Shown: one piece after another, positions 1-64,000 of the stretch
How the letters are laid out: every line of letters begins with the position of its first letter
How positions within the stretch are numbered: position 1 is the first letter of the stretch
Assembly: GCF_000799465.1 (NCBI RefSeq)
Contig: NZ_JUGU01000001.1
Span: forward strand, 2,624,501-2,688,500
Length of the DNA: 64,000 bases
DNA from: Psychroserpens sp. Hel_I_66
GTDB lineage: Bacteria; Bacteroidota; Bacteroidia; Flavobacteriales; Flavobacteriaceae
Reading direction: 5' to 3'
Translations under genes and position numbers: made by a program
Notes under the pieces: model-generated
Database searches by the model: none
Seen by the model: only the letters and a program-made list of their open reading frames with translations
Told to the model about the DNA's origin: nothing

Positions 1-78
1 AGCCAACGAGAAGATTATGATTTAAGCGTAATTCACAGAGAAAGACCGTTTTTTGATTGTTATATTAAAGGATTATGA
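1..78 (+). CDS. C-terminal end of an unidentified gene (cut by window start)
   Basis: Frame 1 is open from the first base and stops at TGA 76-78, giving about 25 residues that include a charged stretch ending in DCYIKGL. The start lies outside the window, so this is only the tail of a gene and I cannot name it. It is the first plus-strand unit of the accessory region and is followed at once by the first intergenic repeat element. A chance open frame of this length is quite possible. Confidence 0.4.
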   Translation, partial: SQREDYDLSVIHRERPFFDCYIKGL

Positions 79-100
79 TTGTGCGAAAGCACTATTTACA

Positions 101-290
101 ACAACGTATATAGCTCATAGCTAATTAATTGCTCAATCGAAGTTAAGGCATATTTGGAAAGTCGCCAAATTTTTAAATTTGACGATTTCCAATAAAAAAG
201 ATAAATAGTAAAATTTAAAAATCTGGCTTGTAGCTCAACCGAAAATAATTTTCTAATTTGCACGCTACGAGCCATATACAGAGACATTGC
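101..290. repeat. Cassette-boundary-like repeat, copy A
   Basis: The outer arms 107-121 and 264-278 are complementary over 15 positions with two mismatches. Both mismatches are A-C on the top strand and T-G wobble on the bottom strand, so the bottom strand folds better. A nearly perfect central hairpin occupies 154-192. The same plan (paired outer arms plus inner hairpin) recurs at 1536-1675 and 6948-7079. The region has no credible gene; the minus-strand open frame here is low-complexity. Confidence 0.6.
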
Positions 291-313
291 CAATAATTTG
301 AAAAAATAACTTA

Positions 314-1528
314 ATGCAATCATTTTCAACTACATCTTGGTTAAATTTTCCCCGACTTTATACGCAGTCAATAATTAAGGAAATAAATTCAAAAGGAAAG
401 GAGCACATTCTCAAAGTAGATGAAAATGAATATGTAAACTATCTAATCGAAAAATACCGACTTGAACCCTTAAAAATTCTTCATGAAACTGAAGAGATTT
501 CTAATCCAGTTAAATCACAAGAAATGCAAAGAGATAGGTTTGGACGAGAATTTATGTCTAACTCTTGGACTTTTAAAATAACGTATCGATTCGAAGGTAG
601 CGCGGTTTTATTTAGTGTTATACCCAATCCAAACGTTCACTCAAATTATGATATACAAATTGACAAACAAAATAACCTTGTTTCATTTTATATAAAAATT
701 TTCAGACAAGATGCTTCAGAGTTCCAAAAAGTAAAGTCTTCATGCTATACAAATGCTTTTGATAATATTAAATACGTGAATGATAATGTGACTCAATCAA
801 ATGTCACCTTTGAAGATAATATTAGAACATTGTTCTCTCGTGAAAAAAATAAATATAAAGAGGAAAATGATTTTTTTGCTGCTATAAATGTAAAAGTTAA
901 TGAAAATACTCAATCTATTTTTTCCGCACCAACAATAAAGAAGAAAATAATTAAGCAACCTTCAGTTTCTAAAAATAAAGAATTCAATTCTGTTCCTTCG
1001 ATGAGTCAAGAAATGTATGATGATGTATTAAAAGTCATATACGACTCTGGGAAAAGCATGGAAAAGAAACCAGCTTTATATATCGGAAAAGATGAAGAAG
1101 GTTTAAGAGACCAATTTTTGTTTGTTTTAGAAACCAGATATGAGGGAACAACGGCCACTGGAGAAACATTTAATCGTGGCGGACGGGCTGATATCATATT
1201 AAAATATGCTGATGATGGCACAAATTTGTTTATAGCGGAATGTAAATTTTGGTACGGAAGTTCGGAGTTTTTAAAAGCGATATCGCAACTATTTGATAGA
1301 TATTTAACTTGGAGAGATTCGAAAGTAGCTATTATGATTTTTGTTCAAAATAAGGATTTTTCAAACGTACTAAAAACAATAAAATCTGACATTTCAAATC
1401 ATGATTATCATTTGAAATATATTGGAGAAAAAGGAGAATCTTCTTTTTCCTATGAATTTCATCTGCCACAGGATAATGATAAAAAAGTTGAAGTAGAAAT
1501 AATGATTTTTCATTTCGACAAAAAATAA
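314..1528 (+). CDS. PD-(D/E)XK nuclease-like protein of unknown role
   Basis: 404 residues. The C-terminal third carries a restriction-endonuclease-like signature: Asp293 in GGRADIIL, then Glu309 and Lys311 in FIAECKFW, matching D...E-x-K of the PD-(D/E)XK superfamily and fitting a predicted beta-hairpin core. The N-terminal two thirds are not recognised. There is no signal peptide or membrane segment, so it is expected to be cytoplasmic. The ATG at 314 has no clear ribosome site, as is common in Bacteroidota. The gene stands alone between two copies of the intergenic repeat, in a region with other defence-type genes, so a nucleic-acid-targeting defence role is possible. That role is inference; the fold call rests on the motif only. 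Confidence 0.7.
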   Translation: MQSFSTTSWLNFPRLYTQSIIKEINSKGKEHILKVDENEYVNYLIEKYRLEPLKILHETEEISNPVKSQEMQRDRFGREFMSNSWTFKITYRFEGSAVLFSVIPNPNVHSNYDIQIDKQNNLVSFYIKIFRQDASEFQKVKSSCYTNAFDNIKYVNDNVTQSNVTFEDNIRTLFSREKNKYKEENDFFAAINVKVNENTQSIFSAPTIKKKIIKQPSVSKNKEFNSVPSMSQEMYDDVLKVIYDSGKSMEKKPALYIGKDEEGLRDQFLFVLETRYEGTTATGETFNRGGRADIILKYADDGTNLFIAECKFWYGSSEFLKAISQLFDRYLTWRDSKVAIMIFVQNKDFSNVLKTIKSDISNHDYHLKYIGEKGESSFSYEFHLPQDNDKKVEVEIMIFHFDKK

Positions 1529-1535
1529 AAACTAT

Positions 1536-1675
1536 TGGCAACACCGTGTATAATTAATGGCTAGTTTTAGCTTACTTACGAAAACCCTCGCGGATTTTCT
1601 ATTCGGTTTATATTTGCCAAATTAGGTGCTTAAACACGCCACTAATCATACACATCAACGTTGTAAGCAATTAAC
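1536..1675. repeat. Cassette-boundary-like repeat, copy B
   Basis: The outer arms 1546-1560 and 1639-1653 pair at 13 of 15 positions; both mismatches are A-C on top and wobble on the bottom strand, as in copy A. An inner hairpin of the form GAAAA...TTTTC lies at about 1580-1600. The right end (about 1619-1672) is shared with copies at 5794-5846, 7034-7079 and 8651-8702. It fills the whole gap between the genes ending at 1528 and starting at 1694. Confidence 0.65.
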
Positions 1676-1693
1676 CGAAAAACCAACAAACAG

Positions 1694-2098
1694 ATGGATT
1701 CACCAAAACATTTAAGCCATAAACCAATAATATCTGTAAATGACTATGATAAAATTGACGCACAATACAGAAAAAACACTGATGTAAGAGCTCTATCGAT
1801 TGGAAATGCACAATATGACGAAGATGAAATTTCTTTAAAAGTTTGGAGACATACAGGAGAAAAGTGGACTAGACAAAGTGAGGAATTACCATTACATAGA
1901 AGTTTAGATTTGAATATTCTCTTATTAGGAGCATTAATGACCGATATTACTTCTGGTTACCCAAAAACTAATTTACGAGAAGAAATAGACAGAATAGATG
2001 ATGTGGAAAATATTAAAGAATACTACAGAAATCACGAAAGCTTTTTAAAACCAAGACTAGAGGAATTAAGAGAAAAACTTAATGAATTTCTAAAATAA
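1694..2098 (+). CDS. Small conserved protein, DUF6530-like
   Basis: 134 residues, cytoplasmic by composition. The N-terminal HLSHKPII...DYDKID pattern and the central KVWRHTGEKWTRQSEELPLH stretch match my recollection of the DUF6530 family, whose function is not known. The end is rich in charged residues and probably helical. It is 20 bp upstream of the next gene on the same strand, so the two are likely co-transcribed. It begins directly after intergenic repeat copy B. The family assignment is from memory and should be taken as tentative; the gene itself is convincing by length, composition and operon position. Confidence 0.65.
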   Translation: MDSPKHLSHKPIISVNDYDKIDAQYRKNTDVRALSIGNAQYDEDEISLKVWRHTGEKWTRQSEELPLHRSLDLNILLLGALMTDITSGYPKTNLREEIDRIDDVENIKEYYRNHESFLKPRLEELREKLNEFLK

Positions 2099-2118
2099 TT
2101 AGAATCGATATAATAATT

Positions 2119-2757
2119 ATGGAAGAACAAGCTAAATTTCCCGAATTACCTAGCGTTGAAAAAATAAAAAAATTAATAGCTGAATATGAAATTGCTGATT
2201 TAAAAAAAGTTTCATTCAACAAACTATCTGTTCAATTAAGAAAACTAAAATGGATTCCAATTCTAACTGCAAAATTAAATAAAGGATATCATATTGAACG
2301 AGCTAGAATAAATGAAACTGATGAAATATTCTATTCGGAAACAGACATTTCATACAGAAACGACTATGAAAATATTAAAACTTATGGTCGAGCTAATATG
2401 AAACATCAATCACTCTTTTATGGAGCAATTGAATCAGATGTTATAAAACATCCTAGATTAATTAATCTGCTCGAAACAAGTCAAATATTTAGGAATCTAG
2501 ATAAAGTAAAAGTCGATAAAGCAGACTTTGTAATGACTATTGGAAAATGGAGAATAAAAGAAAACATTGAAGTTGCGGAAATGGTTTTTAATAAAGAATC
2601 TATTAAAAATTCAAAAGATGTTGAAAAATCTTTTAATTATCATCTAGGAAATTTAACTAAAGAACATCCTGAAAATCTGGAACAATTTCGTTTAATACTC
2701 GAATTTTTTTCCAACCAATATGCGAAAAAAAATATTGATAAAATTGAAGAAATATAG
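2119..2757 (+). CDS. Unknown protein with RES-domain-like features
   Basis: 212 residues. Arg61-Ala-Arg63, the tetrad GRAN at 90-93 and FYGA at 100-103 resemble the R-x-R and GRAN...Y signature of RES domains, which in known toxins degrade NAD+. The remaining RES residues cannot be assigned with certainty, and no Xre/ParS-type antitoxin gene is adjacent, so a toxin role is only a hypothesis. The protein has no signal peptide. It follows the 134-aa gene by 20 bp and overlaps the start of the next, small membrane protein gene, which suggests a three-gene unit. Confidence 0.6.
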   Translation: MEEQAKFPELPSVEKIKKLIAEYEIADLKKVSFNKLSVQLRKLKWIPILTAKLNKGYHIERARINETDEIFYSETDISYRNDYENIKTYGRANMKHQSLFYGAIESDVIKHPRLINLLETSQIFRNLDKVKVDKADFVMTIGKWRIKENIEVAEMVFNKESIKNSKDVEKSFNYHLGNLTKEHPENLEQFRLILEFFSNQYAKKNIDKIEEI

Positions 2758-3031
2758 ATTTAAGTCATTTATGACAGTAGTAGTTTTTTTTATTTGTTTA
2801 CTCAAATATTTAGTATTCAATGTATGGGAATGTTTTCCTGTATACGGAACACTAAACAGAATAATAAGTTGGGTTTTTATACTTCCATTAATATTATATG
2901 GTTTATTTTTATCTATTCAAATTGTTGCTCACAATATTAAATTCAAAAAACTAAGAGACTTTAACAATTATTTAATTTTACCATTTATTGCTTTCGTAGT
3001 CTATTTTTTCTTTATTAAAGGAAGGTTTTAA
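2720..3031 (+). CDS. Small membrane protein, unknown
   Basis: 103 residues from ATG 2720, which overlaps the previous gene by 38 bp; an ATG at 2771 would give 86 residues with no overlap. The long form begins with a lysine-rich stretch followed by three hydrophobic segments (about 18-34, 49-70 and 84-99), so the protein should sit in the inner membrane with its N-terminus inside. No family is recognised. By position it is the last gene of the 1694-3031 unit and might be a membrane partner of the upstream RES-like protein, but nothing in the sequence proves this. Confidence 0.5.
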   Translation: MRKKILIKLKKYRFKSFMTVVVFFICLLKYLVFNVWECFPVYGTLNRIISWVFILPLILYGLFLSIQIVAHNIKFKKLRDFNNYLILPFIAFVVYFFFIKGRF

Positions 3032-3079
3032 TAAATAGAGAACATATCATTTTCTTATTTCTTTTATAATGATCCGATA

Positions 3080-3100
3080 GCTCGGACTTGTCATCCGAGC
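3080..3100. repeat. REP-like hairpin, copy 1
   Basis: A 7-bp perfect stem, GCTCGGA and TCCGAGC, closes a 7-nt loop. A sister hairpin with the same loop start and compensated stem bases lies at 5195-5217. Both precede RHS coding fragments by a similar distance and share downstream blocks (TAATAAT then TTTCCAAA), so they appear to be parts of one duplicated unit. Confidence 0.55.
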
Positions 3101-3184
3101 CACAGGTTATTGGCCATACTAAACATTTAAGAATAAATCCCCCATGAGGTAATAATTCTTTCCAAACATTTGTAATTTAGCAAG

Positions 3185-4276
3185 TTGGTGGGAATTATAG
3201 ATGAAGCCAATACTGGCTTAAACAAAACTTATACCGAACTCGGGCAATCTAAAAGTTTAATAAAAGTGCAAGAAGGTAAATTGAGACGCTATAATCATGA
3301 TATTAATAAATTTGATACCTATTGGTATCATAGTGATCATCTAGGTAGTTCTAGTTATATCACCAATCAAAATGGAGTGGTCGCTCAGCACATGGAGTAT
3401 TTACCTTATGGTGAAAGTCTAGTTGAAGAGCATCAAAACAGCTATAACGTACCTTATAAGTTCAATGCTAAGGAACTGGATAATGAAACTGGAAATTACT
3501 ATTACGAGGCTAGGTATTATAACCCTAAATGGAGTACTTGGTTGAGTGTGGATCCGCTGAGGGAGAAAGGCTCTCAATATTCTCCTTATTGTTATACATT
3601 TAACAATCCCATAAACTTAACAGATCCCACAGGAGAATGGCCAGATCCACCAACTTGGAAAAAATTCAAAAACATATACACATATCTTTCAAAAAATTCA
3701 ACAATATTTGTTTTTCAAGAAATACCACAACACTTTAGTAATGGTAGAGTTAACAACTATGTACGACAAGAAAATAAAATATATAAAAAAATATTGTTAA
3801 ATCAAGGGAGTAAAGCAGGTAGTCCAATGGTATATATTTCGCAATCTATATCAGGCACACAAAATGATGATAATTCTCGACCAGCTTACAGGAAAACTTA
3901 TGGAAGAACAACCTCTAATAACATATACTTTAAAGGTAATCAAAATACACTAAAAACAGATTTAACAGAATATGCTCAAAATATTATTAATACTGGCAGT
4001 ATTGTTGATATACAAGGTAGAACAAATAGGCCGAGTGGAGCCACACTTTTGAACGGAACTATAAATGGTGAAACTAGAGATGATTGGACTACAAATGATT
4101 TAGTAAACGCTAGAGCAGAAACAATTTATAATGAACTAATGAGTTTGGGGGTTCCTGAAGAGCAAATGAATATTTTAGCTCCACGTTATAATGCTGAAAC
4201 GAATACAATAATATCTATAAATCAAAAACCTAATTTAGAAATTCTTGGTATTAAACCTAAACAAATTAAAGAATAG
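3185..4276 (+). CDS. Truncated RHS-family protein: RHS core plus variable C-terminal tail
   Basis: 363 residues from TTG 3185 (GTG 3188 is also possible). Residues about 47-150 are a typical RHS repeat-associated core: YHSDHLGSS, YYEARYY, SVDPL and the closing DPTGEW. Full-length family members exceed 1000 residues and carry a secretion N-terminus; here that part is absent, so this is an orphan tail. The roughly 210 residues after the core are the variable, potentially toxic part and match no toxin I know; the far end has a faint OmpA-like look (VDIQGRTN... then NELMSLGVPEEQ) that I do not rely on. The next gene follows after 4 bp, the usual place of an immunity gene. Probably silent unless recombined onto a full RHS gene. 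Confidence 0.75.
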   Translation: MVGIIDEANTGLNKTYTELGQSKSLIKVQEGKLRRYNHDINKFDTYWYHSDHLGSSSYITNQNGVVAQHMEYLPYGESLVEEHQNSYNVPYKFNAKELDNETGNYYYEARYYNPKWSTWLSVDPLREKGSQYSPYCYTFNNPINLTDPTGEWPDPPTWKKFKNIYTYLSKNSTIFVFQEIPQHFSNGRVNNYVRQENKIYKKILLNQGSKAGSPMVYISQSISGTQNDDNSRPAYRKTYGRTTSNNIYFKGNQNTLKTDLTEYAQNIINTGSIVDIQGRTNRPSGATLLNGTINGETRDDWTTNDLVNARAETIYNELMSLGVPEEQMNILAPRYNAETNTIISINQKPNLEILGIKPKQIKE

Positions 4277-4280
4277 AAAT

Positions 4281-5165
4281 ATGAAACTTTTTATTAAATT
4301 GATTTTGTTAATTTGTACAACAAATATAATGTTTTCTCAAACAGATACAATTAATCAAAATCAAATTACAATTAAAAAAATAGGAGATAAATATGAATAT
4401 TGGAGTTTGAACTCTAAATTCACTGGTGTATTAAAAATACCTTTTGGGGATAACTATTGTTTTCAAATTATTCAAAAAGGTATTTTGACAAAAGACGAAT
4501 GTAGTGCATTAGATGAGAATGAGAAAAAGTCTTTTTTTATTTGGTCTAATGTTGCAAAAGATTTTTCTCCCGATAATTACATTACTTATGATAAGCTTGA
4601 ACAAAAAATAATTGAAAAACCCAATAAAACCAAAACGTTAAATGATTTAGATAGCATAATTTTAAATGAAAAGTTATACACATATAAAGGGATGGTTTAT
4701 AGTGGTTATTTAAAACAAAATGACACATTATTTTTCTATTTTGAAGGAAAGAAAAGATTTTTGAATACTTATTTTTCAAATGGTAATATATCAGAATATA
4801 TTGAGATAAATAATGATGTAAGAAAAAATGGTGTTTATATAGATTATGATAAAAATGGCGATATTTTGTCTCAAGGGATATTCTCAATGGATAAAAAAGA
4901 AGGGGAATGGATAGAGATATCAGAAGATAAAACAGTGTGTATAAATAATTACGTATTTGGAAAACTTAAAGGTTTGAATCATTGTTATCTGAACGATAAA
5001 CTGGTTCTAATTAAAAAATACAATTATGGTAAGCTATCTTATTATATTAAAATTGTCTATAAAGATGGAAAAACTATACACTTAAAGTATGACAAGGAAA
5101 ATCAATTGCTTTCCACATCAACTTATATTAAAGATCAGTTACAAGATTATGTTGTTCACAAATAA
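4281..5165 (+). CDS. Exported YwqK/MORN-like protein next to RHS tail (possible immunity protein)
   Basis: 294 residues. ATG 4281 is chosen over an upstream in-frame start because it opens a clear signal peptide (MKLFIKLILLICTTNIMFSQ) and avoids overlap with the RHS gene. Residues about 140-285 contain degenerate MORN/YwqK-type units such as GVYIDYDKNGD and GEWIEISED. Such proteins are often annotated as YwqK antitoxins. Its position 4 bp behind an RHS variable tail makes it a candidate immunity protein; export would suit protection against an effector acting in the periplasm. A shorter protein of the same type is at 36993-37349 outside any RHS context, so the fold alone does not prove immunity. 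Confidence 0.65.
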   Translation: MKLFIKLILLICTTNIMFSQTDTINQNQITIKKIGDKYEYWSLNSKFTGVLKIPFGDNYCFQIIQKGILTKDECSALDENEKKSFFIWSNVAKDFSPDNYITYDKLEQKIIEKPNKTKTLNDLDSIILNEKLYTYKGMVYSGYLKQNDTLFFYFEGKKRFLNTYFSNGNISEYIEINNDVRKNGVYIDYDKNGDILSQGIFSMDKKEGEWIEISEDKTVCINNYVFGKLKGLNHCYLNDKLVLIKKYNYGKLSYYIKIVYKDGKTIHLKYDKENQLLSTSTYIKDQLQDYVVHK

Positions 5166-5194
5166 TAATATAACAACTAAGATTTTATCGCGAT

Positions 5195-5217
5195 AGCGCG
5201 GACTTATGATCCGTGCT
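5195..5217. repeat. REP-like hairpin, copy 2
   Basis: An 8-bp stem (AGCGCGGA with TCCGTGCT, one G-T wobble) closes a 7-nt loop. Relative to copy 1 at 3080-3100, several stem bases differ but pairing is kept, which suggests selection for the hairpin. It lies 56 bp before the start of an RHS core scrap. Confidence 0.55.
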
Positions 5218-5272
5218 AGAAATATTCTTGATTAGATAGGTTTAAGGCTAAATTTCTCCAATCAATAATAAT

Positions 5273-5440
5273 GTGTTTCCAAATTTAGTTGAAGAGCACC
5301 AGAACAGTTACAACATACCTTATAAGTTCAATGCAAAGAAATTGGATAATGAAAGTGGCAATTATTATTATGAGGCTCGATATTATCATCCTAAATGGAG
5401 TACTTGGTTGAGTGACCCGTTCTTAATAAAGGCTACATAA
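5273..5440 (+). pseudogene. RHS core fragment (second copy)
   Basis: From GTG 5273 the frame is open for 55 codons and repeats the RHS core of the gene at 3185: about 42 of 47 residues agree between LVEEHQNSYN... and STWLS, with substitutions spread along the segment. Identity stops abruptly after the STWLS codons, and the frame then ends in a short unrelated stretch. It is a displaced tail or recombination scrap, not a working gene. The matching segment of the first copy is about 3420-3552. Confidence 0.75.
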
Positions 5441-5520
5441 TTTTAAACATTACGTACAATAATGACGAACTTTGTAAACTTTACTCCATTGCAACTACAA
5501 CGCTCAACGAGTAGATTAAA

Positions 5521-5742
5521 ATGTACAATAGCAAAGACTTAATGAACAGCAAAGTAAAAGTGGAAACAAAAGACGAAATATCCAGAATCAAAGCGCTTCA
5601 AAAAGAAATTGAACAGCTGAAAAAGCTACCACTTAAAAAAGATCTCGATGCTATGGTATTAGACACCTAGCTGAAAGTAGCTGCTGAAGATCTTGGCTAC
5701 AAATCCGTTAACGAGCTAAAAAAGTTAAGTATAAAGCCCTAA
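5521..5742 (+). pseudogene. IS transposase orfA remnant with internal stop
   Basis: From ATG 5521 the frame encodes a coiled-coil segment (ISRIKALQKEIEQLKKL) followed by an in-frame TAG at 5668-5670 and then LKVAAEDLGYKSVNELKKL before TAA 5740-5742. This is the C-terminal part of the small orfA protein of Bacteroidota IS3-like elements, as I recognise it. The N-terminal helix-turn-helix and orfB are missing. With the stop codon it cannot work. It marks past insertion activity beside the RHS scrap. Confidence 0.6.
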
Positions 5743-5765
5743 CAAAGGCTATTGAGAAATCTAAG

Positions 5766-5846
5766 AGCTTTGCTATTCGGTTTGTATAAACTATTTTAGG
5801 CGCTCAAACCACGCAACTAAACTTTTACATAAACGCTACCTAATTC
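5766..5846. repeat. Cassette-boundary-like repeat, copy D (right half only)
   Basis: It carries the shared segment TTTGCTATTCGGTTT, then TTTTAGGCGCT and ACGCAACTAA, as in copy B (1600-1672). No matching left arm is seen; it may have been lost with the IS/RHS rearrangements just upstream. The 5441-5871 stretch holds only this repeat and the orfA remnant. Confidence 0.55.
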
Positions 5847-5871
5847 TAAAAGCCGAAAAATCTAGAAAAAT

Positions 5872-6900
5872 TTGAACTATATTTTAGACATATTTGATGA
5901 AGAAAAAAAAACCTGTGAATATCGTGGAGAAATATATCATGTAAAGGACAATGGCTCAATTTATAGATGCAGAAAACCTGGAAAAAGAAAAAGACCATTG
6001 GATGAAAAATGGACTTTAGAAAATCCATGTAAGCAGAAAGGTTATATGAACTTTTCATCAGAAACAGTACATAGAATTGTAGCAACAGCTTTTCATGGAA
6101 AACAACCTTCTGAAAAACATATTGTCGACCATATTGACACTAACAAAAAAAATAATAGACCTGAAAACTTAAGATGGATAACTAGATTAGAAAACATCTT
6201 ACTAAATCCAATCACTCTTTCAAGAATAATTTTTAAGTATGGAAGTATCGACAATTTCCTTACAAATCCCTCTAATCCGATTGATGGCGAACTTGAACAA
6301 AATTTTGATTGGATGCGAACGGTTACAAAAGAAGAATCTGATAATGCCAGAAACAACTTAACAAATTGGGCTAAAGAAGGTAAAATTCCAACGGGAGGAC
6401 AATTAGGAGAATGGATTTTTAATCAAAAAATCACTCAAACCCAATCTATTCCTCAACCCAATTACATAATGTCTAAAACCCCTAATGCGGCACAACGCAT
6501 TATTTTTCACAACGATATACCAAACGAATTTCCAAGCACACCACAAACTATTGAAGGAAATCCATTGAAAATATATAATGAGAGTTTGAAAGAGGGAACA
6601 ACTTTCTTTCGAAATCACAATGGAGAATATGTGGTTGTGAAAAGTGAATTTTCTAAAGATGGGCAGTCTATATATGTAATTACACGAGCTGATTATGTAT
6701 GGAGAGAACAAGACGATGGAGAGTATATTCCTGTACCAATAACTGAACTTAAGGAAAAAGTCTCTATTGAAGATTTACCACATGTACTTACTGAAATAAC
6801 CTATGAAAATGATTTGTATGTCCATTCAAAAGTAGAATCGGGATTCCATCCTACAGAAGAGCTAAAAGAAATATTCAAAGGTTATACAAAAAAGGGATAG
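5872..6900 (+). CDS. HNH endonuclease-domain protein
   Basis: 342 residues from TTG 5872; an in-frame stop at 5861-5863 rules out any earlier start, and the next Met would remove conserved sequence. Residues about 15-105 form an HNH module: an N-terminal beta-rich part (EIYHVKDNGSIYRC), then VHRIVATAF, VDHIDTNKKNN with His87, and Asn99 in PENLRW. The nuclease centre therefore looks complete, although the zinc-cysteine type is not used. Residues 110-342 are unknown and include a repeated acidic/aromatic region. The gene is a single unit between repeat copies D and C. HNH proteins of this sort occur as homing-type or defence nucleases; which applies here cannot be told. Confidence 0.7.
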   Translation: MNYILDIFDEEKKTCEYRGEIYHVKDNGSIYRCRKPGKRKRPLDEKWTLENPCKQKGYMNFSSETVHRIVATAFHGKQPSEKHIVDHIDTNKKNNRPENLRWITRLENILLNPITLSRIIFKYGSIDNFLTNPSNPIDGELEQNFDWMRTVTKEESDNARNNLTNWAKEGKIPTGGQLGEWIFNQKITQTQSIPQPNYIMSKTPNAAQRIIFHNDIPNEFPSTPQTIEGNPLKIYNESLKEGTTFFRNHNGEYVVVKSEFSKDGQSIYVITRADYVWREQDDGEYIPVPITELKEKVSIEDLPHVLTEITYENDLYVHSKVESGFHPTEELKEIFKGYTKKG

Positions 6901-6947
6901 TATTGGCAGAGAAGTTTTTGATGATTATTGAAAAGTTTAAAAAATTA

Positions 6948-7079
6948 GGCACAACACCGGATATAATTATTTGCTTTGGCTAATGCTTATCTGGAAAATT
7001 TCTTTGGAATTTTCTCCGTAAGTATTTGTTTACTAAATTAGTTGCTGAACCACGCAACTAGTCATACACAAAACGCTAA
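6948..7079. repeat. Cassette-boundary-like repeat, copy C
   Basis: The left arm near 6958-6974 and right arm 7054-7069 pair at about 11 of 16 positions. An inner hairpin of the form GGAAAATT...AATTTTCTCC lies at 6992-7017. The right end (7034-7079) reads AAATTAGTTGCT, ACGCAACTAGTCATACACA, nearly the same as copies B, D and E. It lies between the HNH gene and the 3' end of the toxin-antitoxin pair. Confidence 0.6.
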
Positions 7080-8086
7080 ACGTGAATTAATTCAAAAGAA
7101 TACTTATAATCTATTAATCCTTTACTTTTCTCATTGTCAATCCACGCTTTTTCTTCGTGACTTAATTCTCTTATCTCTTTCGCATTATACTTTTCGAATT
7201 TTGAAACAATTTCATCTAAAATATCTATTTCAGCTTTATCAAATAATGTACTCTTAAATATTTTTGATGGGATTTTAATAAACTCTTCACCAACTAAACC
7301 ACTTGGATATTGAACTGAAATTAAATCAACAATTTGCTGGTCTGAAAGGTAATCGAATAATGTTCTAAATTTCTTAGGAACTGGACCGTGTGTATGAGCA
7401 AAATAACGTGTTCCACTTATTGAAACACCTGTTAATTTGTAATTTAAAAAATCTGAATAAAATAATAGTTTATTCATTTTGGTAGGAGTTACTTGTACCT
7501 TTTCAGTAAAATACACTACCATTTCAACAAGTTTATCAAAATTTGGTTTTTTATAACCTGAAAAATTATCAGGCAAAACATTATAATCAAAAACATAGTC
7601 AATCAATTCTTGCTTTCTTTTATTTAGTTCTTCTTCCTTTCTAACTTTGGCAATATTTTTTAAAAACTTCTCTCTTTGAGATTCTGAAATTTCATTATTA
7701 CTTTTTATCAATCCTTTTAATGTTCCTTCACTATTAATTACAGCTTTTAATAAAGCAGCATTAGCCAAACTAGGAACTTCTCCTTTTTCATAATTACTAT
7801 AACTATTAACACCTAAACCTAATACTTTCGTTATATCTGCATAACTAAAAGAGTATTTTTCTCTAAATTCTCTTATTTCTTCTGCAAATGGAACATTATG
7901 TTTATCTCTATACTGATTATAAACTTGATTTAAATTAAATTCATCTAACTCTGTGGTTGTAAATGACTCACCACTATCTTCACAAAAATAACTCTTGTGA
8001 TTATACTCAAATTCTTCTTTTCGAAAAACCAAAATACTCTTCTCAATTTGTAAGGTCATTTCCTTACCTGTGATTGGACTTTTCAT
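7076..8086 (-). CDS. Antitoxin: MqsA-like N-terminus plus HTH fused to a Panacea (DUF4065) domain
   Basis: 336 residues. Residues 1-50 resemble the metal-binding N-domain of MqsA, but of the four cysteines only Cys35 remains; the others read Ser3, Thr6 and Ser38. Residues 65-120 are an Xre-type HTH with LGLGVNSYSNYEKGE, close to MqsA. Residues about 185-335 are a Panacea/DUF4065 domain (KLVEMVVYF, KMNKLLFYSDF, GTRYFAHTHGPVP), the domain that neutralises diverse toxins in PanAT systems. It is encoded 13 bp downstream of an MqsR-like toxin gene, the toxin-first order of mqsRA. It probably binds its own promoter through the HTH. The loss of zinc ligands suggests that the N-domain fold no longer needs metal. 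Confidence 0.8.
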   Translation of the reverse strand: MKSPITGKEMTLQIEKSILVFRKEEFEYNHKSYFCEDSGESFTTTELDEFNLNQVYNQYRDKHNVPFAEEIREFREKYSFSYADITKVLGLGVNSYSNYEKGEVPSLANAALLKAVINSEGTLKGLIKSNNEISESQREKFLKNIAKVRKEEELNKRKQELIDYVFDYNVLPDNFSGYKKPNFDKLVEMVVYFTEKVQVTPTKMNKLLFYSDFLNYKLTGVSISGTRYFAHTHGPVPKKFRTLFDYLSDQQIVDLISVQYPSGLVGEEFIKIPSKIFKSTLFDKAEIDILDEIVSKFEKYNAKEIRELSHEEKAWIDNEKSKGLIDYKYSFELIHV

Positions 8087-8099
8087 AATTGTTTGTTTT

Positions 8100-8456
8100 T
8101 TAGTTTAATTTCTTAAGTGGAAATTCCATTGGATGTTCCGCCTTATGAAAAGAGATGCAAACTGCTCCTCCAGTCATTTTTGAAATAGTCAATTTAATAT
8201 AGACTTGTTGACCTTTAATAACCTTTCCGAAAACCCACATTTCTGTTCCACCTTGTTGAGTTTCTTCTAAAGGACCTTCACTGTAATCCTTTACTTCTAA
8301 ATTCAAAATTATTTCTTCACGCATTTTAGGGGTAATACTTAAATCTGCAAGATTCTGAATACTGTTTTTAGGACGATTGTAGAAGATTATGCCTAAAGAC
8401 TTAATAATCGCCTGAAGTTCTTGCAAAAAAAGTTTGATAACTAACTTATCTGCCAT
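8100..8456 (-). CDS. MqsR-like toxin
   Basis: 118 residues. The core (ILNLEVKDYSEGPL, then EMWVFGKVI, VYIKLTI, CISFHKAEHPM) has the strand order and spacing of MqsR/RelE-fold mRNA interferases, in which a Lys and aromatic residues act on mRNA in a ribosome-linked or free manner. The family call is from pattern memory. It is the first gene of a two-gene minus-strand operon with the MqsA/Panacea-type antitoxin after 13 bp. It is transcribed against its neighbours, as self-contained toxin-antitoxin cassettes often are. The 8457-8600 stretch upstream is AT-rich and should hold the promoter. Confidence 0.7.
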   Translation of the reverse strand: MADKLVIKLFLQELQAIIKSLGIIFYNRPKNSIQNLADLSITPKMREEIILNLEVKDYSEGPLEETQQGGTEMWVFGKVIKGQQVYIKLTISKMTGGAVCISFHKAEHPMEFPLKKLN

Positions 8457-8599
8457 ATTAACGTGTTAAATTCTTCGCAAATATAAGTATAATTAATTTA
8501 CTACAATTTTAAAGTGATATTATTAACATATTATCAACAATAAATCAACTTTAAAGTGAATAAGGAAGATTTGACAAAATTTTTGTAATACATTTAAAC

Positions 8600-8702
8600 C
8601 TAGAGCATACTTTCGAAAGTCTATCGGACTTTCTATCTGTGATTTATTTACTAAATTAGTTGCTTAAATACACAACAAAATCATATAATAGACGGTTGTG
8701 CA
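8600..8702. repeat. Cassette-boundary-like repeat, copy E
   Basis: It contains a perfect 7-bp hairpin GAAAGTC/GACTTTC (8615-8633), then TTTACTAAATTAGTTGCT and a right end AAATACACAACAAAATCATATA that follows copies B and C with some changes. CACAAC (8671-8676) and GTTGTG (8695-8700) also pair. It separates the toxin-antitoxin operon from the AbiC-like gene. Confidence 0.55.
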
Positions 8703-8707
8703 TAATT

Positions 8708-9733
8708 ATGAATAAAAATAAGGAAGAAGACAAGCACAAAAAACTAGTAATATTTAATGCCATAGCAATTGTATTAGTCCTATGGATTGTCAGCTGGTTA
8801 ATAATAGATTATTTCATTTTTCCAAAAACTTTTTTAGATAATCAAACAGTAATAAGTGAACGTGGAGCTTTTGGAGATAAATTCGGGTTTGTAAATTCAT
8901 TGTTTTCAGGATTAGCATTGACTGGAATTATAATTTCTATTTATTTCCAACAAAAAGAATTGTCACTGCAAAGGGACGAGTTAATTGAAACTAGAGAAGA
9001 GTTTAAAGATCAGAATTTTCAAACTACATTTTTCAATCTTCTAAAAACACAAAGGCAACTTGCAGAAGAGATAAAAATCGATATTTGGGATGTAAATTCG
9101 TCAAATGAGCCCAAAAAAACTGAAATTACTGGAAGGTTTTTCTTCAATAACTCTAAATCGGAATTAAGAAGAATATTAAATGCATTGGATTTTGAGTCAT
9201 ATGTAAATTATTTTGATTGGAAAGATTATTCAAGAATATTCGATCCTTCTGGTGATGAATACATAAAGAATTTAGACAATTTAAAAAAAATATCATATTC
9301 GATTAGTTATTATAAAATATCAAAGGAAATCTGGGAAGATTCTAAAAATTTGGATAAAATTGAATTAGCTAGGATTTCATATGGGATTTTTTTACATAGG
9401 TTTCATTTTGTCATGGGTCATTACTTTAGGCATTTATATCATATTTTAAACTTTTTGGAAGAAAAAGAAACGGAAAGAAAAATAGATAAGAAAGATTCCG
9501 ATATACAAGACGTAATTAATGAATATCAAACTTATGCAAATTTTATTCAGGCTCAAATGACAACTCCTGAACTATTTCTTTTATTCTATAATTCTTTATC
9601 CTTTCCAAAGCTTCAAAGTCTCTTAATTAGATATAACATTCTTGAAAACCTAGCAATAGAAGATTTGATTTTAAAAGAACATAACTGTGTTCAAGGTATT
9701 AATTTAAAAAGCAGATCTGAATTACTAAAATAA
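8708..9733 (+). CDS. AbiC-like phage abortive infection protein
   Basis: 341 residues from ATG 8708; an upstream in-frame TTG (8660) lies inside the repeat element and is less likely. Two membrane segments (about 12-34 and 58-82) are followed by a short coiled coil (LSLQRDELIETREEF) and the phrase FQTTFFNLLKTQRQL, then a helical domain with MGHYFRHLYHIL. This order is that of putative phage abortive infection proteins (AbiC-like). In known Abi systems, infection triggers growth arrest or death of the host cell; the exact trigger and activity of this family are not settled. It stands alone on the plus strand, next to a restriction-modification gene, which supports a defence role. Confidence 0.75.
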   Translation: MNKNKEEDKHKKLVIFNAIAIVLVLWIVSWLIIDYFIFPKTFLDNQTVISERGAFGDKFGFVNSLFSGLALTGIIISIYFQQKELSLQRDELIETREEFKDQNFQTTFFNLLKTQRQLAEEIKIDIWDVNSSNEPKKTEITGRFFFNNSKSELRRILNALDFESYVNYFDWKDYSRIFDPSGDEYIKNLDNLKKISYSISYYKISKEIWEDSKNLDKIELARISYGIFLHRFHFVMGHYFRHLYHILNFLEEKETERKIDKKDSDIQDVINEYQTYANFIQAQMTTPELFLLFYNSLSFPKLQSLLIRYNILENLAIEDLILKEHNCVQGINLKSRSELLK

Positions 9734-9876
9734 ATATAAACAACTAAAAACTGAGTTAATAAGCAAAATTAAGACGGTTATGATTAGTTGCCTGTACTCG
9801 ACTATTTACTAAAATCAATAATAAAATACAAAAGATCTATTTTTAACCAAACTTGACCAAAGATTGAATAAACAAA

Positions 9877-12800
9877 ATGACAACAAAAGAATACATAGAT
9901 ATAGTAAGCAAAAGACTTCAATCTGGAATATCAAGAGAACATTCATATAGAGGAGATTTAGAAACACTAATTAGAGAATTAGTAAAAGGAATTGAAATAA
10001 CAAACGAACCTGCAAACGTAACTGATTGTGGAAACCCAGATTATGTAATCACAAAAGGAAAAATTCCTGTTGGTTACATTGAAGCAAAAGATATTGGAAA
10101 AGACTTAAACAGTAAATCGTATAAAGAACAATTTGGACGTTACAAAAAAGCACTTGACAATCTAATAATTACAGATTACATATGGTTTCAATTCTTTCAA
10201 CACGGAGAGTTAGTTCATGAAATAAAAATCGGAGAAATTGAAAACAATTCAGTTAAACCAATTCCCGAAAACTTTTCAAAGTTTGAGAACTTAATAAAAG
10301 ACTTTTCTACTCACATTGGACAAACCATAAAATCGTCAAAAAAATTGGCAGTAATGATGGCTGGTAAAGCACGTCTATTACAAGATATTTTAGAACGTGT
10401 AATTACATCTGATGAAGAAACACAGGAAAACACTTCCTTAAAAGGACAATACGACACTTTTAAACAGATATTAATTCACGATTTAAAACCTAAAGATTTT
10501 GCAGACATATACGCTCAAACTTTGGCTTATGGAATGTTTGCAGCTCGTTTGCACGACCCAACTTTAGACGATTTTAGCCGACAAGAAGCAGCGGAATTAA
10601 TACCAAAATCAAATCCTTTTTTACGTAAACTTTTTGGATACATTGCTGGACCAGATATTGATGAAAGAATTGTAACAGTAGTTGACAACCTTGCAGAAGT
10701 TTTTAGAGCTACAAACGTTGAACAACTTTTAAAGAATTTTGGAAAAGCAACTCAAATGCACGACCCAATAATTCACTTCTACGAAACTTTTTTGGCAGAA
10801 TACGACCCAAAATTACGTAAAGCAAGAGGTGTTTGGTACACACCAGAACCAGTTGTAAATTTTATAGTTCGTGCAGTTGACGATATTTTAAAAAACGAAT
10901 TTGATTTACCACAAGGTTTAGCAGATACGAGTAAAACCAAAATAAAATTAGACACTCAAACGCCTGATAAACGTTCTGCAACAGGATATAAACAAATAGA
11001 AAAAGAAGTACACAAAGTTCAAATACTTGACCCAGCAACAGGAACAGGAACATTTTTAGCAGAAGTTGTAAAATTTATTTATAACAAAAACTTCAAAGCA
11101 ATGAAAGGTGCTTGGAGTGGCTATGTAGAAGAACATTTAATACCAAGATTAAACGGTTTTGAGTTGTTAATGGCTTCCTACTCTATGGCACATCTTAAAT
11201 TAGATATGTTACTAACGGAAACTGGTTATAAATCAACTAAAAATGAACGTTTAAATGTTTATTTAACCAATTCACTAGAAGAACATCACAAAGATACAGG
11301 GACTTTATTTTCTAATTGGTTAAGTAGTGAAGCTAATGAAGCTAACCATATAAAACGTGATACACCTGTTATGTGTATTATTGGTAATCCACCATATAGT
11401 GGAGTTTCATCAAATAATGGAATTTGGATTACAGATTTAATTGACAAATACAAAAAAGAACCAGATGGCAGTAAATTAAAAGAACAAAATTCAAAATATC
11501 TAAATGACGATTATGTTAAATTTATTAGATATTCTGAATTTTTAATTAATAAAAACGGAGAAGGAGTCTTGGCTTTTATCAGTAATAATGGATACATAGA
11601 CAACCCAACTTTTAGGGGAATGAGAGCAGTACTCGCTGAATCTTTTAATGACATATATATTATTGACCTTCACGGAAGTACAAAAAAGAAAGAAGTTGCA
11701 CCTGACGGCTCATTAGACCAAAATGTCTTTGATATTATGCAAGGAGTAGCTATTATAATTGCTGTAAAGAAAAATAATGATAAAAATGATGCTACAATTC
11801 ATCATTATGATTGCTATGGCAAAAGAGATTACAAATATAAATTCCTCATAGAAAATTATTTAGGCTCAATAAATTTTGACTTATTCAAACCAAGTTTACC
11901 ATTTTATAATTTCTATAGTATTGACGACCAACTTCAAGAACAATATTATAAACTAATAAGTTTAGATAAATTATTCATTAATAATTCAGTAGGTATTAAG
12001 ACATCAAGAGATAATTTATTGATAGCAGAAAGTAATACGATTTTAAAGGAAAACCTTAAATACTTTTTTGAAAATGAGGAAAAAGATGTCGAACAAAAGT
12101 TTGGTATCAAGTTTAACTCAAAGTGGAAACACCAAAGCCTTATTGATACACTAGAATATGAAGTTATTACAGAAGATATTAAAGGAATAACTTATAGACC
12201 ATTTGATAATATGTTTGTTTGTTACAACAGAAGTTTAGTGGATAGAGATAGAATTAAGGTAATGAGAAACTTACAATTCAAAAATAATTCTTTGATTGTA
12301 GGCAGACAAGGTCAAGCAGTCGCTGGAGATTCTTGGAATTTAATTTTTACAACGAATACAATTAGTGATATGAATGTATTCGCTCGTGGTGGTGGTATGG
12401 CTTTTCCTCTTTATTTATATCCAAGTATTGAGGATGGGATATTCACTGAAGAGAAACGTAAACCAAATCTCAATTTAGATATTATAACTGAAATTTCAGA
12501 AAAACTAGGTTTAACTTTTACTAACGAAAAAGAACAAACTAATAACACTTTTGCACCAATAGATATTTTAGATTACATCTATGCAGTTCTACACTCGCCT
12601 ACTTACAGAGAAAAATACAAGGAGTTTTTAAAAATAGATTTCCCAAGAGTTCCTTATCCAAAAGATGAAAGAACGTTTTGGAGTTTAGTAAAACTTGGTA
12701 AAGAAGTAAGAGAAATTCACTTGTTAGAAAGCACGAAAGTTGAAGATTACATTACAAGTTATGAAATGGCAGAAGATGCAGAAAACGACCATAATGTAAT

Positions 12801-13074
12801 TACAACAAAAATTGGAAAGAAAGATTGGGAAATAACCGACACCGAAAAGCAATTGGGTAGAATTTGGATAAACGAAAGCAAATATTTTGACAACATTCCT
12901 GTAACTGCTTGGGAGTTTTATATTGGAGGTTATCAACCAGCACAAAAATGGCTGAAAGACAGAAAGGAAAGAGAATTAAAATTTGAGGATATTTTACATT
13001 ATCAGAAAATTATAGTTGCTCTAACTGAAACAGATAGAATAATGAAAGAAATAGATAAAATAGAAATTGAATAA
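9877..13074 (+). CDS. Single-chain restriction-modification enzyme, type ISP/IIG-like
   Basis: 1065 residues. An N-terminal nuclease motif is visible: Asp55 in NPDYVIT, then Glu69-Ala-Lys71. The methyltransferase has motif X-like GVWYTPEPVV (about 324), motif I DPATGTGTFLAEVV (about 385) and motif IV NPPY (504-507), typical of adenine-N6 (gamma-type) enzymes. The last 400 residues match the target-recognition C-domain of type ISP enzymes. I see no helicase motifs between nuclease and methylase, so it is the helicase-free form. It combines cutting and protective methylation in one chain and needs no partner. The long leader after 9733 contains only a poor copy of the intergenic repeat. Confidence 0.88.
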   Translation: MTTKEYIDIVSKRLQSGISREHSYRGDLETLIRELVKGIEITNEPANVTDCGNPDYVITKGKIPVGYIEAKDIGKDLNSKSYKEQFGRYKKALDNLIITDYIWFQFFQHGELVHEIKIGEIENNSVKPIPENFSKFENLIKDFSTHIGQTIKSSKKLAVMMAGKARLLQDILERVITSDEETQENTSLKGQYDTFKQILIHDLKPKDFADIYAQTLAYGMFAARLHDPTLDDFSRQEAAELIPKSNPFLRKLFGYIAGPDIDERIVTVVDNLAEVFRATNVEQLLKNFGKATQMHDPIIHFYETFLAEYDPKLRKARGVWYTPEPVVNFIVRAVDDILKNEFDLPQGLADTSKTKIKLDTQTPDKRSATGYKQIEKEVHKVQILDPATGTGTFLAEVVKFIYNKNFKAMKGAWSGYVEEHLIPRLNGFELLMASYSMAHLKLDMLLTETGYKSTKNERLNVYLTNSLEEHHKDTGTLFSNWLSSEANEANHIKRDTPVMCIIGNPPYSGVSSNNGIWITDLIDKYKKEPDGSKLKEQNSKYLNDDYVKFIRYSEFLINKNGEGVLAFISNNGYIDNPTFRGMRAVLAESFNDIYIIDLHGSTKKKEVAPDGSLDQNVFDIMQGVAIIIAVKKNNDKNDATIHHYDCYGKRDYKYKFLIENYLGSINFDLFKPSLPFYNFYSIDDQLQEQYYKLISLDKLFINNSVGIKTSRDNLLIAESNTILKENLKYFFENEEKDVEQKFGIKFNSKWKHQSLIDTLEYEVITEDIKGITYRPFDNMFVCYNRSLVDRDRIKVMRNLQFKNNSLIVGRQGQAVAGDSWNLIFTTNTISDMNVFARGGGMAFPLYLYPSIEDGIFTEEKRKPNLNLDIITEISEKLGLTFTNEKEQTNNTFAPIDILDYIYAVLHSPTYREKYKEFLKIDFPRVPYPKDERTFWSLVKLGKEVREIHLLESTKVEDYITSYEMAEDAENDHNVITTKIGKKDWEITDTEKQLGRIWINESKYFDNIPVTAWEFYIGGYQPAQKWLKDRKERELKFEDILHYQKIIVALTETDRIMKEIDKIEIE

Positions 13075-13274
13075 AGATAACGCTAAAGCTATAGACGTTT
13101 GCAATTCGCTTCAGCCATCACACCCATCACACAAGCCTAAAAGTGTAAAAGAGTATATCTTTCCAACGTTATCAACAAATCGGAACAATAAAACTTCACA
13201 CTTAAGACGTAAATAGCATATACATCCATTAGGGAAGATATAACATTATATTCGTAATATTCAACAACTAAATT

Positions 13275-13400
13275 ATGAAAAAAAAGAAACCATATTGGTA
13301 TAGGTATTTAAGATATTGTTTTAATTGTTTATGGCATCACCTACTTTTTCCTGTAGGTACTGAAAGTGATGATTTTAGCAAGCAGTGGAGAAAAGATTAG
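13275..13400 (+). CDS. Possible 41-aa basic small protein
   Basis: ATG 13275 to TAG 13398-13400 encodes a short, very basic and aromatic peptide beginning MKKKKPYWYRYLRYCFNCLW. The amino-acid bias and position after the restriction-modification gene make it a candidate for a real small gene, but there is no homology I recognise and length alone gives no support. The surrounding 13075-13640 is AT-rich, with nothing else that I can interpret apart from an A/T-tract at 13555-13625. Confidence 0.3.
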   Translation: MKKKKPYWYRYLRYCFNCLWHHLLFPVGTESDDFSKQWRKD

Positions 13401-13649
13401 TTATCCTAGAACATTTAAAATTAAGTTGATAAAATAATGACCTTTAAAAAGTAATTATAGCTGTAGATTCTTGTAATACTGGACCTTATCCGTTTCATCC
13501 TTGTTTACAAATAATTATTTCCCATACCCTCCAAAAAAACTTTTTATTTATTGAGATTGAAAATTATTTTTTTTAACTATTGTTTTCATTTTTATTATTG
13601 ATTTTATTTATTGATATTTTTGGTTTTATTCTAACACTAGTTTGAAATC

Positions 13650-13810
13650 AGCAACACCGTTGTTGTAAATCAGCAATAGCGTTGTTGCATTGTAGAAATG
13701 GTCTAGCAACAACGGGAGATACTATAAACGCTAGGATTTTACCATTGTGTGACAATGACAGCAACAGTCCAGCAACAATGTTGTTGCTATCCATCAACAA
13801 CGTTTTTTCA
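13650..13810. repeat. Six phased AGCAACAACGTTGTTGCT-type iterons
   Basis: Units start at 13650, 13672, 13705, 13760, 13771 and 13793. All start-to-start distances (22, 33, 55, 11, 22) are multiples of 11 bp. The fullest units (13650, 13672, 13771) are nearly perfect 18-bp palindromes; the others keep one half. Such helical phasing is the mark of a binding array for one protein on one face of DNA, as in replication origins, partition or recombination control sites. It lies just outside the gene cluster of the integrative element. Confidence 0.75.
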
Positions 13811-13848
13811 ATAATACTGCTGCTAGATTTTTAAGTTATAATCGATAA

Positions 13849-14094
13849 TCAAATTTGCTCAACTTCATCTGCATTAAAATCTCTTTTAATTTTTTGTATT
13901 AAGAATTTTATTAAATCATCCTTTTCAAAATTAGAAGCTGGATCGTAAAGATATCTGTACACGTCAACAACTCTTTTTTCATAATAATGCCCATGAACAG
14001 GGAATTTGCACAAATCCTCTGTGGCCCATTGTGTAAATGGTGATGACTTCCAAGCCGTTACCAAAAACATTAATATTTGATAATTTTTTTTCAT
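13849..14094 (-). CDS. Small unknown protein between two repeat arrays
   Basis: 81 residues, cytoplasmic, with aromatic and basic residues (LVTAWKSSPFTQWATEDL, then YEKRVVDVYRYLYDP) and a charged helical end. No family is recognised. It is the last minus-strand gene of the integrative element, downstream of the primase, and is framed by the 11-bp-phased array (13650-13810) on its 3' side and the GTGAGA array (14132-14318) on its 5' side. That position suggests a role in replication or control of the element, for example as a DNA-binding accessory protein, but no DNA-binding motif can be pointed to. Confidence 0.5.
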   Translation of the reverse strand: MKKNYQILMFLVTAWKSSPFTQWATEDLCKFPVHGHYYEKRVVDVYRYLYDPASNFEKDDLIKFLIQKIKRDFNADEVEQI

Positions 14095-14131
14095 TGTTTG
14101 ATAATTTTATAATAAAAACTAACAATTATTT

Positions 14132-14318
14132 TCTCACAATTACTCAGTACTGATAATCAGTTACTTAAATACTAAAATATCATTAAAGATGTGAGAAAGT
14201 GTGAGAAAATGAATTACACCTCTCACACATTCTCACACTTTCTCACGTACTTTCATCTTGTTATTAATATATAATATGTTGATAATCATATCACTAATGC
14301 CTCGTGAGAATTGTGAGA
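14132..14318. repeat. GTGAGA hexamer array with 17-bp inverted repeat
   Basis: GTGAGA occurs at 14191, 14201, 14304 and 14313 and its complement TCTCAC at 14132, 14221, 14231 and 14241, with steps of 9-10 bp inside clusters. The blocks 14191-14207 and 14230-14246 are perfect 17-bp inverted repeats. The array separates the primase 3' end from the start of the 81-aa gene. Likely roles are operator or origin of the element. Confidence 0.65.
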
Positions 14319-14354
14319 TAAATATTTCATGTAAAATTTGAGTTTTCATATATA

Positions 14355-17300
14355 TTAAAAAGGTATATCTCCCTGTTTATCTTCTAAAATATTCCCAATT
14401 GATTCCTTGAGCGGTTCTGTTTCCATATTTGGACGGTATGGCACTGGAGGCATTTCAAATTCCTGTAAGCTGACCTCTGATTTAATAAGTTCGCTGATAT
14501 CATCCGGCATTTTCATTAGATCTACAATAATTGCACTAGATTGTACGCGAGGAAGACCTTTTTTAAAATCTACTCTTGGTGTATAGGAATGATAACTTGA
14601 ATCCTTTTCTAATGCTTCTTTCATAGTCGATTTGGCTGGAGCCGAATCCCTGTACTGCGTATACCACTGTCTCTGTAACTTGGAATAGCAATTGCTAAAC
14701 TGAAAATAAAAAAAGCTACCCTCCAGTTTAATCTCGCGACCTACTTTAATCTTATCATGATCGACACCTCGCATACTTGCGATAAAACAATCCCACCATC
14801 TTGAATTAATACTACTGCTGGTAAGTTTTCTCATTTGTGCAGTAGTGATCTTAGTAAAATGATCTAATATCTCACTTTGGGTAAACGGAAAGTCTATGAC
14901 GTCCTTTAGAACATTATAAAATGCTGTAAACGTGCTAATGTTTTTTAACATTCTTTTGTTGCAGTCTGGCATCCTTGCTTGGTAAACATCCATTAACAAT
15001 CTATACTCCTTATTGAAGTTTTTCTCTACCAATGCCCTATTCTTTAAAATGTTTACTGTGATATGCGTAACACCTTCATCTATGATATCATTAAGCTCAT
15101 TAAATGCCTTTTCATCTTCCTCATTGAAATCGGTTCTATTCATGTCGTTCCAAACAACCCTTGTGATAATTGCTGCATTATCTGGATATTCATTCCCTGT
15201 CAAAGAAACACCGCACAGAACAGGGATATTATCTGTGGCCACCCTACTTTCAATTTTCCCAATTTTCTTACCTCTCAAGTCCCATACGGATTTTATAGTT
15301 CCATCAAGTTCGCTGTCCCCCCTGCTATATTCGGACCACTCTAAAAGGGCATTGTTAAATTGTGCCAGCTCTCTAATAGTAGCTGTCTTTGTTGCATTCT
15401 TTCCTTCGAGGTTCGTCGCTGTCTGCGGTATTCCCCACAGACTCTTGACCGCGTGGTTCAGTTCGTCCTTACCCGTTCCCGGAGGACCATAGCTAAAATT
15501 TATTGGGAATCCTTTTAAGTTTTTAGCAACAATGTCATGGAACATGCAACTAATGGCATGGAAAATAGATGATATTGCGTGGGAACGATGGACACGTTTT
15601 ATTTTTCCGAAAAACTCCAAGGATGATATTGTGCCAGGAATGTGCCTAAACTGTTTTTGCGGAGTGTATTTATGGGGATTATTGCGATATATTATGTTTG
15701 CTGATGGAACATAATAACTGATTTCTTTAAATTGGAAACATCCATTCTGATCAATATCAATATTTTCTCCATCGGGAACTACGACTAGATTATTAAATAG
15801 ATAAAAACCTTCATGTTGCCATCCAAGAACCTCTAAACTCCTCCCATTACCCATCTTATCGAATAGCATAGCCTGTAATCTCAAAAGGTCCTCATTTTTC
15901 CCATGCCACCTGAAATTTCCAAAATTGGTCATTGCCTTTTGAAAAGAGCCATGACTGTTGAATGTTTCACTCGGTACATCAAAAACAAATGATTCGTTAA
16001 ATACATTTTTTGCAGAAACCAGTTTTTTTGGAAAATCCTCGTCTCTCATGTGCTGAATAATATTAATCGAAAAATTGCTGACATTGTTGAATTTGTAAGG
16101 AGGGTCGCTGTTTATTTGGCTATATACCTTATTGTTGGCCTGAAACATTTGGTACTTTTTAATATCCGAAAGTATTTGATCGGACATTTCTATTTCATAA
16201 GGTAACTGATACTCATTATCTGAAATAAAACGTTGTTCCTTAATGTTGGACCTGCTAGAGTCAAACTCTTTGATCCATTTATTAATTGTGGTCATGGATA
16301 CACCACTATCATTTTGCAACCACTTCTTATATGGACCTATTAAAGTGTCATCAGAAATTTCGCTTAGCAAATCACACAGGTTTTTTGCGATTTTTACTTT
16401 AGCAATCTCATCCTTACCGTTCAGTTCATCCAGAAGTAACCTGAAGCCATCCGTCTTTTCCGTTTCAACCTCTAAAACAGCTAATAGACCATTTTTATCA
16501 ATTTCCTTTACATTCATTCTGACAAAATCATCTGGATCGCAATCCTTGAATTTTATTACGAAACATCTAAAACCGCATGACAGAAATCTAGGTATGTTTT
16601 TCAATGAGGATTTTTGCCCAGCAATATCCCCGTCCATGCAAAAGACTACCGAGTCAGTGTACTTTTTAAGCTCCTTAATCTGATTATCGTGTATTGAAGT
16701 TCCACAGGGCGCTATGGCATTTAATATTTCATTTGTTTGGAAGGAGATAACATCATTGTAACCTTCCATAATATATGCAATATTGTTACTTCTTATCTCT
16801 TGCTTAGCCAAGTGCATTCCATACCAAATATGGTCCTTTTGATAGAGCTCGGTAGTTTTACCATTGAGCCATTTCACCTTAGGTGGATTTTTCAGTTCTC
16901 TGCCCGCAATACTCACGACTTCGCCAATAGAATCAAAAATGGGGTACACGACTCTATTAAAGAAAAAATCATGATTATTTGATATTACACTTATATCCTG
17001 CCCCTGCTTAACGATTCCCCTTTCCTTAAAATTATTGTACACAAATTTATCTCCTGGAGCGTATCCTATTTTATATGTTTTGATTATTGCGTCAGTGTAC
17101 TTCCTCTTTCCGAAAATTTCTTTGAACGCCGGGTGGTTCTTGTCGAGAGTCTTTAAGTTGTTATGGTACATTTCAACAACATTATTTAAATAAGGTCGTA
17201 CCTCATTTTTCCTAAGTTGTTTTTCTTGAAATGACTTTGCCTCCTTGGAGTTGTCATAGACTATCTCCTTAGATTGATTTTTGGCAATGTACTCAATGGC

Positions 17301-17549
17301 ATCTATATAATTATAACCCTTTGCCATCAAGAAACTAAGAGCGTTGTTACCGCCCTTTCCCGAAGAAAAATCTTTCCATATTTGTTTCCTTGGACTTACC
17401 ATGAAACTTGGGGTTTTTTCTTTCGTAAAAGGTGATAATCCCTTTAAATTTGAGCCTTCTTTTTTTAAATCGACAAAGTCCTTGACTATATCCTCTATTT
17501 GAGTACTGTCAATTAAATTTTCAATAAATTCTTTGGATATATAAGCCAT
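14355..17549 (-). CDS. Primase-helicase of the integrative element
   Basis: 1064 residues. Residues 1-85 are a DnaG-type N-domain in which all four zinc ligands are replaced (Ser39, Thr42, Asp60, Ser63 in GLSPFTKEKTPSF and WKDFSSGKGG). A primase core follows, with Toprim residues in MEGYNDVISF and the acidic FCMDGDIAGQ. The C-terminal half holds a P-loop ATPase (SYGPPGTGKD) with a Walker-B-like LLEWSEYS region, giving a fused primase and helicase-like motor. Such proteins start replication of the excised element. Antisense open frames in this gene are shadows. It is preceded by a terminator (17688-17723), so it is probably its own transcription unit, and it is followed by the GTGAGA array. 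Confidence 0.85.
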   Translation of the reverse strand: MAYISKEFIENLIDSTQIEDIVKDFVDLKKEGSNLKGLSPFTKEKTPSFMVSPRKQIWKDFSSGKGGNNALSFLMAKGYNYIDAIEYIAKNQSKEIVYDNSKEAKSFQEKQLRKNEVRPYLNNVVEMYHNNLKTLDKNHPAFKEIFGKRKYTDAIIKTYKIGYAPGDKFVYNNFKERGIVKQGQDISVISNNHDFFFNRVVYPIFDSIGEVVSIAGRELKNPPKVKWLNGKTTELYQKDHIWYGMHLAKQEIRSNNIAYIMEGYNDVISFQTNEILNAIAPCGTSIHDNQIKELKKYTDSVVFCMDGDIAGQKSSLKNIPRFLSCGFRCFVIKFKDCDPDDFVRMNVKEIDKNGLLAVLEVETEKTDGFRLLLDELNGKDEIAKVKIAKNLCDLLSEISDDTLIGPYKKWLQNDSGVSMTTINKWIKEFDSSRSNIKEQRFISDNEYQLPYEIEMSDQILSDIKKYQMFQANNKVYSQINSDPPYKFNNVSNFSINIIQHMRDEDFPKKLVSAKNVFNESFVFDVPSETFNSHGSFQKAMTNFGNFRWHGKNEDLLRLQAMLFDKMGNGRSLEVLGWQHEGFYLFNNLVVVPDGENIDIDQNGCFQFKEISYYVPSANIIYRNNPHKYTPQKQFRHIPGTISSLEFFGKIKRVHRSHAISSIFHAISCMFHDIVAKNLKGFPINFSYGPPGTGKDELNHAVKSLWGIPQTATNLEGKNATKTATIRELAQFNNALLEWSEYSRGDSELDGTIKSVWDLRGKKIGKIESRVATDNIPVLCGVSLTGNEYPDNAAIITRVVWNDMNRTDFNEEDEKAFNELNDIIDEGVTHITVNILKNRALVEKNFNKEYRLLMDVYQARMPDCNKRMLKNISTFTAFYNVLKDVIDFPFTQSEILDHFTKITTAQMRKLTSSSINSRWWDCFIASMRGVDHDKIKVGREIKLEGSFFYFQFSNCYSKLQRQWYTQYRDSAPAKSTMKEALEKDSSYHSYTPRVDFKKGLPRVQSSAIIVDLMKMPDDISELIKSEVSLQEFEMPPVPYRPNMETEPLKESIGNILEDKQGDIPF

Positions 17550-17687
17550 GATTAATTAAATAGTTTAAAAGTTAAAGACTTTGCTATTTGGCTTATTGGT
17601 TGAGAAATAATTGTAAAAAATTTTCTCTCTTTAAGATTGAATATCTTATATTGCATACGTTTGGTGGTGTTTATTCAAACAACATAA

Positions 17688-17723
17688 AAACCCTATTGAA
17701 TCGTGGTGGATTCAATAGGGTTT
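17688..17723 (-). terminator. Rho-independent terminator after the HTH gene
   Basis: A perfect 15-bp stem (17688-17702 with 17709-17723) and a 6-nt loop; read on the minus strand the stem is followed by TTTTTAT. It ends transcription from the integrase-HTH group before the primase gene. Confidence 0.8.
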
Positions 17724-17733
17724 GTTCGTTTTA

Positions 17734-18015
17734 TTAAAATTGATTCATTTTTTTCAAAGCAAGTAGCACCTCACTTTTCTTATATCTTACTTTTGCTCCA
17801 ATACGATAAGCTGGGAATAAATTATCTTTCGTGTATTTCCAAAGAGTTACGAGTGAAATAGAAAGTAATTTAGCAGTTTCTTCTCTGGTCAATAAAATTT
17901 CGTCGTCCTTTTGATACTGTGAATCTTGTTTAAGAGCCAATTTAATTTCCCCTATGAGTTTGGGAATAAATTTAGATTCATTGGTGTTTTCAATTTGTAA
18001 AACTTGCTTTGTCAT
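17734..18015 (-). CDS. HTH DNA-binding protein, excisionase-like
   Basis: 93 residues from ATG 18015; a TTG at 18042 would add nine residues but the ATG has an AAAGGA ribosome site close by. Residues about 45-93 are a MerR-type winged HTH of the helix_turn_helix_17 group: LTREETAKLLSISLVTLWKYTKD then FPAYRIGAKVRYKKSEVL. Proteins of this kind beside tyrosine recombinases serve as recombination directionality factors or as activators of element genes. The N-terminal 40 residues are probably a short helix-rich extension. Downstream is a strong terminator. The function as excisionase is inference from context; the fold is clear. Confidence 0.82.
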   Translation of the reverse strand: MTKQVLQIENTNESKFIPKLIGEIKLALKQDSQYQKDDEILLTREETAKLLSISLVTLWKYTKDNLFPAYRIGAKVRYKKSEVLLALKKMNQF

Positions 18016-18085
18016 GTCCTTTGTTTTAGGATTATATGACAAATCTAGTTTAGATTAATTGTATTTAATTAGTTGGGTATGCCCA

Positions 18086-19183
18086 TCAAATACCCAAGTT
18101 AATCATTCGGTCAATAACAAAATTCCTAGCTTTTTTTATTTTTTCCTGTTGAACATAGACTTTTTTATTGTGGTCTAGTTCATTAGGTTTAAGATCTTCT
18201 GGTTTATCAGCTTTTATTGATGCAATATCATGTTTACGAAAAGCCTTTCTTAAATTACTAAGAGAACTATTCGAAATTTTCTTTAATTCTCTAGCATATT
18301 CAGAAGCTGTAAGATTCTCGAAATCATCCAGAGGAAGACCAACTAAATTCTTAAGTCTTTCTAGACTTACATAGTCAGAACCACCAATTTTAGAATTAAA
18401 TACTTTTAAATATTTGAATTGGATATCTATATCTAGGATTTCAAAATTAACATCCTTTTCTCTAAGTATATCAATGAAAGAAAATTGTTCTAGTGGTGTT
18501 AAATTTCTATAACCCGTAGTACCTTTATTTAAGGCACTTGCATCTTGTATGATTAAAAGTTCTTTTAAATAAAGACTTAATGCTTTTATCTTACCATATT
18601 CAATCCATTTGTCCATAAAAACTTTAAAACAATCATAAACCCGGTCATTCGTAGATAAATATCGTAATATGTGATGATTTTCACTATTTTCCCAAATCCA
18701 TATTAACCAGTCTTCACTCTTAAAAAATTCTTCCTGGTCCATTTCATAAAATCGTAAAAATTCACTTTTAGAATTAGGAGTTTTTAAATATTCTGAAAAA
18801 TTCCATATTTCGTTGTGTTTTTCATTCAAATAGTTAAGTTTATCTTCATGAGTTAGGTATTGACCTAATTCAAATTTAATTTCCTCTTTAGGAAGCTCAT
18901 ATCTATATTTAAAATATTTTTGAAGAATATCTTGAAGATCATTTAAAATATGGTTTACAATTTTAGGATTTAACTGATAGTCAAAAAAGTTGTATAAAAC
19001 CTCTGTTCCTTCTATATGAAAATTCTCGTTCGGTTTTACAAATACATTGTAATCTTCTTTAGGGAACTCATGACCTTTAAGAAAAATATTATTTTCTATA
19101 AGTTGAATCAATTGATCTTCATTAAGATTATATCCTTTGTCCAACGTAATAACATTTCTACACTTTGAGAAGTCCTTGTTCAT
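18086..19183 (-). CDS. Unknown protein translationally coupled to the integrase
   Basis: 365 residues with no recognised family. It has no signal peptide or membrane segments, is rich in charged and aromatic residues, and ends in a basic region (KKVYVQQEKIKKARNF) that could bind nucleic acid. Its ATG lies in an ATGA overlap with the integrase stop codon (19180-19183), so the two proteins are made together and probably work together. Similar hypothetical genes following integrases are frequent in Bacteroidota elements. It could be a recombination accessory factor, a regulator or cargo; there is no evidence to choose. Confidence 0.6.
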   Translation of the reverse strand: MNKDFSKCRNVITLDKGYNLNEDQLIQLIENNIFLKGHEFPKEDYNVFVKPNENFHIEGTEVLYNFFDYQLNPKIVNHILNDLQDILQKYFKYRYELPKEEIKFELGQYLTHEDKLNYLNEKHNEIWNFSEYLKTPNSKSEFLRFYEMDQEEFFKSEDWLIWIWENSENHHILRYLSTNDRVYDCFKVFMDKWIEYGKIKALSLYLKELLIIQDASALNKGTTGYRNLTPLEQFSFIDILREKDVNFEILDIDIQFKYLKVFNSKIGGSDYVSLERLKNLVGLPLDDFENLTASEYARELKKISNSSLSNLRKAFRKHDIASIKADKPEDLKPNELDHNKKVYVQQEKIKKARNFVIDRMINLGI

Positions 19184-20457
19184 AGTTTATCAAATTTGTT
19201 ATTTTGCCTGTCCCAATACTCACTAATTTTTTTGATGTGTTCATCTTGAGAAGCCTTTACATAATGGGTAAATTGAGCAATTGACTTATGTCCAGTTGCT
19301 GCCATGATTGTACTATTATCAATATCACCAGATAGAAACAAAACGCTACAAAAACTGCGTCTACAACTATGGCTAGTAATTAGCTCATATTTTGGATAAT
19401 GGTCAAACTTTTTACGCTTTGTTTCTGGATCCATTTTGTAACCGGGAGTTAATTGGTTTATACCTACATCTCTACAAATTTCTTTTATATAAATATTAAA
19501 TTTCTGACTTGATATCTTTGGCGGTAGTTTACCTTCCCTTTTTTCTAAAATTGATTTGAATTGAGGATGTATTGGTATAGTTAAGTTTTGATTGGTTTTG
19601 TGTGTGGTTATATTAATAACATTATTAAAGATGTTTTCTTTTGATATCCTTAAAAGATCCGATATTCTCAAACCAGTTCGTAATCCTATCACAAATAAGT
19701 CTCTAGTGTTGTCTAAGCGTTCTGAAGAACTAAAATCGTGATTATATATAAGATTAATTTCTTCATCATTAAGATAGGTGTCGATAGTATCGTTTTTAGG
19801 CAAGTTAAAATCCCTATGCTTATATTTTGGGTTTATTGGTAAACCATCCATTTCTGCATTTCGACAAAACGTTTTAATTCTTGAAACAATGGAACCTATA
19901 GTATTGTTACTTAACTTTTCTTCATTGACACAATATGAAATAAATTTACTATGAAAAGTTAAATCGATATCCTCAAACCTTAATTTTTGCTTACTATGGT
20001 TTTCAAAAGCTTGTAATTTCGACAAGGTTGTACTATAATTATTAAGTGATCGTTTCTTTAATTTTGCTCCATTAAACAAGCGTTCCTCTGCTCCTTTAAC
20101 GAATAACTCTACCCAATCGACAAAATATACCTTAGAGCTTTCATCAACAGACGTTCTGTTAAAAAATATACTTACATTCTCCTTAAGCCAAATCTTAGAA
20201 ATGTGTTTAGAAGTATTATACTCCAAATTATAATTATCAAAAATGAATTTTTCCAACTTAGACAATTGGCTATTTAATATATCTACATTAAGAGTTGAAG
20301 AATTTATTTTAATCCGCTGTTTTGATATAGACCAATTTTTAGGTTCAACATTAATTCCAGTTCGTACTTTTTGGTCGATTCTATTGCTATCCCAAAAACG
20401 TATGTATATACTGCTGTACTTTTTTTTACCTTTAACAATGAAAAACTTAATAGTCAT
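19180..20457 (-). CDS. Tyrosine recombinase (integrase)
   Basis: 425 residues. The arm-type N-domain is followed by a SAM-like core-binding domain (about 110-205) and a catalytic domain with the expected order: Arg in GLRTGLRISDLLRIS (about 260), Lys-containing ITTHKTNQNLTIPI, His-x-x-Arg in SHSCRRSF (about 367), His in GHKSIAQFTHY and the nucleophile Tyr in FTHYVKA (about 405). All catalytic residues appear present, so it should be active in integration and excision of the element. It is the outermost gene on the right side and abuts an intergenic stretch (20458-20751) where the attachment site is expected. It is co-transcribed with the 365-aa gene. Confidence 0.92.
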   Translation of the reverse strand: MTIKFFIVKGKKKYSSIYIRFWDSNRIDQKVRTGINVEPKNWSISKQRIKINSSTLNVDILNSQLSKLEKFIFDNYNLEYNTSKHISKIWLKENVSIFFNRTSVDESSKVYFVDWVELFVKGAEERLFNGAKLKKRSLNNYSTTLSKLQAFENHSKQKLRFEDIDLTFHSKFISYCVNEEKLSNNTIGSIVSRIKTFCRNAEMDGLPINPKYKHRDFNLPKNDTIDTYLNDEEINLIYNHDFSSSERLDNTRDLFVIGLRTGLRISDLLRISKENIFNNVINITTHKTNQNLTIPIHPQFKSILEKREGKLPPKISSQKFNIYIKEICRDVGINQLTPGYKMDPETKRKKFDHYPKYELITSHSCRRSFCSVLFLSGDIDNSTIMAATGHKSIAQFTHYVKASQDEHIKKISEYWDRQNNKFDKL

Positions 20458-20637
20458 CTAAAATATTTTGCCGAAATATTGCCGAAATTAGTTAATTTTA
20501 TTTAATTCACCTTAATTCATTTTAATAAAAAGATGAAATCTTACTAACATAACACGTTAAACAACAGATATTTTCGTCTATTCCAGGGGTTTTAATAAAA
20601 AATAAGATTAAGCGTGGTGACTTCCGCCTTGAGTACC

Positions 20638-20674
20638 AAAAGGCTTCAACATATCGTTGAGGCCTTTTTTTATT
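20638..20674 (+). terminator. Rho-independent terminator right of the integrase
   Basis: A 13-bp stem (AAAAGGCTTCAAC with GTTGAGGCCTTTT, one wobble), a 5-nt loop and a T-run. A competing short stem GCCTT (20626-20630) with AAGGC (20640-20644) would exclude it. The 20458-20751 gap holds this signal and no gene; it is where the element joins the chromosome. I do not recognise the RNA or gene that the terminator originally served. Confidence 0.7.
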
Positions 20675-20751
20675 TGCATTTTTAAACGTAACTTTGATAT
20701 CACACCAACCTAACCTCATAACTTAATTATCATTTCCCAAATCCAATAACT

Positions 20752-21342
20752 ATGATAGACCAATTTCTGTCAAATTTTCAAGATGGTGTTTACCATATTC
20801 TCAATATAAATGCCTACGATCACATTTTATTTTTAATCGTGCTCACAGTGCCTTACTTGTTTAAGGATTGGAAACGTATCTTTATACTAATTTCAATATT
20901 TACAGCAGGTCACTGCATTTCCCTTGCGTTGACTACCTACGACATAATCAATGTAAATATCAAACTTATAGAGTTTCTTATCCCAATTACAATCATTATA
21001 GTAGCTATATTTAATGTATTTACATCTGGTAAAAAATCTCATGGCACAACAATAGGGCTTGTCTTTTTTGCAACTCTTTTTTTTGGTCTCATTCATGGTC
21101 TAGGATTTTTAACTACGTTTGAGCGTTTAATTTCTTCTTCGGAAAATAAGCTATTAGCTCTTTTAGAAATTGGTCTGGGTATTGAAGTTGGACAACTCTT
21201 TATTGCCTTTATCGTGATTTTTGTGAGTTTTCTTTGTCAAACTATTTTTAGATTCTCAAAGCGTGATTGGGTAATGGTAACATCTTCAATTGTGATAGGT
21301 TGTTTGATCCCTATTTTGATAAAAAGTGAATTATTTTCATAG
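20752..21342 (+). CDS. HupE/UreJ-family membrane protein
   Basis: 196 residues with about six membrane helices. The N-terminal helix pair contains GVYHIL...DHILFL and the second half FFGLIHGLGF, both histidine-rich signatures of the HupE/UreJ family, which are thought to move nickel or cobalt across the inner membrane. Flavobacterial members of this type often occur without hydrogenase or urease genes, as here, so the substrate is uncertain. It is the first core gene right of the integrative element and is monocistronic by appearance. The start ATG 20752 fits the first conserved residues. Confidence 0.8.
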   Translation: MIDQFLSNFQDGVYHILNINAYDHILFLIVLTVPYLFKDWKRIFILISIFTAGHCISLALTTYDIINVNIKLIEFLIPITIIIVAIFNVFTSGKKSHGTTIGLVFFATLFFGLIHGLGFLTTFERLISSSENKLLALLEIGLGIEVGQLFIAFIVIFVSFLCQTIFRFSKRDWVMVTSSIVIGCLIPILIKSELFS

Positions 21343-21495
21343 TTATTGAATGGTTCTTATATATTTTGATAAAACTTTAACGTTATCAAAGTCTTAAAAG
21401 CGCACAAACATTTTTAATAATTATTACATTTGAATTATAACTTTTATAGTTAAGTTGATGTTTCCGAAGAAAATAAAACACTTCTAAATCCATAT

Positions 21496-21927
21496 ATGTC
21501 CAAGAAAAAACAATTACGTTACGACAAGGCTTATTTAAGAATTGCGAAAGAATGGGGTAAACTATCCCACTGTAAACGTAAGCAGGTTGGCGCGATAATT
21601 GTAAAAGATAGAATGATCATATCAGATGGTTACAATGGTACACCAACAGGTTTTGAGAATTATTGTGAAGATGATGAAGGCTACACAAAGTGGTACGTGT
21701 TACATGCTGAGGCTAATGCCATTTTAAAAGTGGCAGCCTCAACACAATCCTGTAAGGGTGCCACGTTATACATTACGCTATCGCCATGTAAGGATTGTAG
21801 TAAACTCATCCATCAAGCGGGAATTATTAGAGTAGTTTACCACCAAGGTTATAAGGATGATTCCGGATTGCAATTTTTAGAAAAAGCAGGCATACAAATA
21901 GAATTAATTGAAGATGTAACAGTATAA
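21496..21927 (+). CDS. Deoxycytidylate (dCMP) deaminase family protein
   Basis: 143 residues. It has the zinc-dependent deaminase signature His70-Ala-Glu72 and Pro97-Cys98-x-x-Cys101, with a second, family-typical extension holding ENYCEDDEGY, characteristic of dCMP deaminase/ComEB rather than cytidine deaminase. It converts dCMP to dUMP, feeding thymidylate synthesis in the cytoplasm. The stop codon at 21925-21927 directly abuts the ATG of the S41 protease gene, so they are co-transcribed and probably translationally coupled. This pairing of a deaminase and a processing protease is seen in other Flavobacteriia as far as I recall. Confidence 0.88.
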   Translation: MSKKKQLRYDKAYLRIAKEWGKLSHCKRKQVGAIIVKDRMIISDGYNGTPTGFENYCEDDEGYTKWYVLHAEANAILKVAASTQSCKGATLYITLSPCKDCSKLIHQAGIIRVVYHQGYKDDSGLQFLEKAGIQIELIEDVTV

Positions 21928-23553
21928 ATGACGTTTAACAAAAAATACATTCCGCTAATTATTGGAGTTGCAATTGCAATAGGTATTTTTATTGGCGGAA
22001 ATCTAAACTTTACAGATACTTCAGATCGTTTATTTACTTCAAACAGCAAAAAAGACAAACTCAACAGACTTATAGATTACATTGATTATGAGTACGTTGA
22101 CGATGTCAATACAGATAGTATTGTCGATGTTACGGTAAATGGTATTTTAGATAATCTTGATCCACATTCTACATACATTCCTAAAAGTGAATTGGAGCGC
22201 GTTACCAATAACATGAAAGGTGATTTTGTAGGTTTAGGAGTCAATTTCTACACTTACAAAGACACCATAACCGTTATAAGAACCATTAAAGATGGTCCAA
22301 GTGAAAAAGCCGGTATTAAAGCAGGAGACCGCATTTTAATGGCAGATGGAGATTCTATCTTTGGGAAAGAATGGAGCAACGCAGATATTATCTCTAAACT
22401 AAGAGGAGAAAAAGGCTCTAAAGTAAAAATCACGGTTTACCGTAAAGGTGAAAATAAACTTCTCGAGTTTAAAGTTAAAAGAGACATCGTACCAATTAAA
22501 AGTGTAGATGCTGCTTACATGCTTACCGATAAATTAGGTTACATAAAAATAAATAGGTTTGCAGAGTCCACATATAAGGAATTTAAAGATGCTCTGGATA
22601 TTCTTCAAAATCAAGGCGCGACCCAGTTAGCTCTTGACTTACGCGATAATCCTGGAGGGTTTTTAGGTATTGCAGAGCAAATTGTAGATGAGTTTTTAGA
22701 AGATGACAAACTCATATTGTTCACTAAAAACAAAAGCGGAAAAGTTGAAAAAAGCTTCGCTACGAGCAAAGGTGATTTTGAAGAGGGTGAAATTTATATT
22801 CTTATCAACGAAAGTTCTGCATCGGCAAGTGAGATTGTTGCAGGTGCATTGCAGGATAACGACAAAGGCACTATTGTTGGACGACGAAGTTATGGCAAAG
22901 GCCTGGTGCAACGCGAAATGTCTCTGGGAGATGGTAGTGCTGTGCGATTAACGGTTTCTAGATATTACACACCCACTGGTCGTTCTATTCAAAGACCATA
23001 TGATAACGGAAAAAGCAACGATTATTACAATGATTACAACAAACGCCTTAGAAGCGGTGAGTTTGAGGATGCAGAGCAAATTGAAATTGCAGACTCCTTA
23101 AAATTTAAAACTCCAAAAGGCAAGATTGTCTATGGTGGAGGTGGGATAATTCCCGATATTTTTGTTCCGTTAAATACAACTTCAAATAATGAAACCTTAA
23201 ACTACCTCAAAAGACGGGAATACATAAGTAATTTTGTTTTTGAAGAATTAGATAAAGATCGTAGTTTTTATGATAATGTTACCACCAATGACTTCATTGC
23301 CAATTTTGAGGTTAGCGATGATATTGTCATAAAATTTCAGAATTTCGTGAATTATCGAGAGCGAACCAATATAACGTTTGTAGCTTACCATGAGCAAATG
23401 AAACGTCTTATAAAATCTGAATTGGCCCAACAGCTCTACGGAAGCAATGCTGCTGAAAAAATCATTAACGAAACAGATGATATGATTGAGGAAGTGATTA
23501 TGCTAAGTCGAGGCAACGACTACTTTGAGGTCAATCTTTCCGAACAAAATTAA
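21928..23553 (+). CDS. S41 family C-terminal processing peptidase
   Basis: 541 residues. One N-terminal membrane anchor (about 7-25), a linker, a PDZ domain (about 90-165, GLGVNFYTYKDTITV) and the peptidase core with Ser299 in ESSASASE, Lys324 in YGKGLVQ and Gln328, the serine-lysine dyad of CtpA/Prc enzymes. The protein should sit in the periplasm, anchored to the inner membrane, and cut substrates near their C-termini, often to control cell-wall enzymes. It begins immediately after the dCMP deaminase gene. The last 140 residues are a family-typical helical extension. Confidence 0.9.
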   Translation: MTFNKKYIPLIIGVAIAIGIFIGGNLNFTDTSDRLFTSNSKKDKLNRLIDYIDYEYVDDVNTDSIVDVTVNGILDNLDPHSTYIPKSELERVTNNMKGDFVGLGVNFYTYKDTITVIRTIKDGPSEKAGIKAGDRILMADGDSIFGKEWSNADIISKLRGEKGSKVKITVYRKGENKLLEFKVKRDIVPIKSVDAAYMLTDKLGYIKINRFAESTYKEFKDALDILQNQGATQLALDLRDNPGGFLGIAEQIVDEFLEDDKLILFTKNKSGKVEKSFATSKGDFEEGEIYILINESSASASEIVAGALQDNDKGTIVGRRSYGKGLVQREMSLGDGSAVRLTVSRYYTPTGRSIQRPYDNGKSNDYYNDYNKRLRSGEFEDAEQIEIADSLKFKTPKGKIVYGGGGIIPDIFVPLNTTSNNETLNYLKRREYISNFVFEELDKDRSFYDNVTTNDFIANFEVSDDIVIKFQNFVNYRERTNITFVAYHEQMKRLIKSELAQQLYGSNAAEKIINETDDMIEEVIMLSRGNDYFEVNLSEQN

Positions 23554-23556
23554 ATA

Positions 23557-24159
23557 TTAAACTTTATCGTGTACTTTGGTATGTTGACCGTTGTTCCACA
23601 ATGTCAAAATATCGGTTGCCACTTGTGCTCCACTTCCACATGCAATTGCATACTGGCTTCTCCAACCTGCTAAAGTTCCTGCCACATAAAGACCTTTTGT
23701 GATTAAATGATCTTCATTTTTTAACCAAATTCGGTTTTTTTCAATAGCTGCTCTTGGGTGTGGCTCAACGTAGTTCTCCAGCCCTTTAATGGTCAATAAA
23801 TTTGTATAGCCAACAGTTATGACGACCGTTCTTGAATGGTAAATGTTTTTATTTGTTGTGACGGTAAATCCTTCCGAAGAACTTAAAACCGAGCTCACTT
23901 TTTCTTTATCAATTTGATCGACATGTGGGTACAGTTCTTGAAGTTGCGTTTTCCCGCTTTCTAAAATGTCTGCTCCCAAAGTACCTGGAGTTAATCCTAA
24001 AACATTATTAAACAGTGCATTTTGCAAATGAGATGTTCTTTGGTGCGTTATAATACCAATGTGTTTTCCATCTGCAAAAGGTTTCGGTTTTGCTGAGCCT
24101 AAAACTAGAGCGCAAGACATACCTGCTGCACCTCCACCAATTATTAAAGCATCATACAT
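23557..24159 (-). CDS. Short FAD/NAD(P)-dependent oxidoreductase
   Basis: 200 residues, short compared with thioredoxin reductases (about 310). The N-terminal dinucleotide-binding loop IIGGGAAGMS and the C-terminal FAD motif GLYVAGTLAGWRSQ with ACGSGAQVA are present, but the separate NADPH domain and the CxxC redox pair are missing. It may therefore act as a compact flavoprotein with another electron source. It is the last gene of a minus-strand trio with MarC and a small membrane protein, with one base between it and the small gene. It converges with the S41 protease gene, whose stop is three bases away. Confidence 0.78.
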   Translation of the reverse strand: MYDALIIGGGAAGMSCALVLGSAKPKPFADGKHIGIITHQRTSHLQNALFNNVLGLTPGTLGADILESGKTQLQELYPHVDQIDKEKVSSVLSSSEGFTVTTNKNIYHSRTVVITVGYTNLLTIKGLENYVEPHPRAAIEKNRIWLKNEDHLITKGLYVAGTLAGWRSQYAIACGSGAQVATDILTLWNNGQHTKVHDKV

Positions 24160-24160
24160 T

Positions 24161-24361
24161 TTATCTCCCTTTTAATTTTTGATCTACTTGCTTTGAAAAT
24201 CTTAAAATTTGTAATAGCAATATCACACAAAGAGACAAAACGATAGTTATAAGAGCAACAATGCTTTCTCCCTCAAACGGGTTATTAAAATCCAATAACG
24301 CTGCGTTATAAGCAATTAGTCCAACCGCAAGTACTGAGGCTATGATTGTAAAATATTTCAT
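24161..24361 (-). CDS. Small two-helix membrane protein
   Basis: 66 residues with hydrophobic segments at about 4-20 and 32-52, and a basic C-terminus (SKQVDQKLKGR) likely in the cytoplasm. No family is recognised. It lies between the MarC gene (12 bp away) and the oxidoreductase gene (1 bp away) and so belongs to their operon. Confidence 0.6.
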   Translation of the reverse strand: MKYFTIIASVLAVGLIAYNAALLDFNNPFEGESIVALITIVLSLCVILLLQILRFSKQVDQKLKGR

Positions 24362-24373
24362 AAGTTGTCTTTT

Positions 24374-24967
24374 TTAAGCCATCTCAAAAAGTGCTTTAAT
24401 ATTGTGCGCAAATAGTTTAACTGCGATTGCTAAAAGAATTACACCAAATACCTTACGAATGATATTGATACCATTTTGGCCAATAAGACGCTCAATTTTT
24501 GTAGATGTTTTTAAGACTATAAAGATAATAATTACATTTAGGATAACTGCAATAATGATGTTTTCTATTCTATATTCCGCTCTCAAAGATAATAAAGTTG
24601 TCAAACTCCCTGGTCCTGCAATTAAAGGAAATGCCAGCGGAAAAACAGACGCTGTCATCGTTGTACTTTCATCTTGCTTATATAAAGTAATGCCCAAAAT
24701 CATTTCTAAGGCTATAAAAAACAGTATGAACGCACCCGCAACCGCAAAGGAATTAACACCAACACCTAAAAACGACAAAATTGTTTGCCCTAAAAACAAA
24801 AAGAAGACCATAATCACGCCAGCAATTATCGAAGCTTTTTCACTTTCTATGTGACCCACTTTTTTTCTTAAATCAATAACAATTGGGATGTTACCTATAA
24901 TATCTATTACCGCAAATAGAATCATAAATGCTGTAAAAATCTCTTTTATATTTAATTGAATATCCAT
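24374..24967 (-). CDS. MarC-family integral membrane protein
   Basis: 197 residues with six membrane helices. The pattern AFMILFAVIDIIGNIP at the start, FPLAFPLIAGPGSLTTLL in the centre and LLAIAVKLFAHNIK near the end is typical of the MarC family (UPF0056), which was once linked to multiple antibiotic resistance but has no settled function. It is the first gene of a minus-strand operon, with a -7 promoter box at 24986-24993. It is divergent from the DUF3109 gene at 25075. Confidence 0.85.
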   Translation of the reverse strand: MDIQLNIKEIFTAFMILFAVIDIIGNIPIVIDLRKKVGHIESEKASIIAGVIMVFFLFLGQTILSFLGVGVNSFAVAGAFILFFIALEMILGITLYKQDESTTMTASVFPLAFPLIAGPGSLTTLLSLRAEYRIENIIIAVILNVIIIFIVLKTSTKIERLIGQNGINIIRKVFGVILLAIAVKLFAHNIKALFEMA

Positions 24968-24985
24968 TTTTTTTCAAATTTTTTG

Positions 24986-24993
24986 CAAAAGTA
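24986..24993 (-). promoter_or_regulatory. -7 promoter box of the marC operon
   Basis: On the minus strand the octamer TACTTTTG fits the Bacteroidota -7 consensus TAnnTTTG and lies 19 bp before the MarC start codon. The -33 box is weak. Confidence 0.5.
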
Positions 24994-25039
24994 GGTCTTT
25001 ATAGAAGATTTTCAAGATTAAATAATCGTAAAGTTTAAG

Positions 25040-25047
25040 TACTTTTG
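25040..25047 (+). promoter_or_regulatory. -7 promoter box of the DUF3109 gene
   Basis: TACTTTTG, a match to TAnnTTTG, lies 28 bp before ATG 25075. The identical octamer serves the divergent marC operon. Confidence 0.5.
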
Positions 25048-25074
25048 TGACTTATCTTTTTAGAGGGAAAAAAC

Positions 25075-25644
25075 ATGTTTCAATTAGGAAAAACCATAGT
25101 TTCAGAAGCTATTATAGAAAAGGATTTTGTATGTAATTTATCAGCTTGCAAAGGGGCTTGCTGTATAGATGGCGATGCAGGTGCTCCTTTAGATGCTTCG
25201 GAAATTGAAATACTCAAAGATATTTACCCAAAAGTGAAACCTTTTTTAAGAAAAGAAGGAATCGAGGCCATAGAAAAACAGGGCACACATATCACAACTC
25301 CTTTTGGCGATTTCGAAACGCCTTTAATTAACGATGCAGATTGTGCCTATGTTATTTTTGACGATAAAAAAACTGCGCTCTGCGGAATAGAAGAAGCCTA
25401 TAACCAAGGTGAAATCTCATGGAAAAAACCCGTCTCTTGTCATTTATATCCTGTTCGGGTGAAGGATTATTCTGAATTTTCTGCTGTTAATTACGACAAG
25501 TGGGACATTTGCGATGATGCCTGTACGCTTGGCAAAGAACTTCAAGTACCTATTTATAAGTTTGTAAAAGAGGCGTTGATTAGAAAATTTGGTGAAGATT
25601 GGTATATGGAATTGGAAAAAGTTGCAGAAAAGCATCTAAAATAA
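25075..25644 (+). CDS. DUF3109 cysteine-rich protein
   Basis: 189 residues. The N-terminal part carries CNLSACKGACC (about 17-27), with further cysteines in CAYVIF, ALCGIEEA, SCHLYPVR and ICDDACTLG. This pattern marks DUF3109, related to the YkgJ-type family, in which cysteines probably bind zinc or an iron-sulfur cluster. Function is not known; it is widespread and single-copy in Bacteroidota. A good ribosome site (GAGGGAAAA) precedes the ATG. Monocistronic, with its own promoter and no clear terminator. Confidence 0.85.
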   Translation: MFQLGKTIVSEAIIEKDFVCNLSACKGACCIDGDAGAPLDASEIEILKDIYPKVKPFLRKEGIEAIEKQGTHITTPFGDFETPLINDADCAYVIFDDKKTALCGIEEAYNQGEISWKKPVSCHLYPVRVKDYSEFSAVNYDKWDICDDACTLGKELQVPIYKFVKEALIRKFGEDWYMELEKVAEKHLK

Positions 25645-25708
25645 TGAAACCTACATTCCAATTATACAATTTTTTAAACCACTTATACATTTGATTTTTT
25701 GAGTGTTC

Positions 25709-25743
25709 TAAATATTTGTAAATTTCTCATTTACAAATATTTA
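25709..25743. promoter_or_regulatory. 15-bp perfect inverted repeat upstream of DUF4412 gene
   Basis: The arms 25709-25723 and 25729-25743 (TAAATATTTGTAAAT and its complement) enclose a 5-nt spacer. It lies 21 bp before the start of the DUF4412 gene and is not followed by a T-run in either direction, so an operator for a dimeric regulator is more likely than a terminator. Confidence 0.45.
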
Positions 25744-25763
25744 AATTATAAATTTTAGACACA

Positions 25764-26468
25764 ATGAAAACTCAAATTATCTCAAAACTCGCTTTTTGTT
25801 TCACGCTATTTTTCTTTTTTCAACATGCAATCGCACAAAAAGCCTCTAAAGTAGAATTACCCTCAACCTATGATTTTGATTATAGCTACAAACTTAAAAT
25901 GACCCATAAAAAAGGAGATGTTGAGCTAAATTATCTTTTAAAGGAAGGCGCAAAATATTTTGGTTTTGACACTGCAGATATGGCAAAAGGCTCAGATACT
26001 AAAATGTTTATGGTTATGGATGGTGAATTGGGCGTAACTGCAATGTTTATGGAGATGATGGGTAAAAAAGTAGTACAAAAATCTAAACTCAAAGCCTCAG
26101 ATTTTAAAAGTGATAATGATAATTCAGACTATACATTTACTAAAATCGATTCTAAAACGATCATGGGTTATGATTGCGAAGGCTTTGTAAGCGAAAACGA
26201 CGATCACAAAATTACGTTTTACATTACAGATGATGTTCCAGTAAGTTTCAACCAGGTTTTTGGAGCTAATGCTAAGCAAATGCCAAAAGGTTTTAATCCA
26301 GAATGGATGGAAAAATATGCAGAAAATGGACTCATGATGGAAATGATATTTGTAGATAAAAAGAAATCTAAAAACAATATGACCATGAATTGTATGAGCT
26401 TAGAAAAAACAAATTTTTCTATAGATGCTTCAAAATACGGGTCAATGATGTCTGCTTTTGGAGGCTAA
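25764..26468 (+). CDS. Exported DUF4412-domain protein
   Basis: 234 residues with a clear signal peptide (about 1-24, ending AIAQK) and a beta-rich mature part carrying YDFDYSYKLKM and IMGYDCEGF, the marks of DUF4412 periplasmic or surface proteins in Bacteroidota. The mature protein is notably rich in methionine (MFMVMDGELGVTAMFMEMMG and later MMEMIF). No activity is known. Its TAA stop overlaps the TAG stop of the converging kinase gene within four bases (26465-26468). Confidence 0.78.
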   Translation: MKTQIISKLAFCFTLFFFFQHAIAQKASKVELPSTYDFDYSYKLKMTHKKGDVELNYLLKEGAKYFGFDTADMAKGSDTKMFMVMDGELGVTAMFMEMMGKKVVQKSKLKASDFKSDNDNSDYTFTKIDSKTIMGYDCEGFVSENDDHKITFYITDDVPVSFNQVFGANAKQMPKGFNPEWMEKYAENGLMMEMIFVDKKKSKNNMTMNCMSLEKTNFSIDASKYGSMMSAFGG

Positions 26469-28444
26469 GCTGAACGCAAAACATTTGATCGTGTTGGTAT
26501 TTTCACAATAACGTTAGTACCAATGGCTTTTCGATTGTCATCAAATAAATCTTCAATCTCAATGTTGTAATCGTTGGTATAGTCTTTAGAGAAGTTAGCA
26601 AGTCTTGCTTTTGTAATTGCTATACCAACAGATTTACGTTTAATAAGTTTGTCGTTATTTATTTTTTCAGCCTCTGCTCTACCTATTCCATTATCTTTAA
26701 TAGAAATCATTATACAATCATCTTGTGTTCTATAGACATGCAAGACAATTTTCTTGTCATCTTTTTTAGACGATAAACCGTGCCAGAGCGCATTTTCAAG
26801 AAATGGCTGCAATACAAGAGAAGGCAATTTTATATTTGCTGAATTGATGTTATCGTCAACATTAATTTCAAAATCTATCTCGTTAGAAAAGCGTATATTT
26901 TCTATATTCATGTACAATTTCATGGTGTCCAGCTCATCTTCTAAAGAATTTTCCTTTTCCGAAGAAGCCACCAAAATTTTTCTAATGAGCTTGGAAAACT
27001 TATTTAAATAATAGACTGCATTTTCTTTCTCGTTATTGATGATGTATAATTTTATGGAGTTTAATGAATTGAATATAAAATGCGGATTCATTTGACTACG
27101 CAACATGTCTTGCTCCAAAGTTAAAATCTGCTTTTCCTGGCTCAATTGCCTCGTTCTATATAAGGCCACCAAAACACCTACAATAATTGCCAGCACTAAC
27201 ATAGAGTACCAAAAAATCTTTTTATTGCGCTCCAACTTAGATTTTACAATTTGATTTTCATTGGCAAGTGCCTTTATCTCATTGTTTTTAGCTTCATTTT
27301 CATATTGAATTATGACATCGTTCACATACCTGAGATTTCGATCGTTATTTATGGTTTGCTCGACCTCAACAGATTCCTTATAATGGTCTAATGCCATTTG
27401 ATAGTCTTCGGTCTTGCTATATAATTCTGAAAGATGCTTATCTGCCTCAACAATAGAGAGATTCAAATTATATTGTTTGGCAACCTGCAATCCCATTTTT
27501 AAATTTTCTTCGGAAGTTTTAAGCGCTCCCATTTCTTTTTGAACCCAACCTAAGTTAATATAGGAAGATGCAATATAAAATTGATCGTTTATGGACAGGG
27601 CCATGGATAAGGCCTTTTGAATAATAACTTTTGCATCAAAATATTTTTTCTGCTTGATGTACACTTGGCCAATACTATTATAGCATATCACTCTTCCTAA
27701 ATTAGAATCTATTTGCTCATTGAATTCTAATGAAAGTTTATAGTTGCGAAGTGCACTTTCTAGTTCTCCTTGAGCTTCATAAGCGTAACCAATATTTTGA
27801 TAATTTATAGCAAGTCCTAACCTATTTCCTGCTTGCTTTTCTAGTGCAAGTGATTTTTTAAATTGCCTTAATGCTAATTCATATTGCTCTAGTATAAGAT
27901 AGATGTTACCAATACTATTTTGAGAAACTGAGATATTATAAGTAATTGTTTTTGATGGGTTTTTCATTGACCTTGCAATATCCAGTGCTTTTGTATGAAA
28001 ATCTAACGCTGGTTTTACAAGATCCATTCTACGGTAGGCTACACCAATATTATTTAGGCTTATAATTTCAAATTCTATATTTTTTTGGGCGGTTGCAAGT
28101 TCATTTGCTCTTTTGTGTGTAGAAATTGATTGCTCATAATGAGATATGTTTCTATAAATAACTCCTAAAGCATTCAAGGCGTAACTCTCACCTTCAATAT
28201 AATCAATATCATGAGACGCATTTATGAAGGCTTTAACCTTAAGACTATCTGAAGAATATTTTTTAAAAATAGAATCTATTGTTGCATATTGTTTTGGTCT
28301 CAATGACGTTAAATTGTCAATATCTTGACGAAATTCTTTATCATTTTGAGCATTTAAGTTTTGAAACCCAATCAAAAAGCACAAAACGATTACTAATAAA
28401 CAATTAGCAGGAAGTTGGGTATTATGGCAATGGGAATAATTCAA
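26465..28444 (-). CDS. TPR-containing LytS-type sensor histidine kinase
   Basis: 659 residues: signal-anchor (about 12-32), a run of tetratricopeptide repeats (about 85-370, for example AINYQNIGYAYEAQGELESALRNY), one membrane helix (about 410-430) and a His_kinase domain with His455 in QMNPHFIFNSLNS, followed by the ATPase part with LQPFLENALWHG and IKDNGIGR. The periplasmic TPR array probably senses a protein or peptide ligand, and the kinase passes phosphate to the LytTR regulator encoded next to it (28446-29180). The order regulator then kinase, with one base between, shows one operon. Confidence 0.88.
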   Translation of the reverse strand: MNYSHCHNTQLPANCLLVIVLCFLIGFQNLNAQNDKEFRQDIDNLTSLRPKQYATIDSIFKKYSSDSLKVKAFINASHDIDYIEGESYALNALGVIYRNISHYEQSISTHKRANELATAQKNIEFEIISLNNIGVAYRRMDLVKPALDFHTKALDIARSMKNPSKTITYNISVSQNSIGNIYLILEQYELALRQFKKSLALEKQAGNRLGLAINYQNIGYAYEAQGELESALRNYKLSLEFNEQIDSNLGRVICYNSIGQVYIKQKKYFDAKVIIQKALSMALSINDQFYIASSYINLGWVQKEMGALKTSEENLKMGLQVAKQYNLNLSIVEADKHLSELYSKTEDYQMALDHYKESVEVEQTINNDRNLRYVNDVIIQYENEAKNNEIKALANENQIVKSKLERNKKIFWYSMLVLAIIVGVLVALYRTRQLSQEKQILTLEQDMLRSQMNPHFIFNSLNSIKLYIINNEKENAVYYLNKFSKLIRKILVASSEKENSLEDELDTMKLYMNIENIRFSNEIDFEINVDDNINSANIKLPSLVLQPFLENALWHGLSSKKDDKKIVLHVYRTQDDCIMISIKDNGIGRAEAEKINNDKLIKRKSVGIAITKARLANFSKDYTNDYNIEIEDLFDDNRKAIGTNVIVKIPTRSNVLRSA

Positions 28445-28445
28445 A

Positions 28446-29180
28446 CTATAGTTTTTCTAAGAAATCAGACTTTCGTTGTCTAGCAACTGGTATTTTATGG
28501 TTAGACTCCATAATCACATAACCCTCACTTTTTACAAACTCCTTAATTTTATTTAAGTTGACAATAAATGAATTGTGAATTCTGAAGAAATAGTTATCTG
28601 GCAAAATAGCATCAACCTCTTTTAATTTTTTTGTAATGACAATTTTTTGTTTTGTCTCGGTAACTATGGTACTATAATTACCATCAGACTCCACGAATAA
28701 AATATCATCAATATCTAAAAATATAAGTTTACCATCTGTATTTATAGTGATTTTCTTTTTATCAAACTTTTGGTTAAAACTTAATAGTACCTCTTCAATT
28801 TTAGAGTTTTCCGTTAATTTAGAATTGAACTTTTTTATTTTTTTAATAGTATCCTGCAAATCGTCAGAATCTATAGGCTTAAGCAAATAATCAATAGCTT
28901 CGTGCTTTAAGGCCTTGATTGCATATTCATCGTAAGCTGTAGTGATTACCACAGGAAAATCCCTATTGGTAAGCTTCTCCAAAAACTGAAAACCGTCCAT
29001 TGTTGGCATTTGTATATCCAGAAAAAGACAATCAGGTGTGTTTTTATTTAAATAACCTATTGCCTCCTCTGGATTTGAGAAGGTGTGTACAATCTCAATA
29101 TCACTACTAAAATTAGTAAGTTCCCAAGACAAACCTTGAATCGCCTTTGGCTCATCATCTACAATTACTGCTTTAATCAT
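28446..29180 (-). CDS. LytTR-family response regulator
   Basis: 244 residues from ATG 29180; an earlier in-frame start at 29219 would add 13 non-conserved residues. Residues 1-120 are a receiver domain with Asp8-Asp9, phospho-acceptor Asp55 in CLFLDIQMP and Lys in LLKPID. Residues about 145-240 are a LytTR DNA-binding domain (IDDILFVESDGNYSTIV, FFRIHNSFIVNLNKI). It is the first gene of the operon with the TPR histidine kinase. Target genes cannot be derived from this window. Confidence 0.9.
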   Translation of the reverse strand: MIKAVIVDDEPKAIQGLSWELTNFSSDIEIVHTFSNPEEAIGYLNKNTPDCLFLDIQMPTMDGFQFLEKLTNRDFPVVITTAYDEYAIKALKHEAIDYLLKPIDSDDLQDTIKKIKKFNSKLTENSKIEEVLLSFNQKFDKKKITINTDGKLIFLDIDDILFVESDGNYSTIVTETKQKIVITKKLKEVDAILPDNYFFRIHNSFIVNLNKIKEFVKSEGYVIMESNHKIPVARQRKSDFLEKL

Positions 29181-29452
29181 ACTATCAAATATAAAATATA
29201 AAATAATATATTTTGACATTTATGTATAGTTAGCATAATTTCCTGTATAATGAGTTTTTAAGACCATTATCTAATGGTACAAATTTATCTCTATACCATT
29301 TATACATTATTTTTTACCATCTATACAAATCAATATATGATGTAGCATATTATTCGCCATATTTGTAATGAAATTAAATGACCAATCAAATTAATAGATA
29401 ACTTTAAAGTGATCGTGGGGATTCGCTATTTAATAAAATGCTATTAATCACT

Positions 29453-29484
29453 AAAAAGTCAGGTTCATTCCCGACTTTTTTTTT
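29453..29484 (+). terminator. Intrinsic terminator 1 upstream of nrdB
   Basis: Stem AAAAAGTC...GACTTTTT with an inner GG/CC pair, followed by a run of T. No gene precedes it on the plus strand within 2 kb, which implies a short non-coding transcript. Confidence 0.6.
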
Positions 29485-29556
29485 AGAATTTAATTTCAAT
29501 TAAAGTGACTTTATATTTAGTAAGTAGTTTAGTTAGTTTAGTTAATTATTAGGGAT

Positions 29557-29590
29557 AAAAAGAGAGCTATAATATGGCTCTCTTTTTTTA
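29557..29590 (+). terminator. Intrinsic terminator 2 upstream of nrdB
   Basis: An 11-bp perfect stem AAAAAGAGAGC/GCTCTCTTTTT, 9-nt loop and T-run. It lies 300 bp before nrdB and about 100 bp after terminator 1. Confidence 0.7.
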
Positions 29591-29888
29591 TTCAATTATG
29601 CCTTTCTCTTGAAATCTAAAACAGGAGTAAACATCACTTGTAGCTATCTTTTTAATCAGAAATTTCTTGTAATAATTAAGATAAAACCATAAACGTAAAA
29701 AACTAATATACAGGTGCTTATGATTATTTTTAATAAATCACACCTTTTTCTGAGAATTCTGTATTGTTAAAAACTTGTTGAAAAGGTTTCACCAAAAACA
29801 ACGAAATATTACTAACATTTTTGAATCTTTGTTAGTCCCAAATCACACTAGATTTTTCAAAATTTTTTTAATACAAAAACCAAATTAT

Positions 29889-30878
29889 ATGTCTCAAGCT
29901 GTAGAACCAATTTTACAAGAAAACAAAGATCGATTCGTGATTTTTCCAATTCAACATCATGATTTGTGGGAATGGTATAAAAAATCTGAAGCTAGCATGT
30001 GGACTGCGGAAGAAATTGATCTACATCAAGATATTACAGATTGGACAGACAAATTAACTGATGATGAACGTTACTTTATCAAGCATGTTTTGGCATTTTT
30101 TGCTGCAAGTGATGGTATCGTAAACGAAAATTTAGCTGAAAACTTTGTTAACGAAGTACAATATAGCGAAGCCAAATTTTTCTATGGTTTTCAAATAATG
30201 ATGGAAAATATTCACAGTGAAACCTATTCATTGTTAATTGATACATATGTAAAAGACGAGAAAGAAAAAGCAATGCTTTTTAATGCTATTGAAACGTTTC
30301 CTGCTATAAAAAAGAAAGCAGATTGGGCATTAAAATGGATTGAATCGCCAAGTTTTGCAGAGCGGTTAATCGCTTTTGCTGCTGTAGAGGGGATTTTCTT
30401 TTCTGGATCCTTTTGCTCTATTTTTTGGTTAAAAAAACGTGGTCTTATGCCAGGTTTAACATTTTCTAATGAGTTGATTTCTCGTGACGAAGGCATGCAC
30501 TGTGACTTTGCAGTACACTTACATGAGCATCACTTGGTAAATAAAGTACCAAAAGAGCGTATCAAAGATATTATTGTTGACGCATTAAATATTGAAAGAG
30601 AATTTATTACAGAATCTCTTCCTGCCAGTTTAATAGGAATGAACTCTAAGTTAATGTCACAGTATTTAGAGTTTGTAACCGATGGCTTACTTGCCGATTT
30701 AGGTTGCGAAAAAGTATATAATACAGCCAATCCATTTGATTTTATGGATATGATTTCACTTCAAGGTAAAACAAACTTCTTTGAGAAGCGAGTTTCAGAA
30801 TACCAAAAAGCTGGAGTTCTCAACAAGGAAGAAGAAGAAAATAAATATGATTTTGGTTCAGATAGTTTCGATTTCTAG
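29889..30878 (+). CDS. nrdB: Ribonucleoside-diphosphate reductase beta subunit (class I)
   Basis: 329 residues from ATG 29889 (MSQAVEP); the frame is open further upstream but that part is not conserved. Iron ligands and radical tyrosine are visible: Glu80, Glu106-x-x-His109, Tyr113 in [11 protein letters not shown], then Glu in [10 protein letters not shown] and Glu/His in SRDEGMHCD. It forms the diiron-tyrosyl radical that starts reduction of ribonucleotides in the alpha subunit, giving all DNA precursors. nrdA follows after 219 bp on the same strand. The C-terminal end ([11 protein letters not shown]) is the expected alpha-binding tail. Confidence 0.93.
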
Positions 30879-31097
30879 AACTAATCAAAACGTATAGTAA
30901 AATTTTTAAATAGGACCTAACGCTTACTGATTGCTTATTTTTTCAGAAGAAAATGTTATAGTCCATTTTAATTTCAGAATAAAAAATTAATTATTAATCA
31001 ATTGTTAATCAGTATTTTACTGATTTTAGCTAACTAACCAATTCCTTATTTTGAACGGTAGCCTCAATATAAAGAATTTTAAAAACCCTGTAATAGT

Positions 31098-33596
31098 ATG
31101 TTTGTAGTAAAGAGAGACGGTAGGAAAGAGCCGATTATGTTCGACAAAATCACCGCAAGAGTTCGTAAATTGTGTTATGGATTAAATGAACTTGTTGATC
31201 CCATTAAAGTGGCAATGCGGGTTATTGATGGTTTATACGATGGTGTAACCACAAGTGAACTTGATAATTTGGCAGCAGAGCAAGCTGCAACGATGACAAC
31301 TGCCCATCCAGATTATGCCCGTTTAGCAGCACGAATTTCTGTCTCTAACTTACATAAAAATACAAAAAAGACCTTTAGTGAGGTCATGACAGATCTTTAC
31401 ACTTATGTCAACCCAAGAACAGGAAAAAAAGCACCATTATTAAGTGATGAAGTATATAAAGTCATCACAGATAATAAAGATAAACTAGACTCTGCGATTA
31501 TTTATAATCGTGATTTTGGTTATGATTATTTTGGATTCAAAACCTTGGAGCGCTCTTACCTTTTAAAATTGAATGGTCAAATCGCAGAACGTCCTCAACA
31601 TATGTTAATGCGTGTTTCTATTGGGATTCACCTTAACGATCTAGATTCTGCAATTGAGACGTATGAGCTCATGTCAAAAAAATACTTTACACACGCTACA
31701 CCTACATTATTTAATTCTGGTACACCAAAACCTCAAATGTCATCATGTTTTCTTTTAACAGTGAAAGATGATAGTATTGACGGTATTTACGATACATTAA
31801 AACAAACAGCTAAAATCTCACAATCTGCAGGAGGAATAGGTTTATCTATTCATAATATTCGTGCTACCGGTAGTTATATTGCAGGAACAAACGGAACCAG
31901 TAATGGTATTGTACCAATGCTAAAAGTATTTAATGATACCGCACGTTATGTTGATCAAGGAGGTGGAAAACGAAAAGGAAGTTTCGCTATGTACATTGAG
32001 CCTTGGCACGCAGATATCATGAGTTTCTTGGATTTAAAGAAAAATCATGGTGCTGAAGAATTACGTGCTCGTGATTTATTCTACGCAATGTGGATGCCAG
32101 ATTTGTTTATGAAACGTGTACAGGAAAATGCAGAGTGGACGTTAATGTGCCCGAATGAATGTCCTGGTTTATGTGATGTTCATTCTGAAGAATTTGAAGC
32201 ACTTTACACCAAATACGAAACTGAAGGAAAAGGGCGTAAGTCAATTAAAGCTCGTGAGCTTTGGGAGAAAATCCTAGAATCTCAAATTGAAACAGGTACA
32301 CCTTACATGTTGTACAAAGATGCAGCAAACCGTAAGTCTAACCAGAAAAACTTAGGAACTATCCGTTCTTCAAATTTATGTACAGAAATTATGGAGTACA
32401 CCTCTCCAGATGAAGTTGCTGTATGTAATTTAGCGTCAATTGCCTTACCAATGTTCATTAAAAATGGTGAGTTTGATCACAAGGAATTATTCCGCATTAC
32501 AAAACGTGTTACCAAAAACTTAAACCGAGTCATTGATAGAAACTACTATCCTGTAAAAGAAGCAGAGAACTCCAATTTCCGTCATAGACCAGTTGGTTTA
32601 GGCGTACAAGGATTAGCAGATACGTTTATTAAATTGCGTTTGCCATTTACAAGTGATGAAGCTAAAGCTTTAAATCAAGATATTTTTGAAACTTTATACT
32701 ATGCAGCAGTTACTGCGAGTATGGAAGAAGCCAAAACAGATGGACCGTACGAAAGCTATGAAGGTTCACCAATAAGCCAAGGTAAGTTTCAGCATAATTT
32801 ATGGAACATCCAAGAAGATACTCTAAGTGGGCGTTGGGACTGGGATAAACTAAGAGCTGATGTTGCAAAACATGGTGTTCGTAACTCTTTATTAGTTGCG
32901 CCTATGCCAACAGCATCTACATCTCAAATTTTAGGAAATAATGAATGCTTTGAGCCTTACACGTCTAATATTTATACACGTCGTGTACTGTCTGGAGAGT
33001 TTATCGTTGTTAACAAGCACTTATTAGAAGATCTAGTTGAACTAGGCCTTTGGAATGAAAACTTAAAGAATGAAATCATGCGTGCCAATGGATCTGTACA
33101 AGGTGTAGAGAATATTCCGCAGGAAATTAAAGAGCTTTACAAAACCGTTTGGGAATTGAGCATGAAAGACATTATAGATATGTCTCGCCAAAGAGGTTAC
33201 TTTATTGACCAATCACAATCCTTAAACCTGTTTATGGAAGGTGCAACAATGGCAAAATTAACATCTATGCATTTCTATGCTTGGAAGAGCGGATTAAAAA
33301 CCGGAATGTACTATCTACGTACCAAGAGTGCTGTTGATGCTAAAAAAGTTACTATCACAAGAGAACAAAAAGCTGAACCTGTGGCAGAACCAACTGTAGT
33401 TGCTGTAGAAGTTGATGATGTTGCTCAAAAGCAAGAACAGGCTGCTAAAAATGCTACAAAATTTGCACAACAAAAATCAGAGAAAGCAGTAGCAGAAAAA
33501 ATAGAAGTTGAGCCTATGAGCGCAGATGAGATGAAAGCATTAATTGCCCAAGCCAAAGACGCTGAGGGTGATGATTGCCTAATGTGCGGTTCTTAA
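31098..33596 (+). CDS. nrdA: Ribonucleoside-diphosphate reductase alpha subunit (class I)
   Basis: 832 residues. An N-terminal ATP-cone (about 1-90) is followed by the barrel domain with Cys217 in MSSCFLL, Asn426-Leu-Cys428-x-Glu430 and Cys443 in AVCNLAS; the C-terminal pair Cys827/Cys830 in CLMCGS reloads the active site. These are all the residues needed for catalysis and for dATP feedback. A flexible Ala/Glu/Lys-rich linker (about 750-815) precedes the tail. It partners with NrdB encoded just upstream; the 219-bp gap could carry a second promoter. A strong terminator follows. Confidence 0.94.
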
Positions 33597-33635
33597 TCAG
33601 TTTCATTTAATAAACATATACTACTTTAAATATTC

Positions 33636-33671
33636 AAAAAGCATCTTGATAGGATTATCAAGATGCTTTTT
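33636..33671 (+). terminator. Terminator of nrdA
   Basis: A 16-bp perfect stem AAAAAGCATCTTGATA with its complement, 4-nt loop, then T-rich sequence. Confidence 0.85.
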
Positions 33672-33783
33672 TATTTGTTTTACTTCGGAAATGTTATGAT
33701 TTGAAAAGTCTTGATAGCATATTTGATTACTATTTCATTTATCTTCTTGAAAATTGATTTGTCCTTTAGATTAAAAAATACCA

Positions 33784-33813
33784 TTTGATATTACATCAAG
33801 AATATTATATTTG
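33784..33813 (+). promoter_or_regulatory. Promoter of the RDD gene
   Basis: TTTG (33784-33787), 18-bp spacer, TATATTTG (33806-33813): a good match to the Bacteroidota sigma consensus, 27 bp before ATG 33841. Confidence 0.6.
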
Positions 33814-33840
33814 AAAACCACTAACTAACTTATACTCCTC

Positions 33841-34347
33841 ATGAATCAAATTAAATACACAGTTACACAGGATGTTTTAGCATCTAAAGGCATAAGGTTT
33901 GCCAATTTTATAATCGATTATATCATACAAGTTGTATTCGGGATCGCAATAGGTGTTTTAATTGGTATAATTTCAGAATTAACAGGGAACTATGTTCTTT
34001 ATGATTTGGTGATAGAAACAGAAGGCAGGTTCGCAGATTATATTTTTGGAGCCATTATTTTAATAATCTATTATCTTACAATTGAGTCTCTTACTGCACG
34101 TTCAATTGGAAAATATATTACTAAAACCAAAGTGGTTCTTTATGATGGCTCTAGGCCTACTTTTTACGAAATATTGGTACGCACGTTATGTAGAATTATA
34201 CCTTTTGAACAATTTTCTTTTCTTGGAGAAGATGGTAAGGGTTGGCATGATTCTATATCAAAAACCTATGTTGTCGACATTGCAAAATTTGAGGCTAAAA
34301 AAGCAACATTTGAAGGTTTAGATGAAATTGGTAAGATTGGAGAATAG
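33841..34347 (+). CDS. RDD-family membrane protein
   Basis: 168 residues. The N-terminal ASKGIRFANFIIDYI helix carries the Arg and Asp residues after which RDD proteins are named; two more membrane segments (about 35-55 and 72-92) and a SIGKYITKTKVV loop follow. Function is unknown; some RDD proteins have been linked to ion or proton exchange. It has its own promoter and ends at a bidirectional terminator shared with the converging phosphate permease gene. Confidence 0.82.
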   Translation: MNQIKYTVTQDVLASKGIRFANFIIDYIIQVVFGIAIGVLIGIISELTGNYVLYDLVIETEGRFADYIFGAIILIIYYLTIESLTARSIGKYITKTKVVLYDGSRPTFYEILVRTLCRIIPFEQFSFLGEDGKGWHDSISKTYVVDIAKFEAKKATFEGLDEIGKIGE

Positions 34348-34363
34348 CATTATTATAATTCAT

Positions 34364-34393
34364 AAAAAAACAGCTTTGAGAGCTGTTTTTTTA
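34364..34393. terminator. Bidirectional terminator between RDD and phosphate permease genes
   Basis: Stem AAAAAACAGCT/AGCTGTTTTT with A-run on the left and T-run on the right, usable by both converging genes. Confidence 0.75.
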
Positions 34394-34396
34394 TTC

Positions 34397-36700
34397 TTAT
34401 GTTAATTTTTCATGATCAGTATTTTGATCTGGGTCTGGGTCTGGTAATCTTGCTGGCTCTATATCACTGTCATGGGCATCATAATATTCTTCCAGCAGAC
34501 TCATTGTTGCTTTAAGCAAATCTTTGGTTTCCAGCAATAAGCTAAAATAAAGAGTTGTGTTTTTAGGACTTGACTCTTCCGTTCTTGTGCGCTCGACTTG
34601 CTTTTGAATTTTCTCCTTAACCATATCTAGAACTTGATTCTTTTCATTGAGAATTAGACTTATGTCCTCAAATGAATTTTTATCAAACGCTTTTTTAGTA
34701 TCGTTAAAAAGTTTTTCCATCAGTTCATCGATTTCCTTTAACTCTTTAATTTGACTAAACTTTAATTTTTTGTGGTTATTGTTAATGTGCTTGTAGCTTA
34801 CATTAGAGATATATTCTAATGACTGCGCCATATCCTGTAAATAACCTAAAACATTGATGTAAAAATTACTGGCAGATAGACTTGGCTCCTCAAGATTTTT
34901 GATGAAATAGAAAATATTATCACGTAGATCATCAATCTCTGTAGAGAGCTTATTGATGTTCTTTTTATTCTTTTTAAGCAGCTTATGGTTTTGTGTAGCC
35001 AAACCGTTTATCGCAGTCGTGTAAATTTTGTTTCCTCTTTTAACGACGCTAGAAATATTACCAGCACTTTCTAAAATAACACCTTGAGTAGAGCTGCTTT
35101 CTGCTTTTTGTAAACTATCAACTTCTTTTTTAACTTTTGAGCTCTTACGGTGACTAAGATAATTTTTTAGTAATAATACCGCTGCCAATACTAAAAGTCC
35201 TGAAAGCGCATAGCCTCTTCCGTAGTATAAAATTACAGCCATAATTGCTGCAGCTACAAAGGCGCTGAATGCAGTGAAAAACCATCCACCAATAACGTTT
35301 AATACTCCTGCAACTCTGTATACTGCGCTTTCGCTTCCCCAAGCTCGATCTGCAAGTGATGTTCCCATCGCCACCATAAAGGTAACGTAGGTTGTTGACA
35401 AAGGCAATTTCATTGAGGTTGCTATAGAGATGAGTACACTCGCTACCATTAGATTGACCGCAGCACGAACTAAATCAAAAGCAGGAAGATCCTCATTTTT
35501 AATTGCTCCAACTTTTGGTTTTTCAAATTGCTTATCAATATATATTTTAGACTTTTCTGGGAGCAATTGATTAAAACCTTCCGAAGCCAACATACTTAAA
35601 CGCACAATACTTCTTGATAGGTAATTAGGCTCAAAACGTTCTTTTACATTGTCTTGTCTCGATAAATCTACCGATGTCTTTACTACAGATTTTGCTTTAC
35701 TTGAAAACCATAAAGTTGCCACCATAATCAAACCTGCGATCAATAATAGATAAGGCTGTGTTTGTACAGCATCTGCCAAACTTGTCATACGATATTCTGT
35801 AGCTAATTGTCCACTAGCTACCCAATCTGTAAATGCATTGTAGGCTGCAATTGGCACACCAATGAAATTCACCAAATCATTTCCAGCAAATGCTACAGCG
35901 AGAGCAAATGTTCCAATCACGATAATAATCGTATAAATATTATTTTTCGTAAATTTTATAATTAAGTAAGATAAAACCGTAAAAATTATAAAACTACCTA
36001 CAATAAGTTCTAATGGACTTGTAGCTACAAACTCCTTGATATCTTCGCTCATAAAAGAGGCGTTTTTGACACCTTTTATAAGTATGAAATATAAAATCGA
36101 GCTAACAGCCATTCCACTAAATAATGCACCATACCATGCAGGTTTTCTTTCAAATTCAAAGCTCAATAATAATCTAGATACAAATTGAATTATGGCTCCA
36201 ACGGTAAAGGCAATAACTACGGATAGTAGAATACCCAATATAATCTCTATTGCCTTATCATTGTTGATGTACTGACCAAGATTGAGTATTGTTTGAGAAT
36301 CATCTGCATAGATTTTTAGAACCGCTATACAAACAGAGGCGCCAAGCAACTCAAAAACTATGGAAACAGTTGTTGATGTTGGTAAACCTAACGTATTAAA
36401 AAAATCAAGAAGTAGAATATCTGTTATCATGACCGCCATAAAAACTATCATGATTTCATCAAACATAAACTCGCCAGGATTAAAGATTCCCTTTCTGGCG
36501 ACTTCCATCATACCGCTAGAAGACATGGCTCCAAGCGCGACACCAAGACTGGCAACAATTATAATTGTTCTAAAAGAAACTGCTTTAGAACCAATTGCAG
36601 AATTTAAAAAATTAACTGCGTCATTACTAACGCCAACTACAAGATCTGCTACAGCCAAAACAGCAAGTGCAACAAGCATGTAGATATATAGGTTATCCAT
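34397..36700 (-). CDS. Pit-type inorganic phosphate transporter with regulatory C-domain
   Basis: 767 residues. Two PHO4-type repeats of membrane helices are seen: GVSNDAVNFLNSAIGSKAVS near the start and AFAGNDLVNFIGVPIAAYNA near 270, each with the conserved N-D-x-x-N signature, and PLSTTYVTFMVAMGTSLADR later. A soluble C-terminal region of about 230 residues, rich in Lys/Glu and helical, resembles PhoU-like bundles and may tune activity. It is an inner-membrane, cation-coupled phosphate uptake system, longer than classical Pit (about 500). Direct repeats of Pho-box type lie 54-71 bp upstream. It ends at a shared terminator. Confidence 0.87.
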   Translation of the reverse strand: MDNLYIYMLVALAVLAVADLVVGVSNDAVNFLNSAIGSKAVSFRTIIIVASLGVALGAMSSSGMMEVARKGIFNPGEFMFDEIMIVFMAVMITDILLLDFFNTLGLPTSTTVSIVFELLGASVCIAVLKIYADDSQTILNLGQYINNDKAIEIILGILLSVVIAFTVGAIIQFVSRLLLSFEFERKPAWYGALFSGMAVSSILYFILIKGVKNASFMSEDIKEFVATSPLELIVGSFIIFTVLSYLIIKFTKNNIYTIIIVIGTFALAVAFAGNDLVNFIGVPIAAYNAFTDWVASGQLATEYRMTSLADAVQTQPYLLLIAGLIMVATLWFSSKAKSVVKTSVDLSRQDNVKERFEPNYLSRSIVRLSMLASEGFNQLLPEKSKIYIDKQFEKPKVGAIKNEDLPAFDLVRAAVNLMVASVLISIATSMKLPLSTTYVTFMVAMGTSLADRAWGSESAVYRVAGVLNVIGGWFFTAFSAFVAAAIMAVILYYGRGYALSGLLVLAAVLLLKNYLSHRKSSKVKKEVDSLQKAESSSTQGVILESAGNISSVVKRGNKIYTTAINGLATQNHKLLKKNKKNINKLSTEIDDLRDNIFYFIKNLEEPSLSASNFYINVLGYLQDMAQSLEYISNVSYKHINNNHKKLKFSQIKELKEIDELMEKLFNDTKKAFDKNSFEDISLILNEKNQVLDMVKEKIQKQVERTRTEESSPKNTTLYFSLLLETKDLLKATMSLLEEYYDAHDSDIEPARLPDPDPDQNTDHEKLT

Positions 36701-36753
36701 ACGGGAAATTCATACAATTAATGTGCACAAATTTCACGTTTTAAATTGAACTC

Positions 36754-36771
36754 AATGTTACGTAAATGTTA
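36754..36771 (+). promoter_or_regulatory. Pho-box-like direct repeat beside the phosphate permease gene
   Basis: AATGTTA, CGTA, AATGTTA: two identical 7-mers spaced 11 bp start to start, the geometry of PhoB sites (7 bp plus 4 bp). It is 54 bp from the permease start codon, although the repeats point toward the rightward gene. Confidence 0.5.
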
Positions 36772-36902
36772 TGTTCTATTTAATATTTATATTAAAAATA
36801 TCACAATAACCCTTATTCTAAGTTATTTTATCTTAAATACTACGGAAATATTAACCACTTTTAAAGTATCCAAAACATTGTATATCAGATATTTGTGAGT
36901 TT

Positions 36903-36931
36903 AATGTTAATTTAATGTTACCTAAATGTTT
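36903..36931 (+). promoter_or_regulatory. Three-unit Pho-box-like site upstream of the MORN gene
   Basis: AATGTTA-ATTT-AATGTTA-CCTA-AATGTTT at exact 11-bp steps. The third unit merges with the -33 TTTG of the promoter at 36929-36959, as expected for an activator site of the PhoB kind. The first 22 bases recur with one change at 41778-41799. Confidence 0.6.
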
Positions 36932-36959
36932 GTTTACTGTAAAATTATTCGTAGCTTTG
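36929..36959 (+). promoter_or_regulatory. Promoter of the MORN-repeat gene
   Basis: TTTG (36929-36932), 19-bp spacer, TAGCTTTG (36952-36959), an exact match to the TAnnTTTG class, 33 bp before ATG 36993. Confidence 0.65.
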
Positions 36960-36992
36960 TTAAGTAATTATTAATTAATACCCAAATTCAAA

Positions 36993-37349
36993 ATGAAAAA
37001 TATATTCGCAATTTTATTAATGTTAAGTGTTACTTTAACATTTGCTCAAGAAAAACAGAAAGTAACAGTTGAGAAAGATGGAGATACAACTATAGCGACG
37101 TATTACCATGATAATGGTTTAATAGCTCAAGAAGGCGCTTTTAATAAGGAAGGCAACCTTGACGGAGTTTGGACTAGTTTTGATACAAATGGTAAAAAAG
37201 TTGCAATTGGAAATTATGAGAACGGTAAGAAAGTTGGGAAATGGCTATTTTGGTCTAACAACAAACTTAAGGAAGTAGATTATGTTGATTCTAAAGTTGC
37301 AAGTGTAAGCGAGTGGACTGATAAAGTACAGTTGGCTACAAGTAACTAA
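36993..37349 (+). CDS. Small exported MORN/YwqK-like protein
   Basis: 118 residues with a signal peptide (about 1-19, ending TLTFAQ). The mature part holds three to four MORN-like units such as TYYHDNGLIAQEGAFNKEGN, GVWTSFDTNGKKVAIGNY and GKWLFWSNNKLKEVDY. MORN repeats form a flat beta-sheet that binds proteins or lipids; no enzyme function is expected. Its promoter overlaps a Pho-box-like triple repeat, so it may be induced by phosphate shortage together with the divergent permease. It is related in type to the protein at 4281-5165. Confidence 0.75.
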   Translation: MKNIFAILLMLSVTLTFAQEKQKVTVEKDGDTTIATYYHDNGLIAQEGAFNKEGNLDGVWTSFDTNGKKVAIGNYENGKKVGKWLFWSNNKLKEVDYVDSKVASVSEWTDKVQLATSN

Positions 37350-37366
37350 GCTTAAAATATATATAA

Positions 37367-37403
37367 CAAAAAAGTTCCCAATTAATATTGGGAACTTTTT
37401 TTA
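37367..37403. terminator. Bidirectional terminator between MORN and TonB-receptor genes
   Basis: Stem AAAAAAGTTCCCAAT with complement and T-run; both converging genes end within 25 bp of it. Confidence 0.8.
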
Positions 37404-37423
37404 TAAAATAAATTCAATAATTT

Positions 37424-40252
37424 TTAAAATTTGAAAGAATATCCTAATGAAATCTCAGTTCCTGGTTGTCTTAGTGAAAAGATTTGATCTTGCGCTCCAA
37501 AGGAAACAAAATCACTTTTTCTTTCACTATTTAAAATGTTAGAAACCTTAAAGTCAATTGAAGAATTTTTCTTTTCACCAAAGGCTTTGTTCAGTGTAAA
37601 GTTTAAGCTATTAAATGGTTTGGTATAAACATCTGGCACAAGACCAATACCAACAACTTGCAACGTTTCACCTTGTACATTAAAAAATAAACCTGTTTGA
37701 AAACCAGATTCTTGATCATTGTAATCTAATCCAAAATTTAATAGAAAAGGAGCTTGACCTTGAAGATCTCTCTGTCTATCTATGGTTTCACCATCTCTGG
37801 CAGCTAATTGTCTACTTGTAAATTCGTCGTCAGACATTGTTAATTCAGATTTTATTAAAGACACATTAGCATTAAATTTCATTTTACTTAATCCTTCAGA
37901 AATAAAACCGAGACGCTGTCTCAATTCTAACTCTAGACCGTATACTTTTGCATCACCTAAATTAGCTACAGTTAATTGAGTTGGCGCTTGCAAAAAGAAT
38001 GATTGCTCAATTGGGTCTTTGAAATCCTTGTAAAAACCACTAACAGCAAACATTTGACCATTGTTTCCAAAACGCTCAAATCTTAAATCGAAATTGTTCA
38101 CGTATGTTGGCACTAAATCAATATTACCAATAAAAAGCCTGTTGGTAATTGGGTCAAATATCCTAGCAACAGAAGATTCTTTAAAAGATGGTCTTGCAGT
38201 CGTTCTAGAATAAGATGATCTTAAGTTAATATTATCTGTGGCAGCATAGATTACGTTCGCAGATGGGAATAAGTCAAACTCATCCAATATTTGCTCTCTA
38301 TTAAATTCTCTTTCGTTATTTCTTCCTGTGTAGAATGATTTAAAGAATTCTGATCTAACACCCAAAACGGTTTTTAGTTTTTCTGAAACATTAAATTCCG
38401 CAGAAAAATAAGTAGCACCAATACCCTGTTCTCCTTCGTAAGCATCAATAGCGTTAAATTGATCACCAAAAACTAGGTATGTGCCAGATTCTGTTGTTGG
38501 ATTCCAAATGTTCTCTGGAGCTAACAAACTATCTGCGTTTCCGTCTGCAATAAATGAATCGTCACCAATAATGTTGAAGGTATAATCATCTATGCTGAAA
38601 TCCCTAAATTTGTAGGTATATGCTCCACCAAATTTAACTTTACCTGGTCTTCCAAAAATATCTACAGTTTTGTCTAAATCTGCTTTAAATGCCCAGTTTT
38701 CTTCAATAAGATTTCTCCATAATTGAATTGGGAACGTTGATGCCGAAGGACTTACAAAAAACGCGCCTTCTCCAGATTGTTGTAGAGGTGTGATTCTATG
38801 AGCTTTATCCATCACCTTAGAAAAAGTTGGAGATAATTTCCACTCAAAATTGAATGCATTTTCATCCTTACTCAAACGATGTCTACCATTTAAAAGTAGA
38901 TTAGTGATTGAGCGCTCTGTGTAGGTAAGCGAGTTTTTTATTAATGGCTCTATACCACCACCAACACCATCTTGTGAGATGTCTTGATTGAAAAAACCAG
39001 CTGTTGATTCACCATTTTGGATATGCAACAAGTTTACCTTGTATTTTGACTTATCTGTCTTATACGTTAAACCCAACATACCATTAAGGATGATATTATT
39101 GATACCTTCTGAACCACGAGAATCTAAAACAGATTTCAATTCATTATCTGAAGAATCATCGAAGCTTTTTACATAAGCACCATCATTTCTGTTTTCATAA
39201 AAAGTTGTTTCATTTTTATAAGAGAAAGATGCTTGGTAACCAATTTTATTATCACCTAAATCATATTGGTTTCCTAATGTAAAACCAAGATCGAAGTTCA
39301 TGTTACTGGTTTCTTTTTTTGCTTGAAGTTCATTTTGAAACCTACTGGTTAAAGATGTCAATAGAAGTCTATCTTCAAAAGTACCAGGAATTGGTTGATA
39401 TCTATTAATTGGCAAATCTCTAGTACCATCATCAAATCCTAAGAAATCTGTATCACTTCCAGTATAAGTTAGGTAGTCATCATTAAAATGCATATCAGGA
39501 TTATAAGCTGTACCTAAAGAAATGGTATATTCTGGTTTTGTTGGAAAATCTTTTGTGATGATATCAACGATACCTCCAGTAAAGTCTGCTGGATATTCCG
39601 CAGAAGCAGATTTAAGAACAATAACATTATCTAGAATATTCGTAGGAAATAAATCCATTTGAATGGTATTACGATCTGGATCCAAACCAGGTATATCAAT
39701 CCCGTTTAAGATAGATTTTGTGTATCTATCTCCAAGACCACGAACATATACATATTTTCCACCTTCAATAGAAACTCCGGGAACACTTTTTACTGCGCTT
39801 GCCAAATTACTTGCTCCACTGCTCTTAATAGATTGTGCAGAAAGACCATCTAATACTACCACAGATTTCTTCTGTAAATTCAATACAGAATTTTCCGTAT
39901 TTCTTTTAACAGTGGTTTCAATTACAATAGTATCTAAGGAGTTTGCACTTAGTGTGATATCAAAGTTAGTTACTTCACCCGCTTTTATAACCACATCGGT
40001 GACTTCTTGAGTGTTATATCCTACAAAAGAAAAAACAAGTGTATAAGTTCCTGGGTCTAGCTCTAATTGATATTTTCCATCAAAATCTGAAGTGGTCCCA
40101 GTGGTTGTGCCTTTTACTAAAATATTAGCAAAAGCCATAGGTTCTACAAACTCTCCATCTATAACATTTCCAGCAACCGTTCCCTTTTGTGCGTTAGCAA
40201 AACCAACACACATAAAGAATAGAATAAGAATTGTATATATATTTTTTTTCAT
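37424..40252 (-). CDS. TonB-dependent outer-membrane receptor
   Basis: 942 residues. Signal peptide (about 1-21), carboxypeptidase-regulatory-like beta-sandwich (about 25-105, VIDGEFVEPMAFANILVKGT), plug domain (about 115-235, VPGVSIEGGKYVYVRGLGDRYT) and a 22-strand barrel ending in the aromatic C-terminus SLGYSFKF. It imports a large or rare substrate across the outer membrane with energy from TonB. No SusD partner is adjacent; instead it is paired with the beta-helix lipoprotein encoded 106 bp upstream, a gene pair I have seen in other marine Flavobacteriia. The Pho-box-like site before the lipoprotein suggests a phosphorus-containing substrate, which is inference. Confidence 0.9.
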   Translation of the reverse strand: MKKNIYTILILFFMCVGFANAQKGTVAGNVIDGEFVEPMAFANILVKGTTTGTTSDFDGKYQLELDPGTYTLVFSFVGYNTQEVTDVVIKAGEVTNFDITLSANSLDTIVIETTVKRNTENSVLNLQKKSVVVLDGLSAQSIKSSGASNLASAVKSVPGVSIEGGKYVYVRGLGDRYTKSILNGIDIPGLDPDRNTIQMDLFPTNILDNVIVLKSASAEYPADFTGGIVDIITKDFPTKPEYTISLGTAYNPDMHFNDDYLTYTGSDTDFLGFDDGTRDLPINRYQPIPGTFEDRLLLTSLTSRFQNELQAKKETSNMNFDLGFTLGNQYDLGDNKIGYQASFSYKNETTFYENRNDGAYVKSFDDSSDNELKSVLDSRGSEGINNIILNGMLGLTYKTDKSKYKVNLLHIQNGESTAGFFNQDISQDGVGGGIEPLIKNSLTYTERSITNLLLNGRHRLSKDENAFNFEWKLSPTFSKVMDKAHRITPLQQSGEGAFFVSPSASTFPIQLWRNLIEENWAFKADLDKTVDIFGRPGKVKFGGAYTYKFRDFSIDDYTFNIIGDDSFIADGNADSLLAPENIWNPTTESGTYLVFGDQFNAIDAYEGEQGIGATYFSAEFNVSEKLKTVLGVRSEFFKSFYTGRNNEREFNREQILDEFDLFPSANVIYAATDNINLRSSYSRTTARPSFKESSVARIFDPITNRLFIGNIDLVPTYVNNFDLRFERFGNNGQMFAVSGFYKDFKDPIEQSFFLQAPTQLTVANLGDAKVYGLELELRQRLGFISEGLSKMKFNANVSLIKSELTMSDDEFTSRQLAARDGETIDRQRDLQGQAPFLLNFGLDYNDQESGFQTGLFFNVQGETLQVVGIGLVPDVYTKPFNSLNFTLNKAFGEKKNSSIDFKVSNILNSERKSDFVSFGAQDQIFSLRQPGTEISLGYSFKF

Positions 40253-40268
40253 AATTAGTTAATTGTGC

Positions 40269-40310
40269 AAACTACTACACGCTAATTGATATATTAATGT
40301 GTAGTAGTTT
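40269..40310 (-). promoter_or_regulatory. Long hairpin in the leader between lipoprotein and TonB-receptor genes
   Basis: A perfect 12-bp stem (40269-40280 with 40299-40310, AAACTACTACAC type) encloses 18 nt, 17 bp before the receptor start codon. No T-run follows, so it is more likely an mRNA stabiliser, processing site or protein-binding element than a terminator. Confidence 0.5.
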
Positions 40311-40358
40311 ATATAGGTTTCTTTGACTTTTATAAATACCTGTGTATTAAATTTCTAT

Positions 40359-41636
40359 TTAGAAACCTAATCCGCCAGCAGCATTTGCATAAGTCCATGC
40401 CAACTCAGAAGTTGTTGCTCCAACTGTATTACCGCCTAAAGCTACTGCAGATGCAGTTGAACCAAAACCAGTTACAGTTACTGTTTCTGCTTTGTTAGCG
40501 AAAATACTAGTTACATCTGTAACTCCTGTTGGCAATACAATTTGCCAAGTACCAAACGTTAAAAGTCCGTTGTTGTAGTTTGTTGCAACTCCATCATTAT
40601 CTAATTCAACATCTGAAGACGCTTTAAACCCATAAGCATAAATATTGCTAGTAGATCCTGTTGCACCACTTCTATAATCTGCATACTCACCATTTTCTGT
40701 TACTGTGTTACCAATAATAGTAGCATTTTGCAAAGTAAAAGATCCTGTTGCAGAACCTTCTGGCCCATCAATTTCAAAAGCATGATCAGAAAAATCTCCT
40801 AATACAACTACTGCATTGTTTATTGTACCAGAATAAGCTTGGTCAATATCTAATGCATCATCACCTTGTGCCCAAACCAATAGATTTGAAGCGTTAACTG
40901 TGCCTCCAAAAAATTCGATTCCGTCATCTACGTTAGCGACAACTTCAATATTAGTAATTACTGTTCCTGATCCAACACCACCAAGTGTTAAACCATTGAT
41001 TTCATTTCCTTCACCAATTAATGCGCCACCATGTCTAATAGACAAGTACTGCATAACTCCAGAATTGTCACCTGACACAGAACCACCGTATAATCCAAAA
41101 GTATCGTCTGCAGGAATACCCTCAATTTGTGCCTCTGTTATATCTCCTGAAAAAGAACAAGGAGCATTACCCAATACAATTAAACCTCCCCAAAGACCTC
41201 TATCATTTTCATCTAAGTTTGTTCCAGCAGTTTGCCCACATGCGATGTTGTCTCCAGTTGAAGTAAAAATGATTGGTTGCGTTGGAGTACCTACCGCATT
41301 AATTTTAGCCCCTCTAGCAATAATTAAAGCTGAAGCTAAAGAACCAGTTCCTGGAGAACCTTTTATAATTGTACCTTCTTCAATAGTTAATGTTGCACCA
41401 TTATCTACAACCACTTTTTGGTTTAATTGATATATGTTATCATTTGTCCAAGTTGTGTTTTCGGTAATCGCACCTGTTACAGGAATTACAGGACACGTTT
41501 CACCGTCTCCGCCACCGCCATTGTTATTGTTAATAATTGTTACCTCCTCAATAATTATAGGAGTATCATCATCTTTAAAACATCCAGTAAATACTAGAGA
41601 AGAAGCAATAAGAGTTGATAAAATTAATTTTTTCAT
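40359..41636 (-). CDS. Surface lipoprotein with beta-helix repeats
   Basis: 425 residues. Lipoprotein signal with lipobox SLVFTGC (Cys19), then an acidic and Gly/Asn-rich linker and a right-handed beta-helix-like body: ATLTIEEGTIIKG, GLWGGLIVLGNAP, GVMQYLSIRHGG, VVANVDDGIEFFGGT, ALDIDQAYSGTINN. Anchored in the outer membrane, it probably acts with the TonB-dependent receptor encoded downstream, perhaps as a surface binding or processing subunit. Catalytic residues are not evident. A Pho-box-like site is about 140 bp upstream. The genes are probably one operon with a hairpin between them. Confidence 0.75.
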   Translation of the reverse strand: MKKLILSTLIASSLVFTGCFKDDDTPIIIEEVTIINNNNGGGGDGETCPVIPVTGAITENTTWTNDNIYQLNQKVVVDNGATLTIEEGTIIKGSPGTGSLASALIIARGAKINAVGTPTQPIIFTSTGDNIACGQTAGTNLDENDRGLWGGLIVLGNAPCSFSGDITEAQIEGIPADDTFGLYGGSVSGDNSGVMQYLSIRHGGALIGEGNEINGLTLGGVGSGTVITNIEVVANVDDGIEFFGGTVNASNLLVWAQGDDALDIDQAYSGTINNAVVVLGDFSDHAFEIDGPEGSATGSFTLQNATIIGNTVTENGEYADYRSGATGSTSNIYAYGFKASSDVELDNDGVATNYNNGLLTFGTWQIVLPTGVTDVTSIFANKAETVTVTGFGSTASAVALGGNTVGATTSELAWTYANAAGGLGF

Positions 41637-41777
41637 GATAATATTTTTATAGTTTTTTTGATATTCAAGTTTCGCTGCAAAGAAACAAGCATTGTTTGAA
41701 ATTGAAGTTAATTAGATATTAAACATTAGGTAGCAAAAGGTTAACAAACCGTTACCTAAATCTTGTAATTTCATAAA

Positions 41778-41799
41778 TAGGAAACATTAAATTAACATT
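41778..41799 (-). promoter_or_regulatory. Pho-box-like site upstream of the lipoprotein/TonB-receptor genes
   Basis: On the minus strand AATGTTA-ATTT-AATGTTT-CCTA, the same 22 bases as at 36903-36924 except one. It points toward the lipoprotein gene, 142 bp from its start; a further partial unit (TTTATGA) follows in phase. No perfect -7 box is seen behind it. Confidence 0.5.
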
Positions 41800-41833
41800 G
41801 AAAAATGTATCTTGCTCATCTTAAATATTTATA

Positions 41834-43177
41834 ATGAATTGGGAACAGTTATTATCTCTAAAGCGATTTGGAGACTCACATAAACGCTTAAGAAAAGAAC
41901 AAGACGAAACGCGGTTAGGTTTTGAGGTAGATTATGACCGTATTATTTTTTCTGCGGAATTTAGAAGTCTTCAAGATAAAACCCAGGTTGTACCATTGTC
42001 TAAAACAGATTTTGTTCACACCAGGTTGACCCATAGTTTAGAAGTGAGTGTTGTCGGGAGATCTTTAGGCAGAAAAGTAGGTCAGAAAATTTTAAAAAAA
42101 CACCCACATTTAAGAGATGTTCATGGGTATCAAATCAATGATTTTGGCGCTATCGTCGCTGCTGCAGCTTTGGCACACGACATTGGTAATCCTCCTTTTG
42201 GGCATTCTGGCGAAAAAGCAATTGGAGAGTTTTTTAAAACTGGTGAAGGCCGATATTTTGAAGACCAACTTACCAAAAAACAATACGAAGATCTTTGTAG
42301 TTTTGAGGGAAATGCCAACGGATTTAAAATTTTAACCGAAAGCAGACAAGGACGAATTGGAGGCCTAAGACTTAGCTATGCCACTCTTGGAGCGTTCACG
42401 AAATACCCTAAAGAGTCGCTTCCGAAGAAACCCACAAAACACATTGCAGATAAAAAGTTTGGATTTTTTCAGAAAGAAAAAGAAACTTTTACAGATATTG
42501 CTCAGGACTTGGGTTTATTGAAAAGAGGTGATGGAGACGATGTAAGCTATTGTAGGCACCCGCTAGTTTATTTGGTTGAAGCTGCAGATGATATATGTTA
42601 TACGATTATAGATTTTGAAGATGGAATAAATCTTGGGCTCATTCAAGAAGAATTTGCTTTAGAATATTTGATAAATCTGGTTAGGGATTCTATTCAAACA
42701 AAAACGTATAATGCATTACAAAGCACTCAAGACAGATTAAGTTATTTGAGATCTTTAGCTATAAACACTCTAATTACAGAGGCAGTTGAGATTTTTATGC
42801 AACACGAAGAGTCTATCCTTAACGGAGAATTCTCTAAAGCTATAATAGATTTTAGTGCTTATGAAGCTCAAATTAATGACATCATAAAATTGAGTGTTTC
42901 AAATATATACCAATCCAAAGACGTTATTGACAAAGAGATTGTTGGATATAAGGTTATTAATGAACTTTTAAATATCTTTACAAAAGCTGTATCTAATAAT
43001 ATAACCAACGAACTTTCAAATTTTGATAAGTTAATTATGAAAGTTTTGGAGCCTTATGTAGACTTAGATAACAACAATATTTATGATAATTTATTATCTG
43101 TATGTTTTTATGTTTCAAAAATGTCAGATTCTAATGCGATGCTAACCTATCAAAAATTAAAAGGAAACCATTTATAA
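41834..43177 (+). CDS. dgt: Deoxyguanosinetriphosphate triphosphohydrolase
   Basis: 447 residues. HD-domain metal ligands are His67 in RLTHSLEVS and His115-Asp116 in LAHDIGNPPFGHSGE; the N-terminal motif RLRKEQDETRLGFEVDYDRI is typical of dGTPases. The enzyme splits dGTP into deoxyguanosine and triphosphate and so helps set dNTP pools, the opposite side of the NrdAB reaction encoded 8 kb away. It starts on the plus strand, divergent from the lipoprotein gene, and is followed by the T9SS protein gene after 17 bp. Confidence 0.9.
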   Translation: MNWEQLLSLKRFGDSHKRLRKEQDETRLGFEVDYDRIIFSAEFRSLQDKTQVVPLSKTDFVHTRLTHSLEVSVVGRSLGRKVGQKILKKHPHLRDVHGYQINDFGAIVAAAALAHDIGNPPFGHSGEKAIGEFFKTGEGRYFEDQLTKKQYEDLCSFEGNANGFKILTESRQGRIGGLRLSYATLGAFTKYPKESLPKKPTKHIADKKFGFFQKEKETFTDIAQDLGLLKRGDGDDVSYCRHPLVYLVEAADDICYTIIDFEDGINLGLIQEEFALEYLINLVRDSIQTKTYNALQSTQDRLSYLRSLAINTLITEAVEIFMQHEESILNGEFSKAIIDFSAYEAQINDIIKLSVSNIYQSKDVIDKEIVGYKVINELLNIFTKAVSNNITNELSNFDKLIMKVLEPYVDLDNNNIYDNLLSVCFYVSKMSDSNAMLTYQKLKGNHL

Positions 43178-43194
43178 ATAAAAATTGAAAAAGC

Positions 43195-45972
43195 ATGAAA
43201 AGAAAATTATTAGTATTTACCTCTCTATTGGCTTTGTTGCTGATTTTTGGTTTAGTTTTTAAAACTAGTTCACAAAAAGACGACACAGAAGCTCTAAGAG
43301 AAAAACACACATCTTTTTTAGAGAATAGTCCTTTTAAAGAGACCCAAAAATTATCAAGAAAAGAAAGAAAGGCAATGGGCTTACCTCCAAATGCTTATAA
43401 TGAGCAATTATGGGAGCTAACCATGAATCCTGCACTAGGAAGACCAACTCCCGAAGTGGCATTAGCTATTCAAGAGGAATTAAAAGCAGAAAGAGAAGCC
43501 TTAAGAGGTGTTGGCGGTGATAATTCTAATCCGTGGATAGATAGAGGACCAAATAATCAAGGTGGTAGAACAAGAGGTCTTATGTTTGACCCTAACGATA
43601 TAAACAATGCGAATCCAGCAGATGATTATACAAGAGTATTTGCAGGAGGTGTATCTGGTGGATTGTGGGTGAATGACGATATCACTGATCCAGATTCTTC
43701 ATGGACTTTGGTATCTGGGATTCAAGAAAATATTTCTGTAACAGTTATAGTTTCAGATCCAAATGATAGTAATAAGTTTTATGTTGGTTCTGGAGAACCA
43801 TATATAGGAGCAGATGGTGCTGCTGTAGGTAGAGGTGTTTACAGATCGTTAGATGGTGGTTTGACTTGGGAGAATGTATTTGGAGGATTTACTGGAGTTA
43901 GCAATAGCGGACAGGATATCGATGGTATATTTTACGTCAGTGATATCATTGCAAGAGATAATGGTGGTGTTACAGAGCTGTACGCAGCTTTCCCTAGTGG
44001 TCGATTTGTGGAAGCTTCAGCTCCAAATAATTTTTTAGGAGGAAATAGTAGAGGTCTTTATAAATCTGTTGATGACGGAGAAACATGGACTCGCTTTGAT
44101 ATTCAATTTACCAACGGAACATATAAAAACCCAAATGATATTGAACTGGATGTCAATAATAATATTTGGTTAACAACCACCTCTAATGAATTGGGACAAG
44201 GTGGAGGAGATATTTGGAGATCGACAGATGGCAATTCATTTAGTTTTGTTAGAGGATTTGGCGCATCAGACAGAACAGAATTAGAACCACACCCGACTAA
44301 TCCTAATATATTTTGGCTTGTATGCAATATTAATGGACAAGCTGATATTTTTATGACTACAGATGCTTTTGCTACTGATGAAAATGTTTCAGTAGTAAAC
44401 GAGCCAAATGATGTTGATGCAGGAATCCCTGCAACAGATTACACTAGAGGTCAAGCATTTTACGATTTGCCTGTAGAAGCAGATATAAATGGCAACCTTT
44501 ATGTAGGAGGTATTGATTTATTCAGGTCTACTAACTCTGGTAATACATGGACACAAGTTTCTAAATGGTCCAATAATAATAATTTAAATAATCTAGATGT
44601 ACCGTTAGTACATGCAGATCAACATGCTATTGTATTTAGACCAGGAACAAATGGTGCAGAAGCTATTTTAGGTAATGACGGTGGTGTTTATTATACAGCA
44701 GATATAGCGAATGCAGTTGGCAACCCTGATGCAATCCAAAGTAGAAATAAAGATTATAATACTATTCAATTTTATAATGGTTCGATTGATCAGTCAACTC
44801 CAAACACCAATATAGCTGGAGGAACACAGGACAATGGCACTCAGTTTGCTCTTAACGCTAATCCTGGTGCTAATGGATTTTTTGACGCCTTAGGAGGCGA
44901 TGGTGGTTATACAGAGTTTGGTGAAGATGGAAATTATATCATTACTAATTATCCGGGAAACAGTGCTTTTTTTATTAGTTTGCCAAGTTTTACGAATTTC
45001 ACGAATATTTCAACATTTGGAGGAGGTAATTTTATTAATGAAGCTGTGCTAGATAAAAATTTAGATATACTATATACAAATGCAACAAGTAATGCCAATG
45101 GGATTGCTATTGAACGTATTTCAAACTTTTTACCAGGTGGCCCAGCAACAGATAATGATTTATTGACATCGGGACAATTTAATAGCATTCCAAGCACATT
45201 AAAAGTCTCTCCTTTCTCAACATCATCAACAACGTTATTTGTTGGTTTAAGAAGTGGTCGGTTACTACGTGGCTCATTAGCTAATATAACCAATCCTTTT
45301 TTTGTGAATATAACTGGTCCAGGATTTGTTGGAAGTATTTCAGATATTGAGTTTGGCCAAAGTCAACAAGAGATTTTTGTTACCATGTACAATTATGGTG
45401 TTCAAAGTATTTGGTCAACAAGTGATGGAGGTGCAACTTGGACAGGAATTGAAGGTAATTTACCTGATCTTCCAGTGAGATGTATTCTTCAAAATCCATT
45501 AATTCCTGAGGAATTAATTATTGGTACTGAGTTTGGAGTATGGGCTACACCAGATTATACTGTTGCGAATCCTGTGTGGATTCAAGCCTTTAATGGGATG
45601 AGTGACGTTACAGTTACAGATCTAGACCTGAAGTCCTCAGATAACACTATTTTAGCATCAACATTTGGTCGTGGATTTTTCACCAGCCAATTCACAAGTC
45701 AACCACTTAGCGTCTTAGAAAGCGAATATAATGCTAACGTTGTCACTCTTTTTCCAACAATCTCCAATGGTGAAGTTACCATTAAATCTGAAAGAGATTT
45801 AGGTGATGCAAACATTAGTATTTTCAATATTAGCGGACAAAAAGTATTTAATACAACGTCTTATTTATCTGCTTCAAATACAGATTTAAATCTAAATTTG
45901 AATTCCGGAATTTACTTTGTTAATATTACTGTTGGTAATTTTTCAGAAACTAAAAAAATTATCATTAAATAA
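43195..45972 (+). CDS. T9SS-secreted beta-propeller (BNR/sialidase-like repeat) protein
   Basis: 925 residues. Signal peptide (about 1-27), then several Asp-box-type repeats (YRSLDGGLTWENVF, YKSVDDGETWTRFD, FRSTNSGNTWTQVS, WSTSDGGATWTGIE) that build a multi-blade beta-propeller, and a C-terminal type IX sorting domain (about 845-925, LFPTISNGEVTIKS...SGIYFVNITVGN...KKIIIK). It should be exported through the T9SS and attached to the surface or released. Enzyme activity such as sialidase is not shown by the motif alone. It lies 17 bp after dgt, so they may share a transcript although their functions are unrelated. Confidence 0.88.
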   Translation: MKRKLLVFTSLLALLLIFGLVFKTSSQKDDTEALREKHTSFLENSPFKETQKLSRKERKAMGLPPNAYNEQLWELTMNPALGRPTPEVALAIQEELKAEREALRGVGGDNSNPWIDRGPNNQGGRTRGLMFDPNDINNANPADDYTRVFAGGVSGGLWVNDDITDPDSSWTLVSGIQENISVTVIVSDPNDSNKFYVGSGEPYIGADGAAVGRGVYRSLDGGLTWENVFGGFTGVSNSGQDIDGIFYVSDIIARDNGGVTELYAAFPSGRFVEASAPNNFLGGNSRGLYKSVDDGETWTRFDIQFTNGTYKNPNDIELDVNNNIWLTTTSNELGQGGGDIWRSTDGNSFSFVRGFGASDRTELEPHPTNPNIFWLVCNINGQADIFMTTDAFATDENVSVVNEPNDVDAGIPATDYTRGQAFYDLPVEADINGNLYVGGIDLFRSTNSGNTWTQVSKWSNNNNLNNLDVPLVHADQHAIVFRPGTNGAEAILGNDGGVYYTADIANAVGNPDAIQSRNKDYNTIQFYNGSIDQSTPNTNIAGGTQDNGTQFALNANPGANGFFDALGGDGGYTEFGEDGNYIITNYPGNSAFFISLPSFTNFTNISTFGGGNFINEAVLDKNLDILYTNATSNANGIAIERISNFLPGGPATDNDLLTSGQFNSIPSTLKVSPFSTSSTTLFVGLRSGRLLRGSLANITNPFFVNITGPGFVGSISDIEFGQSQQEIFVTMYNYGVQSIWSTSDGGATWTGIEGNLPDLPVRCILQNPLIPEELIIGTEFGVWATPDYTVANPVWIQAFNGMSDVTVTDLDLKSSDNTILASTFGRGFFTSQFTSQPLSVLESEYNANVVTLFPTISNGEVTIKSERDLGDANISIFNISGQKVFNTTSYLSASNTDLNLNLNSGIYFVNITVGNFSETKKIIIK

Positions 45973-45992
45973 ACAAGATATTGAACATAATT

Positions 45993-46020
45993 AAAAGGGA
46001 ACTGTAATAGTTCCCTTTTT
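45993..46020 (+). terminator. Terminator of the T9SS protein gene
   Basis: Stem AAAAGGGAAC/GTTCCCTTTT with 7-nt loop and T-run, 21 bp after the stop codon. Confidence 0.85.
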
Positions 46021-46046
46021 TAATTCAATGCATTTCATCGAATAAA

Positions 46047-46077
46047 TTTGTGTTTTACCGATAAATACATATATTTG
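46047..46077 (+). promoter_or_regulatory. Promoter of the 55-aa membrane protein gene
   Basis: TTTG (46047-46050), 19-bp spacer, TATATTTG (46070-46077): a full match to the Bacteroidota promoter form, 29 bp before ATG 46107. Confidence 0.65.
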
Positions 46078-46106
46078 TTTAACCATAATCTTAAACACCT
46101 ACAACT

Positions 46107-46274
46107 ATGAGAAAGAATATTTTAGGAGCTGCAGTCATATTTTTCGTAACAATAGCATTCCTATTAGTGCTTAAAGATATTACGAGTAATGGCAATCATG
46201 AACCTGTACAGAATAATGTAGTTGTAGAGGATTCAAATGAAGATACTAATATTGCGACATTAGATGAACAATAG
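46107..46274 (+). CDS. 55-aa single-pass membrane protein
   Basis: ATG 46107 to TAG 46272-46274. Residues about 5-22 are hydrophobic (ILGAAVIFFVTIAFLLVL) after MRKN, and the rest is polar and acidic (VVVEDSNEDTN), so the tail is probably periplasmic. A well-formed promoter lies 29 bp upstream and a terminator separates it from the gene before, which supports a real gene. Its last 29 bp overlap the 3' end of the converging dxs gene. No family is recognised. Confidence 0.6.
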   Translation: MRKNILGAAVIFFVTIAFLLVLKDITSNGNHEPVQNNVVVEDSNEDTNIATLDEQ

Positions 46275-48033
46275 TAGCATTAAATAAAATACTTAAACTT
46301 TCAGCATCAATCTTCAAAGATTGATGTTGTTGTTTTACAGAGGCGTGTTCAATGAAATTATCACTTACACCTAATACTTTTACCGGAATATTATAGTTTT
46401 TCGCAGAAGCAAATTCTAAAATAGCACTTCCAAAACCTCCGGTAACTACTCCATCTTCAATAGATATAACAGTTTTATAAAATTTAAAAATTTCATCCAA
46501 CAAATCTTTATCCAAAGGTTTTACAAAACGCATATCATAATGGGAAATAGCCTCAGCATAATTAACTTCACTAATAGCTTCTTCTACATTTGAAGCCATA
46601 ACTCCAAAGCTTAAAACAGCAATAAGATTTCCTTTTTTTAATTGAATCCCTTTTCCAATTTTTAATTCTGAAAATGGCACTCTCCAATCAATAATAGATC
46701 CTCGACCTCTAGGATAACGAATCGCAATGGGATGTTTTAAACCCAATTGCGCTGTATACATAATATTACGCAACTCAACTTCATTTCTTGGCGCACAAAT
46801 AATCATATTTGGAATACATCTTAAATACGCTATATCAAATACACCATGATGCGTTGCACCATCTTCTCCTACCAATCCAGCACGATCCAAACAGAAAATC
46901 ACAGGAAGATTCTGAAGCGCAACATCATGAATAACTTGATCATAAGCACGCTGCAAAAATGTAGAATAAATATTACAAAACACTATCAATCCTTGGGTTG
47001 CCATACCCGCAGCCAAAGTAACTGCGTGTTGCTCTGCAATCCCGACATCAAAGGCGCGATCTGGTATTTGGGCCATCATAAATTTTAAGGAACTTCCCGT
47101 AGGCATCGCAGGTGTAATCCCCACAATATTTTTATTTAAGTTAGCAAGCTCAACAATAGTATGGCCAAATACATCTTGAAACTTTGGTGCTTCCACTATT
47201 TTTTTCTTCGGAAAAACATCTCCTGTAACAGAATCAAATTTACCAGGAGCATGATAGGTTACTTGGTCATCCTCAGCTTGCTTTAATCCTTTTCCTTTGG
47301 TTGTTATAACGTGCAGAAACTTGGGCCCCTTAACTGTTTTTAAACGCTCCAGTTCTAAAATCAATGCTTTGAAATCATGTCCATCAATAGGACCGGAATA
47401 ATCAAAATTCAACGCCTCAAAAATATTATCCTGCTTTTCTTTTCCTTTTTTAACATTGGTCAAATATTGCTTTAAAGCACCAACACTTGGATCAATACCA
47501 ATAGCATTGTCATTTAAGATGACCAATAAATTTGCAGTGGTAACTCCAGCGTGATTTAATCCTTCAAAAGCCATTCCGCTGGCAATAGACGCATCACCAA
47601 TTACTGCAATATGCTGTTTATCTTCTCCTTTTAATTGAGATGCAATTGCCATTCCCAAAGCTGCAGAAATTGAAGTCGAAGAATGCCCAACACCAAAAGT
47701 GTCATACTCACTTTCTTCACGATTTGGAAATCCACTTAAGCCTCCTTGTTGGCGATTAGTATGAAAAATATTCTTTCTGCCAGTTAAGATCTTATGTCCA
47801 TAAGCTTGATGGCCAACATCCCAAATGAGTTGGTCATTTGGTGTATCAAAAACATAATGCAAAGCTAAAGTTAATTCCACCACACCTAGACTAGCACCAA
47901 GATGACCTTCTTTAGTGGCGACAATATCAATGATGAACTCACGCAACTCTTTAGCGAGTTGTGGAAGCTCATCTTGATTTAATTGTCTTAAATCTTTTGG
48001 GAAGTTAATATGTTCTAAAAGAGACGACGTCAT
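46246..48033 (-). CDS. dxs: 1-deoxy-D-xylulose-5-phosphate synthase
   Basis: 595 residues. The thiamine-diphosphate site shows in WDVGHQAYGHKILTGR and VIGDASIASGMAFEGLNHAG; the pyrimidine domain has DVGIAEQHAVTLAAGMA and the C-domain VISIEDGVVTGGFGSA. It joins pyruvate and glyceraldehyde 3-phosphate, the first step of the non-mevalonate isoprenoid pathway. The length is close to the family norm. The gene stands alone on the minus strand, divergent from tadA; its stop overlaps the small plus-strand gene at 46107-46274. Confidence 0.93.
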   Translation of the reverse strand: MTSSLLEHINFPKDLRQLNQDELPQLAKELREFIIDIVATKEGHLGASLGVVELTLALHYVFDTPNDQLIWDVGHQAYGHKILTGRKNIFHTNRQQGGLSGFPNREESEYDTFGVGHSSTSISAALGMAIASQLKGEDKQHIAVIGDASIASGMAFEGLNHAGVTTANLLVILNDNAIGIDPSVGALKQYLTNVKKGKEKQDNIFEALNFDYSGPIDGHDFKALILELERLKTVKGPKFLHVITTKGKGLKQAEDDQVTYHAPGKFDSVTGDVFPKKKIVEAPKFQDVFGHTIVELANLNKNIVGITPAMPTGSSLKFMMAQIPDRAFDVGIAEQHAVTLAAGMATQGLIVFCNIYSTFLQRAYDQVIHDVALQNLPVIFCLDRAGLVGEDGATHHGVFDIAYLRCIPNMIICAPRNEVELRNIMYTAQLGLKHPIAIRYPRGRGSIIDWRVPFSELKIGKGIQLKKGNLIAVLSFGVMASNVEEAISEVNYAEAISHYDMRFVKPLDKDLLDEIFKFYKTVISIEDGVVTGGFGSAILEFASAKNYNIPVKVLGVSDNFIEHASVKQQHQSLKIDAESLSILFNATIVHLMSQY

Positions 48034-48103
48034 TTAACAAAATTACGACAATTGATATTGATTCATACAGCAATAATTATATGATTTTTTTACATTTACA
48101 TTT

Positions 48104-48553
48104 ATGAAAAACCCTTTTGACGATACCTATTTCATGAAAAAAGCCATGCAAGAGGCAGAAGAAGCTTTTGAAAAAGGTGAAATTCCCGTAGGTGCAGTTA
48201 TTGTTATTAATGACAGGATTATAGCAAGAGCACACAACCTCACAGAGCTTTTAAACGATGTCACTGCACATGCCGAAATGCAAGCCATCACAGCAGCAGC
48301 AAATTTTTTAGGAGGTAAATATTTAGTTAATTGTACATTATATGTCACTTTAGAGCCTTGCCAAATGTGTGCTGGTGCTTTATACTGGAGTCAGATTTCT
48401 AGGATAGTCTATGGAGCAAGAGATGAAGAACGTGGTTGTATTGCCTTAGACGCAAAACTGCATCCAAAAACTAAAATGGTTGGAGGCATTATGGCTGATG
48501 AAGTTTCGGCTTTATTGAAACGTTTTTTTATTGAAAAACGAAATTTGAATTAA
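48104..48553 (+). CDS. tadA: tRNA-specific adenosine deaminase family protein
   Basis: 149 residues. Deaminase motifs His56-Ala-Glu58 and Pro85-Cys86-x-x-Cys89 are intact, with the TadA-like signature IPVGAVIV and ARAHNLTE. TadA converts adenosine-34 to inosine in tRNA-Arg, which is essential in most bacteria; some relatives are guanine deaminases, but the short length and residues here favour TadA. The gene is divergent from dxs and followed by a G+C-rich repeat. Confidence 0.85.
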   Translation: MKNPFDDTYFMKKAMQEAEEAFEKGEIPVGAVIVINDRIIARAHNLTELLNDVTAHAEMQAITAAANFLGGKYLVNCTLYVTLEPCQMCAGALYWSQISRIVYGARDEERGCIALDAKLHPKTKMVGGIMADEVSALLKRFFIEKRNLN

Positions 48554-48563
48554 GACCAAGCTC

Positions 48564-48655
48564 GCGTTAAGGATGGAGGCTTTGTTGGAGCTCCTCGCAG
48601 AGAGCGACTGCCGAGAGCCTGACTCTACGAAGCTTTGAACGAAGGAGAGTAACGC
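48564..48655. repeat. G+C-rich structured intergenic element
   Basis: About 92 bp bounded by GCGTTA (48564-48569) and TAACGC (48650-48655), with inner GGAGCTCC and a GCAG...CTGC stem. Its base composition is well above the surroundings. It lies between tadA and the terminator of the csp gene and encodes no open frame. I recall similar sequences in other Flavobacteriaceae, so it may be a dispersed repeat. Confidence 0.5.
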
Positions 48656-48668
48656 CCAAAAAATAAAC

Positions 48669-48697
48669 AAAAAAAACGCCTAACTCTCGTTAGACGT
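48669..48697 (-). terminator. Terminator of the cold-shock gene
   Basis: On the minus strand a 10-bp stem AACGTCTAAC with complement (one wobble), 4-nt loop, then eight T. It lies 26 bp past the csp stop codon. Confidence 0.75.
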
Positions 48698-48722
48698 TGA
48701 AACTGTAATAAAGTATATCTAC

Positions 48723-48914
48723 TTAAAGAACTTGCACATTTGCAGCTACTAGTCCTTTTCTTCCTTCTTCTTCGTTGTACTCTACACTATCGCCTTCACG
48801 TAATTCAACACCGTTAAGGTTTGATACGTGTACGAAAATGTCTTTTCCTGTTTCATCGTTGGTAATGAATCCAAATCCTTTTGAATCATTAAAAAATTTA
48901 ACTGTTCCAGTCAT
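48723..48914 (-). CDS. Cold-shock family RNA-binding protein
   Basis: 63 residues, the size of a single cold-shock domain. RNP1 is KGFGFITN and RNP2 [23 protein letters not shown] is the family's usual start. It binds single-stranded RNA or DNA and melts RNA secondary structure. It has its own promoter (-7 box at 48942-48949) and terminator, so it is monocistronic. Which member of the Csp family it is, cold-induced or constitutive, cannot be told from sequence. Confidence 0.92.
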
Positions 48915-48941
48915 GGTAAAAAATATATATTAATTAAGACG

Positions 48942-48949
48942 CAAAGGTA
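48942..48949 (-). promoter_or_regulatory. -7 promoter box of the cold-shock gene
   Basis: TACCTTTG on the minus strand, a full match to TAnnTTTG, 28 bp before the start codon. No clear -33 box at the usual distance. Confidence 0.55.
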
Positions 48950-49084
48950 TAATTTTAAATGATTCGGTATGTTAATAAATTGTATTTTTTCTTCTGAAAC
49001 TCTAAAATTAGGCTCTAAAACACTTAAATTCTTATACTCATAATGACTAATTGAGCGTGAAAATTCAAACCCATTTTAACTCAA

Positions 49085-49321
49085 TCAATACTTTCCTTTT
49101 TTCTGATTTTCTCTCATTTTATCAAGATTTTCTTGAGAAAGCATATAATCCTTAAGATTTTTATCTTTCCAACGGTGATATATAAACAAAGGAAAAACCA
49201 CAAAAAACAAACCTAATACTCCAAAGCCAATTAGCTTTTGAGAATAGTCTACCTCAAAAAGAAAACCACATAAAACACTTCCAAAAGAAGCTATTAAAGC
49301 AATAATGATAATGTATTTCAT
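49085..49321 (-). CDS. Small membrane protein downstream of the ClC gene
   Basis: 78 residues with two hydrophobic segments (about 3-20 and 30-50) and a charged C-terminus (MLSQENLDKMRENQKKGKY) likely in the cytoplasm. It follows the ClC gene after 10 bp and so is in the same operon. No family is recognised. Confidence 0.6.
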   Translation of the reverse strand: MKYIIIIALIASFGSVLCGFLFEVDYSQKLIGFGVLGLFFVVFPLFIYHRWKDKNLKDYMLSQENLDKMRENQKKGKY

Positions 49322-49331
49322 TTTAAATGAA

Positions 49332-51113
49332 TTAAGATGATGTAAAATTAATTAGTTCACGACGATAAGCAGTGAGCAACTTAGATTTAGAAACGAAACC
49401 ATAATAACTTCCTTTCTTTATTACCGGAAGATTCCAAGCTCCACTATCTTGAAATCTACGCATAACATCTTTCATTGAATCACTTTCATAGTAGATATAA
49501 TCTGGCGGATTGTGCATAAAGGTTTCTACAGATGTGGTTTCGTATAATGACTGGTCAAACATAACCGTTCGTATGTCATCCAATAAAATAATACCAACCA
49601 AATATCCATTGTAATCTACAACCGGAAATAAATTTCTGCTCGATTTGGCTACACCTTTATGTAACATTTCACCAAGAGACATTTCGGGATTTAAAATTGT
49701 GAAGTCCTTTTCAATAACGCTATCAAGTTTCATTAACGTCAATACAGATTGATCTTTATCATGCGTCAATAGCGCTCCTTTTTCAGCAAGTTCTTTGGTG
49801 TAAATGGTATGCTCTATTGTGCTTTTCTTGATTATAAATGACATAGAAACCGTAATCATCAATGGGACGAACAATTGGTAACCACCCGTAATTTCAGCAA
49901 TTAAAAAAATAGCGGTTAATGGTGCATGCAACACACCCGCAATTAATCCTGCCATACCGAGGAGTGTAAAATTAGTTTCAGAAACCTGAAAACCCAAACC
50001 TATATTGTTGATGATTTTTGCAACAACATTGCCCAGTGCACTTCCCATGACCATGGTTGGGATAATGATTCCTCCTGCTCCTCCTGCAGCAAAGGTAGTG
50101 GTCATCGCAATGGCTTTAAAAATAGTGATCCCAAACAATAAAGCTATCACAACCCAAATATTATCGAGATAATCATCAAAAGGCGTTTTACCCAAAGCAT
50201 GCAAGTGATTGCCATCGAGTAAATCATTTATAAATCCAAAACCTTCACCATATAATGGCGGAATGAAATACAACATCACACCAATGGCCAAGCCACCAAC
50301 CAATAATTTTTGTCCGCTAGTTTTAAAACGTTCAAAAAACTTATATACCGCAAAATAAATTTTAGAGAAATAGATCGATGCTATTCCTGTACCTATTCCC
50401 AAAACGATGAAAAAAAGTGTGTCTTGTAATACAAAAGGTGTTGCGATATTGTAATTAAAAAGCACTCCATTTCCGACGAAAAAATAAGATGTCAACACTG
50501 AAGATACCGAAGCAATTAATAATGGCAACAACGAAGCAAAGGTTAAGTCTAAACTAAAAACCTCAACGGCAAAAATAATCGCAGCAATTGGTGATTGAAA
50601 AATAGAAGCAATTGCACCTGCTGCTGCACAACCAATGAGCAACGTTCTTGTTTTTCTATCCACATGAAATAACTGACCAACATAGGAGCTCACTGCAGAA
50701 GCAGAAGCAATAGCTGGACCAAGCAACCCAACCGAACCACCAAAACCAGCAGTTAAAGGCGCTGTAATTAAAGGTAAATAAATTTTGCTTCGTTTGACTA
50801 AACCATTCTTTTTTGACAACGAAAATAGAATACTTGGGATGGCGTGTTCAATCTTTTTTTTAGATATGTATTTTACAAATAAATAAACCAGCCAAAGACC
50901 AATAGTTGGTAAAATGAAATAGATGCTATTTGCTGAAACTATGACGAGGTGCTCCAATATCCATTGAATTCCGTAAGTAATATTCTTTATAGTTACAGAT
51001 ACCAATCCAGATAATAAACCAATAAGCATCGCCAATAAAAAAACAAAGTTTTTTTGCGAAATATATCTCTGTCGCAAAAGGAGTAAACGCTTTGTTATGG
51101 GTTTGATTAGCAT
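49332..51113 (-). CDS. ClC-family chloride channel/transporter with two CBS domains
   Basis: 593 residues. The membrane core (about 20-440) contains the selectivity signatures GGSVGLLGP (about 125-133) and GIIIPTMVMGSALG; the C-terminal part has two CBS domains (about 455-575) that usually bind adenine nucleotides. In most relatives the loop reads GLEGP or GREGP, where the glutamate gates chloride and couples protons; here residue 131 is leucine. This predicts passive chloride conduction instead of 2Cl-/H+ exchange. The gene starts 45 bp after the aspS stop, behind the aspS terminator, and a small membrane protein gene follows. Confidence 0.87.
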   Translation of the reverse strand: MLIKPITKRLLLLRQRYISQKNFVFLLAMLIGLLSGLVSVTIKNITYGIQWILEHLVIVSANSIYFILPTIGLWLVYLFVKYISKKKIEHAIPSILFSLSKKNGLVKRSKIYLPLITAPLTAGFGGSVGLLGPAIASASAVSSYVGQLFHVDRKTRTLLIGCAAAGAIASIFQSPIAAIIFAVEVFSLDLTFASLLPLLIASVSSVLTSYFFVGNGVLFNYNIATPFVLQDTLFFIVLGIGTGIASIYFSKIYFAVYKFFERFKTSGQKLLVGGLAIGVMLYFIPPLYGEGFGFINDLLDGNHLHALGKTPFDDYLDNIWVVIALLFGITIFKAIAMTTTFAAGGAGGIIIPTMVMGSALGNVVAKIINNIGLGFQVSETNFTLLGMAGLIAGVLHAPLTAIFLIAEITGGYQLFVPLMITVSMSFIIKKSTIEHTIYTKELAEKGALLTHDKDQSVLTLMKLDSVIEKDFTILNPEMSLGEMLHKGVAKSSRNLFPVVDYNGYLVGIILLDDIRTVMFDQSLYETTSVETFMHNPPDYIYYESDSMKDVMRRFQDSGAWNLPVIKKGSYYGFVSKSKLLTAYRRELINFTSS

Positions 51114-51130
51114 AGATTAAATCTACTAAA

Positions 51131-51153
51131 AAATCCTGCATGAAGCAGGATTT
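51131..51153 (-). terminator. Terminator of aspS
   Basis: A 9-bp perfect stem AAATCCTGC/GCAGGATTT with a 5-nt loop, followed on the minus strand by TTTTTAG. Confidence 0.7.
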
Positions 51154-51158
51154 AATAT

Positions 51159-52913
51159 TTATGATTTTAAGTTGAGTTTCAAACTCAATTCTGTTAGTTG
51201 ATCATCATCAATTGGCGCAGGTGCATCGATCATGACATCACGACCATTATTGTTTTTTGGGAAGGCAATAAAATCACGAATGGTTTCTTGTCCGCCTAAA
51301 ATCGCAACGAGCCTATCCAATCCAAAAGCGAGTCCGCCATGAGGAGGCGCTCCATATTGAAATGCATCCATTAAAAATCCAAATTGTGCTTTTGCCTCTT
51401 CTGGTGTAAACCCTAAATAATCAAACATTAAGGCCTGCGTTTCTTTATCGTGTATACGAATAGAACCACCACCAATCTCGTTTCCGTTGAGGACCAAATC
51501 GTAAGCGTTTGCTTTTACATCTCCTGGATTTGTTTTTAATAACTCTAACTGTCCTGGTTTTGGAGAGGTAAATGGATGGTGCATCGCGTGGTAACGCTCT
51601 GTATCTTCATCCCATTCTAATAATGGGAAATCCATGACCCAAAGTGGTGCAAATGTTTTAGGATCTCTCAAACCTAAACGTGTTGCCAATTCCATACGCA
51701 AGGCACTTAGTTGTGCTCGTACCTTATTTTTTTCTCCGGAAAGTACGCAAATCAAATCACCAGGTTTTGCTCCAGTAACCTCTGCCCAATTTGCCAAATC
51801 CTCTTGATCGTAAAATTTATCTACGGAAGATTTAAAGCTTCCGTCATCGTTATACCTGCAATAGACCATGCCTAAAGCTCCAACTTGCGGACGCTTAACC
51901 CAATCTATTAATTGATCGATTTCTTTTCTAGTGTAACTGTTTCCGCCAGGAACTGCAATACCGACTACTAATTCCGCAGCATTAAATACTCCAAAATCTT
52001 TATGCTGTGCAACTTCGTTTAGTTCACCAAACTCCATCCCAAAACGAATGTCTGGTTTATCGTTTCCGTAGAGACGCATGGCATCGTCGTATAACATTCT
52101 TGGGAATTTCTCAACCTCAACTCCGTTCACTTCTTTTACTAAATGACGCGTCAAACCTTCAAAAGCATTTAAAATATCTTCTTGCTCGATAAATGCCATT
52201 TCGCAGTCAATCTGTGTGAATTCTGGTTGCCTATCTGCACGAAGATCTTCATCTCTAAAGCATTTTACAATTTGAAAATACTTATCCATACCTCCAACCA
52301 TCAATAGTTGCTTAAAAGTTTGAGGACTTTGTGGTAAGGCATAAAACTGACCAGCATTCATACGCGAAGGCACGACAAAATCTCGTGCGCCTTCTGGTGT
52401 TGACTTGATTAAATATGGTGTTTCTACTTCTATAAATCCTTCTTTAGATAAATAGTTTCTCACTGCTTGAGTGACTTTGTGTCTAAACATCAAACTATTT
52501 TTCACAGGGTTACGACGAATATCGAGGTAACGATATTTCATTCGTAATTCTTCACCACCATCGGTTTCATCTTCAATCGTAAAAGGTGGTAATTTGGATT
52601 CGTTGAGAATCGTTAATTCAGATACTAAAATCTCAATATCACCAGTTGGCATATTTGGATTTTTAGAGGCACGCTCAATGACTTTTCCCTTGACTTGGAT
52701 TACGAATTCGCGACCTAAATCCTCTGCACGCTCCATCATTTCTTTTGGTGTGCGCTCTTCATCAAAAACGAGTTGCGTCATCCCGTAGCGATCACGAAGA
52801 TCTACCCAAACGATAAACCCTTTGTTTCTAGATTTTTGAACCCAACCTGCAAGTGTGACTTCTTTATTGATATGTGATGCTCTTAACTCACCACAATTGT
52901 GACTTCTATACAT
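51159..52913 (-). CDS. aspS: Aspartate-tRNA ligase
   Basis: 584 residues. N-terminal OB-fold anticodon-binding domain (about 1-105, [24 protein letters not shown]), class II core with motif 2 [18 protein letters not shown] and motif 3 [14 protein letters not shown], and the bacterial GAD insertion (about 290-410). It loads aspartate onto its tRNA in the cytoplasm. The length is typical of the bacterial type. A -7 box at 52964-52971 and a short hairpin with T-run in the leader (52928-52955) precede the gene. Confidence 0.94.
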
Positions 52914-52927
52914 AGTAAAAAAATTAG

Positions 52928-52955
52928 AACACCTTTAAAAAAATGCTTTGGTGTT
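52928..52955 (-). promoter_or_regulatory. Hairpin with T-run in the aspS leader
   Basis: On the minus strand AACACC (52950-52955) pairs with GGTGTT (52928-52933) and is followed by CTAATTTTTTTAC just before the start codon. It could be a weak attenuator. The stem is only 6 bp, so this is a tentative call. Confidence 0.3.
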
Positions 52956-52963
52956 TCAGGTTG

Positions 52964-52971
52964 CAAATTTA
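52964..52971 (-). promoter_or_regulatory. -7 promoter box of aspS
   Basis: TAAATTTG on the minus strand, a match to TAnnTTTG, 50 bp before the aspS start codon. Confidence 0.5.
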
Positions 52972-53023
52972 ATAAGTTAATGGGTTTAATTATATGAAAA
53001 GGTAAAATTTCTAATAATTAGAT

Positions 53024-53054
53024 AAAAAAGAAAAGCACAATAAATATTGTGCTT
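53024..53054 (-). terminator. Terminator of the LysM gene
   Basis: A 10-bp stem AAGCACAATA/TATTGTGCTT with a 2-nt loop region, followed on the minus strand by TTCTTTTTTATC. Confidence 0.7.
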
Positions 53055-53081
53055 CTATTATTAAATTTTAAATGTGTGTAA

Positions 53082-53591
53082 TTAATCCAAATTAGGAATA
53101 CGTAACACTTGCCCAACATAAATCTTATCTGGATCTGTTAGCATTGGTTTATTTGCTTCAAAAATTTGTGGGTATTTCATGGCATCACCATAATAGTGTT
53201 TTGCAATTTTACCTAAAGTGTCTCCACTAACTACTGCGTGGAATTTTGCTTCTGGTTCTGGATTTTCAACAGTCATTTGATCATCTACTTGAGAGATTCC
53301 TGCTGTGTTACCGACTACCAATACTACTTTCTCTTTTGTGGCTTGATCGTGTGCTTCACCAGAGACTCTTGCCATTTCATCCTCCACGTAAACTTTTAGG
53401 TTTTCAACATCCAGTTGTAAATCCCTAATTGTTTCTTCCATATTTCTTGCTGCTGCTTCTTCTAGACGTAACTCTGTTGCATCTGCTTCTCTAGTTGCTT
53501 TTGCTCTTGCTTCAGCTGCTTCTTCTTCTGTTGTTTTTCCTATTCCGAAGACTTTTGCTCCTGCGTTTTTAATAAATGAAAATAATCCCAT
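53082..53591 (-). CDS. lysM: LysM-domain protein, Kbp/YgaU-like
   Basis: 169 residues. It begins MGLFSFIKNAGAKVFG, then a helical, Ala/Glu-rich part and a BON-like segment (about 45-100, RDLQLDVENLKVYVED...KVVLVVGNTAGISQV), and ends in a LysM domain (about 117-166, HAVVSGDTLGKIAKHYYG). The BON plus LysM arrangement is that of YgaU/Kbp, a potassium-binding cytoplasmic protein in E. coli. There is no signal peptide, in line with that. Monocistronic, with its own terminator. Confidence 0.82.
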   Translation of the reverse strand: MGLFSFIKNAGAKVFGIGKTTEEEAAEARAKATREADATELRLEEAAARNMEETIRDLQLDVENLKVYVEDEMARVSGEAHDQATKEKVVLVVGNTAGISQVDDQMTVENPEPEAKFHAVVSGDTLGKIAKHYYGDAMKYPQIFEANKPMLTDPDKIYVGQVLRIPNLD

Positions 53592-53793
53592 AGTTGTTTT
53601 TGGTTTTTATGAACTGTTGTTGATTGGATATTTCCGAAAAAAAAAATCCTTAAAGTTCTTGTTAATGTTATAACTGTAAAGTTGGCGAAAATCTTTTATA
53701 AATGCAATAATTATCAGTATTAAGACTATCGCTTTTCAATAATATTATGACACGTTTGCCCTGAGAATGTCACTCTGATTTTATTGAAAAAGA

Positions 53794-53827
53794 AAACGCC
53801 CAACTCAAATGAATGAGTTGGACGTTT
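53794..53827 (-). terminator. Terminator of the lipoprotein gene at 53853
   Basis: A 14-bp stem (one mismatch) around CCAACTCA/TGAGTTGG; on the minus strand it is followed by TCTTTTTC. The remaining part of the 53592-53852 gap is AT-rich, with nothing recognised. Confidence 0.65.
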
Positions 53828-53852
53828 CTGGAGACTAAATAACCAACCAAAT

Positions 53853-54803
53853 CTAGCTCCTTGTATTTACCCTTGGGTTATCTTTTTTAGCAGTTTTCTG
53901 CTTACGTTTTTTTAATTCTTTTTTACCTTCAATTTTTCGTCCCTGAGCATCGGTTTCTCTTAAGTATTGAATGTAACCTCGTCCTGTAAATTCGTAAACG
54001 GTTTCAGACGATGGATGGAACAATTCTATCCTTTGGTCATTTATAACGCTTAACTCAAAGTATTCATTGTCGAAGAAATCATAATCTAGTGTTAATGTTT
54101 TTAAGTACATATTGTTGCTCAAATTACCTACACCGTAGACTCCTGTATAATCCCAGAAAATATTGTCTGGATTTGAGATGTTTGCATCTTGTGAGCTTCT
54201 AAACTCTGAGTCATTTCCGCCAGCTAAAAACTGAAGGTAGTTCTCGTTATCAAATTCATTGATCGCTCCAAATTGACTGGTATATGTTTTTTCCCAGGCT
54301 TCATATTCTTGTAAGAAATAATGAATGTTATCATAAAACACAAAATCATAATCAAAAGTGCTTCTTTGGTAACCGTTCAAGAAATAGGAGGTATCATTGA
54401 AAGGGTTATATAATTCTATCGTGTTATTATCAATTTGATATACATCAAACGTTTCAAAACCATCAATATCGTGATTGATATCTAAAATCATATCATAAGT
54501 ATCATAAACACCAACATCAATACCATAACCGTTACCTTGATTTCCAAAACCTACAAGATTATTGTTTGCGAATAATACTCCGTTTCTAAAAGACATTGTA
54601 AATGCTATATCCAAAAATGGTGTTTCACCATACCCAGTGGTTTGATTGAGGTCAACATACCATAACTCATAAGAATTCAATAATTGATTTAGAGAAATCG
54701 ATGGGTTATTATTATAATCGTTCACAATAATCTCGTCTGTATAACATGACGTGAATAATGTCGCTGTTAAAGCAAAACCTAAAAGTAGTTTCATCGTTCT
54801 CAT
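53853..54803 (-). CDS. Lipoprotein of unknown function
   Basis: 316 residues. A lipoprotein signal ends in TLFTSC (Cys20), followed by a beta-rich body with SYELWYVDLN, FLDIAFTMSFRNGVLFANNN and a repeat-like pair of DYDF segments, then a very basic tail (KKELKKRKQKTAKK). Homologues in Flavobacteriaceae are often mislabelled as nicotinate-mononucleotide adenylyltransferases, but no nucleotidyltransferase motif (HxGH) is present. It is probably anchored to the outer membrane. Start ATG 54803 or ATG 54794 are equally good. Single gene, divergent from gpsA. Confidence 0.7.
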   Translation of the reverse strand: MRTMKLLLGFALTATLFTSCYTDEIIVNDYNNNPSISLNQLLNSYELWYVDLNQTTGYGETPFLDIAFTMSFRNGVLFANNNLVGFGNQGNGYGIDVGVYDTYDMILDINHDIDGFETFDVYQIDNNTIELYNPFNDTSYFLNGYQRSTFDYDFVFYDNIHYFLQEYEAWEKTYTSQFGAINEFDNENYLQFLAGGNDSEFRSSQDANISNPDNIFWDYTGVYGVGNLSNNMYLKTLTLDYDFFDNEYFELSVINDQRIELFHPSSETVYEFTGRGYIQYLRETDAQGRKIEGKKELKKRKQKTAKKDNPRVNTRS

Positions 54804-54956
54804 AATCGTTCGTTTTTGTGATTTCTATATTATAGATTTCAAAACGCGTGCCAAAAATAAAAGTTGCTTTGTTTTCTCTTCGGAAATAGGCCATAAAATG
54901 CTTATTTTTGAAACAACATATTATGAGTTTTTAAAACAAAGATTGATACACGGTAT

Positions 54957-55958
54957 ATGAGTGAGCCATTAAAATATGCAGTATTTGGAGCAGGAAGTTG
55001 GGCAACAGCAATTGTTAAAATGCTTTGCGAAAATCTAGATGAAGTGGGTTGGTACATGCGTAGTGTTTACACTAAAGAACATTTAATAAAAGAGCAACAT
55101 AACCCAAGTTATTTAAGCTCTGTAGAATTTAATATCAAACAACTTAAACTAAGCAATGATATTAATGAAATTGCTGAGTGGGCAGATGTTTTGATTTTTG
55201 TAATCCCGTCTGCTTTTATCCATGGAGAATTACAAAAACTAACGATCGATATATCTAATAAAACGATTGTTTCCGCAGTAAAAGGGATTATGCCAGAAAC
55301 AGGCAAATTGGTTGGTGAGCAATTTCATGATGAATATAATATCCCTTTTGAAAATATTGCAGTGATTGCAGGACCTTGCCACGCAGAGGAAGTTGCTCTT
55401 GAGCGATTATCATATTTAACGATTTCTTGCGATGATGCCAAAAAAGCCCAGCATATAGCAGACGCTTTATCTAGCGACTACATCAAGACCAAAATTAGCG
55501 ACGATATCATTGGTACAGAATACGCAGTAATGTTAAAGAATATTTATGCTATTGCTGCAGGTATTGCTCATGGTTTAGGATATGGTGATAATTTTCAAAG
55601 TGTGTTGATGAGCAATGCGATTAGAGAGATGAAGCGATTTATCAAAAAAATGCACAAGATGAAACGTAACATCAATGACTCTGCTTATTTGGGAGATTTA
55701 TTGGTGACCGGTTATTCTACGTTTTCCCGAAACCGAATGTTTGGAAATATGATTGGAAAGGGCTACACCGTAAAATCTGCACAAATGGAAATGAGCATGG
55801 TTGCTGAAGGGTATTACGCCACAAAAAGTGCACATGAACTCAACAAAAAGAATAAAAAGAAAACTCGACTTCCTATTATAAATGCGGTTTATGAGATTTT
55901 GTATGAGAACAAGAATCCCAAGAAAGTTTTTGGGAAATTGACAGATAAACTTGACTAG
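54957..55958 (+). CDS. gpsA: Glycerol-3-phosphate dehydrogenase [NAD(P)+]
   Basis: 333 residues. The dinucleotide-binding loop GAGSWATA (about 10-17), catalytic Lys in VSAVKGI and LKNIYAIAAGIAHGLGYGDN, and IAGPCHAEEVA are typical of GpsA. It reduces dihydroxyacetone phosphate to sn-glycerol 3-phosphate, the backbone for phospholipids. In many family members the binding loop reads GxGxWGTA; the change here (WATA) is conservative. Monocistronic on the plus strand. Confidence 0.9.
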   Translation: MSEPLKYAVFGAGSWATAIVKMLCENLDEVGWYMRSVYTKEHLIKEQHNPSYLSSVEFNIKQLKLSNDINEIAEWADVLIFVIPSAFIHGELQKLTIDISNKTIVSAVKGIMPETGKLVGEQFHDEYNIPFENIAVIAGPCHAEEVALERLSYLTISCDDAKKAQHIADALSSDYIKTKISDDIIGTEYAVMLKNIYAIAAGIAHGLGYGDNFQSVLMSNAIREMKRFIKKMHKMKRNINDSAYLGDLLVTGYSTFSRNRMFGNMIGKGYTVKSAQMEMSMVAEGYYATKSAHELNKKNKKKTRLPIINAVYEILYENKNPKKVFGKLTDKLD

Positions 55959-56014
55959 CTGTTGCCTATTAGCCTTTTACCATTAGCTCAAAGCCAACCG
56001 CCAAATGCTATAAG

Positions 56015-56410
56015 CTATTTGACCAAAACCCCTTTCAACTGCATTAAGGGAATTGTTTGTAAAGCCTTTGTATTAATCGTATTTTTTCTAAAGAGATATG
56101 TTTTATCGCACATTTGATTACCCTCAAAAAACGTGACTTTAAATTCATTGTTTAGTTGAAGTACTTCATTTTGCATAAATTCAATCTTAGCGTAGCTTCT
56201 TGCTGGTAAAAGCGATATTGTATGACGCATTGGAGGTGTCATTTTTTCTTCGGAATAACCTTTCGATACAATCAAAACGGTATCTAAGTCGACATCTTTG
56301 TTATTGATGATGTAAGCATTCCAATCATCTGTTTTATATTCTGGATGCTGTTCTTGAACAACTGCAACGAATACGTCTTCTACTTTTGGGATGTGGATGT
56401 CCTTTTTCAT
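56015..56410 (-). CDS. Conserved hypothetical protein downstream of the efflux operon
   Basis: 131 residues, cytoplasmic, beta-rich, with VAVVQEQHPEYKTDDWNAYIIN, MRHTISLLPARSYAKIEF and a conserved-looking FFEGNQMCDKTYLF. It has no recognised domain, although I have the impression of a family common in Flavobacteriaceae. It lies 17 bp after the TetR gene on the same strand and may be transcribed with the efflux operon, but it could also be independent. Confidence 0.6.
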   Translation of the reverse strand: MKKDIHIPKVEDVFVAVVQEQHPEYKTDDWNAYIINNKDVDLDTVLIVSKGYSEEKMTPPMRHTISLLPARSYAKIEFMQNEVLQLNNEFKVTFFEGNQMCDKTYLFRKNTINTKALQTIPLMQLKGVLVK

Positions 56411-56427
56411 ATTTCAAAAATAATAAA

Positions 56428-57021
56428 CTATTCAAAATAAGAATTAGAATAGTTACTTGTTATTATTCCTTTTAAATTATAAACCACTAAATGCTTAAAA
56501 AGCTCTTCTGTTGGGTATGCTTCAGATAAATTATTCTCTTTAAATATGAGATTATCGATCCTATAAAAATAAATTCTGACTATTAATTCTAAATTAATTT
56601 CCTTTTTAACACTACCAGATTCTTGTGCTTGCTTAAATAATTCAAAAACTATACGATTTGACAGTTCATCAACAAACTCATTAAATAAAGTTATTGCTTT
56701 TGGGTAATACTTCTCGAGCCCAAAAAGGAAAGAGGGCTTAAAGTATTTTAAATACTCAAACCCTTTTTTGTAAATTAGAATAACGCATAAAATAGGGTCC
56801 TTTCCATTACTTGCAATCAAACTATTTATATCTTTTTTATAATCATTTAACAAGCTTTCAATACTTGAAGTGACTAAATCTTCTTTATTATCAAAAAACG
56901 TGTATATCGTTTTTTTAGAAATACCAAGCTCATTTGCTAACTCATCTAAAGTAACGTGCTTGCTTCCAAATTGGGTAAACTTATTTACAGAATATTTTAA
57001 TAATTCTTCTTTAGTAATCAT
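56428..57021 (-). CDS. TetR/AcrR-family transcriptional regulator
   Basis: 197 residues. The N-terminal HTH (about 8-52) reads VNKFTQFGSKHVTLDELANELGISKKTIYTFFDNKEDLV, the usual TetR form; the ligand-binding C-domain is divergent. It is the fifth gene of the GbsR-adaptor-pump-channel series, 9 bp after the outer-membrane channel gene, so it likely responds to substrates of the pump and represses part of the operon. No palindrome of its own was seen in the short intergenic gap. Confidence 0.87.
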   Translation of the reverse strand: MITKEELLKYSVNKFTQFGSKHVTLDELANELGISKKTIYTFFDNKEDLVTSSIESLLNDYKKDINSLIASNGKDPILCVILIYKKGFEYLKYFKPSFLFGLEKYYPKAITLFNEFVDELSNRIVFELFKQAQESGSVKKEINLELIVRIYFYRIDNLIFKENNLSEAYPTEELFKHLVVYNLKGIITSNYSNSYFE

Positions 57022-57030
57022 CCTTAGATT

Positions 57031-58452
57031 TTACCTCCAACCACCGCCAAGGGCTTCGTATAAATCCACAATAGAGACCAATTGTTGTAATCTACTGTCT
57101 ATAATATTTAGTTCTGCGTTTAAAGCGCTTTCCCTTGCTGTTAACAAATCTAGATAATTTGCATAACCATTTTTTAGCAACTCTTCAGAATTTGACTCAG
57201 CTGTACGCAATGCTTCAACCTCATTTTTTCTGAATTCGTATTTTCTAGTTTCAGATTCGTAAGAAAATAAAGCATTGGACACTTCACTTGCAGAAACTAA
57301 TAAGGTCTTTTTAAACTCAAGTAAAGATTGCTCCTGCTGCGCTATGGCAACTTCTTTCTCTGTTCTAAGTTGTCGCTTATTAAATAAGGGTTGCATTAAT
57401 CCTCCAACAATATTTGCGAAAAATGAGTTTGCACTTAATAATTTATCTAATTCCAAACTTTGTAAGCCTCCAGAAGCTGTTAATGTCAATGACGGATACA
57501 AATTGCTTTTAGCCACATTTGTCAATTCAAAAGATTGGATCAAATTGTATTCCGCAGCCATAACGTCTGGTCGATTGCTAAGCAAAGACGCTGGTACGCC
57601 AAGTTTTATTTCTTGTTCTATTTTCTGAAGGTCTAAAGAACTTCTTTCAAAATTTTGAGGTGCTTTTCCCAATAAAATACTTAAGGTATTTTCTGTTTTA
57701 AAAATAGCAGTTTCAACATCTACCTGTAAGGCTTTAACATTATTATATTGCGCTATGTTTTGATCTACAGCAACTTGAGTTACCTGTCCCGCGTCTTTTA
57801 ACGCTTTAATCGTCTCCACACCACTTTCTCGAGTTGCGATGGTTTGCTTTGTAACTTCCAATTGCGCATCCAAAGCTAATAAATTATAATAGGTGTTCGC
57901 AATGCTTGAAATCAACTGTGTCTTTACAGCTTGATGACCTGCAACACTTTGTAGATAAGCTGCTTGAGTTGCTCTTTTATTACTTCTTATTTTTCCCCAT
58001 ATATCTGCTTCCCAAGAGAGGTTTGCAGTAATATCAAATTGATCTGTTGAAGTGTCATTCAAAAACGCACCAAATTGGCTGTTTTTGGATAATTCTTGAT
58101 GCGTCCAATTTGTACCTATATTCGCAGATGGAAAATAGCCAGCTCTCCCTTGTTTTGCATAAGCTTCCGCAGCTATCATTTGCTGAATGGCAATACGTAC
58201 GTCCATGTTGTTCTGCAATCCTTCTTCTATATATTTTTGAAGGTATTGATCTGAAAACAGATTTTTCCAAGAAACATCTGCCATAGACACGCTATCTGTT
58301 GGTAAATTTTCTGTTCTGTAAAGTGCTTCTGTTTCGATATTTAATTCTGGTCTCTCATAATCCTTTGCCACAAAACAACTTTGCAACGTCAAGGCTACCA
58401 CCAATATTAAAGCACCTTTGCTGAAATTTTTATATTTTAAAATTGATTTCAT
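57031..58452 (-). CDS. Outer-membrane efflux channel, NodT/OprM type
   Basis: 473 residues from ATG 58452; an in-frame TTG at 58467 overlaps the pump gene and is not needed. Lipobox LTLQSC (Cys26), then two TolC-type repeats with the long helical barrel: VSWKNLFSDQYLQKYIEEGLQ, LSWEADIWGKIRSNKRA, LGVPASLLSNRPDVMAAEYNL and SNALFSYESETRKYEF. It forms the trimeric outer-membrane exit of the RND pump encoded just before it, starting 4 bp behind the pump stop codon. Confidence 0.9.
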   Translation of the reverse strand: MKSILKYKNFSKGALILVVALTLQSCFVAKDYERPELNIETEALYRTENLPTDSVSMADVSWKNLFSDQYLQKYIEEGLQNNMDVRIAIQQMIAAEAYAKQGRAGYFPSANIGTNWTHQELSKNSQFGAFLNDTSTDQFDITANLSWEADIWGKIRSNKRATQAAYLQSVAGHQAVKTQLISSIANTYYNLLALDAQLEVTKQTIATRESGVETIKALKDAGQVTQVAVDQNIAQYNNVKALQVDVETAIFKTENTLSILLGKAPQNFERSSLDLQKIEQEIKLGVPASLLSNRPDVMAAEYNLIQSFELTNVAKSNLYPSLTLTASGGLQSLELDKLLSANSFFANIVGGLMQPLFNKRQLRTEKEVAIAQQEQSLLEFKKTLLVSASEVSNALFSYESETRKYEFRKNEVEALRTAESNSEELLKNGYANYLDLLTARESALNAELNIIDSRLQQLVSIVDLYEALGGGWR

Positions 58453-58456
58453 CGTT

Positions 58457-61400
58457 TTATTCTTCAATAGATTTTACTGTTGGTTTACTCGATATTTTTT
58501 CTTGTAACCATTGAAATAATATAAATAGGATAGGAATAACGAAAACTCCTAAAAGTGTCCCGATTAACATACCACCTGCTGCTCCTGTACCAATGGAGTT
58601 ATTACCTTCAGAGCCCACTCCTTTTGCCAATACCAAAGGCATTAAACCTAAGATAAATGCAAATGAGGTCATTAAAATTGGACGCAAACGAGATTTAGCA
58701 CCATTAATCGCTGCGTTAACAATGCTCTCACCGTTTTTTCTGCGTTGTATTGCAAACTCTACGATAAGTATGGCATTTTTGGCCAGTAGACCAATGAGCA
58801 TGATTAAGGCAATTTGAAAATAAATGTTGTTTTCTAATCCAAAAAGTTTCGTGCTAATATAGGCTCCAAAAACACCAAATGGTAATGATAATACCACTGC
58901 AAAAGGCAGCAAATAACTCTCATATTGCGCGCTTAATAAGAAATACACAAACAGAATACTTAATATAAATATAAAGGTGGTTTGGTTTCCTGCGTTTACT
59001 TCTTCACGGGTTAAACCAGAATAAGCAACTGTATAATTACTTGGTAATTTTGCAACCTCTTCTTCAATAACCCTTATGGCATCTCCAGTACTAAACCCTT
59101 CATTTGTTGCACCCGTTATGGTTGTTGAATTGAATAAATTGAAACGTGTTACCGATTGCGGTCCATACACACGTTTTAAAGTAACAAACTGAGTGATTGG
59201 TGTCATTTCTCCGGTCTCTGTTCTTACATACATGCTATTTAGTGCGCTTTCATCTGCCCTATCTTCTGGTAGCGCTTGAATGTAAACCCTAAATTGTTTT
59301 CCAAATTTAGAAAAATCAGAAGCATAAACACCTCCAATATAGCCTTGTAATGTTGAAAAAATACTGGTAACCGAAACCCCTTTTTCTTTAGCCAATGGCA
59401 CATTGACTTCCATTTCGTACTGCGGATAATTTGTACTGAAAGATGACGTCGCATATTTAATTTCTGGATGACTCATCAAAGCGCCAGAGAATTCCTTATT
59501 GGCTTGGTCTAAATCGGTAAATTCTCCTCCAAATTTATCTAATAAATTAACCTCAAACCCTGCTGAATTTCCAAAACCACGAATACTTGGTGGTGAGAAG
59601 AAAATAATTTTTGCCTCTGGGATTGTGGAAGCAATGCCAAATAATTTTCCTGTTATTGTTTCTACTGAAAGTGAAGCATCTCCACGTTCTCCCCAATCTT
59701 CAAGTTTAATAATACCAAAACCATAATTACTACCTGCTCCAGAAATTAAGCTTCTACCCTTAATAAAATTGACCGCATTGACACCATCTACACCTTCAAT
59801 TTTACTATATAAATCCTTAGAAACCGCATTGGTTCTGTCTAATGAAGCACCAGGTGGTAATTCTATATTTGCAAAAATAATTCCTCTATCTTCATTTGGT
59901 ACAAATCCTGTAGGTGTTGTTGTAGATGCCCAATAAATACCAACTCCAGCAATAACTAGCAATAGAACCGAAATGATCTTTCTCTTATATAAAAACTCAA
60001 GGGATTTACCATAACGATTAACTGTAGCATTAAACCCTCTATTAAATAAGGTGTAAAAACGCTTCAAAGGACCTTTTCCCTTAAGGTCTTCGTCTTCTTT
60101 ATGTTCTTTCAAAAATAAAGCGCACAATGCAGGACTTAATGTTAACGCATTGACCGCGGAAATTAAAATAGCTATAATTAAGGTGACGCCAAATTGCTCA
60201 TAAAATACGCCTGTTGGACCTGTTACAAAAGTTACAGGAATAAATACCGCAGCCATTACCAATGTTATCGAGATAATAGCTCCAGAAATTTCATTCATCG
60301 CTGTTAATGTTGCTTTTTTAGGGTTGTGTTCTCCTTCATCCATTTTAGCATGTACTGCCTCGACGACCACAATAGCATCATCAACCACAATGCCTATGGC
60401 AAGCACCAAAGCAAAGAGTGTTAAAAGATTGATAGAATAGCCAAAAACATTTAAGAAAAAGAATGTACCTATAATAGAAACAGGAACTGCAATTGCAGGT
60501 ATCAATGTAGAACGAAAATCTTGTAAGAAAATAAATACCACTAAAAACACTAGTAAAAAAGCCTCTAACAATGTGCTCACTACTTTTTCAATAGAAGCAT
60601 TTAAGAATAAACTTGTATCATATGGTACAAAAATATCTAAACCCTCAGGAAGGTCTTTTTTTACTGCTTCTAAAGTCGTTTTAATATTCTCTATAATCTC
60701 TTGTGCATTAGAACCCTTTGTTTGAAAGATCCCCGTAAATACCGCAGGATTTCCCAAACTCATCGCATTTGAAGAATAAGATTGTGCATCTAACTCAATG
60801 GTAGCTACATCCTTTAGACGCAAAAACTCTCCGTTTCCTAAAGCTTTAATTACGATATCGCTATACTGACTTTGGTTTTTAAAACGACCACTATAAGTTA
60901 ACGTGTAAGAGAATGATTCTCCGTTATTTTGACCTAAAGAACCTGCTGCAGCTTCTAAATTTTGTTCTGCTAATGCTGCTGAAATATCTGATGGAATTAA
61001 ATTATAGGCTGCTAATTTTTCTGGGTTTAACCAAATACGCATTGCATAATCTTGTTGTGAGAATACACTAACATCACCAACACCACTAATACGCTGCATG
61101 GCAGGAATCACATTTATTTTTAAATAATTCTGAATAAATGTAGCATCATAGTTATCACTTTCAGAATACATAGAGATAAACATCAACGCACTGGTCTCTT
61201 GTTTTTGTGTAGTAACACCAGTTTGAATCACCTCTTGAGGCAATAATGGGTTTGCTCTTGCCACACGGTTTTGTACGTTTACAGCTGCAATATCTGCATC
61301 AATTTGCTGGTCAAAATAAACTGTGATTTCCGCAGAACCCGTGTTAGATGCTGTAGAGGTAATATATGTCATACCTTCAACACCATTAATTTGTTCTTCT

Positions 61401-61594
61401 ATAGGGATTATGACACTCTCTAAAACCGTTTCTGCATTTGCTCCAGTATAATTTGCCGAAACCTTTATGGTTGGTGGTGCAATATCAGGATATTCTTCTA
61501 TAGGTAAACTCGTTATACTGATGACTCCAAGCATCACTATAATTATAGAAATTACTGTTGAAAGCACTGGTCTTTCAATAAATGTTTTTAACAT
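58457..61594 (-). CDS. RND multidrug efflux pump, HAE1 (AcrB/MexB) type
   Basis: 1045 residues with 12 membrane helices in two halves and two large periplasmic loops. TM4 carries the proton-relay Asp pair in GIVVDDAIVVVEAV, and the second half QIALIMLIGLLAKNAILIVEFA is typical of the AcrB group. The start FIERPVLSTVISIIIVMLG is also canonical. It exports hydrophobic compounds by proton exchange together with the adaptor encoded upstream and the channel encoded downstream. Its genes follow one another within 30 bp. Confidence 0.93.
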   Translation of the reverse strand: MLKTFIERPVLSTVISIIIVMLGVISITSLPIEEYPDIAPPTIKVSANYTGANAETVLESVIIPIEEQINGVEGMTYITSTASNTGSAEITVYFDQQIDADIAAVNVQNRVARANPLLPQEVIQTGVTTQKQETSALMFISMYSESDNYDATFIQNYLKINVIPAMQRISGVGDVSVFSQQDYAMRIWLNPEKLAAYNLIPSDISAALAEQNLEAAAGSLGQNNGESFSYTLTYSGRFKNQSQYSDIVIKALGNGEFLRLKDVATIELDAQSYSSNAMSLGNPAVFTGIFQTKGSNAQEIIENIKTTLEAVKKDLPEGLDIFVPYDTSLFLNASIEKVVSTLLEAFLLVFLVVFIFLQDFRSTLIPAIAVPVSIIGTFFFLNVFGYSINLLTLFALVLAIGIVVDDAIVVVEAVHAKMDEGEHNPKKATLTAMNEISGAIISITLVMAAVFIPVTFVTGPTGVFYEQFGVTLIIAILISAVNALTLSPALCALFLKEHKEDEDLKGKGPLKRFYTLFNRGFNATVNRYGKSLEFLYKRKIISVLLLVIAGVGIYWASTTTPTGFVPNEDRGIIFANIELPPGASLDRTNAVSKDLYSKIEGVDGVNAVNFIKGRSLISGAGSNYGFGIIKLEDWGERGDASLSVETITGKLFGIASTIPEAKIIFFSPPSIRGFGNSAGFEVNLLDKFGGEFTDLDQANKEFSGALMSHPEIKYATSSFSTNYPQYEMEVNVPLAKEKGVSVTSIFSTLQGYIGGVYASDFSKFGKQFRVYIQALPEDRADESALNSMYVRTETGEMTPITQFVTLKRVYGPQSVTRFNLFNSTTITGATNEGFSTGDAIRVIEEEVAKLPSNYTVAYSGLTREEVNAGNQTTFIFILSILFVYFLLSAQYESYLLPFAVVLSLPFGVFGAYISTKLFGLENNIYFQIALIMLIGLLAKNAILIVEFAIQRRKNGESIVNAAINGAKSRLRPILMTSFAFILGLMPLVLAKGVGSEGNNSIGTGAAGGMLIGTLLGVFVIPILFILFQWLQEKISSKPTVKSIEE

Positions 61595-61619
61595 GGATAC
61601 TGTTTTTTTTAGTTCGTTA

Positions 61620-62753
61620 CTAGTTTTTGAATAAAGTGGCTACAGGTTTAATAGCCTCTTCAAAAGGAATGTCTTGAGGAGTGATTGCCATTCCGTTTTT
61701 TAATTTACCAACACCAGCAACTACAATTTTATCATTTGCTTTTACACCAGATTCTACAACATAAAGATTGTCTACCGCTCCTTTAATCTTAATAATTGAA
61801 GTCGAGATTTTGTTGTCGTCTCCTAATTTAAAAATCATAATATTTCCTTGTTGTTCATAGGTAGCAGATTGTGGTACTACTACAGCATCTTTATATTCTA
61901 TAGGAAATCTTATTTTTCCAGAATTTCCATTGGTTAGGATTTCGTTTGGATTATCAAAAGCTGCCCTAATTTGAATGGTACCTGTACTTTGGTTTATTTG
62001 ACCAGTACTGGTTTGAATACGTCCTTTTTCAGAATAAATCTTACCATTTGCTAACACCAAACTTAAGTCTGGAGCATTTTTAATACGCTCTGCTTTTGTC
62101 TTTCCTTCAGATCGCTGTAAATGATCAATATATTGAGCTTCATTGAAACTGAAAAAAGCATATACTTGGTCTATTTCACTAACTGTCGTTAAGGGTTTTG
62201 TGTCGCTTGGACTAATTAACGCTCCTTCTCTAAAATTTATGGAACCTACGTAACCATCTATTGGACTTTTAATTGTTGCATAACCGATATTTGCAGAAAC
62301 ACCACTTAAATTTGCTTTTGCTTGGGCCAAATTTGCTTTTGCTGTTTCCAACTGTACCGGACTAATAATATCTTTCTCAACAAGTGGAATAAGTTTATTA
62401 ACTTCTACTTGTGCAACATTTACACGTGCTCTTGCTGCTCCAGCATCTTGACTTAATGCCTCTGTTTCTAATTTAAACAATAACTGTCCCTTGCTTACTT
62501 TTTGTCCTTCGTCAACAAAAACTTTCTCTATGTAACCAGATGTCTTAGCTCTAACATCACTGTTTACAATCCCTTCAATTGTTGCTGGGTAATCTGTAAA
62601 TCCAGTCACCGTTTTGTTTTGTAGTTGGGTTACTGGAAATGTAGGAGGTGTAGTTGATGCGGCTGCTTGTTGGTCTTTTTCTGCATTGCCACAACCAATA
62701 ATCACTAAAAATATACCTAGTGATAATAATGTATAGAAATTTTTGATTTTCAT
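61620..62753 (-). CDS. RND efflux periplasmic adaptor (AcrA/MexA type)
   Basis: 377 residues. Lipoprotein signal with Cys21 (FLVIIGC), lipoyl half-motifs (DVRAKTSGYIEKVFVDEGQKVS and IGYATIKSPIDGYVGSINF) around a helical hairpin (about 105-160) and a beta-barrel/membrane-proximal part. It bridges the pump in the inner membrane and the channel in the outer membrane. It is the second gene of the operon behind the GbsR-type regulator, 10 bp apart. Confidence 0.92.
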   Translation of the reverse strand: MKIKNFYTLLSLGIFLVIIGCGNAEKDQQAAASTTPPTFPVTQLQNKTVTGFTDYPATIEGIVNSDVRAKTSGYIEKVFVDEGQKVSKGQLLFKLETEALSQDAGAARARVNVAQVEVNKLIPLVEKDIISPVQLETAKANLAQAKANLSGVSANIGYATIKSPIDGYVGSINFREGALISPSDTKPLTTVSEIDQVYAFFSFNEAQYIDHLQRSEGKTKAERIKNAPDLSLVLANGKIYSEKGRIQTSTGQINQSTGTIQIRAAFDNPNEILTNGNSGKIRFPIEYKDAVVVPQSATYEQQGNIMIFKLGDDNKISTSIIKIKGAVDNLYVVESGVKANDKIVVAGVGKLKNGMAITPQDIPFEEAIKPVATLFKN

Positions 62754-62763
62754 TTTTTGAATT

Positions 62764-63267
62764 TTAAATATTGAATTGGTTATCTATTAATTTTATTCTC
62801 AACTCTTCTATAGATGCGCTCGCTTCATCTAAAAACTGGATGTAATCGTTGTGAAAATTTAAATCAAATTTTTCGGTATCATTTTCAACGCCTTGAGAGT
62901 TAATAGTTTGCTTGTAATCCTTGATTTGCAAGTGTAATTCTCTAACTTCTTTCCACTCATTGATCATATTATCAATGTGTTGCATTATCATGTCCTTATT
63001 GATAGTAAAGTATTTTTTACGATCTCCCGTTTTGGTGAAATACACAATCTTTTTTAAATCTTGTAAATGGTTGAGATGTGTTGAAATCGTACTTTTACTT
63101 GCACATAGAATAGTAACCATATCCTCAAATGTGGTCCCTTTTTTTCCAGTTAAAATAATGTAAGATAAAATTCTGGCTGCGACAGGTGCCAATTGATCTC
63201 TAGACTCTAAATGAACGCCTAGCTTTTCAACCAATGCCATTTTTTCTTTGCAGATATTTTTCTCCAT
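62764..63267 (-). CDS. GbsR/MarR-family transcriptional regulator
   Basis: 167 residues. A winged HTH at about 30-95 reads GTTFEDMVTILCASKSTISTHLNHLQDL and FTKTGDRKKYFTINKD, the pattern of GbsR-type MarR-family regulators; the rest is a helical dimerisation part. It is the first gene of the RND efflux operon. A perfect 9-bp inverted repeat (63338-63361) lies just upstream of the -7 box, so autorepression, relieved by a pump substrate, is likely. Confidence 0.85.
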   Translation of the reverse strand: MEKNICKEKMALVEKLGVHLESRDQLAPVAARILSYIILTGKKGTTFEDMVTILCASKSTISTHLNHLQDLKKIVYFTKTGDRKKYFTINKDMIMQHIDNMINEWKEVRELHLQIKDYKQTINSQGVENDTEKFDLNFHNDYIQFLDEASASIEELRIKLIDNQFNI

Positions 63268-63325
63268 ATTTTACATTTATTTCGAACTGCTTTAAGAATT
63301 ACTCTGAAACAGTAAAAATTACATG

Positions 63326-63333
63326 CAAATTTA
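63326..63333 (-). promoter_or_regulatory. -7 promoter box of the GbsR-RND operon
   Basis: TAAATTTG on the minus strand matches TAnnTTTG. It is 58 bp before the GbsR start codon and is adjacent to the inverted repeat at 63338-63361. Confidence 0.55.
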
Positions 63334-63337
63334 TTTA

Positions 63338-63361
63338 TTAGTTCGGAACAAACCGAACTAA
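63338..63361. promoter_or_regulatory. Candidate GbsR operator (9-bp inverted repeat)
   Basis: TTAGTTCGG, 6-nt spacer, CCGAACTAA, a perfect inverted repeat covering the -33 region of the RND operon promoter. Position and symmetry fit a dimeric repressor. Confidence 0.6.
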
Positions 63362-63382
63362 ACGAAGTTAAATCGCTGTTAA

Positions 63383-63410
63383 ATAAAAAAAGCCGACAGT
63401 TATGTCGGCT
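63383..63410 (-). terminator. Terminator of pheS
   Basis: Stem AGCCGAC/GTCGGCT with 6-nt loop, followed on the minus strand by a run of seven T. Confidence 0.85.
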
Positions 63411-63431
63411 CTAGTTATATGTTATCAACAT

Positions 63432-64000
63432 TTATAATGCAGATTTAAACTGCTCCAAAAACCGCACATCATTTTCACTCAATAAACGAATGTCGCTAAT
63501 TTGGTGCAACAATAAAGCAATACGATCTATTCCCATACCAAAGGCAAAACCTGAATATTCTTTAGAATCAATTCCGCAGTTTTCCAATACGTTCGGGTCT
63601 ACCATACCGCAACCCATAATTTCTAACCAACCTGTCCCTTTGGTCATTTTATAATCTGTTTCGGTTTCTAATCCCCAATATACATCTACTTCTGCACTTG
63701 GCTCTGTGAACGGAAAATATGAGGGACGAAGACGAATTTTGCTTTTACCGAACATTTCCGTAGTAAAATATTGAAGTGTCTGTTTTAAATCTGCAAAGCT
63801 TACATCCTTGTCAATATATAATCCCTCCACTTGATGAAAGAAACAGTGTGAACGTGCCGAAATAGCTTCATTACGAAACACGCGACCAGGAGAAATGGTA
63901 CGAATTGGAGGTTTATTGTTTTCCATATAACGTACTTGTACAGAGCTGGTGTGCGTACGTAATAAAATATCTGGATCTGTCTGGATAAAAAACGTGTCCT
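63432..64000 (-). CDS. pheS: Phenylalanine-tRNA ligase alpha subunit (partial, start outside window)
   Basis: The frame stays open through the window end; about 189 C-terminal residues are visible. They include the class II motif 2 region ([10 protein letters not shown], then [19 protein letters not shown]), [10 protein letters not shown] and motif 3 [16 protein letters not shown], all typical of PheS. With PheT it charges tRNA with phenylalanine. The part missing is the N-terminal coiled coil and motif 1. The gene ends in a strong terminator and lies upstream of the RND operon in the same direction, but with its own end signal. Confidence 0.93.

Follow-up and report, generated by a model that had tools for sequence, protein, structure and literature searches.

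An array of short repeats at positions 13650 to 13810 of the DNA analysed here – a stretch of 64,000 nucleotides from Psychroserpens sp. Hel_I_66, hereafter the window – carries the strongest 11-bp signal within the 64 kb. The array stands on an integrative island whose primase has a second set of iterons close to its stop codon, and it is probably not the origin of that primase. We read it, tentatively, as an initiator-binding, origin-like site that would be foreign to the primase module: a second origin, a decoy or a relic.

Anatomy and register of the array

The array, to which no strand is assigned, consists of slots for the heptamer AGCAACA and for its inverse, TGTTGCT, in a common 11-bp register. 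AGCAACA occupies slots at 13650, 13672 (matching at six of seven positions), 13705, 13760, 13771 and 13793 (again 6/7); TGTTGCT occupies those at 13661 (5/7), 13683 (6/7) and 13782 (7/7); and no slot from 13716 through 13749 matches either of them. A preliminary description had placed six palindromic iterons at the six forward starts, with steps of 22, 33, 55, 11 and 22 bp. Starts and steps are as it gave them, and four of the six units are indeed near-palindromes, these being P1 (13650..13667) and P2 (13672..13689), each of which agrees with the consensus AGCAACAACGTTGTTGCT at 15 of 18 positions, P3 (13771..13788), the best copy (17/18), and P4 (13793..13810), whose right half is degenerate (14/18). 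The other two, AGCAACAACG (13705..13714) and AGCAACAGTCC (13760..13770), both on the forward strand, are half-sites: each has the left half only (7/7 of AGCAACA) and matches at fewer than 11 of the 18 positions overall, the second forming an 11-bp direct repeat with the slot at 13771. Palindromic symmetry reaches 8/9 in P3 and only 5–6/9 in P1, P2 and P4.

That such spacing is unlikely to arise by chance, as the preliminary description supposed, was confirmed by a periodicity test against shuffled sequence: mean identity at multiples of 11 within the array is 0.367 (vs. 0.261), a value equalled in none of 3000 shuffles. Palindrome matches with up to three mismatches number three in the window compared to a mean of 0.02 over 100 shuffles. 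Between 13640 and 13815 all five forward half-sites that match at 8 or more of 10 positions fall in a single phase modulo 11, and the three in reverse orientation likewise agree on one; when the threshold is lowered to 7/10 the common phase is kept by six of seven forward and four of five reverse half-sites, and as many half-sites, at either threshold, were seen in 0 of 2000 shuffles. Of the periods from 7 to 24 tested on the array, none is conspicuous except 11 and, nearly as strong, its double, 22. The period-11 score of the array is 7.6 and that of the runner-up place in the 64 kb is 3.3; elsewhere in the 64 kb, period 9 reaches 7.3 and period 12 reaches 6.5, both being multiples of three, as expected in coding DNA. 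Over the whole host genome there is a single palindrome cluster of this kind, in addition to two scattered matches with three mismatches.

The preliminary description went further, and spoke of exact helical phasing along one face of the DNA. Over the length of the array this fails. B-DNA has a helical repeat of about 10.5 bp per turn, relative to which steps of 11 bp drift by some 17 degrees per unit; the two outer pairs, 121 bp apart, are offset by about half a turn, and the first and last units, 143 bp apart, by more. Because 11 bp differs from 10.5, no single continuous face extends over the array, and a face is common to neighbours only: cooperative contacts between neighbouring units are possible – a continuous single face is not.

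The 4-bp linkers 5' of the units agree at four of four positions within the left block and at three of four within the right, the linkers common within the blocks being AAATC (left) and TCCA (right). Between blocks, the 18-bp core is identical at 13–14 of 18 positions and the linkers at only one or two of four. A core that is kept while its linkers diverge fits selection on the 18 bp, and the pattern, in what is a small sample, suggests old 22-bp duplications together with selection on the core.

The island and the iterons of its primase

The island that carries the array is about 32.4 kb long and is integrated in tRNA-Leu(CAA). Its right attachment site, attR (TCCGCCTTGAGTAC, 20623..20636, forward strand), is identical to the end of the tRNA gene at 13 of 14 bases; attL is the end of tRNA-Leu(CAA) itself and lies left of the window (G000:C1:2612704-2612717). 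The tRNA gene was identified via similarity to sisters called by ARAGORN, which in three of the 11 sister-genus loci examined places a tRNA-Leu(CAA) to the left of the corresponding flanking gene, no more than ~0.3 kb from it. Of the features by which a PICI is recognised, an integrase with a specific att site is present, here as 13-bp repeats with the tRNA-Leu(CAA) end, ~32.4 kb apart, and the att repeats bear out the earlier view that the DNA belongs to an integrative element. Excision control, a function also proposed for the array, finds no support, the att sites being ~7 kb and ~25 kb away.

From the right end of the island the order is a tyrosine recombinase (the integrase; 19180..20457), a 365-aa protein of unknown function (18086..19183), a 102-aa HTH_17 protein that resembles excisionases (PHROG 66; 17734..18042) and a 1064-aa primase (14355..17549), all on the reverse strand, followed by iterons, an 81-aa gene, the array and the cargo. 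The cargo comprises a Type IIG/ISP restriction-methylation protein (9877..13074, forward), a putAbiC protein (8660-9733, forward), an MqsR-like protein that falls below the Pfam cut-off (8100-8456, reverse), a Panacea/MqsA-like antitoxin (7076-8086, reverse), a PDC-S54 candidate defence protein (314..1528, forward) and AbiU/AIPR. PADLOC models gave no match for the Panacea/MqsA-like, MqsR-like or putAbiC proteins (7076..9733), and a Pfam scan of 24 island proteins gave no virion structural protein. Judged by its genes, the island appears PICI-like in order and rich in defence cargo. The array is placed between converging genes, 3' of both (on the left, the closer ORF is a putative one of 41 aa). 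It had been described as lying beside the primase of the element; in fact the 81-aa gene and a second iteron set stand between the two.

The primase contains a DnaG zinc ribbon, DNAG_N and Toprim, plus – by eye – a Walker-A-like GPPGTGK in its C-terminal region. It is kin to primases of Duneviridae phages (39–40% identical to those of the Flavobacterium phages laban, 23T and 6H) and is 67–68% identical to the primases of a phage-like contig (L080) and of an element in Winogradskyella sediminis (L061). The other 22 genomes of the genus yielded one match of 23% identity, 21 having none. A contig scan with the single sequence found no relatives and one with an alignment did, giving 61 primase loci; one comparison used 48 of these and the others 47 relatives plus the window, the 14 loci left out being near-duplicates, fragments or broken frames as judged by eye (the 47 still include some near-duplicates). 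The Winogradskyella sediminis element (L061, 4782-13448) spans 8.64 kb between 25-bp repeats at a tRNA-Phe and carries an integrase, a 367-aa protein, an HTH protein, the primase, iterons and two unknown genes.

The iterons that adjoin the island's primase (TGTGAGAA, 14131..14318) occur in both orientations at 10-bp steps. When the 330 bp downstream of the primase stop codon were examined in the window and its 47 relatives, a repeated 8-mer exceeding 200 shuffles (p≤0.01) came up at 45 of the 48 loci, those without such a cluster being L063, L074 and L111. The motifs vary, many of them starting with TGT followed by G and A (TGTGAGAA, TGTCAGAA, TGTTGGAA, TGTTGAGA, TGTCCGAA), and nearly all loci have them in both orientations. 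This origin-like layout 3' of the primase is common to flavobacterial phages and integrative elements: the sequence of the repeat changes, its position stays. A motif that changes between elements within a constant layout suggests co-evolution of initiator and iterons. Inside the island's set lies TTATCAACA (14277..14285, reverse strand), which we take to be DnaA-box-like and which is present in the sister element L061 too. The 14131-14318 iterons are thus placed where, by comparison of the loci, the origin of the element's primase module would most likely be. The homologous primases of the Duneviridae (Flavobacterium phages 6H and laban) likewise have repeats 3' of the gene, similar to the 14131-14318 set; the 13650-13810 array has no place in this arrangement.

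What a reader of the sequence would take for one group of iterons is in this way resolved into two: in the window, the primase is followed by the 14131-14318 set, which lies within the 330 bp, and by the distinct array at 13650-13810, which lies beyond it (545–705 bp from the stop) and has another motif. No counterpart of the array was found in the 47 relatives, whose sequence was followed for up to 2.6 kb past the primase (for less in three of them). Per 180 bp, one relative has three half-sites, six have two and the rest have none or one, compared to eight in the window. Period-11 scores 3' of the primase are 7.6–7.7 in the window and 5.3, 4.1 and 3.9 in L101, L080 and L111. The score of L101 (at +180) falls over its own primase iterons; L080 comes nearest to a counter-example, scoring 4.1 at +570 (the array is at +550), and was rejected, the stretch being A-rich, not palindromic and provided with at most two half-sites per 180 bp. 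Relatives with integrase, HTH gene and primase in a row (L061, L063, L068, L069, L070 and L073) have other genes at the place of the array. The link to the primase drawn by the preliminary description is not supported by this comparison: the array is absent from all 47 relatives although each retains the primase, the very outcome that the description had named as speaking against it.

Three observations on the related elements may be added. In a Salinimicrobium element (L038:12087-12425), repeats of CCGTTGAA stand ~61–68 bp apart downstream of the primase iterons, in alternating contexts that give a unit of 129–132 bp. Flavobacterium circumlabens has two related elements in one genome (L069 and L073), with small peptides and a 719-aa protein 3' of the primase; the 719-aa protein of L069 is, by Pfam, a peptidase-C39 ABC exporter, as in bacteriocin export. 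At gathering score, Rfam families in L061, L063 and L069 are limited to tRNA.

An 11-bp step in phage initiator genes

By kind the array is an iteron array, and the searches made turned up no similar one. Among viral contigs a first motif pattern found four stretches, each with one exact match and none with a similar array, and a second pattern found 28, each with one match and at most five half-sites per 180 bp. A two-site pattern returned from 397 genomes of the family only the host's own genome and one other (G193), whose six half-sites in 180 bp have no common phase, and from 395 genomes of the phylum only the host's own match. BLAST of 13560-14100 against phages and plasmids gave only matches in the region of the 81-aa gene, with a query coverage of 10% or less and a best E of 4e-3. 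Among the open-access papers searched, none was recognised as describing the array.

A search with tandem half-sites led to phage genes that have repeats inside the gene. Three members, that of the host included, match PHROGs for DnaD-like helicase loaders or O-like replication initiators, and the name of the class (DnaD/O-like) rests on these three matches, Pfam Phage_rep_org_N / HTH_36 being below the cut-off except in L180. As a marker of the class the tandem TGTTGCT motif proved not to be specific: it found 79 stretches, compared to 73 for a reversed control, with 28 of the 79 inside initiator genes vs. 37 of the 73. The class was then sampled by protein rather than by motif. The best 80 of 91 loci (L314-L393) were taken, and 63 used after those with identical starts or of insufficient length were dropped (near-duplicates remain); the query alignment consisted of two sequences, and L185 had been found via the motif, its contig being in the sample as L325. 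After the N-terminal domain a periodic array (z≥4) is present in 43 of the 63 loci, with a period of 11 in 39, of 9 in three and of 12 in one. Eleven bp is the usual repeat step of this class and, because 11 is not a multiple of three, cannot be explained by coding. The cores of these arrays vary widely, CAACAA occurring in two of the 39, of which at least one is the query's own contig (L325).

The likeness between these arrays and that of the island is the 11-bp step. They run head-to-tail inside the initiator gene, whereas the island array is of mixed orientation, has gaps, stands outside any gene and has another core; cut into 90-bp pieces for scoring, the procedure applied to the class, it reaches 3.2–3.4, which is less than the threshold of 4. 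A search of the island with the N-domains of 71 viral proteins and the one of the host found no DnaD/O-like initiator (best E 0.09). The host genome has one DnaD-like initiator gene (G000:C1:2881809; E 3.6e-28), on another element and followed by a DnaC-like loader gene; its repeats are CAAAC-like by eye, and automatic scoring favours a period of 12, though weakly (z 3.0). That second integrative element (L310) consists of a recombinase fragment, a 260-aa protein, an HTH-like 94-aa protein, the DnaD-like initiator and the DnaC-like loader: its front module is similar to that of the island, its replication module is different.

Readings of the array and the gene beside it

Directly left of the array is the AT-richest stretch of the 64-kb window (13529..13643; GC 0.12–0.14 per 100 bp), which resembles a DNA unwinding element. 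The lowest-GC 100 bp (0.12) start at 13533, and all 100-bp windows with a GC of 0.14 or less start between 13529 and 13544. The array thus shares with iteron origins in general an AT-rich stretch beside the repeats. Of the replication origin first proposed for this DNA there remain a non-random array, an origin-like anatomy and an AT-rich neighbour; what falls away is the tie to the primase. From the array and its neighbourhood we infer that a protein binds there, which kind of protein this may be and what the site may do. A dimeric or winged-helix initiator would bind the AGCAACA half-sites cooperatively at steps of 11 and 22 bp and, once bound, would strain the AT-rich stretch at 13529-13643. 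The array might then be a second origin for an initiator supplied in trans by a helper or competing phage; alternatively, it might be a decoy for such an initiator, or the relic of a replication module that has been replaced. Against an origin-like site of this kind count the lack of a DnaD/O-like initiator in the island, the mixed orientation and the two CAACAA cores in 39 arrays of the class.

Known origins offer partial parallels. In the account of PMC5043065, oriLambda combines an AT-rich region and four iterons that are inverted repeats, and its repeated inverted sites of ~19 bp with an adjoining AT-rich stretch have their like at the array; plasmid iteron origins have units of 17–22 bp (as given in PMC5043065 and PMC4980987), similar to those of the array. 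Unlike these origins, the array has no cognate initiator gene beside it, does not lie inside an initiator gene, and includes half-sites and gaps. PICIs, as outlined in PMC6092414, carry a primase and an initiator, sometimes fused, followed by the origin, and in those of E. coli two iteron sets flank an AT-rich region. The island resembles them in its integrase, its HTH/excisionase-like gene and a replication protein of primase type with iterons of both orientations after it, and has a tRNA-type att site. It differs in its size (~32 kb), in its large defence cargo and in the extra 11-bp array, which is without counterpart in the PICI layout outlined there.

More specifically, the second array, being of another class, could capture or titrate an initiator brought by a phage, whether helper or competitor, such that the island is replicated by the phage or starves it. 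We regard this version as quite improbable. If the array does bind a foreign initiator it would be a device made of DNA only, against phage or for hitch-hiking. Calling it a decoy or helper origin carried by a defence island would go further than calling it an iteron array. There is a precedent for inhibition by origin DNA: lambda replication is blocked at initiation by plasmids bearing a portion of its origin (ITN3-4 iterons together with oop transcription), according to the summary in PMC3349717.

The array may instead be a cis-site for some other dimeric protein – a pac/cos site for the small terminase of a helper, a partition site, or the silencer or operator of an unannotated transcript – and we consider this a possibility of some weight, albeit an unlikely one. 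The array is palindromic, clustered and non-coding, and lies where replication module and cargo adjoin, with genes converging on it from both sides, all of which would suit such a site; for packaging, PICIs are described as carrying the cos sites of their helpers (PMC6092414). No similar array, however, was present in motif-matched viral contigs, in the BLAST against phages and plasmids, or in the 397 family and 395 phylum genomes, and an ordinary operator is unlikely at a place flanked by the 3' ends of two converging genes.

An explanation at the level of RNA, in which P1–P2 and P3–P4 are hairpins of a plus-strand RNA of ~170 nt (with P3–P4 as its terminator), or in which a plain terminator serves the converging genes, seems improbable. 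The P1–P2 hairpin is predicted at −19.5 kcal/mol, with a z of −5.4 on the plus strand, where by eye three G-U pairs assist the fold, and of −2.2 on the minus strand; the whole region of the array folds with z of −3.4 to −3.5 (plus) and −2.4 to −3.1 (minus). At 13777..13804 (plus strand) P3 and P4 form a terminator-like hairpin followed by a T-run, such sites numbering two compared to 0.3 in shuffles, and a TAnnTTTG box stands at 13615. Palindromic repeats, however, fold on both strands by construction, and P3–P4 alone has a z of only −1.6. Rfam matches in the region of the window are all sub-threshold, none reaching gathering score. TAnnTTTG is found 120 times in the window, and by eye there is no −33 box at the usual distance from the one at 13615. 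Hairpins leave the 11-bp register unexplained.

To much the same degree we doubt that the array is a degenerate tandem repeat, or a relic, without present function. The linkers common within each block are a sign of 22-bp tandem duplication, and the array is absent from every primase relative examined, both as this explanation would have it; against it stand the core that is kept beside diverged linkers, the symmetry of P3 (8/9, if only 5–6/9 in the others) and the AT-rich neighbour. It is very unlikely that the island's own primase binds the array and has its origin there: the gene is only ~0.5 kb away, yet primase loci have iterons of their own within 330 bp in 45 of 48 cases, the island included, and the array occurs in none of 47 relatives.

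The 81-aa protein encoded beside the array (13849..14094, reverse strand) has no match in Pfam or PHROG. It has one metagenomic homologue (65% identical), two weak matches besides its own in the 397 family genomes, and none in 395 genomes of the order. Its predicted fold (mean pLDDT 85, from three sequences) gave no match in PDB or BFVD at E 0.001. In L123 (1088-1695) a 79-aa homologue, 31% identical, is encoded directly 3' of a cluster of seven AGGTGTA iterons (0 of 300 shuffles), which in turn follows a 312-aa ORF from a phage family without assigned function – by eye, the ORF has the look of a helicase fragment. The two proteins appear to form a small FPVHxHY family, which may belong to replication modules.
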